Source: Rhodoferax koreense (GTDB taxonomy: Bacteria; Pseudomonadota; Gammaproteobacteria; Burkholderiales; Burkholderiaceae_C). From it: DNA of 64,000 bases. Positions 1-64,000 of the stretch are shown in pieces. A program made the position numbers and the translations under genes. The number at the start of each line of letters is the position of its first letter. Within the stretch, counting starts at the first letter, position 1. Below the pieces are notes generated by a model that was not told where the DNA came from, made no database searches, and was given only the letters and a program-made list of their open reading frames with translations. Location: positions 620,001 to 684,000 of the forward strand of contig NZ_CP019236.1 of NCBI RefSeq assembly GCF_001955695.1, written 5' to 3'.

Positions 1-359
1 ATGTCGTTGCCGAGCATCGCCAGCGCGGCCATCAGCTGCTCGACATAGGGCGTCCAGCCCAGTGCGCGCCGCGCCGCTTCGGCCGCATGCGCGCAGGCCT
101 GCACCAGCACGTCGCGCCGCCAGCCCTCGCGCAGCATCCGCTGCTGCACGGCCTCGCCTTGCGCGGTGAAGGCCGCCGCCGGCAACGTTTGCAAGGCTCG
201 GGCCTGGCGTTCTGCCACTTCGGCACGGCTGCGCAGGCTGCCCGGCCAGCCGGGAACCAGCGCAGGCGCCCGCCGCCAGTTGCGCGGACCGGCGGGTTCG
301 GCACGCTCCGGGTATTGGCCCCAACGCAGGCCGGGAATGGGAAGGGCGGCGTTGTTCAT
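1..359 (-). CDS. SecA-like ATPase, N-terminal part (runs off the window)
   Basis: Only the first 119 codons are present; the gene continues beyond the left edge. The ATG at 359 overlaps the stop of the upstream M50 gene as ATGA, so the two are translationally coupled. The residues just before the edge (about 85-118, ending WTPYVEQLMAALAMLGND) resemble the stretch that precedes the Walker A loop in SecA, where a conserved Q-L motif leads into the ATPase core. The ATPase motifs lie outside the window, so this is family recognition from the leader region only. With the HlyD-type and M50 neighbours it would form an export or peptide-maturation operon. Confidence 0.55.
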   Translation of the reverse strand, partial: MNNAALPIPGLRWGQYPERAEPAGPRNWRRAPALVPGWPGSLRSRAEVAERQARALQTLPAAAFTAQGEAVQQRMLREGWRRDVLVQACAHAAEAARRALGWTPYVEQLMAALAMLGND

Positions 360-2524
360 GTGGATGGGTTGAAGTGCCCGAGGAAGAGTTGCTGCAGCTG
401 GCGCATGGCCTGGAAGGCGATCGGCCGCGTGCCGTGGTCGAAGCGCACCAGCGCGCGTGCACCAATCAACTCGCTGCGCTTGGCGTCGGCAGATCGGGCG
501 GCATCGGCGAGTTCCACGTCGAGCACGACCACCGGCTGCCGTGGCGTCAGGCCCTGCCTGTCGCCAGGGTCGGTGGCGATGCGGCCGCCAGCCGTGTCGC
601 CGAGCGCCGCGCTGGGCAGGCGCGTGGCGGCGCCCGGCACGCTGTTGCCGATGCGGCCGGCATGCACGCTTGCGCTGTCGTCGGCCAGCCGCACCCGCAC
701 GTCGGACGGGCCGCTGCGCACCAGGTCGGCCTCCTGCTGCGGCAACGCAACACGTATCACGGTCGGTGCCGGGGTGAGCAGGTAGCCGATCGGGTCGCCG
801 CGGCGGTGGAACTGGCCGACCACCTCGTCCTGCTGCGACAGCACCAGCAGGCCGTCGCTCTGCGCCCGGATCTCACGCCGGCCCAGCTTGTCGTCCAGCC
901 GTGCGAGTTCGGCCTGGGCATAGGCCAGGCGTTCGCGCAGGTCGGGCGCGTCCTGGGGCGCCAGGTCGATGGCGCGGAACAGCAGCACGTCGAGCTCGGC
1001 GGCGTCGGCGACCAGCGTGGCGCGTTGCGCCGCGAGCTGCGGATCGTCCAGGGTGGCGATCACGTCACCGGCGCGCACGCGCTGGCCATCGACCGCGTGC
1101 AGGGCCACGACGAAGCCGTCGGTCCCGGCGCGGATCTGCGCCTGCTCCGGCAGCCAGACCACGCCTTCGGCCAGCGTGTTGTAGGGCAACGGCAGCCCGC
1201 CCAGCAAGCCGGCCATCAGCACGCCTGTCGCGGTGGCGCGCCAGGCGGCACGCCGCCGCTCGCCGTCTTCGGTGGGCGCGGCGCGCAGCATCTGTGCCAC
1301 GCGCCAAAGCGGCAGTCCGATGTTGGCGATCAGCATCATCGTGCCCACGAACACGCCCACCAGCGCAGAGAAGCTGCCGACCCACAGGCCGACCACCAAC
1401 GACAGCACCAACCTGTACACCCAGGACAGCGGCGCGTAGACGCGCAGCCAGAAGCGCTCGCCCGGCAGCACGTCGATGGGCGCGCGCGTACGGATGCCGA
1501 ACAGCCGGCGGCCCAGCCCTTCGGCCCAGTAGCGCCCGCTGCGCGTGGCCAGGTTGCGCAGGTCCAGCAGGTCGCAGAAGACGTAGTAGCCGTCGTAGCG
1601 CAGCAGCGGGTTGCCGTTGGTGAGCAGCGTCGACAGGCCGCCGATGAGCATGGTGACGAAGGCGACGTCGCGCACCACGCCGGGCTGCGCCGCCAGCCAG
1701 ACCGCCATGGCCAGTGCCGCCATGAACAGCTCGGCCATGATGCCGGCGGCGCTCACCAGCGCACGCTGGTGGCGGCTGCGCAGGCCGTCGGCCGCGGAGG
1801 CGTCCACGAAGGGCACCGGGTTCAGCAGGATCAGGCTGATGCCGGCCAGCCGCACGTGTTCGCCGTAGCGACGCAGGGCCAGCGCATGGGCCGCCTCGTG
1901 CACGGTCTTGATCAGCGGGTACATCAGCCAGGCCATGAGCAGGTAGCCGGGCGAGCGCAGCACCTTGTCGGCGTCGAGCAGCAACTCGCTCCAGTGCATG
2001 GCCGCGGCAAGGCCGCCGGCCAGCACGGCCGCCAGCCAGACGCAGAATCCGGCGCCCGAGAACAGCACGGGCACGAGCCGGGCCAGGGGGTCGAGTGCCC
2101 GCGAAGGGTCGCCCAGCGTGAGCCGGAAGGCCATCGGATTCACGCCGCCACGGCGTCGGCGGCGCTGGCGCCGGTCCAGCGTGTGGAACAGGTTCTCGAC
2201 GTCCGGCGTCACGTCGAATTGCACCAGCCCGCGGCTGTGCAGCGCAACCAGCAGTTCGATCACCTCGTCCTGCGACATCGCCTCTTCCGGATGCGCGGCC
2301 AACTGGGCGTCCCAGGCCTGCTGCACCGACACCGAGCCGTCGCAGCGGCCGAGGAAGGCATAGGCCACCGGGTTCAGGCGCCGCGCCTCGTCGCTGCCCC
2401 GGTCCTGCAGCACGTACCACGGCGTGCCGCGCTGCGCCTGCCGCTTCAGCTCGACCTGCGCGCGCAGCTGCGGACGCAATCCTGCGACACGGTACCAGCG
2501 CGGGCTGAAGAGGGAGGATTCCAT
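356..2524 (-). CDS. M50 (site-2 protease type) peptidase with PqqD-like and HlyD/lipoyl domains
   Basis: A 722-aa multipass membrane protein. Residues about 30-115 look like a PqqD-type winged helix (LNPVAYAFLGRCDG and on). The zinc site HEAAH of M50 peptidases follows near residue 215, with the second motif NPLLRYDGYY about 100 residues later. The last 200 residues form a biotinyl-lipoyl/HlyD adaptor fold with a helical hairpin. The start at 2524 lies 7 bases after the upstream hlyD-like stop and fits the conserved N-terminus; a longer reading to 2713 would overlap hlyD. Family knowledge says this architecture goes with a separate HlyD protein and a SecA-like ATPase. The substrate is unknown. 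An RRE-like PqqD domain hints at a ribosomally made peptide, which is inference. Confidence 0.8.
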   Translation of the reverse strand: MESSLFSPRWYRVAGLRPQLRAQVELKRQAQRGTPWYVLQDRGSDEARRLNPVAYAFLGRCDGSVSVQQAWDAQLAAHPEEAMSQDEVIELLVALHSRGLVQFDVTPDVENLFHTLDRRQRRRRRGGVNPMAFRLTLGDPSRALDPLARLVPVLFSGAGFCVWLAAVLAGGLAAAMHWSELLLDADKVLRSPGYLLMAWLMYPLIKTVHEAAHALALRRYGEHVRLAGISLILLNPVPFVDASAADGLRSRHQRALVSAAGIMAELFMAALAMAVWLAAQPGVVRDVAFVTMLIGGLSTLLTNGNPLLRYDGYYVFCDLLDLRNLATRSGRYWAEGLGRRLFGIRTRAPIDVLPGERFWLRVYAPLSWVYRLVLSLVVGLWVGSFSALVGVFVGTMMLIANIGLPLWRVAQMLRAAPTEDGERRRAAWRATATGVLMAGLLGGLPLPYNTLAEGVVWLPEQAQIRAGTDGFVVALHAVDGQRVRAGDVIATLDDPQLAAQRATLVADAAELDVLLFRAIDLAPQDAPDLRERLAYAQAELARLDDKLGRREIRAQSDGLLVLSQQDEVVGQFHRRGDPIGYLLTPAPTVIRVALPQQEADLVRSGPSDVRVRLADDSASVHAGRIGNSVPGAATRLPSAALGDTAGGRIATDPGDRQGLTPRQPVVVLDVELADAARSADAKRSELIGARALVRFDHGTRPIAFQAMRQLQQLFLGHFNPST

Positions 2525-2531
2525 GGCGGTC

Positions 2532-3905
2532 CTAAGGCAACCAGCCCCAGACGGAAAGCCGGACCCAGTCCACCAGGCGGTGCGACCAGGCCCAGGCCAG
2601 CGGGACCCGCGCCACCGCGATCTTGGCCACGCCCTCCAGCCCCGGGCGGATGCGTGCTGCTGCGGCGTCGACATCTGCTTCGACATCGAACACGTTGCGC
2701 CCCTCCACCGCATGCGCCACCGGCGTGATGCGGGTGACGCGGATCGCCAGCGCGTCCCAGGGCAGTGCCGACAGCGCCAGCGCGCCCTGCTGGCCGGTCT
2801 TCACCCGGGCGATGTCGCGCTCGTCCACCTGCACGACAACACGGTAGCGCTCCAGCGGGGCCATCACCATCAGCGGCTTGCCGCGTTCCAGCGGCGCGCC
2901 GAGCGACTGGCTGAGGTCGCCATCGACCACGATGCCGTCGAAAGGCGCCACGATGCGGGCGCGCGCCAGTTCGGCGTCCACCAGCGCCAGATGGGCGCGC
3001 GCCTCGTCCGCACGGGCCAGTGCGATCACCATCGCCGCCCGGTCGGCGCGGGCCACGGCGCTGGCGTAGGCGTTCTCCTGCTGGCCCAGGTCGCTGGACC
3101 ACTTGCGCCGCTGCAGGCTCAGATCCTGGTCGGCCATCTCCACCAGCAATTGGCCGGCCTTGACATGGTCGCCGGGACGCACATGCGCCGCCTTGAGGAA
3201 GCCATCGGCCGGCGCGACGAGCGAGCGCTGCTGCTCGCCCTCGATGCGCGCGCGTCCGCCCACGCGGTAGTCCACCGGCATCGCCAGCAGCAGCACGGCG
3301 GCCAGCACGACCAGCGCCAGGCCGATGCGTGCGCGGGCGCCATCGGTCGATCGGAGCTTGCGCCCGGCGCGCCGCAGGGCCTCGGCCACGCGCCGGCCGA
3401 GCGGCACTTCGCGCTGGTGCATCAGGTAGAGCACCGGGCCGGCCAGGCTGAGCAGGTTCTCGAGTTCAGCCACCAGTGGCGCGAAGCCAGGCGGGCGGCT
3501 CGGCCATTCGCAGGTGACCGCACCGACCGTGTCGCCCAGGTAGACGATGGGCACGGTGGCCACGGCGCCGGTCGCACCCGTGGCCAGGCGGCTGTGCGCC
3601 AGCCGGATGGCCGGCGCACCATCGGCCGGCCACTGCACGCTGGCTCCTTGGGCCACCGACTCGTCCATGGCTGCCGCGAGCGGTGCGAAGGCCTTGCCGC
3701 CAAGTCCTTCGCTGCCGCCGTGCGAAAGCGCCACCAGCGAGACGAAGCCGTTGACCACAAAACCGACGCTCACCCGCGAGCATCCCTTGGCGCTGGCGAT
3801 TTCGCTGGCCAGCGCGGTTGCCGCCTCGCGCAGGCGCGCGTAGGAGAGCACCGTCGCCTGCAGCGAGAGTGCCAGCATCGAGGGATCCTGGGGACGATCG
3901 CTCAT
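2532..3905 (-). CDS. GAF-HlyD membrane fusion (periplasmic adaptor) protein
   Basis: A 457-aa protein. Residues 15-150 resemble a GAF-type sensor domain. One membrane segment follows (IGLALVVLAAVLLLAMPV, about residue 190), then a lipoyl half (VAPADGFL), a coiled hairpin rich in Ala/Arg and the second lipoyl half (IVAPFDGIVV), as in HlyD/EmrA adaptors. It would bridge an inner-membrane partner, probably the M50/HlyD fusion 7 bases downstream, to the periplasm. The ATG at 3905 is chosen because it follows, by one base, the stop of a small ORF that has a good ribosome site; an in-frame start at 4016 is possible. The cytoplasmic GAF domain on an adaptor is unusual. Confidence 0.75.
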   Translation of the reverse strand: MSDRPQDPSMLALSLQATVLSYARLREAATALASEIASAKGCSRVSVGFVVNGFVSLVALSHGGSEGLGGKAFAPLAAAMDESVAQGASVQWPADGAPAIRLAHSRLATGATGAVATVPIVYLGDTVGAVTCEWPSRPPGFAPLVAELENLLSLAGPVLYLMHQREVPLGRRVAEALRRAGRKLRSTDGARARIGLALVVLAAVLLLAMPVDYRVGGRARIEGEQQRSLVAPADGFLKAAHVRPGDHVKAGQLLVEMADQDLSLQRRKWSSDLGQQENAYASAVARADRAAMVIALARADEARAHLALVDAELARARIVAPFDGIVVDGDLSQSLGAPLERGKPLMVMAPLERYRVVVQVDERDIARVKTGQQGALALSALPWDALAIRVTRITPVAHAVEGRNVFDVEADVDAAAARIRPGLEGVAKIAVARVPLAWAWSHRLVDWVRLSVWGWLP

Positions 3906-3906
3906 T

Positions 3907-3966
3907 TCACCATTGGCGCGCGGCGCTGTTTTGATGGCCGGGCCATGACCTGTAGTCCATGCACAT
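3907..3966 (-). CDS. possible 19-residue leader or precursor peptide before the HlyD gene
   Basis: A 20-codon frame (begins MCMDYRSWPG) starts directly after AAGGGAAGT, a plausible ribosome site, and ends TGA one base before the hlyD-like ATG, which itself has only a weak site. This suggests translational coupling. A neighbouring PqqD-bearing M50 peptidase makes an exported or processed peptide conceivable, but such a short frame may be chance. Confidence 0.25.
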   Translation of the reverse strand: MCMDYRSWPGHQNSAARQW

Positions 3967-4026
3967 ACTTCCCTTTTGAAGAAGATTGTGGCCTGACCCG
4001 ATGCGTCGTCAGGCAACGTCGTTGCA

Positions 4027-4054
4027 TATTTACATGTTATCTAACAACTTGCAA
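4027..4054 (-). promoter_or_regulatory. candidate promoter of the HlyD/M50/SecA-like operon
   Basis: Read on the minus strand, TTGCAA (4049-4054) and TAAATA (4027-4032) are separated by 16 bases in an AT-rich patch about 120 bases before the adaptor gene. It is the only sigma70-like pair noticed in this gap. Confidence 0.3.
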
Positions 4055-4057
4055 CAA

Positions 4058-5626
4058 TCAGGTGGAAGGTCGACCTTCATTTGCCACATTGGGCTGGCGA
4101 ATCACCAGCTCGGCGGCCTTCTCCGCCAGCATGAAGACCGCCGCCTGACTGCTGCCGCCCGCATACGGCATGACGGAGGCGTCCACCACCCGCAGCCCAG
4201 CCACCCCATGCACGCGCAGCTGCGCATCGACCACGTCCAGCGGTCCCGGGCCCATGCGGCAGGTGCCGACGGGTCGCTCGCCCGATTCGGCATGGTCGCG
4301 GATGAAATGCTCGAGCTGCAGTTCCCCCTGTGCGCGCGCCGACACGGGCGATTCGCGCCCGCCCAGCGCAGCCAGCGCCGGCTGCGCCGCGATGCGGCGG
4401 GCGATCCCGAAGCCGCGCAGCAGCCGCTCCATGTCGTCACGGTCGCCCAGCAGGTCGGGATCGATGCGCGGCGGCGCGAAGGGGTCTTTGCCGTCGAGCG
4501 ACACCTGGCCCCGGCTGCGCGGCCGCAAAACACCTACCCGGATGGCATAGCCGTGGCCCAGCGCCAGCCGGCGCCCATGGTCGATCCGCTCGCGCACCAG
4601 GAACTGGAGTTGCAGATCGGGCAGCGGCTCGTCCGCCTGGCTTCGGATGCAGCCGCCGGCCTCGGCGAGGTTGCTGGTGAGCGGACCGGTACGGCTGCGG
4701 CGCCATTCGGCCATGGCGCGCAGCAGACGCGCCAGGCCGCCGAACGAAAGACCCGGCAATGCGTTGGCGCCGGGCACGTGCACCAGCAGCGATACGGCGG
4801 GCTGGTCCTGCAGGTTCCGGCCCACGCCCGGCAGGTGGTGACGCGTGGCAATGCCGTTTTCGACCAGGTGCGCATGCGGGCCGATGCCCGAGAGCATCAG
4901 GATCTGCGGCGACTGCAGCGCGCCGGCACACAGCAGCACCTCCCGGTTGGCACGCAACTGCTTCAGGTAGCCTTCGTGGCCGAATTCCACGCCCACGGCG
5001 CGTTTGCCTTCGAGCAGGATGCGCGTGGCATGCGCGCCGGTGATGATGCTGAGGTTGGGCCGAGACAGGTGCGGCGTGACGTACGCCCTCGCGGCGCTCA
5101 TGCGCTCCCCGCCGTGTTGCATGACCCGGTGCAGGCCCACGCCTTCGGGGTCGGGGCCGTCGAAGCCTGCCTGCACCGCCGCCTGCACGAAGGCCTTGCT
5201 GCCAGGGTTGGGCTCGGCCAGTGCCGCGACGCCCAGGCAGGCCTCGGCACGCTGGAAGAAGGGCCGCACATCGGCGAAGGCCCAGCCGGCATTGCCCTCG
5301 GCGGCCCAGCGGTCGTAGTCGCCCGGGTGTCCACGTGTGTAGACCATTGCGTCCACCGCGCTCGAGCCGCCGAGCACCTTGCCGCGCGGCTGGTCGCCGG
5401 TGCGCCCGTTCAGGCCAGGCTGCGGCACGGTAGCGAAGTTCCAGTGGAACCGGCCGGTGCGCTCCAGCACGGCGACCGCGGCCGGGCAAGCGATCAACGG
5501 GCTCTCGCCGGACGGCCCCGCCTCGAGCAGCGCGACCCGCACCGACGGATCTTCGCTCAGGCGGCCGGCCAGCACGCAGCCGGCCGAGCCGGCGCCCACG
5601 ATCAGATAGTCGAAGGTGTCAGACAT
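4058..5626 (-). CDS. GMC-family flavoprotein oxidoreductase lacking the usual catalytic His/Asn
   Basis: A 522-aa protein of the glucose-methanol-choline fold. The N-terminal FAD Rossmann motif (GAGSAGCVLAGRL, residues 10-22) and the GMC signature (GKVLGGSSAVDAMVYTRG, about 80-97) are intact. In active members the C-terminal motif reads HPVGTCRMG and the partner motif GNTNAP; here these read RPVGTCRMG and GGSSQAA, so both active-site residues are replaced. It may act on an unusual substrate or be catalytically dead. The start at 5626 puts the Rossmann strand at the usual distance; in-frame upstream sequence to 5689 looks non-conserved. It stands alone, convergent with nothing and divergent from hbd. 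Confidence 0.8.
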   Translation of the reverse strand: MSDTFDYLIVGAGSAGCVLAGRLSEDPSVRVALLEAGPSGESPLIACPAAVAVLERTGRFHWNFATVPQPGLNGRTGDQPRGKVLGGSSAVDAMVYTRGHPGDYDRWAAEGNAGWAFADVRPFFQRAEACLGVAALAEPNPGSKAFVQAAVQAGFDGPDPEGVGLHRVMQHGGERMSAARAYVTPHLSRPNLSIITGAHATRILLEGKRAVGVEFGHEGYLKQLRANREVLLCAGALQSPQILMLSGIGPHAHLVENGIATRHHLPGVGRNLQDQPAVSLLVHVPGANALPGLSFGGLARLLRAMAEWRRSRTGPLTSNLAEAGGCIRSQADEPLPDLQLQFLVRERIDHGRRLALGHGYAIRVGVLRPRSRGQVSLDGKDPFAPPRIDPDLLGDRDDMERLLRGFGIARRIAAQPALAALGGRESPVSARAQGELQLEHFIRDHAESGERPVGTCRMGPGPLDVVDAQLRVHGVAGLRVVDASVMPYAGGSSQAAVFMLAEKAAELVIRQPNVANEGRPST

Positions 5627-5709
5627 GCGACGGACAGGAGCAGGGGGGCGAAGTTGGCACGTTTTATGATGGTCTCCAAGACAATCCATTCACTTTAAGG
5701 AGTTTCCCC

Positions 5710-6576
5710 ATGAGCAGCCCCACCCTTGCGAAAATCACCACCGTGGGCGTCGTCGGCGCGGGCACCATGGGCAACGGCATCGCGCAGGCGTGCGCCGTGT
5801 CCGGCATCGACGTGATCATGGTCGATATCTCGCAGGAGGCCGTGGCCAAGGGCCTGGCCACCGTGGCCGGCAGCCTGGACCGGCTGATCAAGAAGGAAAA
5901 GATCACCGAGGCCGACAAGGCCGCCGCGCTGGCGCGCATCAAGACCTCCACCGACTATGCGGAATTCAAGGCGGCGCAACTCGTCATCGAAGCCGCCACC
6001 GAAAACCACGGCCTCAAGGTCAAGATCCTGCAGCAGCTCGACGGGCTGCTGGCGCCCGAGGTGCTGATCGCCTCCAACACCTCGTCGATCAGCATCACCA
6101 AGCTCGCCGCCGTGACCAGCCGCGCCGACCGCTTCATCGGCATGCACTTCTTCAACCCGGTGCCGATGATGGCCCTGGTGGAGATCATCCGCGGGCTGCA
6201 GACCAGCGACGCCACGCACGACGCTGTGCACGCGCTGGCCACGGCCCTGGGCAAGACGCCGATCACGGTGAAGAACGCGCCCGGCTTCGTGGTCAACCGC
6301 ATCCTGGTGCCGATGATCAACGAAGCCCTGTTCGTGCTGGCCGAGGGCCTGGCCACGCCCGAGGACATCGACGCCGGCATGAAGCTCGGCTGCAACCAGC
6401 CGATCGGCCCGCTGGCGCTGGCCGACATGATCGGCCTGGACGTGTGCCTGGCGGTGATGGAGGTCTACCTCAACGAGTTCGGCGACAGCAAATACCGGCC
6501 GTGCCCGCTGCTGAAGGAAATGGTGGCCGCTGGCCGGCTCGGCCGCAAGACGGGCCATGGCGTCTACAAGTACTGA
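5710..6576 (+). CDS. hbd: 3-hydroxybutyryl-CoA dehydrogenase
   Basis: A 288-aa cytoplasmic NAD(P)-dependent enzyme that interconverts 3-hydroxybutyryl-CoA and acetoacetyl-CoA in short-chain fatty acid, PHB or phenylacetate-type metabolism. It shows the NAD-binding motif GVVGAGTMGNGIAQ (residues 11-24), the SNTSS segment, the HFFNPVPMMALVEII catalytic stretch and the C-terminal NRILVPMINEA helix. Length and motifs match single-domain Hbd/PaaH proteins. AAGGAG lies 7 bases before the ATG. A hairpin terminator follows, so it is probably monocistronic. Confidence 0.93.
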   Translation: MSSPTLAKITTVGVVGAGTMGNGIAQACAVSGIDVIMVDISQEAVAKGLATVAGSLDRLIKKEKITEADKAAALARIKTSTDYAEFKAAQLVIEAATENHGLKVKILQQLDGLLAPEVLIASNTSSISITKLAAVTSRADRFIGMHFFNPVPMMALVEIIRGLQTSDATHDAVHALATALGKTPITVKNAPGFVVNRILVPMINEALFVLAEGLATPEDIDAGMKLGCNQPIGPLALADMIGLDVCLAVMEVYLNEFGDSKYRPCPLLKEMVAAGRLGRKTGHGVYKY

Positions 6577-6584
6577 AACCGGTG

Positions 6585-6608
6585 ACCCTGCGCCATGCAG
6601 GGTTTCTT
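6585..6608 (+). terminator. rho-independent terminator after hbd
   Basis: ACCCTGC (6585-6591), loop GCCAT, GCAGGGT (6597-6603), then TTCTT. The perfect 7-bp stem ends 8 bases after the hbd stop codon begins its trailer. Confidence 0.75.
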
Positions 6609-6612
6609 GTAG

Positions 6613-6638
6613 CAATTAAATTGATCGCAATTCAATTG
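6613..6638. promoter_or_regulatory. twin OhrR operators upstream of ohrR
   Basis: Two 11-bp palindromes, CAATTaAATTG (6613-6623) and CAATTcAATTG (6628-6638), have centres 15 bases apart and lie 18-45 bases before the ohrR ATG. MarR/OhrR proteins are known to bind TACAATT-AATTGTA type palindromes near their own promoters, so these are the likely peroxide-responsive operators of ohrR and probably of ohr. Confidence 0.65.
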
Positions 6639-6655
6639 CCAGCTACAATCCAGCC

Positions 6656-7105
6656 ATGCCCACCAAAGACGCCACCGCCAACCCGATGCTGCTGCTGGAC
6701 AACCAGCTGTGTTTCGCGCTGTATTCGGCGTCCTTGGCCATGACCAAGGTCTACAAGCCTTTGCTCGAGGAACTGGGCCTCACCTATCCGCAATACCTGG
6801 CGATGCTGGTGTTGTGGGAACGTGACGGCCTGATGGTCTCCGAGCTCGGCGAGCGGCTTTGCCTGGATTCCGGCACGCTCACGCCGCTGTTGAAACGGCT
6901 GGAGGCCGCCGGGCTGATCAGCCGGGTGCGCGACGTGAACGACGAACGCAGGGTGCACATCCGCCTGACGGCCGCAGGGCGCAAGCTCAAGGTGCCGGCG
7001 GGCCGCATCCCGGGCTGCATTGCCGAAGCCAGCCAGTGCAGCATTCCCGAGCTGGTGGCGCTCACGCAGCAGATCCAGCAACTGCGCGGCCGGCTCACTG
7101 CCTGA
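6656..7105 (+). CDS. ohrR: organic hydroperoxide-sensing MarR-family repressor OhrR
   Basis: A 149-aa winged-helix MarR protein directly upstream of ohr. Cys19, in the N-terminal segment DNQLCFALYSAS, matches the peroxidatic Cys of OhrR. Cys121 and Cys128 near the C-terminus could act as the resolving residue, as in the two-cysteine Xanthomonas type. The winged-helix core (LTYPQYLAMLVLWE to VRDVNDERRVHI) is typical. Oxidation of Cys19 would release DNA and induce ohr. The ATG is preceded by two CAATT palindromes that probably serve as its operators, and the gene is 44 bases from ohr in the same direction. Confidence 0.9.
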   Translation: MPTKDATANPMLLLDNQLCFALYSASLAMTKVYKPLLEELGLTYPQYLAMLVLWERDGLMVSELGERLCLDSGTLTPLLKRLEAAGLISRVRDVNDERRVHIRLTAAGRKLKVPAGRIPGCIAEASQCSIPELVALTQQIQQLRGRLTA

Positions 7106-7149
7106 ATTTTTCAACCCGCTTCATCCGAAGCATTTTCCAAGGAACCACC

Positions 7150-7581
7150 ATGCCTACCAAACTCGACAAAGTGCTCTACACCGCCCACGCCCACACCACC
7201 GGCGGCCGCGACGGCCAATCCGCCACCGACGACGGCAAGCTGAGCGTCAAGCTCGCCCCGCCGAAGGAACTGGGCGGCAACGGTGACGGCACCAACCCCG
7301 AGCAACTGTTCGCCGCTGGTTATTCCGCTTGCTTCCTGGGCGCCATGAAGCACGTGGCCGGCCTGAAGAAGATCACCGTGCCCGCCGACACCAGCATCGA
7401 CGCCAGCGTTTCTATCGGCCCGATTCCCGCCGGTTTCGGCATCGCCGCCAAACTGGTCATCAGCCTGCCCGGCATGGACAAGGCTGCGGCCAAGGACCTG
7501 GTGGATGCCGCTCACGGTGTCTGCCCGTATTCGAACGCCACGCGCGGCAACATCGAAGTCGAACTGGTGATTGCCGAGTAA
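7150..7581 (+). CDS. ohr: organic hydroperoxide resistance protein (Ohr peroxiredoxin-like)
   Basis: A 143-aa OsmC/Ohr-family thiol peroxidase that reduces organic and fatty-acid hydroperoxides with lipoylated proteins as electron donors. The active-site pair is Cys61 (GYSACFLGAMKH) and Cys125 (HGVCPYSNATRGN); Arg20 and Glu51 of the catalytic network are also present. Length is standard. AAGGAACC precedes the ATG by 4 bases. The gene follows ohrR and is probably controlled by it. Confidence 0.95.
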   Translation: MPTKLDKVLYTAHAHTTGGRDGQSATDDGKLSVKLAPPKELGGNGDGTNPEQLFAAGYSACFLGAMKHVAGLKKITVPADTSIDASVSIGPIPAGFGIAAKLVISLPGMDKAAAKDLVDAAHGVCPYSNATRGNIEVELVIAE

Positions 7582-7623
7582 ATAAGCTCACCCCCAGGTT
7601 GGCTCACTGCGTGTAGCCGCCCA

Positions 7624-7676
7624 CCCCCTTGCAGGGGGCAACACCAGCGGCCCGGCGAAGCCGGTTCCGCGGTGTT
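7624..7676. repeat. hairpin-rich intergenic repeat between ohr and srkA
   Basis: CCCCC (7624-7628) pairs with GGGGG (7634-7638). It is followed by a 37-base nested hairpin: AACACC (7640-7645) with GGTGTT (7671-7676), GCGG with CCGC, and an inner CCGGC-gaa-GCCGG. From memory, sequences of this form recur between genes in Comamonadaceae genomes. Here it may also terminate ohr transcription. Genome copy number cannot be seen from one window. Confidence 0.55.
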
Positions 7677-7734
7677 CTGGAATGAGGCAGCGCCGTGCTT
7701 CGCTGTTGAGCCTTTCGGCGGCGACAATCGGGGC

Positions 7735-8766
7735 ATGTCTTCTTCCGATACCAGTGCTGCCCATCCCTACCAAAGCCTCACGCCGGACGTCGTGCTCGAC
7801 GCGCTGGCTGGCGTTGGGCTGTACGGCGACGGGCGGATCACCGCGCTGAGTTCCTACGAGAACCGCGTCTACCAGATTCGCCTGGAAGACGGCAGCACCG
7901 TGGTCGCCAAGTTCTACCGGCCGGAGCGTTGGAGCCGTGCGCAGATCCTGGAAGAACATGCCTTCGCGGCCGAGCTCATGGCCGACGAGATCCCGGCGGT
8001 CGGCCCGCTGGTGCTGAACGGCGCCACGCTGCACGACTTCGGCGGCTTTGCCTTCAGCGTGAGCCCGAGCCGTGGCGGCCGCGCGCCCGAACTGGACGAT
8101 TTCGAGGTGCTCGAATGGATCGGCCGCTTTCTCGCGCGCATCCACAGCGTGGGTGCGCGCCAGCCCTTCGTGCACCGGCCGTCGCTGGACCTGCAGACCT
8201 TCGGCACTGCTTCGCGTGATTGGCTGCTGGGCCACCAGATGATCCCGATGGACGTGCAGAGCGAATGGCAGGCCGCATGCAACGAAGCTCTTGATTTGAT
8301 AGCGGCCAGCGCTTTATCCACCTGCGCTTCAGGCCAAAATGATGCTCAAATAACGCGCTTGCGGCTGCACGGCGACTGCCACCCCGGCAACATCCTGTGG
8401 ACACCCACCGACCGGCCCGAAGGCGGCCCGCACTTCGTCGACCTCGACGACGCGCGCACCGGCCCGGCCGTGCAAGACCTGTGGATGCTGCTCAGCGGCG
8501 ACCGCGCCCAGCGCACGCTGCAGCTCAGCGGCCTGATCGACGGCTATGAGCAGTTCCGCAGCTTCGACCGCCGCGAACTCGCCCTGATCGAGCCGCTGCG
8601 CACGCTGCGCCTGATCCACTACAGCGCCTGGCTGGCCCGGCGCTGGGGCGACCCGACGTTCCCGATCAACTTCCCGTGGTTCGGCACCAGCGACTACTGG
8701 GTCGGGCAGGTCAACATGCTGACCGAGCAGATCGAGGCCATGCAGGAAGAGCCGCTCTACGTATGA
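7735..8766 (+). CDS. srkA: stress-response Ser/Thr protein kinase SrkA (YihE/RdoA family)
   Basis: A 343-aa APH-fold kinase of the SrkA family, which in enterobacteria protects against stress-induced cell death. Visible are the Lys region (SYENRVYQIRLEDGSTVVAKFYRPERW), the catalytic loop LHGDCHPGNILW (about residue 208-219) and the metal-binding FVDLDDARTGPAVQDLW. The ATG at 7735 gives the family N-terminus (PYQSLTPDVVLDAL). Residues about 184-204 (ALDLIAASALSTCASGQNDA) are encoded by an AT-richer hairpin segment that looks like a repeat inserted in frame. The stop overlaps the next small ORF as ATGA. Confidence 0.9.
   Translation: MSSSDTSAAHPYQSLTPDVVLDALAGVGLYGDGRITALSSYENRVYQIRLEDGSTVVAKFYRPERWSRAQILEEHAFAAELMADEIPAVGPLVLNGATLHDFGGFAFSVSPSRGGRAPELDDFEVLEWIGRFLARIHSVGARQPFVHRPSLDLQTFGTASRDWLLGHQMIPMDVQSEWQAACNEALDLIAASALSTCASGQNDAQITRLRLHGDCHPGNILWTPTDRPEGGPHFVDLDDARTGPAVQDLWMLLSGDRAQRTLQLSGLIDGYEQFRSFDRRELALIEPLRTLRLIHYSAWLARRWGDPTFPINFPWFGTSDYWVGQVNMLTEQIEAMQEEPLYV
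8291..8350. repeat. Comamonadaceae-type palindromic repeat inserted in frame in srkA
   Basis: The stretch has imperfect arms GGCCAGCGC (8304-8312) and GCGCTTCAGGCC (8324-8335) around TTTATCCACCT, flanked by TTGATTTGATAG and AAAATGATG. It is visibly more AT-rich than the rest of the gene. I recall near-identical TTGATAGC...GCGCTT...GGCCAAAATG elements scattered between genes in this family. It keeps the reading frame and sits just before the catalytic loop. Confidence 0.5.
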
Positions 8767-8948
8767 ATCCGGCGCTCGCCCGGTCGCGCGCAATGGTGCG
8801 GCCGTCCTTCCTGCCGGTGTTGCCGCCGCGCGGTGCGCCCTGGCCCGAATGGCGGGAAGCGTTGGCCTTCCTCGGCTACAGCCTGGGCAACTACCTCGTG
8901 CTCAACGTGGTGGAAGATCCGGCCTGGCTGGCCTTGGCTTTCTGCTGA
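8763..8948 (+). CDS. small hypothetical protein coupled to srkA
   Basis: A 61-aa frame starts at an ATG overlapping the srkA stop (ATGA). The product begins with a basic stretch (ALARSRAMVRP) followed by PPRGAPWPEWREALAFLGYSLG and a hydrophobic C-terminus (YLVLNVVEDPAWLALAF). Function unknown. The coupling and protein-like composition support it; no family was recognised. Confidence 0.5.
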   Translation: MNPALARSRAMVRPSFLPVLPPRGAPWPEWREALAFLGYSLGNYLVLNVVEDPAWLALAFC

Positions 8949-8957
8949 GGCGAAGCC

Positions 8958-9311
8958 TCAATGTCTCGGCGGCGGGTTCGCCGGCGCAGCGTTCGGATCG
9001 TAGATCACCGTGCCCGTGCCTACGCCGGCACGCACGCGGGCACCGCCGCCTACGCCGGTGCTGACGCCCACCCCCGCGCCCGCCGAGACCTGGCCGCGCT
9101 GGTTCACGCCGACGCCCACGCCGACCGGCCCGACCCCCGTGCCCAGCCCCAGGTTCACATCGCCACCGGAATTGACACCGACGCCGATCGACACGCCGGG
9201 AAACAGCGGAACGCTGATGCCTGCACCGGCGGCACAGCCGGAGAGAAAGCCCGCGGCCAGCGACAACATGGCGAGGCGACGGACCAAGGACAGGGACACG
9301 ACAGGATGCAT
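8958..9311 (-). CDS. small Gly/Val-repeat lipoprotein
   Basis: A 117-aa protein with a classic lipoprotein signal: basic start, hydrophobic core LAMLSLAAGFL, then the lipobox LSGC, so Cys25 would be lipidated. The mature part is a low-complexity glycine-valine run with repeated GVGV and GAGVGV units and a proline-rich end. Such proteins are common, poorly conserved outer-membrane or periplasmic surface lipoproteins. No enzymatic motif is visible. Confidence 0.7.
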   Translation of the reverse strand: MHPVVSLSLVRRLAMLSLAAGFLSGCAAGAGISVPLFPGVSIGVGVNSGGDVNLGLGTGVGPVGVGVGVNQRGQVSAGAGVGVSTGVGGGARVRAGVGTGTVIYDPNAAPANPPPRH

Positions 9312-9367
9312 GGGCGCGATGCTACCGACAGTTCACACGAAGGCGGTATCCGAATGTTGCGCCCAGC

Positions 9368-9390
9368 AAAAAGGCCGGGTCGCCCCGGCC
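9368..9390 (-). terminator. rho-independent terminator of htpG
   Basis: On the minus strand GGCCGGG (9384-9390) and CCCGGCC (9373-9379) form a 7-bp GC stem with a 4-base loop, followed by TTTTT (9368-9372), about 30 bases after the htpG stop. Confidence 0.85.
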
Positions 9391-9418
9391 TCCCGTCGCG
9401 ATGCGGTCGATCCCCGGA

Positions 9419-11365
<1,947 letters not shown>

Positions 11366-11688
11366 GTTGGTTCGCAAAAGGTGGACAGCAAAAAGCGTCG
11401 GTGACGCATGTTGATGACAGCCTCCAATTATGGCCCGCCGGTGGCAGTTCAAGGCCCCCTGCGCGCGTCCAGTGCAAGGAACGAATGCGCTGTATCTGGT
11501 ATGCGGATAACGAATTGATTAAAAATTCGTATGCAAACTGTGAATTTATCAACTAAAGTAAGCCGTTTTGCCGAATCGATGGCGCAGCTCTTGCCCGTCG
11601 GCAACGAAGATGCGGCCCGCGCTTCCACGGGGGAAACCGGGGGGTGCGCCATCCCAAGCAAGCAACCAACAAAAGGAATCAATACATC
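11366..11688. other. htpG-aqpZ divergent intergenic region
   Basis: No gene seen in 323 bases. An AT-rich island at 11500-11560 carries the inverted repeat ACGAATT-gattaaa-AATTCGT (11510-11530), which may be a regulatory site for either divergent gene. The rest is ordinary high-GC sequence. Confidence 0.5.
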
Positions 11689-12390
11689 ATGGACAGCAAT
11701 CTCAAGAAATGGTCGGCCGAGTTTCTGGGCACCTTCTGGCTCACCTTCGGTGGCTGCGGCAGTGCGGTGCTGGCGGCCGCGTTTCCGGGCGTGGGCATCG
11801 GCCTGCTCGGCGTGTCGCTTGCTTTCGGGCTGACCGTGGTGACCGGCGCCTATGCGTTCGGCCCCATCTCCGGCGGGCACTTCAACCCGGCGGTGTCCAT
11901 CGGGCTGGCCGTGGGCAAGCGCTTCCCGGCTGCCTCCTTGCCGGGCTACATCATTGCCCAGGTGTTGGGCGCGATCGCCGCAGCCGCGTTGCTCTATTTC
12001 ATCGCCACGGGCAAGATCACCGGCCCGGTCGACGTCGGCGGATTCGCGAGCAACGGCTACGGTGAACTCTCGCCGGGCAAATACAGCCTGGCGGCCGTGT
12101 TCGCCACCGAAGTGGTCATGACCGCGATCTTCCTCATCGTGATCCTCGGCGCCACGGCGAAGCGGGCCGCCGGTGGTTTCGGCGGCTTGGCCATCGGCCT
12201 GTGCCTGACGCTGATCCACCTGGTGTCGATCCCGGTGTCCAACACCTCGGTGAACCCCGCCCGCAGCACCGGCCCGGCGCTGTTCGCCAAGACCGCGGCC
12301 ATGGGCGACCTGTGGCTGTTCTGGGCGGCCCCGATCGCCGGCGCCATCCTCGGCGCCATCATCTACAACGTCCTGCTGAGCGAGGACTGA
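11689..12390 (+). CDS. aqpZ: aquaporin Z water channel
   Basis: A 233-aa six-helix MIP-family channel in the inner membrane. Both pore motifs are present: GGHFNPAVS (NPA at residues 66-68) and SVNPARS (about 190). Long hydrophobic helices alternate with Gly-rich packing positions. Start chosen at ATG 11689, after AAAGGAATC, giving the usual [22 protein letters not shown] beginning. Its end overlaps the convergent pdeM gene by 28 bases. Confidence 0.95.
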
Positions 12391-13103
12391 AGCGAGGGCT
12401 GATCGTCCGACCCGGGCAGCGGCCACACCGCCTGCCCGCCCACCGCGAACAGGCGCCGCCCAGGCTGGGGCGGTACCGTCCAGCTTCCGGTGAATTCCCC
12501 GAAAGCCGGCAACACCGCCTGGTCGGCGTCGAAACAGAAACACGGCAGGCGCAGCCGGTCGCGTCCCAGGCCGCGTAGGTGCAATGCCGGATGCACGTGG
12601 CCGGCCAGCACGTAATGCGTCGCATGGGCCTGCGGGTGGTGACAACACGCGAATGGGCCGAGCAGCCAGGGTTCGGTCACGACCTCGATGGCGAGCGACG
12701 CGGGCGGATCGCCTGCACGTTTGTCGTGGTTGCCGCGGACCAGCACCATCGCCAGTTCGGTATGCCGGCCGCGCCAGTCGGCCAGCGCTTCCAGCAGGCT
12801 CGGGGTGCGCGAGCCGGGCGCATGCAGAAAGTCGCCGAGGAACACCAACTGCGCGGGCACGAGCGACGCGACGAGCCGGTCGAGCCGGGCCAGGTTCTCC
12901 TGCGTGGTGCCGCCAGGCACGGGTTGGCCGAGCGCGCGGTACGCCGCGGCCTTGCCCAGGTGCAGGTCGGCGATCCACAAAACGCGCCGCGCCGGCCACC
13001 ACAGCGCGCGCTCGGGCAGCAGCCACAGGGTTTCACCCGCGCAGGCGATCACCAGATGGTTCGGCGTTGGGTTGTCGGTGCGGCCTTGCATGGGCGGCAT
13101 CAT
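12363..13103 (-). CDS. pdeM: ligase-associated DNA damage response phosphoesterase PdeM
   Basis: A 246-aa calcineurin-like metallophosphoesterase. Metal-binding motifs are visible in order: DLHLGK (D-x-H), GDFLH, RGNHD and GHVHP. The family is named for its association with an ATP-dependent DNA ligase, an Lhr-like helicase and an MBL-fold exonuclease in a repair operon. Here only the helicase is adjacent, coupled upstream through an ATGA overlap; the ligase and exonuclease are not in the window. Confidence 0.9.
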
Positions 13104-15733
13104 GACCCGGTTCGCCGCCTGCGCGTTCGCGGCGCACGCGGCCCGGTGGCGCGCGGCTCCTCGTTGAAGCCGACCGCCTCATGCACCTGCTCCGAAGTCT
13201 CGTCGCCCGACGGCGCGGCGCCGGCGGACTTTTCGAGCTGCTGCACCATGCGCGCGATGCGGTCGGCCAAGGATTCGTTGCTGAGCTTCTCGCGGAAGCG
13301 CTCGACCATCAGCGGAAATGCGAACGGCGTGGCGCGCACCGGCCGGCACAGCACCAGCCGCTGGCCCTGCATGCGGGCCAGGCTGTCGGCCAGGCGCTGG
13401 ATGTCGAGTTCGTCCTGCAGCAGTTCCTGCTCGGCCTGGCGCAGCAGGCCGTTGGCCGGGTCGTACTTGCGGAACACCTCGTAGAACAGCGCGGAAGAAG
13501 CCTGCAGTTGCTTGTTGCTGCGGCGCTCGTTCGGATGGCTCTGGAAGATCAGACCCGAGACGCGCGCGATCTCGCGAAACCGCCGCCGCGCGAGTTCGCT
13601 GGCGTTCAGGCTGCCGAGCACCTCGGTCAGCAGCGTATCGAGGGGCGCAGGCGCCAGCAATTGCGGCAGCAGGCTCGCCCAATCGAGCTCGGTGGCGCTC
13701 AGCAGCTCGAAACCGTAGTCGTTCACCGCGATGGAGAATGTGCCCGCCTGTTCCCGCGCGGCGCGCCAGGCGATCAGGCTGGCCAGGCCGATGTGCACGT
13801 GGCGGCCGGCGAAAGGGTAGAGGAAGAGGTGCCAGCCCTCGCGGCTGTGCAGCACCTCGGCCAGCAGCGTGTCGGGCGTGGGCAGGGCCGACCAGTCCTG
13901 CTGCAGTTCCAGCAAGGGCTGGACGCTGCGCATCTCAGGGCTGTCGTAGTGCCGTGCGGCGGCTTCCGCCATGAGCTGCACCATGGCGTCGGCCAGGGTG
14001 TTGGACAAAGGCATGCGTCCGCCGTTCCAGCGCGGGATCGTGGCGCGGCCCGGCGGCGCGCGTTTCACATAGGCGGTCATTTCGTGCACCTTCACGAGCT
14101 CCAGCGCGCGGCCGGCGAACACGAAGCAGTCGCCGGGCTTCATGCGGGCGACAAAACTTTCCTCCACGGATCCGAGCCGCGCGCCGCCCGCGCCACCGCC
14201 GCCGCTGTAGAACTGCACGCGCACGCTGGCATCGCTGGTGATGGTGCCGATGTTCATGCGGTGGCGCCGCGCAAGCCGCGCATCGGGCACGCGCCAGACA
14301 CCGTGTTCATCGGGCACGACGCGGTGGTAATCGGGATACACGGCCAGCGATGGGCCACCCTGTCGCACGAAGTCCAGGCACCACTGCCAGTTCTCGGTGG
14401 ACAGGTGCCGGTAGGCGGCGGTCTGCCGCACTTCGTCCAGCAGGGCGCCTGGCTCGAAGCCGCCGCCCAGCGCCACGGTCACCAGGTGCTGAACCAGTAC
14501 GTCCAGCGGCTGCTGCAGCGGTCGCCGCGCTTCGATGCGGCCGGCCCGCACCGCCACGCGCACCGCCGCCGCCTCCACCAGTTCCAGGCTGTGGGTCGGC
14601 ACCAGGGTGATGCGCGAAGGACGCCCCGGCGCATGACCGGAGCGGCCCGCGCGCTGCAGCAGACGCGCCACGCCCTTGGCCGAACCGATCTGCAGCACCT
14701 GCTCCACCGGCAGGAAGTCCACGCCGAGATCGAGGCTCGAGGTGCACACCACCGCCTTGAGTTGTCCGGCCTTGAGCCCGGCCTCGACCCAGTCGCGCAC
14801 CTCGCGGTCCAGCGAGCCGTGGTGCAGTGCGATCAGCCCCGCCCAGTCGGGCCGTGCCTCGAGCAGCGCCTTGTACCAGATCTCCGACTGCGACCGCGTG
14901 TTGGTGAACACCAGCGTGCTGGCGCAGGGCTCGATGTGAGCGATGACCTGCGGCAGCATCTGCAGGCCGAGATGGCCGGCCCAGGCGAAGCGTGCCATGC
15001 GCGCGGGCAGCAGTGTGTCGATGGTCAACTGCTTGGTGAGCTTGCCCTGGACCAACAGGCCTGCCTCGGCGCCTTCCATCGGCGTGCCGAGCAGCGTGTC
15101 CATGGCTTCGTCGAGGTTGCCCAGCGTGGCCGACATGCCCCAGATCCGAAGTGCCGAATTCCAGCGGCGCAGCCGTGCCAGCGCGAGCTGCACCTGCACG
15201 CCGCGCTTGTTGCTCAGCAACTCGTGCCATTCGTCCACCACCACCATGCGTACGCTCGACAAGACCTCGCGCGCATCGGCACGCGCCAGCATCAGCGACA
15301 GGCTTTCGGGCGTGGTGACGAGGGCCGTGGGCAGCCGGCGGGCTTGTGCGCTGCGTTGCGCCGCGCTGGTGTCGCCGGTGCGCAGGCCAATGGTCCACGG
15401 GCGCAGGCCCGGCACCTGTGCGTGCAATGCGGCCAGCGAGGCTTGCAGCGTGCGTTCGGTGTCGGCGGCGAGTGCGCGCATCGGCGTGAGCCACAGCACG
15501 GTGAGCGGCGCCGGGCCCTTGCCGGCATCCTGCCGCGACGAGAAGGCCTGCAACGCGCCCAGCCACGCCGCGTAGGTCTTGCCCGCGCCGGTGCTGGCGT
15601 GCAGCAAGCCCGAGCGCCCCGCGGCCACCGCGCGCCACACGCCGCGCTGGAAGGGGAACGCCTTCCAGCCGCGAGTCTCGAACCAGGCGGCCAGGGCGGC
15701 GGAAACCTCACGCGCGGTGGATGGGTATCTCAT
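13100..15733 (-). CDS. ligase-associated DEXH-box helicase (Lhr-like)
   Basis: An 877-aa superfamily 2 helicase. Walker A is ASTGAGKT (about residue 44-51), motif II is VVDEWH rather than DEAH, motif III is SATLGN, and motif VI is [12 protein letters not shown]; a large winged-helix and C-terminal Lhr core follow. Predicted to unwind DNA or RNA:DNA during repair, together with PdeM, to which it is coupled (ATGA). ATG 15733 gives the family start [17 protein letters not shown]. Upstream is a methyltransferase gene 33 bases away, so the repair pair may be co-transcribed with the preceding glycoconjugate operon. Confidence 0.9.
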
Positions 15734-15766
15734 GTCCACCCCACATGCGGCCGGCCGGCACAAAGC

Positions 15767-16375
15767 TCAAGTCAGGCCCTCGCGCTCGGCCACCGAACGT
15801 TCGTCCAGGCACCACACGTCGAGCCGGAAGTCGGGTTCGATCAGCGCGCAAAGGCGTTGCAGCCGGAGTCCCGCATGCAGCCTTTCATGGACTTCGTCTC
15901 CGTTGAAGCCGCAACCTTCGATCAGCCGGCGCCAGTGGCATGCCACGACCGTGCCGCCGGGCTTCAATGCGGCCCGTGTGCGCAGCATCAGCGCCGCCAG
16001 CTGGTTGGCGTCGAGATAGTAGGCAAGCTCGCTGATCACAATCAGGTCGAAGCTTTCGTCGGGCCAGGCGTCGGGCATCCAGCCCTGCCGGGCCTCGGCC
16101 TGCGGCCAGTCGGCCAGGCGCTGGCGGGCCAAGGCCACCGCCTTGTCGGACCCATCGATGACCAGCAGGCGATCGCAGCGAGGCGCGAGGGCAGCGGACA
16201 GTTCGCCATTGGCGCATCCCGGCTCGAAGATGCTGCCGTAGCGTCGAGCCGGCAGGCAGGCCAGCGTGAGCGCGCGTTTGCGTTCTTCGTACCAGCGGGT
16301 CTTGAAGCGCCATGGGTCGTCGCTCTGTGCGAACAGCCCTTCGAAATAATCGGCATCGGGGGCGGGTGTGCGCAT
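15767..16375 (-). CDS. SAM-dependent methyltransferase, NodS-like
   Basis: A 202-aa class I methyltransferase. Motif I reads FEPGCANGELSAALA (about 45-59), motif II includes VIDGSDKAVALARQRL, and SFDLIVISELAYYL stands at the post-II position. The N-terminal DYFEGLFAQSDDPWRFKTRWYEERKR is typical of the NodS group, whose founder N-methylates the sugar of rhizobial Nod factors. It is last in a four-gene operon (GT2, ACAD, PIG-L, this), 2 bases after the PIG-L stop, consistent with tailoring of a glycosylated product. Substrate unknown. Confidence 0.8.
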   Translation of the reverse strand: MRTPAPDADYFEGLFAQSDDPWRFKTRWYEERKRALTLACLPARRYGSIFEPGCANGELSAALAPRCDRLLVIDGSDKAVALARQRLADWPQAEARQGWMPDAWPDESFDLIVISELAYYLDANQLAALMLRTRAALKPGGTVVACHWRRLIEGCGFNGDEVHERLHAGLRLQRLCALIEPDFRLDVWCLDERSVAEREGLT

Positions 16376-16377
16376 GG

Positions 16378-17157
16378 TCAGGCGAAGAAGAATTCGGTGC
16401 GGCGTGCGACGCGGTCCAGGATGGTCGGTCCGAGCACCGGCCAGGCCTCGATGCCGTCGCGGGGCGCGAGTTGGCTCGCATGCGCAGCCAGCGCCTGGCG
16501 CTTGGCCGCGAGGGCGGTTTCGTCGAGATCGAATCCCATGAGCCGGTGCCAGGGCAGCCGTGGATCGCCTGGCTCGGCCCAGTGCCACATCCATACCGGC
16601 GCCTCCATGAAGCGGCAGCCCGTGCGGGCGCAGACCGTGGCCACCGCGCGGCCCGTGGCTTCGTGGTCCGGGTGGCCGTCGAGTCGCCAGGTGCTGACCA
16701 CCACGTCGGTGGGCTGCAGCACGAGGTGCAGACCCGAGACCAGCTTGGACAGGTTGCGCTCCACCCGACCGTCGGGCAGGCCGAAGCGCGCAATGTCGCC
16801 ACGGCGCAGGCCCAGCGTCTGCAGACCTTCGCTGCTTTCCACGCGGCGCGTGCGTGCGAGATCGGCCGGCGTCAGCGTGGACGATCCGGCGTGGCTGGCC
16901 TCGCCATCGGTCACGGCGACCACCAGGCACGCGCCGCCGCGGGCCGTGTGGCTGGCCAGCAGGCCGCCGCAGGCCAGCACCTCATCGTCCGGATGGGGCG
17001 CCACCACCACCAGGCGCACGCCCTGCGGCAGCCATTCGTTGAGCGACAGCCGGCGTGCCGCGGCCAGGCCGGGCCAGCCCAGCCAGTCGGCCTCGGGCGT
17101 GCCTCCGCCCTCGATGCGGCGCGACAGTTGGGCGGCCGCTTCACCTATAACGTCCAT
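16378..17157 (-). CDS. PIG-L family deacetylase
   Basis: A 259-aa LmbE/PIG-L fold zinc amidase. The metal motif APHPDDE (about residue 52-58) and DGHPDH (about 145) carry the His/Asp/His ligands. Family members remove acetyl groups from GlcNAc-linked substrates such as GlcNAc-PI or GlcNAc-malate precursors. ATG 17157 overlaps the end of the acyl-CoA dehydrogenase gene by 13 bases. Context suggests N-deacetylation of an amino sugar that is then N-acylated or methylated; this is inference. Confidence 0.85.
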   Translation of the reverse strand: MDVIGEAAAQLSRRIEGGGTPEADWLGWPGLAAARRLSLNEWLPQGVRLVVVAPHPDDEVLACGGLLASHTARGGACLVVAVTDGEASHAGSSTLTPADLARTRRVESSEGLQTLGLRRGDIARFGLPDGRVERNLSKLVSGLHLVLQPTDVVVSTWRLDGHPDHEATGRAVATVCARTGCRFMEAPVWMWHWAEPGDPRLPWHRLMGFDLDETALAAKRQALAAHASQLAPRDGIEAWPVLGPTILDRVARRTEFFFA

Positions 17158-18173
17158 GGAGATTCTTTCCTCTGGGTCAGCCGCTCGCCGAGCGCGGCGA
17201 AGTCGCGCTCGGCATGGCTTTGGCGGATATAGACCGGCAGGTCTGCCGCGGCCCGCGCAAAACGCGCATCGCGGCAGAACGGCGTGGCGCCGAGGGCGCG
17301 GCCGACTTCGTCGAGCACCAGGCGGGCCGTCGACTCGGCGGATTGCCGTGCCCGCAACGTCACGGTCGATGCATCCTCGGTGGGGTGAACGTCGATCCAG
17401 ATCGCGGTCTCGCGCAGGAGTGCGGCGGTGGCCCGAAGGCCCACGTCGATGCGGCCCAAAGCGGCCAGCCGGAAGGGTTCGGGGCGCGCCGCAACGGCCT
17501 GGTGCAGGGCTTCGGCGAGCGTCAGGGTGCCGCCATACCAGCATGCCGCGATGCCGGCGCCGCCTTGCCAGAAGCCGGGCCGCTGCAAATAGTCGCCGGG
17601 CTTGCCGATGAGCCGGGCTGGGGCCTTGTCGAAACGAACGTCCAGGCTCGCGCTGTCGGCCATGCCGACCGCGCACCAGTGTTGCGCCGAGACTTCGATG
17701 CCGCCTTGTCGCATCGACACGGCAACGAGTTGCGGTCCGCTGCCATCCGCCAGCCATGCCGTCAGCAGGCCATGGCTGACGCTGGCTGCACCGGAGCACC
17801 AGGGCTTGTGGCCGCGCAACGCGACGCGGCCGTCACCGTCGATGTCGATCAGCACACGCTGGCCCGGCGGTTCCGCGGCCCAGGTGCCCCAGATCGCATC
17901 GTCGGGTGCGGCATCGCCGGCGGCCAACTCTTGCAATACGGCCAACGCGTCGGTATGGCCTTCGTACAGCTTGGCCAGGGACAAGTCATGTCTCGCCACG
18001 GCCGCAAGGGCCTGCCAACGGGCCAGCGTGGCGCCGCTGCCGGGCAAGGGAAGGTGGTCCAGGCCGAGTGCCACCAGTTCGGCGAGCTGGCCGGCAGGCG
18101 TGCCCTCGCCATCCATCCGGGTCAGCGTGGCGCGCAATGTGTCGATCTGCGGCCAGGGCTCGGTGCGGTTCAT
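17145..18173 (-). CDS. acyl-CoA dehydrogenase-like flavoprotein in a glycoconjugate operon
   Basis: A 342-aa protein, shorter than the usual 380 of acyl-CoA dehydrogenases. The middle segment (DAIWGTWAAEPPG to KPWCSGAASVSHGLL) and the C-terminal helical region (ACWYGGTLTLAEALHQA to SAESTARLVLDEVGRALGATPFC) follow the ACAD fold, though the consensus catalytic Glu is not obvious to me. The ATG at 18173 overlaps the glycosyltransferase stop (ATGA). In this operon it may desaturate or otherwise oxidise an acyl chain destined for the glycoconjugate. Identification rests on fold-level similarity. Confidence 0.7.
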   Translation of the reverse strand: MNRTEPWPQIDTLRATLTRMDGEGTPAGQLAELVALGLDHLPLPGSGATLARWQALAAVARHDLSLAKLYEGHTDALAVLQELAAGDAAPDDAIWGTWAAEPPGQRVLIDIDGDGRVALRGHKPWCSGAASVSHGLLTAWLADGSGPQLVAVSMRQGGIEVSAQHWCAVGMADSASLDVRFDKAPARLIGKPGDYLQRPGFWQGGAGIAACWYGGTLTLAEALHQAVAARPEPFRLAALGRIDVGLRATAALLRETAIWIDVHPTEDASTVTLRARQSAESTARLVLDEVGRALGATPFCRDARFARAAADLPVYIRQSHAERDFAALGERLTQRKESPWTL

Positions 18174-18853
18174 GCCGGGAGCCCCCTGTGCATAGGGATC
18201 AAGCCCGAAGCCACGCGTTCCAGCGTGGCACCGAACCCCCCGGGCGCCCGGTAGCCGGGCCGCGCACTCGTCACCACCCGCGGTGCGGCCGACCAGGCAA
18301 TCGAGGCCCCATGGTCGCGCAGTGCGTTCACCAGGGCCACGTCTTCGCTGCTGGCCAGCGATTGGAAGCCGCCCACGCGGCGGTAGGCTTCCGCGCTCAC
18401 GCCAAGGTTGGCACCGTGGATGTGGGCATGCCCGTCCGCGTCGGTGTAGGTGGCATCGAAATGGCGCCGCATCGACTGACCGTAACCGCCCCAATCCGCG
18501 ATCTCGATCGTGCCGCACACCGCATCGCTTTGCTGCGCCAACTGATCGGCGATCCAGTCGGGCGCGACGACGGTGTCGGCATCGGTGAAGGCCAGCCAGC
18601 GGGCACCGGCGGCCAGCGCGAGTTCTGCGCCTTCGGCGCGCGCCAGACCGACATTGCGTGCGTTCACCGACAGCGTCACTGCGCCGAATTGCCGGGCGAT
18701 GCAGGGCGTGGCATCGGTGCAGGCGTCGAGCGCCACCACCAGCAGCACGGCCTCGTCCTCGAGCCGCGGGCACCGCGCGGCGATCAGCAGCGACTGCAGG
18801 CAGGCGGCGATGTGTTCTTCTTCGTCATGGGCCGGGACAACGATGCCGATCAT
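18170..18853 (-). CDS. family 2 glycosyltransferase
   Basis: A 227-aa GT-A fold enzyme: start IGIVVPAHDEEEHIAACLQSL, the DxD-type metal site AFTDADTVV (about residue 88-96), and a later SSEDVALVNALRDHG segment that supplies the ED acceptor motif. No membrane helices, so cytosolic. It is first in the operon GT2-ACAD-PIG-L-NodS-like methyltransferase, with overlapping starts and stops throughout, which implies a joint pathway. Confidence 0.85.
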   Translation of the reverse strand: MIGIVVPAHDEEEHIAACLQSLLIAARCPRLEDEAVLLVVALDACTDATPCIARQFGAVTLSVNARNVGLARAEGAELALAAGARWLAFTDADTVVAPDWIADQLAQQSDAVCGTIEIADWGGYGQSMRRHFDATYTDADGHAHIHGANLGVSAEAYRRVGGFQSLASSEDVALVNALRDHGASIAWSAAPRVVTSARPGYRAPGGFGATLERVASGLIPMHRGLPA

Positions 18854-19108
18854 GGGGGAGCTCCAGGCGTGAAAGCCTCTGGTCTAGGGTCAATACAAGG
18901 GTCGATGGGTTCGACACCTAAATTAACCAGGCGCTCGCCTGCCGGTTGTGGGGGCGGGGCGCTGTGCCTTGTAGGCCGAAGGCGGGTGGCGCGCCTGCCC
19001 AGGGGCTGATGCCGTCCTACATCAGGTCGGGCGTGCGCCGGCGCCAAGCGCGGCCGATGCGGGGCTAACCTGCCAGTCCCGCGCAGCAGCGCGACCCAAG
19101 GATGCCCC

Positions 19109-19342
19109 GTGGATGTGCTCGATCTTCTTCAATGGCCGGCGATGGTGCTGAGCATCGTGGCGTCGTGGCTGGTGGCTTCGAACGCCAAGCGCCGGCGCGG
19201 CTGGGGCTTCTGGATCTTCATCGCGAGCAACGTCGCGTGGGTGGTTTGGGGCCTGCACACGGGTGCGACCGCCCTGGTGGTCCTGCAGTTCTGCCTGGCG
19301 GCGATGAACATCCGCGGTGTCTTCAAGGCCGAGAAGACCTGA
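19109..19342 (+). CDS. small three-helix inner-membrane protein
   Basis: A 77-aa protein with hydrophobic segments near residues 7-25, 32-48 and 51-68, separated by the basic loop SNAKRRRG, and a charged tail. It begins with GTG, 5 bases after AAGGATG, the only good ribosome site here. No family was recognised with certainty; small PnuC- or SemiSWEET-like membrane proteins have comparable layouts. Single gene. Confidence 0.6.
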   Translation: MDVLDLLQWPAMVLSIVASWLVASNAKRRRGWGFWIFIASNVAWVVWGLHTGATALVVLQFCLAAMNIRGVFKAEKT

Positions 19343-19373
19343 CCGGGTGCCGATGCGCACGGAGCCGGGCCCG

Positions 19374-19784
19374 TCAGGCCAGCTCGAAGACGATATCCTG
19401 CGCGCCTTCCCACAGCACCTTGGTGCCGAGTGCGCGAAGCTGTTCCTTGCCGTCGACGATGGTCAGGAAATGGTTGCCGGCCAACTGGCCCATCTTGCTG
19501 GCGAAGCTGCAGCTGCCGTAGGCCAGGATGATCTCGGTTTCGCTGTAGCCACCCGGGTAGAACAGGATGTCGCCCACCGAAGGGTGGCTGGTGTGGTTCT
19601 CGAAGCCCACGCCGAGTCTGAACTCGCCCATGGGAATCCAGCAGCCTTCGCCGCTCCAGCGCACGTGGATGAGCTTCTGCCGGTAGGGCAACAGCTTGAG
19701 GAATGCGGCCACGGTCTCGGGCGCGTCGGCATGTGTCTCGGCGATGAAGCGGAAGCCGCCGGCGGTGATGGCAATGCGGGTCAT
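19374..19784 (-). CDS. DUF3830 (cyclophilin-like fold) protein
   Basis: A 136-aa protein matching the DUF3830 family along its whole length: IAITAGGFRFIAETH, LIHVRWSGEGCWIP, the FENHTSHPSVGDILFYPGG centre, and the end GQLAGNHFLTIVDG. The family has a cyclophilin-like fold and no established activity; it is often encoded near amidohydrolases or transporters. Here it stands alone, so context gives no clue. Confidence 0.8.
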   Translation of the reverse strand: MTRIAITAGGFRFIAETHADAPETVAAFLKLLPYRQKLIHVRWSGEGCWIPMGEFRLGVGFENHTSHPSVGDILFYPGGYSETEIILAYGSCSFASKMGQLAGNHFLTIVDGKEQLRALGTKVLWEGAQDIVFELA

Positions 19785-19934
19785 GGTGTCGTGTCCTGTG
19801 GGTACGTTGCCGCAACTGGCTCAGCAACAGCCGCGGGCGTTCGCTCGTACGCCGGGCTCGCGGAGAACCCGGCGGGTGGCGCTTGTTCGGCGATCGTACC
19901 CTGGTCCATGCAGATCCGAGATTCCGCGATGGCC

Positions 19935-20636
19935 TCAGAGAGCGCCGATCCAGCAGGCGCGCTGGATCGCGGCCATCTTGTTGTCGGCCTGCAGCTTGGC
20001 CATGGCGTTGCCGAGGTGGTAGTTCACAGTGCGTTCCGAACAAGCGAGACGGGTGGCGGTGGCGCGGGCCGTGAGCCCTTCGAAGGCCAGCGCCAGGCAT
20101 TCCACCTCGCGCGGCGTGAGCGGGCTGCGCAGTCGCACCAGCGCACGCCGCACGCTGGGCCAGATGTTCAGGGCCGACCAGGCCAGCGCCGCCGCTTCGG
20201 TGCGGTCGTGCAGCGCGCGCGGGCTGAACATGAAACATTCAAACGCGCGCTCGGCCGGCAACGGAAAGGCCACGCGCACCACGGTCTGGAAGCCATGCGC
20301 GAGCCACTGCGTGCGCCAGGGCTGGACCTGGTTCGGGTCGGACTTGGCAATGTGCTGCCATGCCACCAGCGGTGCGTCGGCATGGCGCCAGCGCGCGCCG
20401 AAGTCACTGCTCTGCGCCAGGCTGCGGGCGGCATCGAACAGCCGGGTCGGCGAGGCGGCCACTACCTGCCGGTCGTCCATGCGGCCGAACGGGTCGGGGC
20501 CCAGAACCACGACCGCCTCGACGGAGAATTCGTGGAGTGCGCGCAGCCAGTCGGCCAACAGGTCCATCAAGTCGGCACTGTCAGACTTGACAGGCGGTGC
20601 GGATGGAGGGATTCCTAACTGGCCGGACAATGCCAT
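19935..20636 (-). CDS. LuxR-type regulator, probable solo
   Basis: A 233-aa protein. The C-terminal helix-turn-helix (LTPREVECLALAFEGLTARA to RTVNYHLGNAMAKLQADNK) has the VN-x-HL-x-NA-x-x-KL form seen in acyl-homoserine-lactone regulators. The N-terminal domain keeps only a loose likeness to the autoinducer fold and lacks a clear W-Y-D-P pocket. No luxI-type synthase is nearby, so it would be a solo responding to an external or other signal. AAAGGAAG lies 8 bases before the ATG. It is divergent, within 27 bases, from a response regulator gene. Confidence 0.75.
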   Translation of the reverse strand: MALSGQLGIPPSAPPVKSDSADLMDLLADWLRALHEFSVEAVVVLGPDPFGRMDDRQVVAASPTRLFDAARSLAQSSDFGARWRHADAPLVAWQHIAKSDPNQVQPWRTQWLAHGFQTVVRVAFPLPAERAFECFMFSPRALHDRTEAAALAWSALNIWPSVRRALVRLRSPLTPREVECLALAFEGLTARATATRLACSERTVNYHLGNAMAKLQADNKMAAIQRACWIGAL

Positions 20637-20663
20637 GACAAAAGCTTCCTTTTTTTGTATACG

Positions 20664-21647
20664 ATGAGTCTCTCCCTGTTCCAGAGCCCTGGCTCCATCG
20701 TCGCACTCGACGACGATCCCGACTACCTGGCAATGCTATCGCTGGTCGCGCCGAAGGAGTGGTACGTCCGGTTTTTTGTTCACACGGAAGAGTGCATCCG
20801 GCAGCTGCAACTCGAGCCGCCGCTGTGGGAAGCCGACGCTTGGGCGCAACAGGAACTTGTCGACAACTGGCGACAAACCGGCGCGCCCTTGATCCCGCAG
20901 ATTCTGCGCTACTGGAGCCGCTTCGCGCGCCGCCGGTACGGGCTGACCCAGGTTTGCGTGGTCGACTATTCCATGCCCGAGATGAATGGGCTGCAGATGC
21001 TCGGGGAGCTCGTCGACTGGCCGGGCATGCGCGTGCTGTTGACCGGCCAGGCCGACGAACAGATCGCGGTGCAGGCCTTCAACCGCGGACTCATCGAACA
21101 GTTCATTCCCAAACATGCCACCGACGTATCGCGCCGCCTCATCGACGCGCTGGTGCGGTTGCAGCGGCTGGCCAGCGGCCAGGCGTCGCAGGTGTGGCGC
21201 GGCACTCTCACCCCGATGCAGAACGCGCTGTTGCGCCAGCCCTCCATCGCGCGTGCGATCGGCGACCTCATCCTGTCCCGATGGGTGGAATACGTGGTCA
21301 TCGGCGCGCCCTTCGGTGTGCTCGGGCGCGACGCCGATGGCAACGTCGGATGGCTGCAGCTCGAGCCGTCGACCGGGCTCGAGGAGTTGGCCGAGATGGC
21401 CGAGTCGGTGGGCGCGAAGGCCGAACAGCTCGAAGCCATCCGGGAAGGCCGGACCCTGATCGACATCGAACTCGGCCAGGCACTCGGGCGCAGCGACGAC
21501 CCCGCCTTCGGCGAAGCCTTCGAAATCGGCCCGGACGACACCTTGCTCGGCGCCCTGTTCGCCGTACCCGAGGCGTTCACCCCCGGCAACGACGGCGGTT
21601 ACAACCAGTGGCTCGCGGCGCAGCCCGCACGGGTCATCCGACGTTGA
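20664..21647 (+). CDS. response regulator with unknown C-terminal domain
   Basis: A 327-aa protein. The N-terminal receiver shows the acidic pocket IVALDDDPDYL (about 10-20), the phosphorylation motif VVDYSMPEMNGLQML and the VLLTGQADEQ strand, with an insertion of about 45 residues between the acidic pocket and the phospho-Asp strand. The last 190 residues (from about 140) match no output domain I recognise and have no DNA-binding helix-turn-helix. No histidine kinase is adjacent. ATG 20664 is chosen, as the upstream T-tract offers only a TTG at 20655. Pairing with the divergent LuxR gene suggests joint regulation. Confidence 0.75.
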   Translation: MSLSLFQSPGSIVALDDDPDYLAMLSLVAPKEWYVRFFVHTEECIRQLQLEPPLWEADAWAQQELVDNWRQTGAPLIPQILRYWSRFARRRYGLTQVCVVDYSMPEMNGLQMLGELVDWPGMRVLLTGQADEQIAVQAFNRGLIEQFIPKHATDVSRRLIDALVRLQRLASGQASQVWRGTLTPMQNALLRQPSIARAIGDLILSRWVEYVVIGAPFGVLGRDADGNVGWLQLEPSTGLEELAEMAESVGAKAEQLEAIREGRTLIDIELGQALGRSDDPAFGEAFEIGPDDTLLGALFAVPEAFTPGNDGGYNQWLAAQPARVIRR

Positions 21648-21706
21648 CGCCATCGGCGCTAATCAACGCGGTCTTGCCGTAGAAACCCTATGCCCATCCG
21701 GCCGGG

Positions 21707-21726
21707 CCCTGTCACATCTGACAGGG
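21707..21726. promoter_or_regulatory. 20-bp perfect palindrome with lux-box form (or bidirectional terminator stem)
   Basis: CCCTGTCACATCTGACAGGG has 8-bp arms around CATC and the CT-N12-AG layout of lux boxes bound by LuxR-type proteins; a LuxR gene lies 1 kb away. It stands between the convergent ends of the response regulator and rhodanese genes, and no T-run follows on either strand, so a terminator is possible but atypical. Confidence 0.45.
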
Positions 21727-21787
21727 TGGGTGGATCCGGAGTCGCCTCAAACCCTTGACGAGGCGCCTTCGCGGCGCTCCAGCTTCT

Positions 21788-22213
21788 TCAGCCTTGTTTC
21801 CAGGGCAAGCCGTGGAACCGCCATCCGCCCTTGTGCCCGCGGTGGCCTTCGCTGTCGGCGTCTCCCTCGAAACCTTCGAGAATGTTGTAGGCCGTGAACC
21901 CCAATTCCGTGGCGCGCTTGGCCGCGGCCACCGAGCGCACGCCGCTGCGGCACAACAGGACGGCCTTCCGGCCGCCGGCCAGCGCGGCTTGCAGGCCGGC
22001 ATCGAAGTCGGCGTTCATCGCCATGCCGGGCCACTGCTTCCAGGCCAGCGCGACGGCGCCGGGCACGAAGCCGACCCATTCGCGTTCGGCGTCGCTGCGC
22101 ACGTCGATCAGCACGGCCTTGCCGTCCTGCCACCAGCGGTGGGCGAGCTGCGGGGTGACGTCGCCGGCGTAGCCTGCGGCGGGGAGCGGGTTGTCGGTGT
22201 CGGGCGTGTTCAT
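21788..22213 (-). CDS. rhodanese-like sulfurtransferase domain protein
   Basis: A 141-aa single-domain rhodanese. The active-site loop is LLCRSGVRS with the catalytic Cys near residue 91, preceded by the VLIDVRSDAEREWVGFVPGAV strand typical of the fold. Predicted to move sulfane sulfur or bind oxyanions in the cytoplasm. ATG 22213 was chosen; the in-frame extension upstream is not rhodanese-like. Divergent from ppk2. Confidence 0.85.
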   Translation of the reverse strand: MNTPDTDNPLPAAGYAGDVTPQLAHRWWQDGKAVLIDVRSDAEREWVGFVPGAVALAWKQWPGMAMNADFDAGLQAALAGGRKAVLLCRSGVRSVAAAKRATELGFTAYNILEGFEGDADSEGHRGHKGGWRFHGLPWKQG

Positions 22214-22292
22214 GGTTGGCCTTTCGAATGGTTTGCCTGGCAGTTTAAGGAATGCGCTACAAAGGGGCATCAACCCTTCATGAGATGTGTCC

Positions 22293-23138
22293 ATGCCTAA
22301 TTCTTCGTCCGATCCTTTCGCCACACTTGCCGCCTGGCAACCCGCTGTCACCAAGTCCGGCAAGGCTTTCGACCTGGCGTCCGTTGATCCGGCCGCCAAG
22401 CCTTATTCCACCGGCACCAAGGCCGAGGACAAGGCGGCCGTCGAAACCATCGCCGCCGAGATCGACGCGCTGCAGGACATCTTTTTCGCCGACAAGCGTT
22501 TCAAGCTGCTGGTCGTGCTGCAGGGGACGGACACCGCGGGCAAGGATGGCACGGTGCGCGGCGTGTTCGGCCGCGTGAGCCCCCTCGGAGTGCGCACCGC
22601 GGCATGGAAGGCGCCGACCGAGGAAGAACGTGCGCACGACATCCTGTGGCGCATCCACGAGCGCATGCCCGGCTCGGGCGAGATCATGGTGTTCAACCGC
22701 AGCCACTACGAAGACGTGCTGGTGCCGGTGGTCAATGGCTGGATCACGCCGGAGCAGACCGCCGAGCGCTACCGCCAGCTCAACGACTTCGAACGCCTGC
22801 TCTGCGAAAGCGGGACCAAGATACTGAAGTTCATGCTGCACATCAGTGCCGACGAGCAGCGCCAGCGGCTGCAGGAGCGCATCGACGACGAGACCAAGCA
22901 TTGGAAGTTCGCCATCGGCGACCTGGCGGTGCGCAAGCAATGGGCGGACTACCAGAAGGCCTATGCCGCGATGCTCGGTGCCACCAGCACGGCCTGGGCG
23001 CCGTGGACGGTGGTGCCTGCCGACTCCAAGACCCACCGCAACCTGATGATCGCCACCGTGGTGCGCGACACGCTCAAAGGCATGGGCCTGCGGTATCCCC
23101 CGGCCAAGCCCGAACTCAAGGGCGTAAAGGTCGTATGA
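22293..23138 (+). CDS. ppk2: polyphosphate kinase 2 (PPK2), class III-like
   Basis: A 281-aa P-loop polyphosphate:nucleotide phosphotransferase, which uses polyP to phosphorylate AMP/ADP-type acceptors. Walker A reads LQGTDTAGKDGTVRGVF (about 75-90), Walker B/lid includes EIMVFNRSHYEDVLVP, and HISADEQRQRLQERIDDETKHWKF is the conserved lid helix. Overall order is closest to the short class III group. ATG 22293 selected; a GTG two codons earlier is possible. It is 100 bases upstream of the PhyH gene on the same strand. Confidence 0.9.
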   Translation: MPNSSSDPFATLAAWQPAVTKSGKAFDLASVDPAAKPYSTGTKAEDKAAVETIAAEIDALQDIFFADKRFKLLVVLQGTDTAGKDGTVRGVFGRVSPLGVRTAAWKAPTEEERAHDILWRIHERMPGSGEIMVFNRSHYEDVLVPVVNGWITPEQTAERYRQLNDFERLLCESGTKILKFMLHISADEQRQRLQERIDDETKHWKFAIGDLAVRKQWADYQKAYAAMLGATSTAWAPWTVVPADSKTHRNLMIATVVRDTLKGMGLRYPPAKPELKGVKVV

Positions 23139-23238
23139 AACGATGTTCACGCCAATGGAGGAAGGGAGAACTTCAGCGCAGGTGACGGATGCGTGGCAAG
23201 ATGCCGCCATCAAAATGATTCCCACAGGAGACAAAGCC

Positions 23239-24069
23239 GTGGCCACGCTGACCCCCGAAGATATCGCCAACTACCACGAGCGGGGCTACCTGATCCCGCG
23301 TTTCACGCTGCCCAAGGCGCGCATCGATCACCTGCGTGCCACGCTTGATCAACTGATCCGCGACAACCCCGGCGTGCGGCCCGAGAAGCTGGTGAGTGCC
23401 CACGTGGTGGGGCAGGGCGGCGCTGCGAACCCTGAAGGCGTGAAGGGCAGCAAGGCCTTCCTCGACCTGGCGATGGAGCCCGAGATCCTCGACATGGTGG
23501 AGCAGCTCATCGGCCCGGACATCATCCTGTGGGGTTGCCACGTCTTCTGCAAACCCGCGGGCGACGGCCAGGAAACACCATGGCACCAGGACGGCCACTA
23601 CTGGCCGATCCGCCCGCTGGCCAACGTCACCGTGTGGGTGGCGCTCGACCCGTCCACGCGTGAGAACGGCTGCCTGCGCGTGATCCCCGGATCGCACAAG
23701 GCCCAGGTGACGCATGCGCACCTGAAGGAAGACCGCGAGGACCTGGTGCTGTCGCAACGCACCGACACCAGCGCCTTCGACGAGAACGACGCGGTGGACC
23801 TGGAGCTGCAGCCGGGTCAGATGTCGATGCACGAGGTCTACATGATCCACGGCGCCGAGGTCAACCGCTCGACCCAGCGCCGTGCCGGCGTGGCACTGCG
23901 CTACATGCCGGGCACGTCGGTGTTCGAACGCAACCTGAATCCGGCCGATGGGCAGTCGGGGGTGCCAGTGGCGTTCGCGACACGGCCACTGTGGCTGCTG
24001 CGCGGCCAGGACCGGACCGGCCGCAACGACTTCAAGATCGGTTTTCCCGAGGCGTCGCAGCCGGCCTGA
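23239..24069 (+). CDS. phytanoyl-CoA dioxygenase (PhyH) family protein
   Basis: A 276-aa Fe(II)/2-oxoglutarate oxygenase. The metal triad is visible as WHQDGHYW (H-x-D) and the distal IHGAEVNRS His, with the 2-oxoglutarate Arg in RRAGVALRY. It begins with GTG at 23239, 8 bases after AGGAG, and the next residues (TLTPEDIANYHERGYLIPR) are the usual PhyH start; in-frame ATGs at 23215, 23155 and 23143 are alternatives. Substrate unknown; many bacterial members hydroxylate small molecules rather than phytanoyl-CoA. Confidence 0.85.
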   Translation: MATLTPEDIANYHERGYLIPRFTLPKARIDHLRATLDQLIRDNPGVRPEKLVSAHVVGQGGAANPEGVKGSKAFLDLAMEPEILDMVEQLIGPDIILWGCHVFCKPAGDGQETPWHQDGHYWPIRPLANVTVWVALDPSTRENGCLRVIPGSHKAQVTHAHLKEDREDLVLSQRTDTSAFDENDAVDLELQPGQMSMHEVYMIHGAEVNRSTQRRAGVALRYMPGTSVFERNLNPADGQSGVPVAFATRPLWLLRGQDRTGRNDFKIGFPEASQPA

Positions 24070-24114
24070 GGGCTGCTGCGGGCGTCGGCATCCCACGGCC
24101 GGCCCTGCCCGATC

Positions 24115-25068
24115 TCATGGCGAATCCGCAGCCGCCTGCCGCTGCGCCATGTAGACCTGCAGATGGCAATAGGCCGCGCGCAGCATCGGCGCGGCGATAC
24201 CGAAACCATCGGCCCGGTGCAGCATGTCGCCCACCACGTCGTCGGCCTCGAGCTGCCGCGCGCCTTGGGCGATGTCGCGCATCATGCTCGCGGCCCAGTT
24301 CGACGTCGGGTCGAGCAGTCGGGCTTCCATCTGCTGCAGCGTGGCTTCATCCAAGCCATGGCCGGACGCGGCGGCCACGGCGCCGCACTCGGCCATCGTC
24401 TGGCGCATGAGGGCGTTACCGTCGGCTGTGTGCATGATCTCCCCGACCGTGCCCCGCATCAGGCAGCAGGTGGCTGCGGCCGCGCACAACATGGCCCACT
24501 TGTTCCACAATGCCTGCTCCACGGCCGTGGTGAGCACGCGTGCGCCGGGGCGCCGGTCGTCCTTGGCGGCAAGGGCGTGGATGCGTTGCACGAGTTCGGC
24601 CTGGGTCGGGCTGCGGGCGCCGATGGTCAGGCGCTCCAGGCTGCCGAAGTGGATGATGTCACCGTTCTTCTCGAGCATGGTGGCGACCACCGCGATGCCG
24701 CCCAGCACCTTGTCGCGGCCGAAGCGTGCATCGAGCCGTTCATAGGCCTTGAGTCCGTTGAGCAGCGGCAGCACTGCAGCGCCGCCAGCGACAGCGGGTG
24801 CGATCGCGTCCATCGCGGAGGGCAGGTCGTAGCCCTTGCAGGTCAGCAGAACGAGGTCGAAGGCGTCAGGTGCCATGCCCTGCAACGTCTGCACGGTCTT
24901 CACGGTTTGCCGCACGTCGCCGAGTTCGCTGCGCACCACCAGGCCATCGGCCGCGAGCCGGGCAGCGCGGGCGGGTCGGACGAGAAAGGTCACGTCCGCC
25001 CCCGCCTGCAACAGCCGCGCGCCGTAGTAGCCGCCGATCGCCCCCGCGCCCAGTACCAGAATCTTCAT
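24115..25068 (-). CDS. 2-dehydropantoate 2-reductase (ketopantoate reductase) family protein
   Basis: A 317-aa NADPH-dependent enzyme. The Rossmann motif is [18 protein letters not shown] at the N-terminus; LLTCKGYDL and the [12 protein letters not shown] segment carry the conserved lysines. The C-terminal ApbA domain ([20 protein letters not shown]) is complete. It could make pantoate for coenzyme A, but Burkholderiales carry several paralogues, some acting in other oxo-acid pathways, so panE is not assigned. Four bases downstream of the MATE gene, probably co-transcribed. Confidence 0.85.
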
Positions 25069-25072
25069 GTCT

Positions 25073-26515
25073 TCACCTTTGTCGAATGGCCGAATGGTGC
25101 GGCGGAACGTCGCGCGCGAACCATCGACCGGATGCCACCGCGCCGACCGTGATGGCGCCATACAGCACCATGGCCACTGCCGACACGGCGAAGAAACCGG
25201 CGAGCGAGCCCCACGCATGCAACACCAGCCCGCCGCCGCCCACCGTCACCACCAGCCGCACCGCACCCGCGAACAGCGGCCAGCCGAGCCGGCCTGCGCC
25301 CTGCGAGGCGAAATACAGTGCGAAGCCCGCGCCGAAGAAGCCGAACACCGGACCGACCGTCCGCAGGTAGGCGCTGCCCGCCGCCAGCATCGGCCCTTCG
25401 GCGCCGAACAGCCGCAGCCAGGCTTCGGGCCAGAGGGCGGCCGCCAGGCCGATGCATTCCGCCACACCGAAGGCCAGCGCGCCGCCGGTGAGGGCGATGC
25501 GTAGCGCGCGCTGCTGTTGGCCTGCGCCGATGTTGGAGGCGACCATCGCCACCAGCGGTGCGCCGATGCCGAAGGCCACCGGGATCACCAGGTATTCGAG
25601 CCGCGCTGCCGTGCCGTAACCGGCGAGTGCGGCCGTGCCCGCATACGTGCCGACGAGGGCGGTGGTGGAGGCGATGAGGGCGTTGGTCAGCAGTGGATTG
25701 ACCGTGGCCAGGCCGCCGACCGTGAGGATGCGCTGCATCAGGCTGCGCTGCAGCCGTGACCGCACCAGCCGCGCCGGGTTGCGCCCGCTCGCGACATACC
25801 AGCCCAGGACGGCGCTGCCCACGGCGTAGTAGGCGAGCATGGCCCAGCCCGCGCCGGCGATGCCCAACCGCGGGAACGGTCCCCATCCGAAGATCAGGCA
25901 CGGCGACAACGGCACCAGCAACAGCGCGCCGCCGCAGATCACCAGGCCCGGCACCAGCATGTTGCCGGTGCCGCGCACCACGCTTGCCAGGGCGTTCATC
26001 ACCCACATCAGCACCAGGCCGCCGAACACCACGTTGGAATAGGAAAGCGCCATCGCCACGGCGGCTTGGTCACCCGTGTCCGACACCATGGCCCGGTACA
26101 GCGGTGCGCCCCAGGTCAGCAGCAGCACGCTGAACACCAGGCCCAGGGCGGCGTTGAGTGCCAGCGCGTGCCATACCAGCCGGTCGGCCTCGTCCTGCCG
26201 GCCGCCACCGAGTGCGCGTGCGATCGCCGAGGAGATGCCGCCGCCCATGGCGCCCTGCGACATGTTCTGCATCAGCATCAGCAGCGGCGTGACCAGCGCT
26301 GCGCCGGCCAGCGCCTGGTTGCCCAGCCGCGAGATGAACCAGGTCTCGAGCAGGCCGGTGCCCGACTGCGCCAGCATCATGAGCAGGTTCGGCCAGGCCA
26401 GACGCACCAGTGTCGGCGTAATCGGCCCGTGCAGCATGGCGCCGAGGCGGCTGTTGGCGGGCTTGGCGGGCTCGGGGAGCGGCGGCGTGTTTGTTGAATG
26501 GATGATGTCCGACAT
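25073..26515 (-). CDS. MATE-family multidrug efflux transporter
   Basis: A 480-aa cation-coupled drug exporter with twelve hydrophobic segments in two similar halves ([30 protein letters not shown] starts the first, [15 protein letters not shown] the second). It starts at ATG 26515, divergent from a TetR regulator with only 76 bases between the starts, a common arrangement in which TetR represses the pump. Confidence 0.9.
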
Positions 26516-26591
26516 TTATTTTGGATGATGACTATAATTTATGAACGTGTCAACGCTTCCCGCGTCGACCGGGCGTCCCAAGGAAAAAACC
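26516..26591. promoter_or_regulatory. MATE/tetR divergent promoter region
   Basis: A TATAAT hexamer at 26533-26538 faces the tetR gene and would place transcription start near 26545, downstream of the first in-frame ATG (26541); this favours the tetR start at 26592, which has AAGGAAA before it. The TGAC...GTCA pair at 26529-26552 could be part of a TetR operator. Confidence 0.5.
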
Positions 26592-27212
26592 ATGCCCCGC
26601 GTTTCCCGGCAACAGACCGATCACAACCGTGCCGCCATCGAGGAGGCCTCGTCGCGGCTGTTCCGCGAGCAGGGCATCAAAGGCGTGAGCGTGGCCGACC
26701 TGATGGGTGCGGCCGGTCTCACGCATGGCGGCTTCTATGGGCACTTCGAATCCAAGGACGCACTCGCCGCAGTGGCCTGCCGCCATGCCTTCGCGCAGTC
26801 GGTGGCCCGCTGGGAGAAGCGTGTCGCGGGCAAGTCCTCGCCCGCCGAAGCCCTGGCCGGTCTGGTGGATGGGTACCTGTCGGCGAGCAACCGCAACCAT
26901 GCCGGCGCGGGTTGCCCGGTGGCCGGGCTGGCCACCGACGTGGCGCGCGAGCCGGCCGACAAGCCGATCCATGCCGCCTACGTGTCTGGGTTGAAGGCCT
27001 TGGTCGATGTCATGCTGAGAACGCAGGCCAGTGGCGATCCGGCCGCAGACCGCAGCCGCACGCTGGCGCAGATGTCGACCCTGGTCGGCGCCATGGTTCT
27101 GGCGCGGGCCACGCGCGGCGACCCCATCTCCGATGAATTCCTCGACAGCGCCCGCGCGCAACTGCTGCCCGCCGATTCCGTGCCAGCCAGGGTGGCCAAA
27201 GTGCGCGGCTGA
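26592..27212 (+). CDS. TetR/AcrR-family repressor
   Basis: A 206-aa regulator with the N-terminal helix-turn-helix (SSRLFREQGIKGVSVADLMGAAGLTHGGFYGHFESKDAL) and an all-helical ligand domain; the HGGFYGHF recognition helix is of the NemR-like type. The start at 26592 has AAGGAAA 8 bases upstream and lies after the TATAAT box. It probably controls the divergent MATE pump and itself. A strong terminator follows. Confidence 0.9.
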   Translation: MPRVSRQQTDHNRAAIEEASSRLFREQGIKGVSVADLMGAAGLTHGGFYGHFESKDALAAVACRHAFAQSVARWEKRVAGKSSPAEALAGLVDGYLSASNRNHAGAGCPVAGLATDVAREPADKPIHAAYVSGLKALVDVMLRTQASGDPAADRSRTLAQMSTLVGAMVLARATRGDPISDEFLDSARAQLLPADSVPARVAKVRG

Positions 27213-27232
27213 TCCATCCCGTTCTCCAGGCG

Positions 27233-27258
27233 CCGGCCCGTCGCAGGGCCGGGTTTTT
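27233..27258 (+). terminator. rho-independent terminator after tetR
   Basis: CCGGCCC (27233-27239), loop GTCGCA, GGGCCGG (27246-27252), then GTTTTT. A perfect 7-bp GC stem with T-run. Confidence 0.85.
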
Positions 27259-27283
27259 CCACCATTCCCTCTGCTTCACCGCC

Positions 27284-28597
27284 ATGTTCGCTCAACCCGT
27301 TTCCGCCTGGCTGCAACGCCGCGGCCTGCATTTCTCGTGGGTCATCGTCGGCATCGTGTTCCTCACGATGCTCACCTCTTCCGCCGCGCTCGGCCTGCCC
27401 GGCGCCTTCCTGCAGCCCCTGAGCCGGGAGTTCGGCTGGAACACCGAGCAGATCTCGTCGGCACTTGCCGTGCGGTTTGCGCTGTTCGGCCTGATGGGGC
27501 CGTTCGCCGCCATCCTCATGGAGCGTTATGGCCTGCGCCGCGTGGTCTGCACCGCGCTGGTGTTGATCGCCACCGGCCTGGTGCTGGCCACCAGGATGAC
27601 GGCGCTGTGGCAACTCGTCGCGCTGTGGGGGCTCGTGCTGGGCATGGGTTCGGGCATGACGGCGCTGGTGCTCGGCGCGGTGGTGGCCAATCGCTGGTTC
27701 GAAAGCCGCCGCGGCCTGGTGCTGGGGCTGCTCACGGCCAGTTCGGCCACGGGCCAGCTGGTATTCCTGCCCCTGGCAGCGTGGCTCATCGAGCGGTATG
27801 GCTGGCGCATGGCGATCGCGCCGGTGTTCACCAGCTGCCTGGTGGTGGCGGGCCTGGCCTTCTGCTTGTTGCGCAACCGGCCTCAGGAGCTCGGCCTGGC
27901 CGCGTATGGTGGTGACCCGAGCACGGCCCATGCGCCTGCGCCGGCCCGCATGCTCGGCTTCATGGAGCCGCTGCGCGTGCTGGGCAGCGTATCGAAAAGC
28001 CCCACGTTCTGGATTCTGTTCGGCACCTTTTTCGTCTGCGGCCTGAGCACCAACGGCCTGATCCAGACCCACTTCATCTCGCTGTGCGGCGACTATGGCC
28101 TGGCCGCGGTGCCCGCCGCCTCGGTGCTGGCGATGATCGGCGCATTCGATTTCATCGGCACCATCGGTTCGGGCTGGTTGTCGGATCGCTATGACAACCG
28201 CAAGCTGCTGTTCTGGTACTACGGCCTGCGCGGCCTGTCATTGCTGTGGTTGCCGCATTCCGACTTCACGTTGTACGGGTTGTCGTTGTTTGCCATGTTC
28301 TACGGCCTGGACTGGGTGGCTACCGTCCCGCCGACGGTCAAGCTGGTGAGTTCGACCTTCGATCCGGCACGTGCAGGCATGATCTTCGGTTGGGTGTTTG
28401 CCGGCCATCAGCTCGGCGGCGCCGTGGCCGCCTACGGTGCCGGCCTGGCCCGCACAGTGCTGCTTTCCTACAGCCCCGCGCTGTACGCGGCGGGCGCGGC
28501 CTGCATCGTAGCCGCGCTGCTGGTGTTCGGCATCCAGCGTCCGGCGGGCTCGCAGGCGGCTAGCGCAGCCCGAAGAACGACAGCACAGCCACGATGA
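27284..28597 (+). CDS. MFS transporter, oxalate/monocarboxylate-like group
   Basis: A 437-aa twelve-helix major facilitator. The loop 2-3 motif appears as MERYGLRRVV, and the second half carries DFIGTIGSGWLSDRYDNRK, the duplicated motif A. The start (LHFSWVIVGIVFLTMLTSSAALGLPGAFLQPL) resembles the oxalate:formate antiporter and monocarboxylate transporter group. Substrate not predictable. Its last 38 bases overlap a 24-residue membrane peptide gene on the other strand. Confidence 0.88.
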   Translation: MFAQPVSAWLQRRGLHFSWVIVGIVFLTMLTSSAALGLPGAFLQPLSREFGWNTEQISSALAVRFALFGLMGPFAAILMERYGLRRVVCTALVLIATGLVLATRMTALWQLVALWGLVLGMGSGMTALVLGAVVANRWFESRRGLVLGLLTASSATGQLVFLPLAAWLIERYGWRMAIAPVFTSCLVVAGLAFCLLRNRPQELGLAAYGGDPSTAHAPAPARMLGFMEPLRVLGSVSKSPTFWILFGTFFVCGLSTNGLIQTHFISLCGDYGLAAVPAASVLAMIGAFDFIGTIGSGWLSDRYDNRKLLFWYYGLRGLSLLWLPHSDFTLYGLSLFAMFYGLDWVATVPPTVKLVSSTFDPARAGMIFGWVFAGHQLGGAVAAYGAGLARTVLLSYSPALYAAGAACIVAALLVFGIQRPAGSQAASAARRTTAQPR

Positions 28598-28634
28598 CAA
28601 CGACCAATCCGACGATGTAGATGATGGAATTCAC
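28560..28634 (-). CDS. 24-residue conserved membrane micropeptide
   Basis: A GTG-started frame, with AAGGGG 7 bases upstream, encodes one hydrophobic helix: NSIIYIVGLVVVIVAVLS then FFGLR. Near-identical peptides of this length (x-IIYIVGLxVVxxAxLSFFGLR) are, as I recall, common in proteobacterial genomes as unnamed small proteins. It overlaps the convergent MFS gene by 38 bases. Function unknown; probably an inner-membrane single-pass peptide. Confidence 0.65.
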   Translation of the reverse strand: MNSIIYIVGLVVVIVAVLSFFGLR

Positions 28635-28771
28635 AGAGATGCCCCTTGCAGTTGATGATGGTGATAGCTTGCCTCCTGCACCCGGACCCGGGTGTCGGCG
28701 GGAATGCGGAACAGCTGTAGGACGGTCCATGCAGCCGAACCGCTGCCGGAGTTGGTGCCTAATCGAGGGCT

Positions 28772-29302
28772 ATGCATTCGACCATCTCCTCGCGGCGCCA
28801 AGCCATCACCGTCGTCCTGCTCGTCTTCGCCGCCGCCGGCGGGCTGGTGCGCTGGCTCGCGCCCCAGCCATCGCTGGCGCGCGATCTGGGCTCGCTGCTG
28901 CTCGTTTTGTGGCTGCCGATCATCGGCAACATCATCGCCTGGCTCGTCGCGCGCGCGCACAAGCCCAAGGCGCCTCAGCCGGGCTTCGCTAGCGATCGCG
29001 CCTTCGCACCGTCGATCCGCATCGAACTCACCCTGCTCGCGGCCAGCGTACCCGCGCAGAACCGCCCGGTGCGCGCCGGCCTGTTCCCCTGCATGCTGGC
29101 GCTGGGCTCCGAGGCCTTCAGCGCCCGCCTGCGGGTGCCCCACGGCGAAGAACCGGTGCCCGAAGTGCCGAAGACGCTGGAGGTGGAACTGCTCCGCCCC
29201 GAACTGGCCCTGCCGCGGCTGCCGGCGGGCAGCGAGGTGATGGTGCTGGCGGGGCGCAGCCTGCTGGGGCGTGGCCATGTAATCGGCGTTGCCGAGGCAT
29301 GA
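28772..29302 (+). CDS. hypothetical membrane protein coupled to phosphoethanolamine transferase
   Basis: A 176-aa protein with two N-terminal hydrophobic segments (about 10-30 and 42-60), then a soluble domain with repeated EL-x-L and LPRLPAGSEVMVLAGRSLLGRG that has a beta-rich look. No family recognised. Its stop overlaps the next gene's start as ATGA, so it is probably made with that enzyme and may assist it. Confidence 0.65.
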   Translation: MHSTISSRRQAITVVLLVFAAAGGLVRWLAPQPSLARDLGSLLLVLWLPIIGNIIAWLVARAHKPKAPQPGFASDRAFAPSIRIELTLLAASVPAQNRPVRAGLFPCMLALGSEAFSARLRVPHGEEPVPEVPKTLEVELLRPELALPRLPAGSEVMVLAGRSLLGRGHVIGVAEA

Positions 29303-31005
29303 CGAAGTTCGACCATCCCTCCATCCGGCCCACCGCGCCCGCACGCTCGGGTGTGGCCGCCTTCGTGGCCAGCATGGCCGTGCTGCTGGCCATGCTCGTG
29401 CTCGGCCACGAGGGGCGCCGTGTCGCCCAGATGCTGGTGCTGGCCGTGCCGCCGTTCGTGTGGCTGTTGTGGCCGGTGCGCCGCCGGTGGGTGCGGCGCC
29501 TGCGTCTCGGCGTGCTGGGCCTGTGGTCGGCGGCCTTCATCGCCGATGCCACCGTCAGGGCCTACCTGTGGCAGGCCTACGAGGCCGCGCCAGACGGGGC
29601 GATGGTCCTGGTCGCGGCGGCCAACACCACGGCGCGCGAGAGCCGGGAGTTCCTGACGATGTACTGGCAGCCGATCGCCGCCTGGAGCCTCGGCGGCACG
29701 GCCGCGTGGTTGTTGCTGATCGCGGTGGTGAGGCATGGCGCGCAAGGAATGCCCCGGCACGCGCTGGCGCCGGGCGGCGCATCCCGGCTTCCGGTGTGGC
29801 TGCGTTTCGCCATCGCGCTGCTGCTGTCGCTGGCGTTGGTGTCTTATGTGAGCAAACCGTGGCGGAGGCTGCATCCGGTGCTGTTCTGGACGCAATGGGA
29901 AAGCAAGGTGCAGGAAGTACGCGCGGGCTGGGACGACCACCAGCGCGCACGCGACCTGGCGCTGGAGCGCGCCCGCAGCGCACGGCCGGTGACGGCGGTG
30001 GCGGGGCCTTCGACGGTGGTGCTCGTGATCACCGACAGCGTCAACCGCGACAACATGTCGCTGTACGGCTACGGCCGCGCCACCACGCCGCAATTGCAGG
30101 CCCGCAAGGCCGCATTGGGCGATGGGCTGGTCGTCATGCGCAACGCCTGGTCGGTGGATGCCAGCACGGTGCCGGCCCTGAACAACATCTTCCATTTCGG
30201 CCGGCCCAAGGCCATGGGGGCGACCGACGCGACCGCCGGGACGGATGTGGCAGCCGCGCCGCACGCGATCGCGCTGGCCCGTGCGGCGGGCTACAAGGTC
30301 TGGTGGATCAGCAACCACGACGACCTGGCCATCGAGCAAAGCCATGCCAGGCTCGCCGATGTGACCGAACTGATCAACCGCACGCCGGGCCGCTCCAGCG
30401 CGTCGTTGGACCACGAAGTCGTGGACTGCGTGCAGGAGGCCATTGAAGACACTTCCTCCGACCGCAAGCTGATCGTGGTGCACCTGATGGGCGCCCATCC
30501 GCACTACAGCAGCCGCTTCCCCAAGGATGCGAACCCGTTCGACGATGCGCCGGACGGGGTCGAGGCGGCCATGCTGGCGAGCGGCCGCTCCGCCTGGGTG
30601 CGGCGCTTTCGCACGCAGTACGACGCGGCCATGCTGTACCACGACTCGGTGGTGGCGCAACTGCTCGACATCACCCGGCAGGGCGGGGCGCCGAACGGCC
30701 GGCGGGCCTGGATGTACCTGTCCGACCACGGCCAGGAGGTCGGCCATGGCAGCGACAATGCTGGCCACAGCGCGGTGAGCGAGTCGGGCTACCGCATTCC
30801 CACCGTGCTCTGGCGCCAGCCCCAGGCCCTGCTGCCGAGCGGCCGCGACCAGGCGCCGTTCCGCTCCGACTGGTCCGCCTTCACGCTGATGGGCCTGCTC
30901 GGCATCGATTGGACCGGTGCCGACCCCAGCCGCGACGCGCTGCATCCGCGCTACCAATGGCAGGCGCCGGTACTGCCCGCGCCGGTCGCTTCATTCGCGC
31001 GGTAA
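29299..31005 (+). CDS. phosphoethanolamine transferase (EptA/CptA-like, sulfatase fold)
   Basis: A 568-aa inner-membrane protein with about five N-terminal helices and a periplasmic alkaline-phosphatase-type domain from about residue 235. The nucleophile segment VITDSVNRDNMSLYGYGRATTP follows the CptA form (Ser where EptA has Thr); YLSDHGQEVGH supplies metal ligands and VHLMGAHPHY the substrate His region. It would add phosphoethanolamine to lipid A or core oligosaccharide, which can lower sensitivity to cationic peptides. Coupled to the upstream gene by ATGA. No two-component regulator is adjacent. Confidence 0.85.
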   Translation: MTKFDHPSIRPTAPARSGVAAFVASMAVLLAMLVLGHEGRRVAQMLVLAVPPFVWLLWPVRRRWVRRLRLGVLGLWSAAFIADATVRAYLWQAYEAAPDGAMVLVAAANTTARESREFLTMYWQPIAAWSLGGTAAWLLLIAVVRHGAQGMPRHALAPGGASRLPVWLRFAIALLLSLALVSYVSKPWRRLHPVLFWTQWESKVQEVRAGWDDHQRARDLALERARSARPVTAVAGPSTVVLVITDSVNRDNMSLYGYGRATTPQLQARKAALGDGLVVMRNAWSVDASTVPALNNIFHFGRPKAMGATDATAGTDVAAAPHAIALARAAGYKVWWISNHDDLAIEQSHARLADVTELINRTPGRSSASLDHEVVDCVQEAIEDTSSDRKLIVVHLMGAHPHYSSRFPKDANPFDDAPDGVEAAMLASGRSAWVRRFRTQYDAAMLYHDSVVAQLLDITRQGGAPNGRRAWMYLSDHGQEVGHGSDNAGHSAVSESGYRIPTVLWRQPQALLPSGRDQAPFRSDWSAFTLMGLLGIDWTGADPSRDALHPRYQWQAPVLPAPVASFAR

Positions 31006-31011
31006 AAGGCT

Positions 31012-32808
<1,797 letters not shown>

Positions 32809-32846
32809 TCACTTTTCATTCAACACACCGCCGAGCGGCACAATCC

Positions 32847-33776
32847 ATGGACAGAATCGATGCAATGAAGGTGTTTATCGCGGCGCTCGACGAGGGCAGT
32901 CTGGCTGGCGCCGCGCGGCGACTGAAACGCTCACCTACCGCCGTCAGCCGGGCGTTGAATCTGCTCGAAGCCCATGTCGGCGTCGAGTTGCTGCACCGGA
33001 CGACGCGCACGCTGAAACTGAGCGAGGCGGGCGAACGCTACGCAGCCGCCTGCCGGCGCGTACTTGTCGATCTGGAGGAGGCCGATCTGCTCGCCGCGGG
33101 CGAACACTCGGCGCCGCGTGGACTGCTGACCATCTCGGCACCGCCCATCAGCGGGGAAGAGGTGCTGCGGCCGATCCTGGACGATTTTCTCGATCTGCAT
33201 CCGACCGTCTCCGCCCAGCTTCTGCTGCTCGACCGCGCGGTCAATCTGGTGGAGGAGGGTGTCGACGTCGCGTTGCGGGTCGGCTCCTTGCCGGACTCCT
33301 CCCTCATCGCCACGAGGCTCGGCGGTGATGTGCGGCGCGTCGTGGTGGCTTCACCGCGCTATCTGGATAGCCGCCCGCGCATCCTGCAGCCCGCCGACCT
33401 GGCGGGGCAACAGATCGTGGCGTTCACCAATTTCGGCCTCGATCATTGGAGTTTTACGCCGGCAAAGGGCTCGTCCATCCCGCGTACGGTCCAGTTCGCG
33501 CCGCGTTGCACTGTCAACACCGTGCGTGCTGCCGTCGCTTTCGCCTTGGCGGGCCGCGGTCTGACGCGGCTCTATTCCTATCACGTGGCCGAGTACGTCA
33601 AGGACGGGCGATTGAAGATCGTGTTGGCCGATGCCGAGCATCCGCCGCTGCCCGTGCATCTGCTCACCCCGATGGGCCGCAGGTCGGTGCCCAAGGTCCG
33701 TGCCTTCGTCGACTATGCCGCGCCCCGCCTGCGAGCCGAGTTCATGCGCATGGCGGCTGAAGCCGGCATGCCGTGA
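32847..33776 (+). CDS. LysR-family transcriptional regulator
   Basis: A 309-aa regulator with the N-terminal winged helix (MKVFIAALDEGSLAGAARRLKRSPTAVSRAL) and a CrgA-type effector domain (EEVLRPILDDFLDLHPTVSAQLLLLDR, EEGVDVALRVGSLPDSSL). ATG 32847 was chosen. It precedes the SDR and tautomerase genes on the same strand, with a palindrome between that may be its site. Confidence 0.9.
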   Translation: MDRIDAMKVFIAALDEGSLAGAARRLKRSPTAVSRALNLLEAHVGVELLHRTTRTLKLSEAGERYAAACRRVLVDLEEADLLAAGEHSAPRGLLTISAPPISGEEVLRPILDDFLDLHPTVSAQLLLLDRAVNLVEEGVDVALRVGSLPDSSLIATRLGGDVRRVVVASPRYLDSRPRILQPADLAGQQIVAFTNFGLDHWSFTPAKGSSIPRTVQFAPRCTVNTVRAAVAFALAGRGLTRLYSYHVAEYVKDGRLKIVLADAEHPPLPVHLLTPMGRRSVPKVRAFVDYAAPRLRAEFMRMAAEAGMP

Positions 33777-33816
33777 CAATAATGCCGAATTTCGGTTGAG
33801 TGATTGCTTATAGATG

Positions 33817-33834
33817 GCTATTCCGAAGAATAGC
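33817..33834. promoter_or_regulatory. candidate LysR operator before the SDR gene
   Basis: GCTATTC-CGAA-GAATAGC is a perfect 7-bp inverted repeat containing the T-N11-A layout of LysR sites, 88 bases upstream of the SDR start and 41 after the LysR stop. No T-run follows, so an operator is more likely than a terminator. Confidence 0.5.
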
Positions 33835-33921
33835 GGTTGATCCTACATTGATGACACCACGCCGCCGGCGTAGGGAGCGGTCGCCTCTGATGCGATCGCT
33901 GCAATCAATCAAGGATCCATC

Positions 33922-34635
33922 ATGAGCACAGCACAGAAAGTCGTCATCATCACAGGCGCATCCCAAGGGATTGGCGCCGGTTTGGTCCGGGCCTACCGGG
34001 ATCGCAATTACCACGTGGTCGCCAGCGCCCGAAGCATCCAGGCCACCGACGACCCGGGTGTCGTCGCCGTGGCGGGCGACATCAGCCAGCCGGAGACCGC
34101 AGAACGCATCGTTCGCACCGCGCTCGACCGCTTTGGCCGCGTCGACTCGTTGGTGAACAACGCCGGTGTGTTCCTCGCCAAGCCCTTCATCGAATTCACC
34201 CTGGAAGACTACGCGCACAACATGGGCGTCAATGGTGCCGGCTTCTTCCACATCACCCAGCGCGCCGCTGCCCAGATGCTGAAGCAGGGCTCGGGTCACA
34301 TCGTCAACATCACCACCAGCCTGGTCGACCAGCCCCACGGCGGTGTGCCGTCCGCGCTCGCGTCCCTGACCAAGGGCGGACTGAATTCGGTGACCAAGGG
34401 GCTCGCCATGGAATTTGCGAAGCGTGGCGTTCGCGTCAACGCGGTGTCTCCCGGCCTCATCAAGACACCGATGCATCCCGCCGAAACGCACGCCGCGCTG
34501 GCCGCCATGCATCCACTTGGTCGCATGGGCGAGGTCAGCGACATCGTCGATGCCGTGCTCTATCTCGAGGGCGCGGGTTTTGTGACCGGTGAAATCCTGC
34601 ACGTCGACGGCGGCCAGAACGCCGGGCACGCCTGA
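33922..34635 (+). CDS. SDR-family oxidoreductase without the catalytic Tyr
   Basis: A 237-aa short-chain dehydrogenase fold: TGASQGIG cofactor loop (11-18), NNAG (about 77-80), the catalytic-strand Ser in VNITTS, and the C-terminal VTGEILHVDGGQ. At the YxxxK site the sequence is ALASLTKGG: the Lys is present but the Tyr position is Ala. I recall a subset of close relatives with the same ALASLTKGG form, so this may be a real subfamily feature, not damage. It follows a LysR gene and precedes a tautomerase gene. Confidence 0.85.
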   Translation: MSTAQKVVIITGASQGIGAGLVRAYRDRNYHVVASARSIQATDDPGVVAVAGDISQPETAERIVRTALDRFGRVDSLVNNAGVFLAKPFIEFTLEDYAHNMGVNGAGFFHITQRAAAQMLKQGSGHIVNITTSLVDQPHGGVPSALASLTKGGLNSVTKGLAMEFAKRGVRVNAVSPGLIKTPMHPAETHAALAAMHPLGRMGEVSDIVDAVLYLEGAGFVTGEILHVDGGQNAGHA

Positions 34636-34657
34636 GCGTCGCGAAAGGGGTCAAAAA

Positions 34658-34888
34658 ATGCCGATCGTCACGATCCAGGTGACGCGCGAAGGCACCGTGC
34701 CCGAGCGCCATGCCGTATCCGCCGAAGAAAAAGCCGCCCTGATCAAGGGGGTGAGCGAGTTGCTGCTCCAGGTGTTGAACAAGCCGTTGGAATCGACCTA
34801 TGTGGTGATCGAGGAGATCGATCTCGACAACTGGGGCTGGGGTGGATTGCCAACGGCGGAGTACCGGAGACAGCGCGCGGCCGGGTAA
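34658..34888 (+). CDS. 4-oxalocrotonate tautomerase-family protein
   Basis: A 76-aa tautomerase with the catalytic Pro exposed after Met removal (MPIVTIQVTREGTVPE) and the usual helix (AEEKAALIKGVSELLLQVLNKPLESTYVVIEE). ATG 34658 follows AAAGGGGTC by 6 bases, 22 bases after the SDR stop, so the two are probably one operon under LysR control. Substrate unknown. Confidence 0.85.
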   Translation: MPIVTIQVTREGTVPERHAVSAEEKAALIKGVSELLLQVLNKPLESTYVVIEEIDLDNWGWGGLPTAEYRRQRAAG

Positions 34889-35216
34889 TCCTGAGGCCCG
34901 CTCAAAGTGTGAAGGCACGCCGCGCCAGCGAATCTTGTGCGCGAAGGCGCTGGAAGATGCTTAGCCTGATGGAGGCGCTGTGATCGAAGCGGTCGCTGAA
35001 ATCAAAAAAAGCGGCCGTTTGACGGGCCGCTTTTTTCTTTTTTCTGGTGGCCTGGGGCTGGATCGAAAAAACACCTGCAGCCCGCGCCAGCACTCACTTT
35101 CAGAACTACCTCGATTCTTGGGGCACCCCTTGGGGTACACCAGACCTCGAACCCCGATTCTATTCCCGCCATAGCCCGCTGCCGACCGACCAGGCACTAG
35201 AAGCGGAGTCGGCGAT
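34889..35216. other. gene-free junction region, probable side of the element boundary
   Basis: Apart from the terminator at 35005-35036 and a small hairpin ACCCC-TT-GGGGT (35126-35137), no gene or tRNA is visible. Base composition drops from here towards 37.2 kb. The insertion end of the conjugative element most likely lies between here and the DUF2274 gene, but I could not find a convincing attachment repeat. Confidence 0.35.
35005..35036 (+). terminator. strong rho-independent terminator
   Basis: AAAAAAGCGGCC (35005-35016) pairs with GGCCGCTTTTTT (35025-35036) around an 8-base loop, followed by more T. The A-tract on one side and T-tract on the other make it bidirectional. It lies 116 bases after the tautomerase stop and may mark the end of the chromosomal segment. 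Confidence 0.85.
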
Positions 35217-35585
35217 TCAATGGACTTCAAACGCGCGAATTTGCGCCAGCACCTGGGAGACAACCAGCGGAAGTCTCTCGCGGGAGCAAGCCGCATTCTT
35301 GATCGCCTCAGACGCGGCCGAGGACTGCAGCTGCCACCGGACAAACCTATCAGATGAGATCCCCGCATGTATTCGGAGGTACCGCTCGACGATGATGGCC
35401 GGAAGCTTCGCAAGCACGAAGTGACGGGCGTGAGGGGCACCCTCAAACCAATTGGAGAGCACCATCGCCACCTCATCAAACCTTCCGTCCACGGAAAGCT
35501 GTTGAACGATGTCGAAGACCGCCCCGCTTGGGCTGCCATATCGAGTGTTCAGAGCGTCTGCAACGATTTCAGTGACAACACGCAT
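35217..35585 (-). CDS. hypothetical protein, second gene of an RHH-led pair
   Basis: A 122-aa predicted helical, soluble protein without a recognised family. Begins VVTEIVADALNTRYGSPSG and includes FDIVQQLSVDGRFDEVAMVL; no signal peptide. GGAGA stands 8 bases before the ATG. It follows the ribbon-helix-helix gene by 37 bases on the same strand, the order of many antitoxin-toxin pairs, but nothing in the sequence proves toxicity. Confidence 0.6.
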   Translation of the reverse strand: MRVVTEIVADALNTRYGSPSGAVFDIVQQLSVDGRFDEVAMVLSNWFEGAPHARHFVLAKLPAIIVERYLRIHAGISSDRFVRWQLQSSAASEAIKNAACSRERLPLVVSQVLAQIRAFEVH

Positions 35586-35622
35586 AGAACTTTCTCCGCA
35601 AATCTCATCGACCCTTTGGGAT

Positions 35623-35853
35623 CTACTTTGGCGCGGCCTTTAGCTTCGCCTTCTTGGCCGCTACAGGCTTATGGCCGACAGCCGCACCTACTACTGAAGG
35701 TTTTTTTTGCTTGTTGGCAGCCATCCCCAGTTCGATGTACTTGCGGATCAGATCATTTTTACTAGTGTGCAGCTTGAATGCCTGATCGCGAAGCTCATCA
35801 TCTATGGTGGGACTGATGTAAACGGTGCGCAGCACCATGTTAGAAATACCCAT
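35623..35853 (-). CDS. ribbon-helix-helix DNA-binding protein, likely autoregulator
   Basis: A 76-aa protein. Residues 8-45 (LRTVYISPTIDDELRDQAFKLHTSKNDLIRKYIELGM) have the strand-helix-helix pattern of CopG/Arc repressors; the tail is rich in Lys and Ala (AKKAKLKAAPK) and may add non-specific DNA binding. GGAGG lies 6 bases before the ATG, and a perfect 20-bp palindrome overlaps the promoter just upstream, as expected for a self-repressing antitoxin-like gene. Confidence 0.75.
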   Translation of the reverse strand: MGISNMVLRTVYISPTIDDELRDQAFKLHTSKNDLIRKYIELGMAANKQKKPSVVGAAVGHKPVAAKKAKLKAAPK

Positions 35854-35868
35854 TTACAACCTCCAAGC

Positions 35869-35910
35869 GTACATATGTACATATGTACACGATAGGCACG
35901 GAAAAGTCAA
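35869..35910 (-). promoter_or_regulatory. promoter with 20-bp palindromic operator for the RHH gene
   Basis: On the minus strand TTGACT (35905-35910), a 17-base spacer and TACATA (35882-35887) form a good sigma70 pair. The -10 lies inside GTACATATGTACATATGTAC (35869-35888), a perfect palindrome built of two overlapping GTACATATGTAC units, well suited to cooperative RHH dimers. Confidence 0.75.
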
Positions 35911-35911
35911 G

Positions 35912-37180
35912 TCACAGGTACGATCTGAGAATAAGGTCGGACATCGCGCCAAGAGCCATCAGGTTCCCATAGCCTGGTCCCTGGGTGCTCGAGAGCATCG
36001 GGGCATGCAGCCGCGGAAATGTCCAAGGTGCTCCTTGGAACTCCAGCGACTCATTGAGTCCATCGCGCAGTGCATCCCTGTAGACGTCGGACCGCTTCAT
36101 CGCAGGCGGGACGCCTGTGAGCAGGTTCAGGAACCACCAAGAATCGAAACCGGCCGCATCAATCAACAGTTCCGGTCTCAGAAGGACTGGAATCGTGTCC
36201 CCCCGACGTACGGCGACCTCAACGTGCGTAGATTGCGGCGTGACCCGGGTAGCACGCCCGTTTTGAAAGCGGACGCGCGAAGCAGTGGCAACCTCGTTCA
36301 TCACTGTGCCCCAAACCACGCCCCGATTGAGTCGATCAAAGAATTCTCTCTTGCTTGACGGAGAAAGAGAATTCCAAGCTTCATCGTCGCTGAACAGCCT
36401 GTTTTCGAATACGCTGTCGCCCCGTGTGTACAACGCCCCTTGATCGGCGATGATGAAAATCTCCCGGTCACGATGCCCGTTCTTGCAGAGCCACGCGAGG
36501 ACTGCGGCCGCCGTGCCGCCAGCTCCGATGATTGCTATCTGGCCATCTTTGCGAGACGCGGGAAGAAGCTTTCGTATCTCGCCGGTCCGCTGCCAAAAGT
36601 CGATGCCGTTGAAGATTCGACCACTGGATCCGGATTTGCTGATCCCCCGCGCCGGACCTGGCCCCGTCACGACAACACCATCAAACAGGGTGTCTGAGGC
36701 AGCGGACCAACCGCCGCCTGGAGTTTTCGACAAGATCCTCCATTGTTCGCCCTTCTCCGAAAGCCGCCCAACACTCGCTTTTACGACGCTCGCATCAGAC
36801 TTCTTGACACTCCAGTCAAGATAGGCGGCAAAGTCCTCGTGCGTGGGCGGGCGTCTGCCCCCATCCACCCAGTCCCGATACGAAGGCCGCTTTGAGCCAA
36901 GAAAGGTAGCCCAGGAGAACTCCTTCAGCGTGAAGGAAGCAACCGGCTCACCGAGGATCGTTGTGTAGGGGAAGCCTAGGTCCCGCTCTGCCGGCGTACA
37001 AAGTCGCTGAGCACCATCTGTGTAGCCCGCGCGGCCATTCCAGTTGGCACCGATCACATCCTGCTCAAAGATCGTCACGCCGATATCGGCTACGCCCTGC
37101 TTTCGGAGTGCATATGCCTTTGCGGCCAAGGCGGCAGCCTTCGCACCTCCACCTATCACAGCAACATTCTTTTTTGTCAT
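35912..37180 (-). CDS. MbtG-like L-lysine N6-monooxygenase family protein
   Basis: A 422-aa FAD/NADPH flavoprotein of the siderophore N-hydroxylase group. The FAD motif is AVIGGGAKAAALAAKAYAL (near the N-terminus), then NWNGRAGYTDGAQRLCTPAERDLGFPY, the NADPH motif IIGAGGTAAAVLAWLCKNGH, and the C-terminal STQGPGYGNLMALGAMSDL. This order and these phrases closely follow mycobactin lysine N-oxygenase MbtG. No NRPS, NIS synthetase or siderophore transporter is nearby, so its role in a mobile element is unclear. Lower GC than the trb genes. The start at 37180 is chosen over an ATG three codons upstream. Confidence 0.8.
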   Translation of the reverse strand: MTKKNVAVIGGGAKAAALAAKAYALRKQGVADIGVTIFEQDVIGANWNGRAGYTDGAQRLCTPAERDLGFPYTTILGEPVASFTLKEFSWATFLGSKRPSYRDWVDGGRRPPTHEDFAAYLDWSVKKSDASVVKASVGRLSEKGEQWRILSKTPGGGWSAASDTLFDGVVVTGPGPARGISKSGSSGRIFNGIDFWQRTGEIRKLLPASRKDGQIAIIGAGGTAAAVLAWLCKNGHRDREIFIIADQGALYTRGDSVFENRLFSDDEAWNSLSPSSKREFFDRLNRGVVWGTVMNEVATASRVRFQNGRATRVTPQSTHVEVAVRRGDTIPVLLRPELLIDAAGFDSWWFLNLLTGVPPAMKRSDVYRDALRDGLNESLEFQGAPWTFPRLHAPMLSSTQGPGYGNLMALGAMSDLILRSYL

Positions 37181-37290
37181 CGTTGACCCCATGCGGACGC
37201 CACGATGGCGTGTCATACCTTCAGTCAGCAATTTTCCCTGAAAAAGGAGGGCGAACCGGCGACGTGCCTATGCGGAGGTTCAATCCAACG

Positions 37291-37530
37291 CTACGAGCGG
37301 CTAGACGGCCGTGCCAACTGGACGCGGCCCTTGAAAGCGCGATCGCGAGCCATAAAGTGCATCAACATGTGCGGGATAAGTGAGACCGCATCTACCGACT
37401 CGCCATATGCCTGGGAATGTTGGGCGGCATACCGGTCCAACATGTCCTTCAAATCGGCAGGCAATGTCACCACGACCTTCACGGTCGTTGACCTTGGCAA
37501 TGGGCCTAGACGGAGCTTTGCTCCGCTCAT
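37291..37530 (-). CDS. DUF2274 domain protein, end of the trb operon
   Basis: A 79-aa basic protein (KLRLGPLPRSTTVKVVVTLPADLKDMLDRYAAQH) of the DUF2274 family, regularly found after trbI in Tn4371-like elements. The TLPADLKDMLDRYA segment resembles a ribbon-helix-helix, so DNA binding is possible. ATG overlaps the trbI stop as ATGA. Confidence 0.85.
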   Translation of the reverse strand: MSGAKLRLGPLPRSTTVKVVVTLPADLKDMLDRYAAQHSQAYGESVDAVSLIPHMLMHFMARDRAFKGRVQLARPSSRS

Positions 37531-38813
37531 TGCGACGCTCCCCGCTGGAAGAACAGCGGCTGATACGGCCGCAGCACCAAGTCCTTGCTCACCATCACCC
37601 GCATCGGGAAGCCCGGCCGGATCGTCAGCGTCGGCTGGATGCTCATGTTGCGCTTCGTGATCTCCTGCCCGACTTGGTTCACCGTGTCCTGCGCGCTCTC
37701 ACGTCCCGCGATGACGATTCGGTTGCCATCGGTGCGGCTCTCGGGCGCCGCCAGCTCGGCGCCGATCCCTAGCAGCGTAGACAACGCAGCGCCGGCCAGG
37801 ATATGGTCCCAATGCCAATCGACGCCATCCTCGAGCCCAGCGTAGCCGGCAGGGTCGATGCCAGGTAGACGGTCGAGCGCAACCGACGATGTATCCGGCA
37901 GGATCAGCCGCGTCCATACCAGCAGCACGCGCCGCTGGCCGAAGGCTACCTGACTGTCGTAGCGGCCGATCAGGCGCGAGCCCTGCGGAATCAGTAGATG
38001 GCGACCCGTGGCGGTGTCGTAGACCGCCTCGGACACGTTGGCGATGACCTGGCCCGGCAGGTCGGAGTTGATCCCGGTCACCAGCGCCGCCGGGATGATC
38101 GTGCCTGCCATCACCTGGTAGGGCGACGCCGGCAACTGCAAGCTTCCGGGATTGCGCGTGGATGTGTCGCCCGCCTTCGCGACGAACGCCTCCTTCTGAT
38201 CCTGCCGGTTCTGCGCAGTCGTCGGATCCGAGGGCTGCGCTGCGGTGGCGGTGGCCCCCATTGGGTTGAACGGCTGATTGCCTGAAGCGAGCGCCGAAGG
38301 GTCAGCGACGGCCTGTACGGCGCCCGGCCTCGGCCCAGTGTTGCTGCCACCGCTACGGAAAAACACCGAAGACCGCGCCGCCTCTTCGGCCGCCAGACGC
38401 TCGGCCTGCGCCGGATCCACGCCACCGCCCGGCGGTCGAGTTTCCATCGGCTGCTGCGCCTTGACGATGGCAGGCCCTAGATCCCCCGGCAGCGGCTCGC
38501 CCAGCACGGGGGGCGCCGGCTTCAATGCCGGCGGGATTCCCGCATAGTCCTTGGGCAACCGGTCCAGGTTCTCGGCGCGAGAGACGCGATCGACGTTGAA
38601 CAGCTCGGTGGCCAGATTGCGCTCGCGCTTGTTCGACTGCAGCGACCACAGGGTGCCGCCGAGCACGGCAGCGGCCAGGACGCCGGCACCGACGGCCAGC
38701 ATGCGGCGGTTCAGGCGCGTGACGGGGCGCGGCGAAGCGCGCAAGGCCACGGATTCGGGTTCGACCTTCGGGGCTGCGGCCGGCGCCGTATCGGGCATGT
38801 CGGACGTCGCCAT
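37527..38813 (-). CDS. trbI: conjugal transfer protein TrbI (VirB10-like)
   Basis: A 428-aa type IV secretion channel protein spanning the envelope. Short cytoplasmic tail, one membrane helix (MLAVGAGVLAAAVLGGTLW, about 38-56), a long Pro/Ala-rich periplasmic linker, and the C-terminal VirB10 beta domain (SPYQVMAGTIIPAALVTGINSDLPGQV, LLIPQGSRLIGRYDSQVAFGQ). It starts 2 bases after the trbG stop. Confidence 0.93.
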   Translation of the reverse strand: MATSDMPDTAPAAAPKVEPESVALRASPRPVTRLNRRMLAVGAGVLAAAVLGGTLWSLQSNKRERNLATELFNVDRVSRAENLDRLPKDYAGIPPALKPAPPVLGEPLPGDLGPAIVKAQQPMETRPPGGGVDPAQAERLAAEEAARSSVFFRSGGSNTGPRPGAVQAVADPSALASGNQPFNPMGATATAAQPSDPTTAQNRQDQKEAFVAKAGDTSTRNPGSLQLPASPYQVMAGTIIPAALVTGINSDLPGQVIANVSEAVYDTATGRHLLIPQGSRLIGRYDSQVAFGQRRVLLVWTRLILPDTSSVALDRLPGIDPAGYAGLEDGVDWHWDHILAGAALSTLLGIGAELAAPESRTDGNRIVIAGRESAQDTVNQVGQEITKRNMSIQPTLTIRPGFPMRVMVSKDLVLRPYQPLFFQRGASQ

Positions 38814-38815
38814 GC

Positions 38816-39838
38816 TCAGTTCCTCCGGTTTGCGCCTGTTCCAGCGCCCGCACTGACACCATCGGTGCGCTCGATGCGCACCACCTGCGCCTTGTCGCCG
38901 CCCAGCCGCAGTTCGGCCGCGCCGAACAGGCGGTCCACCACGTAGTACGGCGAACGGAAGCGGTAGTTCACCAGTTGCCCATCGCCTTGCGGCCCGATCA
39001 CGAATAGCGGCGGCAACTCACCTTGGGTGATGCTGCCTGGGAACTGGATGTAGACGCGCTCGCCATCGTCGAAGGCGCGCAGCGGCTTCCACGGCGGACT
39101 GTCGCCACTGACGGCGTAGCGAAATCTGATCTGCTCGAGCGTCATGCCGGTTTCCACCGGCGCGCTGGCCTGGGCTTGCTGCGCCTGCTTCTGCAGGGCC
39201 AGCATCCGGTCCTTCGGGTAGTCCCAGGACACAGAGGCCATCCAGGCCTGCGGCGTCGACGAGAGTTCGAGCAGGTAGGTGCGACGGTTCGTCGTCACCA
39301 CCAGGTTGGTCTTCAAGCCAATGCGCGTGGGCTTGACCAGGATGTTCACGCGCAGCGTCACACCTGACCCGCTGGCTGTATCCCCCACGATCCAGCGCAC
39401 CGTGTCGCCGGCCGAAACCGTCACCAGCTCCTCGCCCTGCTGCAGGGCAATGACGGTGACGCGTCCCGGACTGGTGTAGACCTGATACAGCGCGCCGTCA
39501 GCGTAGGGCCAGACCTGGATCGCATTGACATAGCCCTCGCGCGTCGGTGCGATGCGGGCCTCCAGGTTGGCACGGGAAACGCGGAGCTTTTCGTCCGCGG
39601 GTTCCGGTGTCAGCTTCGCGTCGGACTCGCTTGGCAGCGCTTTCATCTGCTCGGGCAGCGGCAAGGGCTTCGGCATCTCAACCACTTCGATGGGCTTCGG
39701 TGGATCCGGTAGCGGCTGCGCGGCAACGGCAACGGGCTCGTCCAGCGAGATCGTGGGCGGGGCCTTGCCCTGCGTGGCGCAGCCAGCGAGGACCAGCAAG
39801 ATCAATGGCAGTACGGATTTACGGAGATGCGTGTTCAC
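38816..39838 (-). CDS. trbG: conjugal transfer lipoprotein TrbG (VirB9-like)
   Basis: A 340-aa outer-membrane-associated channel component. The N-terminal signal ends in the lipobox LAGC (Cys20), unusual in that VirB7 normally supplies the lipid anchor in VirB systems. The C-terminal VirB9 domain includes IRFRYAVSGDSPPWKPLRAFDDG and QFPGSITQGELPPLFVIG. Start overlaps the trbF stop (ATGA). Confidence 0.92.
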   Translation of the reverse strand: MNTHLRKSVLPLILLVLAGCATQGKAPPTISLDEPVAVAAQPLPDPPKPIEVVEMPKPLPLPEQMKALPSESDAKLTPEPADEKLRVSRANLEARIAPTREGYVNAIQVWPYADGALYQVYTSPGRVTVIALQQGEELVTVSAGDTVRWIVGDTASGSGVTLRVNILVKPTRIGLKTNLVVTTNRRTYLLELSSTPQAWMASVSWDYPKDRMLALQKQAQQAQASAPVETGMTLEQIRFRYAVSGDSPPWKPLRAFDDGERVYIQFPGSITQGELPPLFVIGPQGDGQLVNYRFRSPYYVVDRLFGAAELRLGGDKAQVVRIERTDGVSAGAGTGANRRN

Positions 39839-40548
39839 GGCTTTGTTCCTTTCATTGCATCGGTGGATTCGAGTTCACGGCTCCAGGACAGCCCGTTGAC
39901 ATAGATGCCCAGTGGGTTCTTGCGCAGCCGCTGCTCGGTGCGCGGCGGCTGCAGCACGACGGCCAGCACGGCCGTCCAGCGCTCCATGCCAGAGGGCGAG
40001 CCGTTCGCGAAGCTGCGCTCGATCCAGCGCACCTGGAAAGACGTGTCGCTGGCCCGCACAACGCTCGTCACCTCCACGGCCACCGAGCTTTGCCCAATGC
40101 GCGAGAACGGATCGTTCGCTCGCGCGTAGTCGTTCAAGGTGGCCGCTCCACGGTCCGTCGTGTACTCGTAGGCCTCGAGCCAGTTCTGCCGCACCACGAT
40201 CGGGTCGATAGACAGCGAACGCACGTCGGTGACGAAGCGCGCCAAGTGGTGCGCGATCTGCGCGTCGTTGGGCTTGTAGGGCGTGGCCGCCTCGCCCACA
40301 GCACGCACCTGACCGGCGTTGTCCACCTCGACGACGAATGGCGTCACGATGGACTGGGCCGAACGCCACACGAGGCCGCCGGCCATCAGCAGCGCGAGGG
40401 ACAGGCAACCGAAAGCCATCAGCCTCCAGTTCTTCGCCTGAACGCGCGCGCTGCCGATGCGCTGGTCCCAGACCTGCGCGGCGGCCTGGTAGGGGGTGAC
40501 GGGTTCGGGCGTCGCCGAGTACCGCACCTGGGGTCGTTTGAACCGCAT
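39835..40548 (-). CDS. trbF: conjugal transfer protein TrbF (VirB8-like)
   Basis: A 237-aa bitopic inner-membrane protein: cytoplasmic N-terminus (PYQAAAQVWDQRIGSARVQAKNWR), one helix (about 47-66), and the periplasmic NTF2-like VirB8 domain (DPIVVRQNWLEAYEYTTDRGAATLNDYAR, WTAVLAVVLQPP). It nucleates channel assembly. 22 bases after trbL, overlapping trbG. Confidence 0.92.
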   Translation of the reverse strand: MRFKRPQVRYSATPEPVTPYQAAAQVWDQRIGSARVQAKNWRLMAFGCLSLALLMAGGLVWRSAQSIVTPFVVEVDNAGQVRAVGEAATPYKPNDAQIAHHLARFVTDVRSLSIDPIVVRQNWLEAYEYTTDRGAATLNDYARANDPFSRIGQSSVAVEVTSVVRASDTSFQVRWIERSFANGSPSGMERWTAVLAVVLQPPRTEQRLRKNPLGIYVNGLSWSRELESTDAMKGTKP

Positions 40549-40570
40549 CTGGATCTCCTATGAATTTGAG

Positions 40571-41941
40571 TCAGGTACTCGAGCTGTCATGCAGGCTCGG
40601 GCTGGCGCCACTTCCTCCGGCATCGCCCGAACGCAACGTGTGCGCAGCCGTCGTCGCCGCATGCGTCATCTGCTGTTTGCGGCGCATCTGCTTGGCCCAC
40701 GCGGGCTCAGCAGTTGGCGCATGGGCTTCGGACCCATCGGCCGCGGGCTTGGCAGCGGCAGGCGCAGCCGCATCGGCAACGAAGCTCGCCACCCCGTCTT
40801 TGACGGCTCTGGCGCCGGACGCGACGCGCTGGCCCACGGCGCTGGTACCACTGCGCGCGACGTTGGCAAGGCCTGCACCGGCCGCGCGCATGCCGCCGGC
40901 GCCCGATGCTGCAGCGCCGGCTTGGTAGGCGGATTTCGCCCCGCTGGCCACGGCCGTTGCAGAGCGCGCGGCGCTTGCGCCGCCGCCGATGGCTGATCGC
41001 GCGGCACCCGGCGCCATGCGAGCGCCAGCGGCCACCGCAGAACCCGCACCTGCCACAGCAGCACCGCCGGCCACGGCCAAGCCGGCGGCACCCAGCGCCG
41101 TCCCCGCCGCCGCACCCGCTCCGAGCTGGGGTGCGCCAGACACCAGACCCGTCGCAATGCCCGGCCCGAAGATCCCCAGACCCAGCATCGCCAGCGCGGC
41201 CAGCATGATGACAAGCGCATGGTCGATGGAGGGCTCGGCGCCCGGCGGCACTGTGAACTCGGCGAACAGGCCTGTGCCGATGCCCACGATCACGGCCAGC
41301 ACCAGCACCTTGATGCCCGAAGACACCACGTTGCCCAGCACCCGTTCGGCCAAGAACGCCGTCTTGTTCCAGAGCGCGAACGGCACGAGCACGAAGCCTG
41401 CGAGCGTGGTCAGCTTGAACTCGATCAGCGTCACGAACAGCTGCACCGCGAGCACGAAGAAGCTCACGATCAGCACCAGCCAGGCCAGGAACAGCACGGT
41501 GATGACATCGAGGTTCGCGAACACCTCCGGAAAGCCCGTCAGGTCGCTGATCTGCTTCATGATCGGCGCGCCGGCCTCCACGCCCACGCGCGCCAGCCGG
41601 CCCGGCTGCAGCAACTGGCCCTGGGTCATCGACGAGCCCGACGCCACCAGCCCCAGTCCGGCGAACGACCGGAACACGATCCCCGACAAGCTGTTGAAGT
41701 TATTCAGGATGAAGGCGAAGGCGCCGACGTACAGCACCTTCTTGATCAGCTTGCCGATCACGTCGTCGCCACTGCCGCCGCTGGCGTTACTCATCGCCCA
41801 GAAGAGGCCTGCCAGCGTCATGTCTATCGCGACCAGCGTGGCTGTCAGGAACCCCACCTCGCCGCCCAGCAGGCCGAAGCCCGAGTCGATGTAGCGCGAG
41901 AAGACGTCCAGGAAGCGGTCGATGACCGACAGGTCGTTCAT
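40571..41941 (-). CDS. trbL: conjugal transfer membrane protein TrbL (VirB6-like)
   Basis: A 456-aa polytopic protein. Six or so hydrophobic segments occupy residues 20-260 (for example VITVLFLAWLVLIVSFFVLAVQLFVTLIEF), followed by a long Ala/Gly low-complexity tail to the C-terminus typical of TrbL. It forms the inner-membrane translocation platform. Three bases separate it from the EexN-type gene. Confidence 0.92.
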   Translation of the reverse strand: MNDLSVIDRFLDVFSRYIDSGFGLLGGEVGFLTATLVAIDMTLAGLFWAMSNASGGSGDDVIGKLIKKVLYVGAFAFILNNFNSLSGIVFRSFAGLGLVASGSSMTQGQLLQPGRLARVGVEAGAPIMKQISDLTGFPEVFANLDVITVLFLAWLVLIVSFFVLAVQLFVTLIEFKLTTLAGFVLVPFALWNKTAFLAERVLGNVVSSGIKVLVLAVIVGIGTGLFAEFTVPPGAEPSIDHALVIMLAALAMLGLGIFGPGIATGLVSGAPQLGAGAAAGTALGAAGLAVAGGAAVAGAGSAVAAGARMAPGAARSAIGGGASAARSATAVASGAKSAYQAGAAASGAGGMRAAGAGLANVARSGTSAVGQRVASGARAVKDGVASFVADAAAPAAAKPAADGSEAHAPTAEPAWAKQMRRKQQMTHAATTAAHTLRSGDAGGSGASPSLHDSSST

Positions 41942-41944
41942 CGG

Positions 41945-42283
41945 TCAGTCCTTGGGCGCCGATGGAGGCATGGGAGACGGTGCTGCGGGCGCCGATGCCG
42001 CGGGCGGAGAGAACGCTGCCGGCGGCGGGGATGTGGTCGAAGAGGGCGGCGTGTACTTCGGCCCGTCGCTGCCAAAGAACCGCTGGCGCGTTGCCTCTGC
42101 CACCGCGTTGCACTGGGCATCGCCGACCTTGGCGTGGTCAACCTTGCATTGCGCGCGCAGTTCCTTCAGGCGCTCGGGATTGGCCATCAGCGACTCGACG
42201 GACTCGATGGGCGCGGGCTTGCTGCAGGCAGCAACCAACACCGCTGCGACAGCGGCCAGGATCATGATCAGAAGCTGTCTCAT
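41945..42283 (-). CDS. EexN/TrbK-type entry exclusion lipoprotein
   Basis: A 112-aa lipoprotein: signal LLIMILAAVAAVLVAAC with lipid Cys20, then a short conserved part (SVESLMANPERLKELRAQCKVDHAKVGDAQCNAVAEA with paired Cys) and a disordered Pro/Ser/Ala tail. Family members between trbJ and trbL block uptake of the same element by a cell that already carries it. Confidence 0.85.
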   Translation of the reverse strand: MRQLLIMILAAVAAVLVAACSKPAPIESVESLMANPERLKELRAQCKVDHAKVGDAQCNAVAEATRQRFFGSDGPKYTPPSSTTSPPPAAFSPPAASAPAAPSPMPPSAPKD

Positions 42284-42292
42284 GGCCGCCCC

Positions 42293-43021
42293 TCAGTTGC
42301 TGTAGAAGTTGACCGTGTAGGGCGTGTACGTCGTGCCGTCGCCCTGGAAACGCCGGCGCACCTCGCGTGCGCGCTCCTGCACCGCGACCTGCCGCGCCTG
42401 CTCCAGCGCCGTCGCACGATCCTGCGTGATCTGGAGCTGCTGCGCCTGCATCGCCTGGCGCGATTGCAGGGCCAGCAACTGGTTCGTCGCTTGCATTGCC
42501 TGCAGGGCCCCGGCGGCCGACTGGCTGCGGTTCACCAGGTCGGTCAGGGTCCGCTCGTCGGACGTGAAGTTCTGCACTGCCTGGGACTGCACCTTGGCCG
42601 CGGTGCGCAGCGCTTCGAGGGAGTTGGTCCAGCGCGTGCGCGCGTCGGTCGCCATCTGCGTGCCCGAGATCGCCGCCGAATAAGACTCGGGGTACAGCCG
42701 ACGGAAATCCGTCTCCATCTGCGCAACGTTGAAGGCCAGGCCCTGGCCCTGCTGGATCAACTGGTTCGTCGCCGATAGGGCTGCGCGCAGCTCATTGAGC
42801 GCGCTGAAATCCAGGCTGGTCAGATTGCGTGCCTGATTCATCAGCGATTGCGCCTGGTTCTGCAACTGTTTGATCTGGTTGTTGATCTGCTCAAGCGTGT
42901 TGGCGGCCGTCATGATGTTCTGCGCCAGATTGGTGGGATCGATCACGACCCACTGCGCATGCGCGGCGGGAGCAATGGCGATCAGCGACGCCGCAGCGGC
43001 GGCGAGAAGCTGCTTCTTCAT
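42293..43021 (-). CDS. trbJ: conjugal transfer protein TrbJ (VirB5-like)
   Basis: A 242-aa exported protein with signal peptide (KKQLLAAAAASLIAIAPAAHA) and a long helical body rich in Gln and Asn (NTLEQINNQIKQLQNQAQSLMNQARNL). VirB5 homologues sit at the pilus tip. Start overlaps the trbE stop. Confidence 0.9.
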   Translation of the reverse strand: MKKQLLAAAAASLIAIAPAAHAQWVVIDPTNLAQNIMTAANTLEQINNQIKQLQNQAQSLMNQARNLTSLDFSALNELRAALSATNQLIQQGQGLAFNVAQMETDFRRLYPESYSAAISGTQMATDARTRWTNSLEALRTAAKVQSQAVQNFTSDERTLTDLVNRSQSAAGALQAMQATNQLLALQSRQAMQAQQLQITQDRATALEQARQVAVQERAREVRRRFQGDGTTYTPYTVNFYSN

Positions 43022-45456
43022 GGTGAGTTCTCCTGAAGTGACGAAGGAATGAATGGAAACGATGGGATGAGGTCAGCGGCCCAATCGAGGTCGCGGTGGC
43101 GCAGCCAAGCTGCTGCGAAGCCCGAGGAAGTGGCGGCTGCGGACACGGCGTCGATGGCCCGTTGGTCTTCGGGTGTGGACGCTCCGGCAAACGCCAGCGC
43201 CACCGGCCCCAGTCCGAGGTCGAAAACCCGGTTGCCCAGCCGCGACTGGTAGTAGTAGTCGCGTTTGGGTTGCGCAGTCGCGACGATTTCGATCTGCCGC
43301 CCGTTGAGTCCGAAACCCTCGTAGATCACCCGAATCTGCGGCTCGGTCGCCTGCGGGTTCGGCAGGAAAATGCGGCTTGCGCAGCTCTCCACGATGGCCG
43401 GCGCAATCGTCGAATCCTTGATGTCCGCCAGCGACTGCGTGGCGAAGATCACCGAGACGTTCTTCTTGCGTAGCGTCTTGAGCCACTGACGGATGCGCGA
43501 GGCGAACACCGTGTCATCGAGGAACAGCCAGGCCTCATCCAGAATCAGCAACGTAGGCGCGCCATCGAAGCGCTCGTCGAAGCGGGCAAACAGGTAGCCG
43601 AGCACCGCCAGCACTGCCGCCTTGCTGTGCATCAGCTCTTCCATCTCGAAGCCCTGCACAGATGCAGTACCGAGCCGGTCCCTTTCGGCATCGAGCAGCT
43701 TGCCGTGCGCGCCGCCCAGAACGTAGGGCTGCAGGGCCTGACGCAGGGCGTTGGACTGCAGCAGCACCGACAGCCCGGTCATGGTTCGCTGCTCGAACGG
43801 AGCGCTGGCCAGACTGTTGAGCGCCGACCAGACGGCGTCCTTCTCGGGCGGGCCGACGGTGACGCCTTCTTGAATCAAGCGCCCCTCGATCCACTCGGCC
43901 GCCCAGGTGCGGTAGCCGTGCTGGTCGATGCGGGCGAGTGGCTGGAACGCAATGGCGCCCTCGGTGCCGAGGTCGTAGTGTTCGCCGCCGAGCCCGAGAA
44001 TGGTGGCTCGCATGGAGCGGCCCATGTCGAAGGCGAAGATGCGCGAGCCAGGGTAGCGACGGAACTGCATCGCCAGCGTCGCGAGCAGAACCGACTTGCC
44101 CATGCCGGTCGGTCCCACGATCAGTGTATGGCCAACGTCGCCGATGTGCGTGACCAGACGGAACGGCGTCGCTCCATCGGTGCGGGTGACGATCAGCGGC
44201 GGGCCATCAAGGTGCGCATTGCGCTCCGGCCCGGCCCACACGGCCGACACCGGCATCATGTGCGCCAAGTTCAACGTCGAAACAATGGGTTGGCGCACGT
44301 TCGCGTAGGCGTGGCCTGGCACCGATGACAGCCAAGCATCGACCGCGTTCAATGTCTCGGGTATGGTGACGAAGCCGCGACCCTGGATGGCCCGTTCGAC
44401 GGCACGCAGCTTTTCGTCGGCCGCAGTGGCGTCGGCGTCGAGTACGGTCACCGTGGCCGTGACGTAGCCGAAGGCCACCTGGTCGCCGCCCAGCTCCTGC
44501 AGTGCCGCGTCGGCGTCCGTTGCCTTGTTCGAGGCATCGGAATCCACCAGCGGACTCTCCTGCTGGAAGATGGTTTCGCGCAGCAGCGCAACGATATTCT
44601 TGCGCTTGGCGAACCACTGGCGGCGCAGGCGGCTCAGTTCCTTCTCCGACTCAGCCTTGTCCAGGCACAGGAATCGCGTGCTCCAGCGGTAGGCGAAGCC
44701 TAAGCGGTTCAGATCATCGAGCAGGCCCGGCCAAGTGGAGGTCGGAAACCCGCGAATCGACAGCGCCCGCAGGTGCTGATTTCCGAGCATCGGCGCCAGA
44801 CCGCCCACTAACGGTTCGTCGGCCAGCAGCGCGTCCAGATGCATGGCTACCTCGGGCACGGCCACCGCATGCCGGCGCGTGGACACGCAGCCATGCAGGT
44901 AGGTCAAGGTCTGCGCGTCGTCGAGCCATGAGATCTCCGGCATCACGCCGTCGAGCAGACCGAAGAGGCGTTCGGTCTCGGACACGAAGGCTTCGAGCCG
45001 CTCACGCCAATCCACGCCTTCAGACCGGTGGTTCTCATAGAGCATCCGGGCCGCGCGGGCCGTCGACTCCTCAGGCGGCAGGTACAGCAGCGTCACGTGG
45101 TAGCTGCTTTCGAAGTGGCTGGCGTCCTCCTCGAAAGCGGCACGGCGTTCTTCGTCAACCAGCCACGAGAGCGGCTCGGGAAAGCTCGAATCGGGATAGT
45201 CAGCCGCTTCGCGTCGCACGGCGTCGACGAACAAGGCCCAACCGGAGCCGAGACGCCGTAGCGCGTTGTTGAGCCGCGCCGACGTGGCGACCAACTCTCC
45301 TTGTGTCGCGCTGTCCAGGTCCGGCCCCCGGAACCGTGCCGTGCGCTGGAACGAGCCATCCTTGTTGAGCACGACGCCGGGCGCCACCATTCCGGCCCAC
45401 GGTAACCAGTCGGCCAGCAACGCGGGGCGCTTGCGGTATTCGGTGAGATTCAACAT
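43018..45456 (-). CDS. trbE: conjugal transfer ATPase TrbE (VirB4-like)
   Basis: An 812-aa ATPase powering pilus assembly and DNA transfer. Walker A GPTGMGKSVLLATLAMQF (about 450), Walker B TLLILDEAWLFLDD (about 645), and the FATQSLADIKDSTIAPAIVESC motif are all present. ATG 45456 gives the family start LNLTEYRKRPALLADWLPWAG; an upstream in-frame extension overlaps trbD and is rejected. Confidence 0.94.
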   Translation of the reverse strand: MLNLTEYRKRPALLADWLPWAGMVAPGVVLNKDGSFQRTARFRGPDLDSATQGELVATSARLNNALRRLGSGWALFVDAVRREAADYPDSSFPEPLSWLVDEERRAAFEEDASHFESSYHVTLLYLPPEESTARAARMLYENHRSEGVDWRERLEAFVSETERLFGLLDGVMPEISWLDDAQTLTYLHGCVSTRRHAVAVPEVAMHLDALLADEPLVGGLAPMLGNQHLRALSIRGFPTSTWPGLLDDLNRLGFAYRWSTRFLCLDKAESEKELSRLRRQWFAKRKNIVALLRETIFQQESPLVDSDASNKATDADAALQELGGDQVAFGYVTATVTVLDADATAADEKLRAVERAIQGRGFVTIPETLNAVDAWLSSVPGHAYANVRQPIVSTLNLAHMMPVSAVWAGPERNAHLDGPPLIVTRTDGATPFRLVTHIGDVGHTLIVGPTGMGKSVLLATLAMQFRRYPGSRIFAFDMGRSMRATILGLGGEHYDLGTEGAIAFQPLARIDQHGYRTWAAEWIEGRLIQEGVTVGPPEKDAVWSALNSLASAPFEQRTMTGLSVLLQSNALRQALQPYVLGGAHGKLLDAERDRLGTASVQGFEMEELMHSKAAVLAVLGYLFARFDERFDGAPTLLILDEAWLFLDDTVFASRIRQWLKTLRKKNVSVIFATQSLADIKDSTIAPAIVESCASRIFLPNPQATEPQIRVIYEGFGLNGRQIEIVATAQPKRDYYYQSRLGNRVFDLGLGPVALAFAGASTPEDQRAIDAVSAAATSSGFAAAWLRHRDLDWAADLIPSFPFIPSSLQENSP

Positions 45457-45463
45457 CGTGACC

Positions 45464-45736
45464 TCACACGTCCAGCAACTGCCGGTGCTTGATGTGTCGC
45501 GCGAAGACCTGCATGAATTGCGGGTCCAGGCGAGCTCCCCAGACGGCGAGCGAATGTCCGATGACCCATAGCCCGAAGCCGGGAAGCCAGAGCTGCAGGC
45601 CCAAGCCGACTGCGGCGGCCAGCGTGCCGTTGGCGATCGCCACGGTGCGCGGTGCCCCACCCAGCAGGATCGGCTCGGTCAAAGACCGGTGCAGCGGCAC
45701 CTCGAAGCCGGCCAGACTTCCGATGGTGGAGTTCAT
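45464..45736 (-). CDS. trbD: conjugal transfer protein TrbD (VirB3-like)
   Basis: A 90-aa inner-membrane protein: VPLHRSLTEPILLGGAPRTVAIANGTLAAAVGLGLQLWLPGF, the typical VirB3 start with a double hydrophobic segment. It overlaps trbC (ATGA) and lies 7 bases before trbE, with which VirB3 functions (the two are fused in some systems). Confidence 0.92.
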   Translation of the reverse strand: MNSTIGSLAGFEVPLHRSLTEPILLGGAPRTVAIANGTLAAAVGLGLQLWLPGFGLWVIGHSLAVWGARLDPQFMQVFARHIKHRQLLDV

Positions 45737-46065
45737 GCCAGCACCGCCCCGCCCGTGAAGCTGAAGAAGGTCAGGAAAAAACTGGACGCGGCGAAAGCGA
45801 TCGACAGACCAAACACGATCTGGATCAATTTCCGGAAGCCGCCGCTGGTGTCGCCGAAGGCTAGGGCCAGGCCAGTCGAAATGATGACGATCACTGCAAT
45901 GATCCGTGCCACCGGTCCCTGAATGGATTCGAGCACCGATTGCAGCGGTGCCTCCCAAGGCATGTTCGAGCCGGCCGCATGCGCGGGCAGCGCCACGGCG
46001 AGCAGCAGTGCCGCTGCGGCGGCAACGTAGAGAAGCGGTTTTGCGGAAACGCGTGAAGTCGTCAT
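45733..46065 (-). CDS. trbC: conjugative pilin TrbC (VirB2-like)
   Basis: A 110-aa propilin: long signal (LLYVAAAAALLLAVALPAHA, cleavage after about residue 30), then two hydrophobic helices separated by the short polar loop FGDTSGGFRKL, as in VirB2. Overlaps trbB by 4 bases and trbD by 4. Confidence 0.92.
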   Translation of the reverse strand: MTTSRVSAKPLLYVAAAAALLLAVALPAHAAGSNMPWEAPLQSVLESIQGPVARIIAVIVIISTGLALAFGDTSGGFRKLIQIVFGLSIAFAASSFFLTFFSFTGGAVLA

Positions 46066-47078
46066 GAAGGATCTCCTGTGGAAGAAGGGTTGGAAGGAGG
46101 AAGCGACGGGAAGAAAGACAGCTCGGTATCGAGCTGGTAGCCGTGGCTGTCATGGCCGACGACGCGCGCGATCTCTCGCACGCGGCGCGAGCGGCCACGG
46201 CCGGCAATGAAGACGATGACGTTGACCGCCTCGGCAATCAGGGCGCGCGGGATGGTCACGCTGACCTCCTGCACCAGTTGCTCCAGCCGCGTGAGCGCGC
46301 CGTGCGCCGAGCCGGCATGCACGGTGGCAATGCCGCCGGGGTGTCCAGTGCCCCAGGCCTTGAGCAGGTCCAGTGCTTCGGAGCCGCGCACCTCGCCGAC
46401 GACAATGCGGTCCGGTCGCAACCGCAAGGTGGCACGCACCAGGTCGGCCATGGTGCTCACGCCCGGCTCGGTGCGCATGCACACATGGTCGTCGCTGCGG
46501 CACTGGAGCTCCACCGTGTCTTCGAGGATCAGCACACGGTCGCGCGTCTCTGCGATCTCGTCGAGCAAGGCATTGGCCAGCGTGGTCTTGCCGGTGCTGG
46601 TGCCGCCCGCGATGACGACGTTCAGGCGCTCGCGCACCGCGCGGCGCAGGAACGCCGCCTGCTCCTCGGTCATCACGCCATCGGCCACGTAATGGGCCAG
46701 CGTCATGATGTGCAGCGCCCGCTTGCGGATCGCAAACGACGGCGCGCGCACGACGGGCGGCAGCACCCCAAGGAAGCGTTCACCAGTCTCAGGCAGCTCG
46801 GCCGACAGGATCGGTGCGCCCGGATGCACCTCGGTCCGCACGTGCGCGGCCACCAGCCGGATGATCCGTTCGGCCACTGCGGGCGGAATCGCTGCGCCGG
46901 TGGCCTCCCGGCCCGAGCCCAGCCGGTCCACCCAAAGCGAGCCGTCCGGGTTCAGTAGCACTTCGACGACTTCGGGGTCCTCCAACGCGGCCGCAATCTC
47001 CGGCCCCATGGCTGTGCGCAGCATGCGGATGCGCCGCTCCAACGAGGCGTCCATGCCGTTCGGATCAGGCGGGTTCAC
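46062..47078 (-). CDS. trbB: conjugal transfer ATPase TrbB (VirB11-like)
   Basis: A 338-aa hexameric secretion ATPase. Walker A is IAGGTSTGKTTLANALL, the Asp box ILEDTVELQC, Walker B region RPDRIVVGEVRGSEALDLLKAWGTGHPGG, and the His box AGSAHGALTRL. The proposed GTG start at 47078 is 6 bases after GGAGG and overlaps the copG-like gene by 14 bases; ATGs at 47102 and 47054 are alternatives. Confidence 0.93.
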   Translation of the reverse strand: MNPPDPNGMDASLERRIRMLRTAMGPEIAAALEDPEVVEVLLNPDGSLWVDRLGSGREATGAAIPPAVAERIIRLVAAHVRTEVHPGAPILSAELPETGERFLGVLPPVVRAPSFAIRKRALHIMTLAHYVADGVMTEEQAAFLRRAVRERLNVVIAGGTSTGKTTLANALLDEIAETRDRVLILEDTVELQCRSDDHVCMRTEPGVSTMADLVRATLRLRPDRIVVGEVRGSEALDLLKAWGTGHPGGIATVHAGSAHGALTRLEQLVQEVSVTIPRALIAEAVNVIVFIAGRGRSRRVREIARVVGHDSHGYQLDTELSFFPSLPPSNPSSTGDPS

Positions 47079-47550
47079 GAGGAACCTCCATGGCGTCGGC
47101 ATCGGTCCCCGACTGGGCATCCGCCTGCGTCGGGTCAGCTTCAGCGGGTCCAATGTCCTCATGGACTTCGCGCACCAGGCTGCGCCCGCGCTGGATCTGG
47201 CGCGCGAGCTGTTCGATGAACTGCACGTAGCGGGCGCGCCCCTGCGCGCGAGCGGCCTCCTGCTGTCCCTCGGGAACAGGGATCGAGACCGTCAAGAAGT
47301 AGCGGACGTAGAGCGCCACCGTCTCGATCAGCACGTTCTGGTCGCGCTCCAGGCGGTCGAACTGGCGTGAAAGCCGGTCCAGGCGTTTGGCGATGGCGGC
47401 CTCACGCTGGTCCTCCCCATCGGGCGAGAGGAACGAAGCCAGCGCCGCAGCGATCACGGCGGACTTCGACACGCCCTTGTGCGCCGCGATCTGGTCCAGA
47501 CGCTTCGCGTGCTCCGGCTCGATGAAGATGTTCAGCCGGGCGCGGGTCAT
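47065..47550 (-). CDS. CopG/ribbon-helix-helix family protein of the transfer operon
   Basis: A 161-aa protein. The N-terminus (TRARLNIFIEPEHAKRLDQIAAHKGVSKSAVIAAALASFL) is a ribbon-helix-helix; a coiled region (KRLDRLSRQFDRLERDQNVLIETVALYVRYFL) and an acidic tail follow. Regularly found between traG and trbB in Tn4371-like elements, where it may regulate transfer or assist the relaxosome. Start overlaps the traG stop (ATGA). Confidence 0.85.
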   Translation of the reverse strand: MTRARLNIFIEPEHAKRLDQIAAHKGVSKSAVIAAALASFLSPDGEDQREAAIAKRLDRLSRQFDRLERDQNVLIETVALYVRYFLTVSIPVPEGQQEAARAQGRARYVQFIEQLARQIQRGRSLVREVHEDIGPAEADPTQADAQSGTDADAMEVPREPA

Positions 47551-49550
47551 AGCGCGATCCCGTCATCAGGGTCCAGTGCGACCAAACGCGCGGTGCGCGT
47601 CAACTGCCGGTCCACGTCTTGCGGCCGCAGCGGCACGTCGTCTTCGTCATCAAGCACCAGCAGGCCCTCGCCGTCAGGCATCAAGGGCGCATCGGCGGTG
47701 AGATCCAGTTCGGGTTTGAGCTGGTGGCCACCCTCGTCGGCAAGACCGCCCGCATCGCCGCCAGAAGAAGTCGACAGTGCAGCCAGCGGTGGCAATCCGC
47801 TCCAGTCGTCAGGGCGCGTCGCGGGACGGTCCGCGTACGCGCCGGCAACCAGCACGGGCGCGGGCAGGACGCGCGTGGTGAAGTTCCGGTCCTGGTAGTA
47901 CCGCAGCTTCTTCGCTTTGATCGGCGGATGGCCGGAGACCATCACGACCGCGTCGTCCTGCGGCAACTGCATCACCTCGCCAGGCGTGAGCAGAGGACGG
48001 GCCGTCTCCTGGCGCGACACCATGAGGTGGCCGAGCCATGGCGCGAGCCGGTGCCCGGCGTAGTTGCGCTGGGCGCGCAGCTCGGTCGCTGTGCCAAGCG
48101 CCTCGGAGATACGCTTGGCCGTGCGCTCATCGTTCGTCGCGAACGCGATGCGCACGTGGCAGTTGTCCAGGATGGAGTGGTTCTGGCCGTAGGCCTTGTC
48201 GATCTGGTTGAGCGACTGCGCGATCAGGAAGGCACGCAGGCCGTAGCCTGCCATGAAAGCCAGTGCGGATTCGAAGAAGTCCAGCCGCCCAAGCGCAGGG
48301 AACTCGTCCAGCATCAGCAGCAGCTTGTGCTTGCGTGCAATGCCGTCTGAGCCGTCCAGCGACTCCGTCAATCGCCGGCCGACCTGGTTGAGAATCAAGC
48401 GAATCAGCGGCTTGGTGCGGCTGATGTCCGAGGGCGGCACGACCAGGTAGAGCGAGACCGGATGGGCAGCCGAGATAAGGTCGGCGATCCGCCAGTCGCA
48501 GCGCGAGGTGACTTCGGCGACCGTGGGGTCACGGTACAGGCCCAGAAAACTCATCGCGGTGGATAGCACCCCCGAGCGCTCGTTGTCGCTCTTGTTTAGC
48601 ACTTCACGTGCAGCCGAGGCGACGACGGGATGGACCTCTTCACCCAGATGCCCGGTGGTCATCATCCGGTGCAGCGTCATCTCGAATGGGCATGCCGGAT
48701 CGGACAGGAAGTTGGCCACACCGCGCAGCGTCTTGTCCTCGCCGGCGTAGAGCACGTGCAAGATGGCACCGACCAGCAGGGCATGGCTGGTCTTCTCCCA
48801 GTGGTTGCGCCGCTCCAACGCGCCTTCAGGATCGACCAGAATGTCGGCAATGTTCTGCACATCTCGGACTTCGTACATGCCTCGCCGTACTTCGAGCAGC
48901 GGGTTGTACGCTGCAGACTTGGCGTCAGTCGGGTTGAATAGCAGGCAATGCGAAGACCGCGCGCGCCAGCCGGCAGTGAGGTTCCAGTTTTCGCCCTTGA
49001 TGTCGTGGATCACTGCCGAGCCTGGCCAGGACAGCAGAGTCGGTACGACCAGGCCCACACCCTTGCCGGAACGCGTCGGAGCAAAGGCCATCACGTGCTC
49101 TGGACCCTCGTGGCGCAGGTATTCGGCGTCCCTGTGCGCGGTCTTGCCAAGGAACACACCGGCAGGCCGAGTCAAGCCGGTTTCGGCAATCTCCTCGTTC
49201 TCGGCCCATCGAGCGGAACCGTAGGTTGTGACGTGCTTGGCCAACCGTGAGCGCCAGATCGCCATGCCAATGGCCGCGCCCGTGGCCAGCAATCCGCTCG
49301 ACGCGGCGATGACCCCGCCGCGCTCAAATACCTCGGGTGCATAGGCACCATAGAAATACCACCACTCGAAAAGCTTCCACGGCTGGTAAACCGGCGAATG
49401 CGAAACGCGGAACCAAGGTGGTCCAAGCCTGGCCTGATTGCCAAGCGCATGCGCCGTCCACTGCGTGCCAGTCCATAGGCCGCCGAGGGCGATACCCAGC
49501 ACCACAACAATCTGTCCGAACAAAATACCGGTCGCACCCCGAGTCGGCAT
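47547..49550 (-). CDS. traG: type IV coupling protein TraG (VirD4-like)
   Basis: A 667-aa inner-membrane ATPase that recruits the relaxosome to the channel. Two N-terminal helices (about 8-30 and 80-98), then Walker A FAPTRSGKGVGLVVPTLL, GSAVIHDIKGENW, and Walker B LLLMLDEFPALGRLD. First gene of the transfer operon; 274 bases separate it from the upstream lysR gene. Confidence 0.94.
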   Translation of the reverse strand: MPTRGATGILFGQIVVVLGIALGGLWTGTQWTAHALGNQARLGPPWFRVSHSPVYQPWKLFEWWYFYGAYAPEVFERGGVIAASSGLLATGAAIGMAIWRSRLAKHVTTYGSARWAENEEIAETGLTRPAGVFLGKTAHRDAEYLRHEGPEHVMAFAPTRSGKGVGLVVPTLLSWPGSAVIHDIKGENWNLTAGWRARSSHCLLFNPTDAKSAAYNPLLEVRRGMYEVRDVQNIADILVDPEGALERRNHWEKTSHALLVGAILHVLYAGEDKTLRGVANFLSDPACPFEMTLHRMMTTGHLGEEVHPVVASAAREVLNKSDNERSGVLSTAMSFLGLYRDPTVAEVTSRCDWRIADLISAAHPVSLYLVVPPSDISRTKPLIRLILNQVGRRLTESLDGSDGIARKHKLLLMLDEFPALGRLDFFESALAFMAGYGLRAFLIAQSLNQIDKAYGQNHSILDNCHVRIAFATNDERTAKRISEALGTATELRAQRNYAGHRLAPWLGHLMVSRQETARPLLTPGEVMQLPQDDAVVMVSGHPPIKAKKLRYYQDRNFTTRVLPAPVLVAGAYADRPATRPDDWSGLPPLAALSTSSGGDAGGLADEGGHQLKPELDLTADAPLMPDGEGLLVLDDEDDVPLRPQDVDRQLTRTARLVALDPDDGIAL

Positions 49551-49824
49551 GGGCTACTCCTCCTTTGCGTCTGGATTCCAGCGCGTGCATGCTCCAGCGG
49601 CACCGCTTGCCCGAGTTTGGAATCGAGGCCCCAAAGCGCACACCCATGGAAGAGCGATGGGGCGGGTTGTGGCGTAAGCTGGCGGAAGAAGCTGGGGCCG
49701 TACGACAGAGTTGCGCTTTTAATGCGTTTAACTCGTCAGCGAGTAGCAGCATCGAGGCAACTGCGCGAACTGTCCAAGACCGATCACGCCATGCGGCGCG
49801 TCGTAGGAGCGATAGCTATAACGA

Positions 49825-50712
49825 CTAATGCAAAGTTTTGGTGTGCGCAACAAATCGTTGCAGCGAATGCGGTAGACCGAAGCGCTGGTGTTTGTGCAGC
49901 ACGAACGTGGTGATACGCTCGTCCTCGTGCAGTGGTACGGCCACAACATCCGAGCGGCACAGCGTGGCAACGTGGCCCGCGTCTGCCAAGCCCACTCCCA
50001 GGCCTGCAGCGATGCGCGTGAAGTAGCCGCTCAGCGTGGAGGCTTCCCCTGCGAATGTAGGAATCGTCGAGTGGCGTTGCGCGATAGCCCGAATCTGATG
50101 CAGAAGGCCCGGCAGCCGATCGGCATGGCAGGACAGGAGCGGAAAGGCCAGCACCTCGGTGATAGGTAGCGTAGGCTGCAATGCGAGTTCATGCCCAAAC
50201 GGCAGCAGTGCCATGGCGCGATAACTCCACGCGGGCTGCTGCGAGAGGGTGTCGTCATTCGGTAGACCGAATGAAAAGCCTGCATCGAGCTGTTCGCGCT
50301 GCAATGCTGCCGCCAACTCCGAAGCACGCATCTCGGTCAGCTCCAGGGGCACCTCCGGGGCCACTTCGCGCCAGCGTACCAAGCACTCGGAAAGTTTGGG
50401 TTGCGCGATTCCGTCGGCCACCCCGATTCGCAACGGTGCGCGGAAGCGGACGTCCGTATCGCGTACGGCGCGATAAGTGCGTTCGACGCGGATGAAAAGC
50501 TTCCGTACCTCCTTGAGCAAACGCAGACCGGCAGGCGTCAAATGCAACTTGCGCGGGGTGCGGACAAATAACTGCACGCCCAGCTGATCTTCGAGATCGC
50601 GGATGGTCCGCGATAGCGGGGTCTGATCGATGTGCACGCGTTCTGCGGCACGGCGAAAGCTAAGTTCCTCAGCGACTGCGATGAAGTAGCGTAGGTGCCG
50701 CAGCTCGATCAT
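49825..50712 (-). CDS. LysR-family regulator next to traG (TraR-like position)
   Basis: A 295-aa regulator: helix-turn-helix start IELRHLRYFIAVAEELSFRRAAERVHIDQTPLSRTI and a full effector domain. Tn4371-type elements carry a regulator called TraR beside traG; I believe it is LysR-type, so this may be that gene, or a cargo regulator. GAGG lies 5 bases before the ATG at 50712, which overlaps the stop of a 32-codon leader (ATGA). Confidence 0.85.
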   Translation of the reverse strand: MIELRHLRYFIAVAEELSFRRAAERVHIDQTPLSRTIRDLEDQLGVQLFVRTPRKLHLTPAGLRLLKEVRKLFIRVERTYRAVRDTDVRFRAPLRIGVADGIAQPKLSECLVRWREVAPEVPLELTEMRASELAAALQREQLDAGFSFGLPNDDTLSQQPAWSYRAMALLPFGHELALQPTLPITEVLAFPLLSCHADRLPGLLHQIRAIAQRHSTIPTFAGEASTLSGYFTRIAAGLGVGLADAGHVATLCRSDVVAVPLHEDERITTFVLHKHQRFGLPHSLQRFVAHTKTLH

Positions 50713-50807
50713 TGCCACCTCACCGTGTCTGCTAGAAAACGCACGGTGATGAAGGTGGCAAGACGATAGAGAGAAAGCGTCAGGCTAGTGACATCAGTGC
50801 GCTTCAT
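50709..50807 (-). CDS. 32-codon leader ORF coupled to the lysR gene
   Basis: The frame starts at an ATG 8 bases after AAGGAG and encodes KRTDVTSLTLSLYRLATF followed by ITVRFLADTVRWQ; its TGA overlaps the lysR ATG as ATGA. A strong ribosome site, tight coupling and a small basic-hydrophobic product suggest a leader peptide that sets translation of the regulator. Could also be a decayed gene end. Confidence 0.45.
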   Translation of the reverse strand: MKRTDVTSLTLSLYRLATFITVRFLADTVRWQ

Positions 50808-51361
50808 TTTTTTCACTCCTTGATCTTGCCTTTCGGCAAGGTGCCCTGACTCGAACACGCCAGGTCGACATCGATGCAGTTCACGCCGCGCTGAAAAATG
50901 GCTCGATTGGTATCTCTTGCTCCCCCTTTCCGCGGGCCCCCGAAGACTCGGCACTGTCGATGCCTAGCCCACAATCCAGTTGTCTTCGCAGTCGGACCTA
51001 GTCAACTTGTCTGCATGCGCGAGTGGGGCCTACACACCAAGCACAACCAGGCGAAGCGGGCGGGAGACGCGAGAGTTGAGCATCCACTTCCCTTCCATGG
51101 AGACTTATTGGTGGTCGAAGAGCAAATCGCCCAGCAGTCGCGCGACATGCACCGCATCTCGACCGACTCATCGGCGATCTGGGTAACTCGGGTTGTGCTT
51201 CGGGAACGAGCTTGAGCGCTTTGAGGATTGACTCGTCCATCCCGTTTGCTTGGCGGATAACGATTCGAAGTTCCTGCGATGGACATACGTGCTCTATACC
51301 TACGCATATGCAAAACTCGTACTGCTTCCCTTGCAAAACCGGGGCTCCTGCAGGGCAAGGA
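50808..51361. other. gene-poor stretch upstream of the lysR leader
   Basis: A hairpin CTTGCC-TTTC-GGCAAG (50825-50840) lies just upstream of the leader's ribosome site and may be a regulatory structure or operator. The remaining 500 bases hold only short overlapping frames with poor composition; I see no supported gene, although decayed coding sequence is likely. Confidence 0.4.
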
Positions 51362-51751
51362 CTAGAACATCGTATTGCTGTTGGCCGACTCCGCGGGCAC
51401 TTCCTGGATGACATCCCAGTGCTCGACGATCTTTCCGTTCTCGACACGGAATATTTCGACCGTCGCAAGTTCCTTACCGAAGAAGAAGCTCTTCGCGTGA
51501 ATCCAGACGAGGTCGCCCTCTGCGACCACTCGCTTCACTTCTGCCTTGGTCGGAACGCCGCTGTCAATTGCGCCTTGGATAAGTGCGCGAATCTGTTCCT
51601 TCCCGTCCGGGTAGAGCGGGTTGTGCTGTATATATGAATCCCCCCAGTAGCGATCAAGCGCGGTCAGATCCAGATTCCCGAAGAGTTCTTGCGCCGCCTG
51701 GAGGACGAGCCGCTTATTGGCGTCGGCCGTTGATGTTGATGCTGTTGTCAT
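51362..51751 (-). CDS. SnoaL-like/NTF2-fold protein
   Basis: A 129-aa small alpha+beta-barrel protein: LFGNLDLTALDRYWGDSYIQHNPLYPDGKEQIRAL and IHAKSFFFGKELATVEIFRVENGKIVEHWDVIQEVP are typical of the SnoaL-like group, which includes cyclases, isomerases and many uncharacterised hydrolases. Asp/His positions in YIQHNP and EHWD line the usual pocket. It is followed upstream by an old-yellow-enzyme remnant and a tautomerase. Confidence 0.85.
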   Translation of the reverse strand: MTTASTSTADANKRLVLQAAQELFGNLDLTALDRYWGDSYIQHNPLYPDGKEQIRALIQGAIDSGVPTKAEVKRVVAEGDLVWIHAKSFFFGKELATVEIFRVENGKIVEHWDVIQEVPAESANSNTMF

Positions 51752-51834
51752 GAAGTTAGCCCTTTCAGTTGTTTGTAGTTACATTGCTGGTCGTTCAGAG
51801 ACTTGAGCGATTGGTGTGTCGCACGAAGCCACTC

Positions 51835-52226
51835 TTATACGAGTACGCCAATTGCGGCGGGATCGAACTCTTTCATAGCGTAGTCAGGGTTGGCGCCTAC
51901 CTTCTCTGTCCAGTGGATATCGCACATTGGGACTCGTCCGACAGCGATCAGATCGAACTCCTCACACTCCCTCCGATCGACCAATTGGTCGAGGATTGCG
52001 GCTTCTGAGCGCTCTCCGCCTGTGTGTGTCTGAGGAACTCGTTGTTATGTCCAATAGCATCGACGCTGATGGTCGGCGCCCCCAAGGGCTTTTTCGCCCA
52101 TCCGGTGATGGTTGAGGCCGTTTTCGCCATGCCAAGTTCAAATGACTCCACGCGGCAGGCGCGAAACAGAACGTCATTTGGGGTCGAGGACACTTTGAAA
52201 GGCTCCACTGGGAAATGACCCGACAT
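51835..52226 (-). pseudogene. NADH:flavin oxidoreductase (old yellow enzyme) C-terminal remnant, frameshifted
   Basis: Read on the minus strand, GWAKKPLGAPTISVDAIG and NNEFLR match the C-terminal core of OYE-type enzymes. In the next frame the sequence goes on as ERSEAAILDQLVDRRECEEF, then DLIAVGRVPMCD and EFDPAAIGVLV to a stop at 51835, which is the usual OYE end. The frames switch at an alternating TG run (about 52021-52030), a slippage-prone site. The N-terminal two thirds are missing. Confidence 0.65.
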
Positions 52227-52320
52227 TCACAGGAAGAACATCGAGAAAGGTTCGCCGCTTCTCGAGCAACTTGGCGGTCGATCTTTCGATCATCTTGAGG
52301 AGCCGCCAACCGCCCGCATC

Positions 52321-52722
52321 TCATCCCGCCGGATATTCGATGTCGGAGGCAACCTTGCCGCCCCCGAACGACCAATCTTCCATTACGGTGTTCGCCGAGA
52401 GGCGGACGAAAACATCGTCCGGCGACAGGCCTGGTAATACCGAAAGCTTCTCCACGAGACGGGCCACAAACGCCTTCTTCTCATCACGCCGCCTTGCGTC
52501 GGACTCGATGTTGATGAGGATGAAATCGTCACTTCGCTCGCCGTCGATCCCAAATCGTCGATCGTATATAAGCGTCCCGGGCTCCAACTGTTCGATGATC
52601 TGGAACATGTCGTTCTCAGGCATGAGATAAGCCTCAACGAGGGCTTCATAAATGCTCTGTGATAGCTGCTTGATGTATTCTGAAGGCTTACCCTTCAGCA
52701 TAGTTACGCGAACGAGTGGCAT
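52321..52722 (-). CDS. tautomerase family protein (long form)
   Basis: A 133-aa protein starting MPLVRVTMLKGKPSEYIKQL, so Pro would be N-terminal after Met removal. The pattern (YEALVEAYLMPENDMFQIIEQLEPGTLIYD, RRDEKKAFVARLVEKLS) is that of the longer tautomerase group related to malonate-semialdehyde decarboxylase and cis-CaaD. Part of a small cluster with SnoaL-like, OYE remnant and trans-acting enoyl reductase genes. Confidence 0.85.
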   Translation of the reverse strand: MPLVRVTMLKGKPSEYIKQLSQSIYEALVEAYLMPENDMFQIIEQLEPGTLIYDRRFGIDGERSDDFILINIESDARRRDEKKAFVARLVEKLSVLPGLSPDDVFVRLSANTVMEDWSFGGGKVASDIEYPAG

Positions 52723-52811
52723 GGTTTTTTCCTTTTCTGTGGTTTGGGGATGAATTGGCGAAAAACGAACATCAGAGTGGCACGCCTATCTGGCCACGAT
52801 GGTTTGAACAG

Positions 52812-53951
52812 CTATTCCTCAACGCTGAAGCTCACGCCGGCGTGCCGCCTCAATCGCTCGACCAGGCTGCCGCGCAGCGCAGCGCCAGGGGTCCAGATGC
52901 CACCTGGCACATCCGGCGCACCCATCAGAGCGATCGCCGTTTCAGCGAGCATTTTTGATGACGCGCCATAACCGGGATCGATATCGCCCTTCACTGACGT
53001 GCGCACCTTCCGCCCGTCCGCTCCGATTCCGATGAACAGGATGTCGTAAAAGCCGGCCTCACGCTCATCCTTGGTCGGCCCCTCGCCGGGCTTGGGCAGG
53101 AGGCTCATATCCCCTACGCTCGGTATTTCGCCACCGCCAACCACCATCTCGTCGTAAAGGAAATCCCTGCCATAAGGATGACCCATCAAGAGGTTCGAGC
53201 GGTGGACGTTCTTGGTATCGAGCGCAGCCATGATGAACGGCCCAACGGGTCCCACGTCGGGGTCATCTCTGACCGCGTCGCCTTGAGGTTGGGTTGGCCC
53301 CTCGAAGCCAGGCGTTAAGCCAAACGGGCTCATAAAGACCGCGCGCTGCACAGCATCGTTTTGAACCGCCGCCATTGTGGCCATCACACTCGCGACAGAG
53401 CCCCCCGAAGGGCCGCCTTGCATGGCCCGCAGCCGAGCTTTCACGTGTGGCGCGGGGGCGCCCAGCGTCGCCTTAGCCGTCTCTTGGGCGTAATAGACTC
53501 CAAGCTCGAACACCAGCGAATCGAACCCGCATGAGAACAAGATCCGTGCGCCAGACGCCTTCGCCGTCGCCTCGTGCGTATCGATCATCTGACGAATCCA
53601 GGCGGGCTCGCCACACAAGTCCAAATAATCAACCCCAGCAGCCGCGCAGGCGGCCACCAAGTTTGAGCCGTAGAACTGATAGGGTCCAACGGTCGAGACA
53701 ATCGCCTTGGTCCGCGCGATCATCGAGGCGAGTTGGGCCGGGTCGTTCGCGTTGGCCTCCACCAGCGGCATGTCCTTCGGCGCCCCGAGCTGATCGCGCA
53801 CCTCTGCCAATTTTGCTTGGCTGCGACCGGCGATGGCCCACTTCACCTTACCGCCCACGCCATAGCGCCGCGCGTAATGCTCCGCGACGAGTCGGCCGAT
53901 GTAGCCGCTCGCCCCATAGACAATAATGTCGAACTCCGCCGCCGGGTTCAT
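52812..53951 (-). CDS. trans-acting enoyl reductase / saccharopine dehydrogenase-like protein
   Basis: A 379-aa NAD(P)-dependent protein. Rossmann motif IIVYGASGYIGRLVAEHYA at the N-terminus, then VSTVGPYQFYGSNLVAACAAAGVDYLDLCGEP, the saccharopine-dehydrogenase-like core; the C-terminal half matches the group named after mycobacterial trans-acting enoyl reductase. Divergent from an hxlR gene that probably regulates it. ATG 53951 chosen. Confidence 0.85.
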   Translation of the reverse strand: MNPAAEFDIIVYGASGYIGRLVAEHYARRYGVGGKVKWAIAGRSQAKLAEVRDQLGAPKDMPLVEANANDPAQLASMIARTKAIVSTVGPYQFYGSNLVAACAAAGVDYLDLCGEPAWIRQMIDTHEATAKASGARILFSCGFDSLVFELGVYYAQETAKATLGAPAPHVKARLRAMQGGPSGGSVASVMATMAAVQNDAVQRAVFMSPFGLTPGFEGPTQPQGDAVRDDPDVGPVGPFIMAALDTKNVHRSNLLMGHPYGRDFLYDEMVVGGGEIPSVGDMSLLPKPGEGPTKDEREAGFYDILFIGIGADGRKVRTSVKGDIDPGYGASSKMLAETAIALMGAPDVPGGIWTPGAALRGSLVERLRRHAGVSFSVEE

Positions 53952-54077
53952 GGCAGGCTCCCTCTCGCTAATCGCATGTGCTCTTCGCTCCAATTTGCCC
54001 GAGCTGGCAAGCATTCCTCGCAGGCGTCACCGGGGCGCCCACCGCGAAATGCCTCAACAGATCGGTTTAACTTTACA

Positions 54078-54094
54078 ACCATTGTCCAGATGGT
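54078..54094. promoter_or_regulatory. inverted repeat in the hxlR divergent region
   Basis: ACCAT-tgtccag-ATGGT lies between the divergent enoyl reductase and hxlR genes. It is a plausible HxlR dimer site; short arms make it uncertain. Confidence 0.35.
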
Positions 54095-54239
54095 ACTCTG
54101 CCTGGTTTATTTTTGCAACTTACGGCTTGAGTACGAATCGATGCAAGCCACGACACCACAGTGACTTCGGCGCTGTCGGAACGTGGATCGTCTATAGCAA
54201 CAAGCCACTGGCATGCACACATCGGCATGAAGGAGTGAG

Positions 54240-54746
54240 ATGAAGGGCAAGCGTACAACGCTGGAAACCAGCACTTGCGCGATCGCGCGATCCCTCGAGT
54301 CAATTGGTGACTGGTGGTCGCTGCTGATTGTTCGTGACGCTTTGGCGGGAACGCGGCGTTTTGGGGAGTTTCAGCGGAGCTTAGGACTAGCGAAGAACAT
54401 CTTGACCACGCGTCTGCGGAAGCTGGTTGCCTGCGGCGTTCTCACCACAGCACCCGCCTCCGATGGGTCCTCCTATAGAGAGTATGTCTTGACCGAGAAA
54501 GGTGAGCGGCTCTACCTAGTGGTCGCCGCGCTTTGGCAATGGGGAGAAGAATTCTGTTTCCCTCCCGGGCAACTCTCCTACGATCTGGTGGACCGACAAA
54601 CGCACGAAAAACTCCGCCCACTTGAGTTGAAATCACAGGACGGTCGCACGCTCGGACCCCACGACTTCGTTTCGCGCGCGCTCGAACGAGAAGACAGAGA
54701 TCCTTCTTCAACCGCGCTGAGTTCAGGGGATCCGCTAAGAAAATGA
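54240..54746 (+). CDS. HxlR-family transcriptional regulator
   Basis: A 168-aa winged-helix regulator: TCAIARSLESIGDWWSLLIVRDALAGTRRFGEFQRSLGLAKNIL is the HxlR signature, with a conserved Cys13 that in some members senses electrophiles or redox state. It probably controls the divergent enoyl reductase/tautomerase/OYE/SnoaL cluster, fitting enone or aldehyde stress. Confidence 0.9.
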   Translation: MKGKRTTLETSTCAIARSLESIGDWWSLLIVRDALAGTRRFGEFQRSLGLAKNILTTRLRKLVACGVLTTAPASDGSSYREYVLTEKGERLYLVVAALWQWGEEFCFPPGQLSYDLVDRQTHEKLRPLELKSQDGRTLGPHDFVSRALEREDRDPSSTALSSGDPLRK

Positions 54747-54777
54747 GCGCCTGACAAGCATCCACGTCAGCGTCGCT

Positions 54778-55863
54778 TCACTTCGCGAGATGTTGAAGGT
54801 CACCAATTGGTATTTTTGCTCGCTCGCGTATGCGAGCCACGCTCTTGCCCTCGCGTCTGGCCCGCTGCAGGTGCGGCTGCCAACGCTTCGGGTCGATCTT
54901 GGGGATGCTGGTCAATACGTACTCCTTCATGGTTGATGAAGCGGAACGTGTCAATGACTTTGCAGCACCTGGCGTCATAAATTTACTACGCAAAGCAGCG
55001 GTGTTTGAACAGAGTTGATCGCCATCCTTAGGTGGTGGGTTGATCCACACCGCAGCAGGCACGGCATGGGTGGATGGCGGTTTGCCTTTGAAGCGTTCTG
55101 GGTGATCCACAAACGCGGCATCAAGAGCGACTTGACGGATCGCGCATACCGTGTCGGCATGCCCGCAATGAACGCTGTGCGGCGTCATGTGTGCGGTGCC
55201 CGAATGGCGATGCACGGTGTTGTACCAAGCGAAGAAAGTCTGGCAGTGGGCGCGTGCGTCCTCGATGCAGCCGAAGCGTGAGGGCAAGTCCGCGCGGTAC
55301 TTCATCGTCTTGAACTGCGACTCGGAGAATGGGTTGTCGTCAGAGACGTGTGGCCTTCTGTGGCTCTTGGCGATGTCCAGGTCGAGCAGGAGTGCGGCCA
55401 CGGGCTTGGAGCGCATGCTGGCGCCACGGTCGGCGTGCAGAGTCAACATGCCGGGCTGCATGTCGTGGCGCGCCACGGTGTCAGCGATCAGTTGCTCGGC
55501 CAACTCTGCGCTTTCGCGCGCGGCGATCAGCCAGCCCACGACGTGGCGGCTGAAGATATCCAGGATCACATACAGATGAAAGCACGTCCACTTGGCTGGC
55601 CCCTTGAGCTTGGTGATGTCCCACGACCAGACCTGGTTGGGTGCCATGGCCAGCAGCTCAGGCTTCATGTAGATCGGGTGCGCAAGTTGGCGGCGCCGCT
55701 CGCGCACGCCACCGTTGACGGCCAGCAACCGGTACATCGTGCGCACCGAGCCGAGATAGACGCCTTCGTCGAGCAGCGTGGCATGTACGGCCGCGGGAGC
55801 GGTGTCGGCAAAGCGCTCGCTGTTCAGCGTGTTCAGCAGCACATGGCGTTCCTGCGCGTCCAT
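54778..55863 (-). pseudogene. IS3-family transposase OrfB, truncated element with foreign C-terminal tail
   Basis: A 361-codon frame. Residues 1-270 are IS3-type OrfB with the complete DDE triad (WSWDITKLKG, LTLHADRGASM, NPFSESQFKTMKY). The normal end near VWINPPP is passed without a stop, and about 80 residues of unrelated sequence (from roughly 55015 down) are added, so the IS end was lost or fused. No orfA precedes it: the upstream DNA is an ABC permease fragment. Both ends are therefore broken and the element is probably immobile. Confidence 0.75.
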
Positions 55864-55864
55864 C

Positions 55865-56161
55865 CTACGTAAGGTGGCGCTCCCACGTGCCCTGCCTTAC
55901 CTGTTCGCTTCTCTGAAGATTGCCATAACGCTAGCCTTCGTGGGCTCCGTGGTGTCTGAGATGGTGGCCAGCAATGCGGGCGTCGGCTACCTACTGCTCA
56001 ACGCGAGCTCGTTTTTCCGAGTTCCACTGGTATTCGCCGCCCTGCTGGTCGTCGCCGTGCTGGGCATCTGCATGTACTGGCTGGCTGATGTGATTGAGAG
56101 CCGGAGTACGGGCTGGGTTCGACGTGGAAACGAGTCCGGGGATATATTCGGCGGAGGTTGA
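55865..56161 (+). pseudogene. ABC transporter permease fragment (TauC/SsuC/ThiX-like C-terminus)
   Basis: The last 98 residues of a BPD-type permease: LRKVALPRALPYLFASLKIAITLAFVGSVVSEMVASNAGVGYLLL carries the EAA loop region and final helices. The N-terminal two thirds are replaced by the IS3 remnant at about 55864. Relatives import taurine, sulfonates or thiamine precursors; no partner ATPase or binding protein remains nearby. Confidence 0.75.
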
Positions 56162-56558
56162 GACGCTGAGACAGTAAAGGATGGGAGTTTTCTGATCAGC
56201 ATTGCTGCTCACCACGCACTTACGCTCGCAGCATGAACCACCTCGGTCTGAACTGCCCTCCAGGAGCTGAACAGTCAAAGTTCAGGGCTCGACCTGCGCG
56301 TGTCAATCGACGCATGCCAATGACTGTTCATCCATCTTCGTGTCCCAAGGTGCGATGGCGTGGTAACCGCTGCTTGCAGGTCCGGGGCGGATGAGCAATC
56401 TCTCGAGACTTCGTGACCAGGCAAGGCGACTCAAAGCCCTCGTCAACGACCTTCGCTCACATTGTCGACAATCGTCAAATTGAATGCTATAGTCATGCGC
56501 CGATCAAAAATTGAGTTTTCAACTCAGTTCATCCGAGTTCTATCAGCCACCAATTCGC
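56162..56558. other. intergenic region before the kinase/phospho-lyase genes
   Basis: No gene is supported in 56162-56460. The right end holds the promoter and operator described separately. The sequence looks like debris left next to the permease fragment. Confidence 0.4.
56461..56493 (+). promoter_or_regulatory. operator A and promoter of the kinase/phospho-lyase genes
   Basis: ATTGTCGACAAT (56461-56472) is a perfect 12-bp palindrome followed by CGTCAA. TCGACA (56465-56470) and TATAGT (56488-56493), 17 bases apart, make a good promoter whose -35 is buried in the operator. The same motif precedes two other genes of this locus, which also encodes a GntR repressor. Confidence 0.7.
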
Positions 56559-57623
56559 ATGCCAAAGATTCCCGAATTCGACTTAAGTCGCATGGCAACT
56601 CCGTTCGTGCCAGTCGCAGAGAGCGAAGCACAGAGCATTGCGAGTCGGATTTACGGCCTGCAAGGTCGGTTGACAAGGTTTGCCACAGAGAAAGACGACA
56701 CGTATCGACTGGACAGCCCCTGCGGCGCGTATGTTTTGAAGCTGGCCAACCCTGCCGACGCGCAGGATGAACTGGACTTTCAAGTCCGACTGCTGGAGCA
56801 TATTGCCAAGGTCTCACCCGATTTGCCCATTCCGCGCATCGTACGGACGTTGACCGGCAAAACACATGCCAGCATCTTGGACCATGCCGGCCAGACACGG
56901 CTTGTTAGGCTCATGTCTTTCGTGGACGGTACGCCGCTGGACGCGTCGTCCGCCAATGGCCATCAGCGCCGCCTCATCGGTGCGATGCTCGCCCGCCTGC
57001 GTCTGGCCACTGAGGGGTTTGTTCATGCCGCGAGCCACCGCTTCATCCCGTGGGATGTCAAGAACATCGAGAGTCTTGAGTTCCTCGTGGCCAACATCGA
57101 TGACGGCTTCCAACGTGGGATGCTGGTCAAGGGCTTGCAGAAACTGGCCCCGCTGCTACCGCGCATCCATGCGCTACGCAAGCAGGTACTGCACAACGAC
57201 TTCAGCAAATCCAACATCGTCGTCGACCCTTCTACGGCGGCGTTCGTCACTGGCATCATCGACTTCGGCGACGCTGTCCACACCGCCATCGCGATCGACG
57301 TCTCCACCGCGCTGCTCAACCAGCTTCCTCGCAATAGCGGAACGCTGCCCAGCCAGGATATGTTCGCCGCGGGGCGCGATGTCCTGCACGGCTACCTTGC
57401 GAATGCGGAACTCCATGCCGAAGAACTCGAACTGATTCCACACTTGGTCATGGCGCGTGTCATCGCACGCGCGTTGCTAAGTATCAGCCTGGCCAAGCAG
57501 TTTCCCGAGAACTCCGCCTATCTGTTGCGCAACACGCTGCAGGGGTGGGCCCAATTGCAGTGGTTTCTCAATCGCAGCCACGAAGAGATTTCCGCGGCCA
57601 TCTTGGTGGCCGATCCCGCCTGA
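56559..57623 (+). CDS. APH-fold small-molecule kinase, hydroxylysine-kinase-like
   Basis: A 354-aa phosphotransferase. Catalytic loop VLHNDFSKSNIVVD (about 208-221) and metal motif GIIDFGDAVHT (about 232-242) are intact; the ATP-binding start is DTYRLDSPCGAYVLKLANP. Its partner downstream is a class III PLP enzyme of the phospho-lyase type, the same pairing as animal hydroxylysine kinase with phosphohydroxylysine phospho-lyase. It may phosphorylate a hydroxylated amine or amino acid to prime ammonia and phosphate elimination. ATG 56559 chosen; a TTG at 56511 is possible. Confidence 0.75.
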   Translation: MPKIPEFDLSRMATPFVPVAESEAQSIASRIYGLQGRLTRFATEKDDTYRLDSPCGAYVLKLANPADAQDELDFQVRLLEHIAKVSPDLPIPRIVRTLTGKTHASILDHAGQTRLVRLMSFVDGTPLDASSANGHQRRLIGAMLARLRLATEGFVHAASHRFIPWDVKNIESLEFLVANIDDGFQRGMLVKGLQKLAPLLPRIHALRKQVLHNDFSKSNIVVDPSTAAFVTGIIDFGDAVHTAIAIDVSTALLNQLPRNSGTLPSQDMFAAGRDVLHGYLANAELHAEELELIPHLVMARVIARALLSISLAKQFPENSAYLLRNTLQGWAQLQWFLNRSHEEISAAILVADPA

Positions 57624-57657
57624 TCTCGAATTTCGCTCCACTGAACCAAGAAAGAAC

Positions 57658-59022
57658 ATGAGCAAGGATCTCGCCCGCACCGCCCCTGGCGGCAAGATGG
57701 TCAACGCCTTCAACCCGGCTACGGCCGAAGGCCTAGCCCATGAGACACGACAGATGATCGACAAGCGCATGCGCCTGCTCGGCCCCGCGTATCGCCTCTT
57801 CTATCAAACACCCGTGCAAGTGGTAAAGGGCAGTGGCGTGCTTCTGTGGGACGCCGAAGGCAACGAGTATCTGGACGCCTACAACAACGTCGTCTCCATC
57901 GGTCATGCACATCCTCGGGTCGCGGCAGCGGTTCACGAGCAGATGCAGACCTTATGCACCCACACGCGTTACCTACAACCCGGTATCCTCAAGTATGCGG
58001 AGCAGCTGCTGGCGACGTTCGGCGGCGCCGTGGGCGTGGCCGGCCATGTCATGTTCACCTGTACCGGCAGCGAAGCCAACGACCTGGCCTTGCGCATTGC
58101 CCTGCACCACACCGGCAAGCGCGGCATCATCGTGACCGAGGAGGCGTATCACGGCAATTCCCATCTAACGGCCGGGTTCTCGCCCTCTCTGGGCATCAGT
58201 TCACCGCTGGGCACCTGGGTGCGGCAGGTGCCGGCGCCGGACTCTTACCGCTTTTCACCCGAAGAACTGGGCCGCAAGATGGCGGCCGACGTACAGGTGC
58301 AAATCGACGACCTGCAACGTCATGGCGATGGGCTGGCGGCCTTCATCGTCGACTCCATGTTCTCCTCCGATGGCGTTTACGGTCATCCGACATCGCTGCT
58401 GGCCCCGGTTGCAGAAGTCGTGCGCAAGGCCGGAGGCCTGTTCATCGCCGACGAAGTGCAGTCCGGCTTCGGCCGCACCGGCGAAAAACTCTGGGGCTTT
58501 CAACGCCACGGCATCGATCCGGACATTGTGACGATGGGCAAACCCATGGGCAATGGTTTCCCGGTCGCGGCCATTGCCGTCAGGTCCGAGGTGGTCGCCG
58601 GCTTTGGCAGTTCGATGCGCTACTTCAACACCTTCGGTGGCAACAACGTCGCCATCGCCGCCGCCCAGGCCACTCTCGACGTCATCCAGGAAGAGGATCT
58701 CGTGAGGAAATCCGGCCGCATTGGTCGCCTGCTGCGCGAGGGCATCGCGCAGTTGGCGTCCCAATTCGAAATCATTGGCGACGTGCGCGGTTCGGGCCTT
58801 TACACGGGCGTCGAGCTGGTCAGCGATCGCGCGCTGAAGACCCCGAATGCCGCCGCGGCGACCGCGGTCGTCAACGGCCTGCGCCAGCGCCGCGTGTTGA
58901 TCTCAGCCACTGGCAACCACGCCAACATCTTGAAGATTCGGCCGCCACTGGTGTTCGGTGAACAGCACGTTGACCGCTTTCTGACCGAACTGGAATACGT
59001 CTTCAGACGTTTGCCAAAATGA
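57658..59022 (+). CDS. class III PLP-dependent enzyme, probable phospho-lyase-type aminotransferase homologue
   Basis: A 454-aa fold type I PLP enzyme. DAYNNVVSIGHAHPRVAAAVHEQMQTLCTHTRYL is the segment seen in ethanolamine-phosphate and 5-phosphohydroxylysine phospho-lyases; TCTGSEANDLALRIAL, FIADEVQSGFGRTG and the PLP-lysine MGKPMGNGFPVAA follow. 34 bases after the kinase gene, so kinase plus lyase form one step pair: phosphorylation, then loss of phosphate and ammonia to give a semialdehyde. A plain aminotransferase role cannot be excluded. Confidence 0.8.
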   Translation: MSKDLARTAPGGKMVNAFNPATAEGLAHETRQMIDKRMRLLGPAYRLFYQTPVQVVKGSGVLLWDAEGNEYLDAYNNVVSIGHAHPRVAAAVHEQMQTLCTHTRYLQPGILKYAEQLLATFGGAVGVAGHVMFTCTGSEANDLALRIALHHTGKRGIIVTEEAYHGNSHLTAGFSPSLGISSPLGTWVRQVPAPDSYRFSPEELGRKMAADVQVQIDDLQRHGDGLAAFIVDSMFSSDGVYGHPTSLLAPVAEVVRKAGGLFIADEVQSGFGRTGEKLWGFQRHGIDPDIVTMGKPMGNGFPVAAIAVRSEVVAGFGSSMRYFNTFGGNNVAIAAAQATLDVIQEEDLVRKSGRIGRLLREGIAQLASQFEIIGDVRGSGLYTGVELVSDRALKTPNAAAATAVVNGLRQRRVLISATGNHANILKIRPPLVFGEQHVDRFLTELEYVFRRLPK

Positions 59023-59072
59023 TGGGCAGCTGCGGCTGGCCGGCCGAACCCCGCCGGGCGCAGCGCCCCGCT

Positions 59073-59756
59073 CTACCGGGTCCCCGCCGCAGCCTTCAGC
59101 CATTCCTCGAGTCGCTTACCTTCACTTTCGTTGTGCGCCATCGCCTCTTCCGCAGCCAGTGCCGGCTTGCCCGCCTGGATGGCTTCGTAGATCGGCTTGT
59201 GCTGCAGGCGAATCGCTTCGGGCGTAATTTCCTCGATCCTGTTGCTTGTATCGATGCAGAGGCGAACCTGCTGCTCGACCAAACGGTACTGGTGGTCCAG
59301 GCGGGAATGCTGTGCCGCTTCGATGATCGCGCGGTGGAACGCGAAATCGCATTTGGAGATCGCATCCATCCTGCCTGCCTTGCAAGCGGCGTCCAGTCGC
59401 AGGTACGCCTGGGTGATTTTCGTGCGCAGCTTTTCGTTTCGGCATTGGGCTGCGAGGCGCGCAGCGAGCCCTTCCAGGCTTCCGCGCAAGGTCCAGACTT
59501 CCCAGACGTCCTGCGCCGACAATTCGGCGATCTGCCAACCGGTGTAAGGAATTTGCACCAGGATGCCTTCACTGGCCAGCTTGTGCAGGCCCGTGCGAAG
59601 CGTCGCGCGCGCAACACCCAACTGCTCCGAGAGCGCGATCTCCGTCACGCGCGAGCCCGGTTTCACCGCGCCGGACAGGATGAAGTCTCGCAGGTTAGCC
59701 TCGACTTGCGCCTCTGCAGACAGCTTGAAGATCGGACGGACTTGCGCAACGCTCAT
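59073..59756 (-). CDS. GntR-family (FCD domain) repressor of the locus
   Basis: A 227-aa regulator: winged helix (LRDFILSGAVKPGSRVTEIALSEQLGVARATLRTGLHKL) and FadR-type C-terminal domain (VWEVWTLRGSLEGLAARLAA, CDFAFHRAIIEAAQHSRL) with the His/Asp metal-ligand pattern. It sits between the two halves of the locus, facing back towards the phospho-lyase gene. ATTGTYRRCAAT palindromes before three units are of the TTGT-n-ACAA type bound by this family. Confidence 0.88.
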   Translation of the reverse strand: MSVAQVRPIFKLSAEAQVEANLRDFILSGAVKPGSRVTEIALSEQLGVARATLRTGLHKLASEGILVQIPYTGWQIAELSAQDVWEVWTLRGSLEGLAARLAAQCRNEKLRTKITQAYLRLDAACKAGRMDAISKCDFAFHRAIIEAAQHSRLDHQYRLVEQQVRLCIDTSNRIEEITPEAIRLQHKPIYEAIQAGKPALAAEEAMAHNESEGKRLEEWLKAAAGTR

Positions 59757-59852
59757 AGTTCAATACACCTGAAATTGTTCGAAGAAACTTAGCCGAGGGG
59801 CTCGTGGCAAACCTGCCTGACCGCGCGAGCAACTATGGCTACCCATCCTATT

Positions 59853-59870
59853 ATTGTCAGCAATCGTCAA
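59853..59870 (+). promoter_or_regulatory. operator B before the amidohydrolase gene
   Basis: ATTGTCAGCAATCGTCAA, 24-41 bases before the M20 hydrolase ATG. It shares 15 of 18 positions or more with sites A and C; TTGTCA inside it could be the -35, with TTTAAT (59876-59881) as -10. Confidence 0.65.
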
Positions 59871-59893
59871 TCATATTTAATCAGGGGCATTCC

Positions 59894-61159
59894 ATGTCGA
59901 CAACCGAGCATGCCGCGCTTCACATCGATGAAGATCGCTTCCTCAACGAACTCCGGACACTGGGCGCCATCGGCACCGACACCGAAAAGGGTGGCCGAAC
60001 CCGGCTGGCCCTGACAGACGCGGAAAGGCAGGGGCGCGATTTCGTCAAGGGATTGATGACTGATCTGGGCATGCGTGTGCAAGTAGACCAGATCGGCAAT
60101 CTCATAGGCACCCTTTCCTCCAAGGACGATTCGAAGCCCCATCTGATGATGGGTTCGCACATCGACACTGTGCGCAATGCAGGTGCACTCGATGGTTGCT
60201 ACGGCGTTCTCGGCGGTTTGGCCGTGTGCCGGGCCTACCAAGATGCGGGCATCTTGCCTGAGCGGCCAATCACGGTGATCGCTTTCACCGGTGAAGAAGG
60301 GGTTCGTTACCACCCCGACATGCTTGGCTCGCTGGTTTATGCCGGCGGAATGTCGTTGGAAGAAGGTCTGGCTAGCCATGGCATCGATGGCACCGTGTTG
60401 GGCGATGAACTCCGGCGCATCGGTTACGACGGCACGGCGCCCGTGGGCACCATCGTCCCGGCCGAGTACATCGAACTGCACATCGAGCAAGGCCCAGTGC
60501 TCGAAGCCGAGGGCCTGACCATCGGCGCCGTCTTCGGCGTCCAGGGCATCTCCTGGCAACGCATCACCATCAACGGAACAGCGAATCATGCTGGCACGAC
60601 TCCGACGCGGCTGCGCCGCGATGCGGGCCTGGCGGCAGCCAAGGTCATCGCCTTCATGCGTAAGGAGATCGCCGACAACTCGGGAGGCACCACCATCGCA
60701 GCCACCGGAAGCATCGCCTTCGAACCCAACCTGGTCAACGTCATCCCGCGCAAGGCCATCTTCACGGCGGACATCCGCGACCCGGACGAAACGAAACTCC
60801 AGGAGGCCGAAAAGAAGCTTCTGGCGTTTCTCGAGCAACTGCGCGAAACGGACGGCATCGAGTTCAGCACCGAGTCGCTCGCCCGCTTCGAGCCGGTCAA
60901 GTTCGACGAGCCCATCGTCAGCCTGGTGGCGCAGACGGCACAGGAGCTCGGGCTGCCCGCCATGCGCATGGTTTCGGGTGCCGGTCATGACGCGCAGATG
61001 ATCGCCCGCATCGCGCCGGCCGCAATGATCTTCGTGCCCAGTGCCGGAGGCGTCAGCCACAACCCGCGGGAACACACCGACGATCAAGACCTCATTCACG
61101 GGCTTCGCGTGCTGCTGCGCGTGGTGCAACGCCGACTGGAGAGTCCCTCATGCGAGTGA
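59894..61159 (+). CDS. M20-family Zn-dependent amidohydrolase (N-carbamoyl-amino-acid hydrolase/hydantoinase type)
   Basis: A 421-aa bimetal enzyme. Metal residues stand in GSHIDTVRNAGALDGCYGVL and FTGEEGVRYHPDMLGS; HIEQGPVLE and AGHDAQMIARI complete the carbamoylase/allantoate-amidase pattern. It would split an N-carbamoyl, ureido or amide bond. AGGGG lies 7 bases before ATG 59894. The next gene overlaps it by 10 bases. Confidence 0.87.
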   Translation: MSTTEHAALHIDEDRFLNELRTLGAIGTDTEKGGRTRLALTDAERQGRDFVKGLMTDLGMRVQVDQIGNLIGTLSSKDDSKPHLMMGSHIDTVRNAGALDGCYGVLGGLAVCRAYQDAGILPERPITVIAFTGEEGVRYHPDMLGSLVYAGGMSLEEGLASHGIDGTVLGDELRRIGYDGTAPVGTIVPAEYIELHIEQGPVLEAEGLTIGAVFGVQGISWQRITINGTANHAGTTPTRLRRDAGLAAAKVIAFMRKEIADNSGGTTIAATGSIAFEPNLVNVIPRKAIFTADIRDPDETKLQEAEKKLLAFLEQLRETDGIEFSTESLARFEPVKFDEPIVSLVAQTAQELGLPAMRMVSGAGHDAQMIARIAPAAMIFVPSAGGVSHNPREHTDDQDLIHGLRVLLRVVQRRLESPSCE

Positions 61160-62073
61160 TCTGCGCGTTCGCGCCGCATGACCCGCGTGCCAAAGTATGG
61201 CGAGAGCGGCTCGGAGCACTGCTGCCGGATTTCGAGGTCATCGACTGGCAGCCCGACGGTCCTGCGGGCGACTACCTTGTCCTCTGGAATCCAGATCAAC
61301 GAATCATCGACTCCCAACCTGATCTGCGCGCCATCTTCAACGGCGGTTCCGGTGTCGACCGCATTCGTGCACTGCGGATCCCTGCCGGCCTACCGATCGT
61401 CCGCTTGGAGGATGCGGGCATGAGCGAGCAAATGGCCGACTACGTGACACACGAACTGCTCCACTACTTCCGGGAATTCGATCACTGCGAGGATTTGCAG
61501 CATGCGCGCAAGTGGCTGCCCTTCCCGCCCCGCGAGAAGTCCGATTTTCCCGTTGGCATTCTAGGCTTCGGCACCCTCGGATCGGTCGTCGCTGAGCGCG
61601 TGAGGATGCTCGGGTTTCCGGTGCACGCCTGGGCTCGAAGTGCCCGCGGTGGCAATGTGCAGGTCTTCGTCGGCGCTGAAGGCCTCAGGGAATTTGCGGC
61701 AGCCACCCGAGTGCTGATTTGTCTCGTTCCGCTGACGGAGGAAACTCAGCACATTCTGAATGCGCGACTGTTCAGCCAAATGCCGCGGAACTCCTACGTG
61801 ATCAATATCGCACGCGGTGGTCACCTTGACGAAGAGGCACTCATTCCTGCGCTCGACTGCGGCCAACTGGCCGGGGCAACAGTGGACGTACTGAACACCG
61901 AGCCCGCCAGTGCCGATCACCCATTCTGGACTCACCCGAGAGTGCGCATCACGCCGCACGTGTCGGCCACACCCATCGACTCGATTGCAACCCAGCAGAT
62001 TGCGTCCAAGATCAAAGCGCACGCCACAGGTGCACCAATCACAGGCATCATCGATCCCAAGCTAGGGTATTGA
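61150..62073 (+). CDS. D-2-hydroxyacid dehydrogenase, GhrA-like glyoxylate/hydroxypyruvate reductase
   Basis: A 307-aa NAD(P)H reductase. Rossmann motif ILGFGTLGSVVAERVRMLGFPVHAWARSA, the INIARGGHLDEEALIPAL segment with catalytic Arg, and ITPHVSATP with the catalytic His. The N-terminal part (YVTHELLHYFREFDHCE) is that of GhrA. It could reduce a 2-oxo acid from the pathway. Coupled to the amidohydrolase gene by a 10-base overlap. Confidence 0.87.
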   Translation: MRVICAFAPHDPRAKVWRERLGALLPDFEVIDWQPDGPAGDYLVLWNPDQRIIDSQPDLRAIFNGGSGVDRIRALRIPAGLPIVRLEDAGMSEQMADYVTHELLHYFREFDHCEDLQHARKWLPFPPREKSDFPVGILGFGTLGSVVAERVRMLGFPVHAWARSARGGNVQVFVGAEGLREFAAATRVLICLVPLTEETQHILNARLFSQMPRNSYVINIARGGHLDEEALIPALDCGQLAGATVDVLNTEPASADHPFWTHPRVRITPHVSATPIDSIATQQIASKIKAHATGAPITGIIDPKLGY

Positions 62074-62200
62074 ATCAATAGAGGGCATTTTCGGCGCCGT
62101 ACACCTTAGGTTTTCTGGCACACGTTGTGCTACTTCATCGAGGCAAGTAGGTTTGGCTCTACACAGGGGTTCAACTGCTTGCTTTATTTTCCCCGATACT

Positions 62201-62217
62201 ATTGTTGACAATCGACA
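62201..62217 (+). promoter_or_regulatory. operator C before the first tctC gene
   Basis: ATTGTTGACAATCGACA contains an exact TTGACA (62205-62210) and matches operators A and B. It lies 58-74 bases before the tctC ATG, in a low-GC patch. Confidence 0.65.
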
Positions 62218-62274
62218 TTAAGGAGGGGCTTGGGCACGGTGTGCCTATGAAGTAGTACCAGTACAGGAGTGTTC

Positions 62275-63231
62275 ATGAAGCGTCGATTCTTTCTGTCCGC
62301 CGCCGCAAGCACGGGACTCGGCATGGCCTCGCTGCGGGCTATGGCCCAAGGCAATGTCTCTCGGCTCGTCGTAGGCTTTCCACCCGGCGGCGTTGCCGAT
62401 GCGGTCGCTCGCCTCACCGCCGAACGATTCGGGCCTAGCCTCGGCACGAGCTTCATCGTCGAGAACAAGCCTGGCGCTTCGACAAGCCTAGCCGCCGCTT
62501 ACGTCAAGCGGGCGAGCCAGGACGGCACCACCCTGCTGTTCGCGCCCTCGACCTCGCTGACGCTGCTCGCCCTGACCAAACGCAAGCTGCCCTACGACCC
62601 CGAGAAGGATTTCGCGCCGGTGGCACGCCTTGCCGTGGTACCCAACGCGATTGCTGTACGTAGCGACTCACCTTACAAGTCACTCGGCGAGTACGTGGCC
62701 GCTATCAAGGCGGCCAAGATCAGCCCCATGGTGGGAGTCGCGGCGCTCGGTGGCGCCTCCCATATCGCTTTGGCCGGTCTGAGTAAGGAGTTGGGCGTTC
62801 GCTTCGAGGCCGTCCCCTACCAAGGCGGCGCGCCCATGACGTCGGACTTGCTGGGCGGCCACATCCCGGCCGCCTCCGACGCGAGCCTGGTAGCCATGCA
62901 CAAGGCCGGCAAAGTTCGCATGCTGGCGGTGTCGACGACCCAACGTTTCCCGTTAACCCCAGATGTACCGACGTTCGAAGAGTTGGGCCTGCAATCGTTC
63001 AGGTCCTTCTGGTACGGCATCTGGGCGCCGGCTGGCACCCCTGCGAATGCGATCAAGCCACTAGAGGTGGCGGCGAGCAAGATGATCGGCGATCCGGACA
63101 TCGGTCGGCGCTTGCTGGAACTGGGCGTTGTTCCCAGCCTTCTGGTCGGCCAGGACTTCGGCCGCGCCACAGCCGCCGAACGCGATGTGCTACGTCCTAT
63201 CGTCGTCGCCTCCGGCTACATGGAGGACTGA
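62275..63231 (+). CDS. TctC/Bug-family periplasmic binding protein, Tat-like signal
   Basis: A 318-aa tripartite tricarboxylate transporter receptor. The signal begins KRRFFLSAAASTGLGMASL, a twin-arginine-like motif. VVGFPPGGVADAVARLTAE and ENKPGASTSLAAAYVKRA form the ligand loops; the VAPLHYKGGxP-type phrase is VPYQGGAPMTSDLLGGHI. ATG 62275 follows AGGAG by 5 bases. No tctA or tctB membrane genes are in the window. Confidence 0.9.
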   Translation: MKRRFFLSAAASTGLGMASLRAMAQGNVSRLVVGFPPGGVADAVARLTAERFGPSLGTSFIVENKPGASTSLAAAYVKRASQDGTTLLFAPSTSLTLLALTKRKLPYDPEKDFAPVARLAVVPNAIAVRSDSPYKSLGEYVAAIKAAKISPMVGVAALGGASHIALAGLSKELGVRFEAVPYQGGAPMTSDLLGGHIPAASDASLVAMHKAGKVRMLAVSTTQRFPLTPDVPTFEELGLQSFRSFWYGIWAPAGTPANAIKPLEVAASKMIGDPDIGRRLLELGVVPSLLVGQDFGRATAAERDVLRPIVVASGYMED

Positions 63232-63234
63232 GCC

Positions 63235-64000
63235 ATGCCAACCCTCTCCTTGCTCCGGGCCGCGGTCTGTGCACTCTTCGCAGCCGTGGCATCCGCCGCC
63301 GTCGTGGCAGATAACTATCCAACACGTCCCATTCGAGTAATCGTTCCTTACTCGGCAGGTGGCTCCACCGATGTGCCTGTGCGTGCCGTCGCAGCCGAGA
63401 TCGGCAAAGCGCTTGGTCAAGGCATGGTCATCGACAACCGACCCGGCATGGGCGCGATGATCGGTGCGGAAGCCGCTGCCAAGGCCGCACCAGATGGCTA
63501 CACCTTGCTCGCGGTGTCAAACCCTCAAACCATCAGTGGGTCACTCTACAAGCTCAGTTTCGACCCGGTGGAAGCTTTCGTTCCCGTGGCCCTCATCACG
63601 CGAGAGCCTTGCGTGGTGGTCGTCAATCCCGAATTGCCAGTCAAGACCTTCAAGGAGTTCGTCGAATACGTCAAGGCCCGGCCCGGCACGCTGAACTTCG
63701 GATCTTCCGGCAACGGGTCGAATCAGCATCTCTTCGCCGCACACCTGCTGCAGTCCACTCGTCTCGACATGGTGCATGTGCCTTACAAAGGGGCTGCTCC
63801 TGCAGTCGCCGACCTGATGGGCGGCCAAGTGTCAATGATGATGCCCGGGCAGGCCGCCATGATTCCCCTCATCAAGAGCGGAAAGCTCAGGGTGCTGGCC
63901 GTCACCAGCGGATCCCGTTCGTCCGCGCTGCCCGACGTTCCCACGCTCGCGGAATTAGGCTATCCCGAACAGAACGCCTACGTATGGACCGGTCTGGTCG
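63235..64000 (+). CDS. second TctC/Bug-family binding protein (runs off the window)
   Basis: 255 codons are present. A Sec signal (SLLRAAVCALFAAVASAAVVA) is followed by the Bug core: IRVIVPYSAGGSTDVPVRAVAAEIGKALGQ, IDNRPGMGAMIGAEAAA, and HVPYKGAAPAVADLMGGQV. The ATG lies 4 bases after the previous tctC stop, with GAGGACTGA before it. It differs clearly from its neighbour, so it is not a recent duplicate; the pair may bind different ligands. Confidence 0.9.
   Translation, partial: MPTLSLLRAAVCALFAAVASAAVVADNYPTRPIRVIVPYSAGGSTDVPVRAVAAEIGKALGQGMVIDNRPGMGAMIGAEAAAKAAPDGYTLLAVSNPQTISGSLYKLSFDPVEAFVPVALITREPCVVVVNPELPVKTFKEFVEYVKARPGTLNFGSSGNGSNQHLFAAHLLQSTRLDMVHVPYKGAAPAVADLMGGQVSMMMPGQAAMIPLIKSGKLRVLAVTSGSRSSALPDVPTLAELGYPEQNAYVWTGLV

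Follow-up and report, generated by a model that had tools for sequence, protein, structure and literature searches.

Does a kinase gene that stands beside genes for a PLP enzyme, a GntR regulator, an M20-family hydrolase, a 2-hydroxyacid dehydrogenase and two uptake receptors mark a single catabolic pathway, and if so, for what kind of compound? The question is raised by a locus at the end of a 64,000-nucleotide stretch of Rhodoferax koreense DNA (NZ_CP019236.1, positions 620,001 to 684,000; hereafter the window). Breakdown of hydroxylated amines by phosphorylation and subsequent elimination is best known from animal metabolism, and a preliminary description of the locus proposed a complete route of this type for an N-carbamoyl or amide-linked hydroxyamine. 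In our opinion, and judging from sequence, the locus is probably a catabolic regulon under GntR control, whose substrate would be a 1,2-hydroxyamine with its amine masked as an amide or ureido group.

Gene content of the locus

All genes named in the preliminary description proved to be open reading frames with the domains given there. The APH-fold small-molecule kinase (56559-57623, plus strand; Pfam APH, 8e-26) carries HNDFSKSN and IDFGD in its translation, in agreement with the HxDxxxxN and DFG motifs of the APH fold. Its frame is also open at an alternative start, TTG at 56511; the start at 56559 is the one that fits a 354-aa database entry. The kinase is followed by a class III PLP enzyme (57658-59022, plus strand; Aminotran_3), assigned to the phospho-lyases by similarity scores and signature residues, and by a GntR/FCD regulator on the minus strand (59073-59756; domain match), which scores 69.6 against the phosphonate regulator model phnR_burk (TIGR03338), below its cut-off of 271.5.

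The M20 hydrolase of the hydantoinase/carbamoylase family (59894-61159, plus strand) reaches 381.8 bits with TIGR01879, where the cut-off is 204; this family also includes amide hydrolases. Its gene overlaps that of a D-2-hydroxyacid dehydrogenase (61150-62073, plus strand; 2-Hacid_dh_C, 3e-44). Two TctC-type periplasmic receptors, both recognized by domain match, complete the plus-strand series (62269-63231, and 63235-64000, the latter running past the window end to L011:8207). A further gene, missed in the preliminary description, begins 59 bp after the second TctC gene and lies outside the window (L011:8267-9856); it resembles gamma-glutamyltransferase (GGT). Since the dehydrogenase scores 248.6 with the GhrA glyoxylate/hydroxypyruvate reductase model NF012013 (cut-off 403) and the latter protein 320.4 with the gamma-glutamyltransferase model TIGR00066 (cut-off 357.85), the two are referred to here as GhrA-like and GGT-like only. 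The regulon contains no aldehyde dehydrogenase gene.

A shared operator

The preliminary description held that three matching operators tie the parts of the locus together, and this is borne out. With up to 3 mismatches, ATTGTYRRCAATCGWCAWT matches the 64-kb window only at 56461, 59853 and 62201; the chance mean is 0.10, and none of 100 shuffles gave three or more matches. Operator 1 (56461-56479, plus strand) precedes the kinase-lyase unit and overlaps the -35 element of a promoter-like site at 56465-56493. Operator 2 (59853-59871, plus strand) is located in the gap from which the GntR and M20-GhrA units diverge, where it overlaps the -35 element of a minus-strand promoter-like site (59860-59832), and operator 3 (62201-62219, plus strand) precedes the TctC unit. 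The operator core, ATTGTNNNCAATCGNCA, has three exact copies in the whole 5.9-Mb genome, all of them at this locus and one per transcription unit; with one mismatch it occurs at 4 further places, elsewhere in the genome, and the backwards control gave 0. Three genome-wide exact copies, one before each unit, indicate that the three units share one operator and thus form one predicted regulon, which the GntR protein of the locus would repress.

The same operator type recurs in relatives. Across 88 loci, 24 of 28 sites lie close to where a kinase, GntR, transporter, amidase or GGT-like gene begins (backwards control, 0); it should be noted that the pattern behind the 28 sites was widened after the first matches had been seen. 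Among 200 letter-permuted palindromes, which gave 0.9 sites on average, none reached 28 and one reached 27, most likely because permutation can recreate the motif itself. GntR homologs above 120 bits are present in 7 relatives. A chance origin of the operators is rejected by the shuffles, the genome-wide count and the permuted palindromes.

The PLP enzyme

Among solved structures, the lyase is closest to 5g4i (377 bits), which we take to be the Arthrobacter phospholyase A1RDF1, and to ETNPPL 6tor (324 bits), while the next relative reaches 180; it is thus closer to phospho-lyases than to transaminases. The lyase shares residues N76, N77, N141, P296, M297, N324 and others with both 5g4i and 6tor and with 95% or more of relatives. 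This signature of 12 positions is found in none of six further class III homologues from the same genome, presumed transaminases, which have alignment gaps at several of these positions. Scores and residues together place the enzyme in the phospho-lyase family, as proposed earlier. In the phylogeny suggested as a check, the outgroup was saturated, with branch lengths of 10, and the class III homologue L006 was drawn near 6tor by long-branch attraction, so that family placement rests on the scores and signature residues. An additional class III enzyme is present in L045, L046 and two Thioclava loci.

The kinase and its replacement

Of 80 retained relatives, 67 carry an APH kinase gene immediately 5′ of the lyase gene. 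Any likeness of the kinase to hydroxylysine kinase is gauged here by source-given names: some near kinase relatives bear this name in UniRef or JGI (best 120 of 761 matches), and such names arise by transfer.

In four relatives of the same lyase clade, with the same operator type nearby, a MOFRL (glycerate-2-kinase-type) gene replaces the kinase. The two kinase types are mutually exclusive, an APH kinase being found in 0/4 MOFRL loci as against 75/82 others (Fisher table without the locus of the window and L012; a weak MOFRL match of 59 bits in L068 was not counted). A second kinase type takes the place of the first in some relatives, and this stand-in is a new observation of the present analysis. 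No APH kinase was found in five mycobacterial loci (L081, L083, L087, L093 and L099) or in the 5-kb contig L086; in L061, L068 and L098 the APH match lies elsewhere or is partial. The 7.6-kb contig L043 holds no kinase, and the gene upstream of its lyase encodes a Big_12 protein.

The genome of R. koreense also holds a second kinase-lyase pair, L012, with HAD-type genes. A Herbaspirillum operon consisting of HAD, “hydroxylysine kinase”, “4-aminobutyrate aminotransferase” and Lrp genes, a kinase-lyase pair by the names used in the paper, resembles it (PMC13275390).

Conservation of the gene set

The set as a whole is not conserved. An M20 gene of the window type and a GhrA-like gene occur together beside the kinase-lyase pair in 0/80 named relatives (flanks up to 10 kb), and M20 matches among them are confined to L105 and the plasmid L115, at 35-37%. 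The relatives' genes were called by GC-frame choice, by which some were missed or mis-started; for example, no lyase was called in L047, L075, L083, L087, L088, L096, L099 and L100. The proposed complete route is supported in one respect and not, as stated, in another: the kinase-lyase core is recurrently joined to amine-freeing enzymes (M20, amidase, C69, GGT-like, HyuAB and arginase family), but the neighbourhood search found the exact set in no relative. C-N hydrolases make up 13/134 operon-like neighbours and 16/832 other genes, an enrichment that is soft because the seeds were chosen post hoc and several loci are near-copies; an unseeded Pfam count gave M20 7/134 against at most 2/134, alone not significant. 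L047 and L110 have a GH5 glycosidase in place of an amide hydrolase, and Rid-family genes occur in 3/88 loci. Transporters and C-N hydrolases vary from locus to locus, and the comparison shows a cluster whose parts are interchangeable.

The closest M20 relatives, for their part, adjoin a diaminopropionate ammonia-lyase gene in 18 of 22 loci, an association that is new here. Unlike these clusters, the window locus has no ammonia-lyase, and has a kinase, a phospho-lyase and a 2-hydroxyacid dehydrogenase instead.

Discussion

Three outcomes had been named beforehand as fatal to the proposal, namely an omega-transaminase grouping of the PLP enzyme, an unrelated kinase and the lack of any conserved neighbourhood, and none was obtained outright. 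The first corresponds to an ordinary omega-transaminase that lies by chance beside an antibiotic- or sugar-type kinase. Annotation pipelines would side with it, naming plasmid-borne lyase relatives “aspartate aminotransferase family protein”; against the score margin, the signature residues and the APH kinase directly upstream of most relatives, we consider an ordinary transaminase very unlikely and the chance pairing highly improbable. A more serious alternative, though in our view still an unlikely one, is that the same chemistry serves a known substrate, either 5-hydroxylysine, with aminoadipate semialdehyde as product, or an amino alcohol, for example ethanolamine or 1-amino-2-propanol. 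Routes of this kind are reported in much older work on Erwinia and Pseudomonas. The transferred hydroxylysine kinase names speak for this alternative, as do kinase relatives at 50-54% in Erwinia, Pantoea and Brenneria (among the matches listed) and the solved bacterial phospho-lyase 5g4i, which is reported to be active on phosphoethanolamine. Opposed to it are the glycerate-2-kinase-type replacement within the same clade, the company that the M20 subgroup keeps with diaminopropionate ammonia-lyase and the presence of a 2-hydroxyacid dehydrogenase in the regulon.

Slightly less probable again is a pair of co-regulated routes, in which the kinase and lyase would act on one compound and M20-GhrA on another from a common source, the TctC receptors serving both. 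M20 genes of the window type do occur away from kinase-lyase pairs, as the ammonia-lyase clusters illustrate, and no named lyase relative has such an M20 above 37%. Such a division is, however, at odds with the single operator of all three units, and also with other loci, where the pair is accompanied by genes of the M20 family or for different enzymes that free an amine.

For the favoured masked-hydroxyamine regulon, we infer the following step order and products. TctC receptors would take part in uptake, and the M20 hydrolase, possibly aided by the GGT-like enzyme, would release a primary amine from its mask. The APH kinase would phosphorylate the hydroxyl neighbouring the amine; the PLP lyase would bind the amine and eliminate phosphate to give an enamine, which would lose ammonia to yield an aldehyde or semialdehyde. 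A 2-hydroxy or 2-oxo acid of the same pathway may be the substrate of the GhrA-like enzyme. Counting against this view are the failure of the exact set to recur in relatives, the softness of the C-N hydrolase enrichment, the missing aldehyde dehydrogenase gene, the GH5 glycosidase of L047 and L110, the additional class III enzyme in L045, L046 and the two Thioclava loci, and the low scores of kinase and lyase with the fusion models discussed below.

As to the substrate, the MOFRL displacement and the M20 partnership with diaminopropionate ammonia-lyase point away from hydroxylysine and ethanolamine, and the C3 clues would favour an isoserine skeleton over both. A bolder reading, which we put forward only tentatively, is a masked-isoserine regulon built on a Proteobacteria-wide core for amide-, ureido-, guanidino-, gamma-glutamyl- or lactam-masked amines, with two unrelated kinases in one post. 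A candidate substrate would be 3-ureido-2-hydroxypropanoate, the hydroxy analogue of 3-ureidoalanine: M20 would give isoserine, the kinase O-phosphoisoserine, and elimination of phosphate by the lyase 3-aminoacrylate, which would decay to malonate semialdehyde and ammonia. The same 3-aminoacrylate intermediate appears in the Escherichia coli Rut pathway, where it arises by ureido hydrolysis and is deaminated to malonate semialdehyde by a Rid protein; unlike the locus, this pathway, as outlined in the source, has neither kinase nor PLP lyase (PMC8113886). The lyase PbfA is reported to be inactive on ethanolamine and isoserine (PMC8154272).

The locus has the logic of the animal systems, hydroxylysine kinase with 5-phosphohydroxylysine phospho-lyase on the one hand and ETNPPL (ethanolamine-phosphate phospho-lyase) on the other, namely a kinase with a class III PLP phospho-lyase. 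What the bacterium adds is a regulon under a GntR switch that also takes in uptake, a hydrolase to free the amine and a 2-hydroxyacid dehydrogenase, and in some bacterial relatives a MOFRL enzyme replaces the kinase. In the PRK06148/PRK06149 kinase-lyase fusion models of NCBIfam, one end is matched by the kinase and the other by the lyase, both well below the whole-length cut-offs; unlike in the fusions, the genes are separate and lack the middle part of roughly 240 residues, an M23 peptidase. Among the matches listed from open-licence PMC papers, none characterises a bacterial pathway in which such a kinase/phospho-lyase pair goes with this set of genes, and none presents an isoserine pathway.

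Comparison with relatives suggests a hitherto undescribed substrate. Relatives of this phospho-lyase are at present annotated as aminotransferases. Viewing the regulon as a whole, with one operator, a replaceable kinase and changing hydrolases, leads to a concrete class of substrates open to testing, and many genes, among them copies on plasmids of rhizobia and enterobacteria, could receive corrected names.

The kinase–lyase pair and its setting

Reading frames and domain searches place a kinase, a class III PLP enzyme, a divergent GntR gene, an M20 hydrolase, a GhrA-like dehydrogenase and two TctC receptors at the window end; the second TctC gene ends past the window, with a GGT-like gene 59 bp further on. 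The solved relatives closest to the PLP enzyme are the bacterial phospholyase 5g4i (377 bits) and ETNPPL 6tor (324 bits), the next scoring at most 180 bits. Twelve positions, including N76, N77, N141, P296, M297 and N324, are common to the enzyme, 5g4i, 6tor and at least 95% of relatives; the genome's six other class III homologues, presumed transaminases with alignment gaps at some of these positions, share none of them. In the NCBIfam fusion models PRK06148 and PRK06149 the kinase matches one end and the lyase the other, both below whole-length cut-offs. Of 585 confirmed stretches the best 80 were kept; in 67 of these an APH kinase match, in the same orientation as the lyase match, stops 3–221 bp ahead of it, and such a kinase precedes the lyase in three more; it is the usual partner of the lyase. 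On an IncFIB plasmid of Escherichia coli obtained from a human swab (L126:1-8326), a pair lies with ABC transporter and GntR genes and a dehydrogenase annotated for succinate semialdehyde, and kinase relatives occur on Klebsiella and Rahnella plasmids.

Frames that read as transposase-like flank the locus (window 54778-55863 and L011:9997-10770), and in a draw of 399 genomes of the order 17, this one counted, matched the lyase with an E-value no higher than 1e-100; for these reasons the locus is probably acquired and accessory. One other genome in this draw has a copy at 70%, the remaining copies, including the second of this genome, standing at 47–55%. By our reading of 54778-56161, the minus-strand transposase-like frame overlaps the start of what is apparently the last part of a plus-strand ABC permease frame; an upstream transporter may have been lost. 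The second, distant pair of this genome (lyase 52–53%, kinase 32–33%; L012:10544-13781 = G000:C1:5282543-5285780) lies among HAD-type genes, a GhrA-like gene, another class III enzyme and a DoeB2/hippurase-type M20.

Operators

The three matching operators of the preliminary description (56461, 59853 and 62201) proved exact and specific: the window contains three occurrences of the consensus where chance predicts 0.10. Their core pattern is found at three places in the entire 5.9-Mb genome, all at this locus, and with a single mismatch at four places elsewhere; the reversed control pattern gave zero in the genome. Only two promoter-like sites, no more than chance would give, lie in 56300-62400, before the kinase and before gntR; each has its −35 box inside an operator, as seen by eye, which fits a candidate repressor also controlling its own gene. 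The predicted chemistry class and single regulon are, on sequence grounds, well supported.

Operator-type sites, (A/G)TTGTC(G/A)NCAAT or ATTGTTGACAAT, number 28 in 13 of 88 loci (1.69 Mb), where the reversed form is absent. Measured from the called start of a kinase, gntR, transporter, amidase, GGT-like or similar pathway gene, 24 of them fall at about −120 to 350 bp; a 25th is gained if the site internal to the 2-hydroxyacid dehydrogenase frame called in L040 is counted. The others are L031:149 and two in L074. All 12 loci with pathway-gene sites (the window's counted) belong to the 28-row lyase-tree clade holding the window enzyme, L039 excepted, and seven relatives have a GntR homolog above 120 bits. 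The L040 sites mark four units: dehydrogenase (start uncertain), GGT-like/gntR, kinase–lyase and MFS/Amidohydro_3.

Replacement of the APH kinase

No APH kinase was found in four loci: L031 (Pseudomonas fluorescens P5A), L033 (Ottowia thiooxydans), L047 (Lichenibacterium) and L110 (Rhizobium rhizogenes K84). Each has instead a glycerate-2-kinase-type gene with DUF4147 and MOFRL domains, scoring below curated glycerate-2-kinase cut-offs. In L047 and L110 this MOFRL gene sits immediately ahead of the lyase; in L031 the two genes are divergent; and in L033 the MOFRL gene opens the presumed operon. The two kinase types are mutually exclusive (APH in 0/4 MOFRL loci versus 75/82 others, Fisher p 1.6e-4). 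The MOFRL loci are not one group: three label changes fall within the 28-row clade, possibly one gain and two losses, and a single change occurs in 0% of 200 bootstrap trees. In K84 an operator begins 53 bp before the MOFRL gene; in the window, 50 bp before the kinase's first open start. The presumed Ottowia operon (L033:713-11326) encodes MOFRL, an NMT1-type ABC transporter, HyuA, HyuB, a TIM-barrel protein, Rid and lyase; two Paracoccus loci and Bradyrhizobium neotropicale share HyuA (56–57%), HyuB (66–67%), TIM-barrel (54–58%) and NMT1 receptor (60–62%) with it, and have the APH kinase. Mutual exclusion, operator spacing and shared operon genes together make it very likely that the two kinases are equivalent. 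With a stand-in of glycerate-2-kinase type, ethanolamine becomes a less likely substrate than a hydroxy-acid-like compound.

Amine-freeing neighbours and substrate

Relatives of the window M20 (47–62% identity) were examined in 22 loci: four from the 63 plasmid records that matched, and 18 further loci taken with 1.5-kb flanks. In 18 of the 22, diaminopropionate ammonia-lyase, identified by annotation in the four plasmids and by 49–80% similarity elsewhere, adjoins the M20 gene or is one gene away; where the M20 identity is at least 53%, the figure is 16 of 17. The exceptions are L135, L150, L151 and L152. Release of the 3-amine from a C3 diamino acid is the probable role of such an M20. This "Zn-dependent hydrolase" subgroup, regularly beside the ammonia-lyase (L136:7001-9539, L132–L134, L137–L149, L153) and found on a legume-symbiont plasmid among others, is possibly a hydrolase for N-carbamoyl- or N-acyl-diaminopropionate.

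Other amine-freeing genes lie within 10 kb of the pair: M20 enzymes in Tardiphaga (L034, L038), Hyphomicrobiales (L041), Microvirga (L105) and Chelatococcus (L115); amidase with a C69-type peptidase in Thioclava and Pseudooceanicola (L042); amidase in other Thioclava loci, L045, L046, L048 and L037; a GGT-like gene in L039 and L040; HyuAB in L033, L050, L056, L112 and L114; PxpBC-like carboxyltransferase domains in L088, with L106 read alike by gene sizes; and an arginase-family gene in L055, L060, L062 and L063. C-N hydrolases make up 13/134 operon-like neighbours versus 16/832 other genes (p 4e-5, with seeds chosen afterwards and near-copies included); an unseeded Pfam count of M20 (7/134 versus at most 2/134) points the same way, not significantly alone. 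GH5 glycosidases do not fit an amide mask: that of L110 (11326-13311), whose likeness to endoglycoceramidase is weak (68 bits, where the cut-off is 700), adjoins a sugar ABC transporter and the MOFRL–lyase pair, and its 74% relative in L047 (2034-4016) also accompanies sugar transporters. In the marine-type Rhodobacterales (L055:7955-8926, L060, L062, L063) the arginase-family gene is immediately ahead of the pair; a guanidino-masked hydroxyamine, e.g., hydroxyarginine-like, is conceivable there.

The window locus has no diaminopropionate ammonia-lyase (the best candidates elsewhere in the genome reach 56% and 43%); it contains a 2-hydroxyacid dehydrogenase, a kinase and a phospho-lyase instead, which suggests a hydroxy analogue of the C3 diamino acid, with the isoserine skeleton. 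O-phosphoisoserine, held via its 3-amine, would yield 3-aminoacrylate, the compound on which the Rid protein RutC acts (PMC8113886). Genes assigned to the Rid family occur in 3/88 loci, the very ones that supplied the search seeds: in Ottowia the gene overlaps the start of the lyase, in P5A it is two genes from the lyase, and in Variovorax L030 it lies about 3 kb downstream. The window locus has none. We infer the chain from M20 through isoserine skeleton and 3-aminoacrylate to Rid; a linear pathway is likely, an isoserine-type substrate in particular a tentative and rather doubtful proposal.

The locus belongs to a kinase/phospho-lyase kind already known, of which this version is new. In Ottowia thiooxydans the whole predicted pathway appears to lie in one operon under one operator, and this operon is, in our opinion, a good experimental model.
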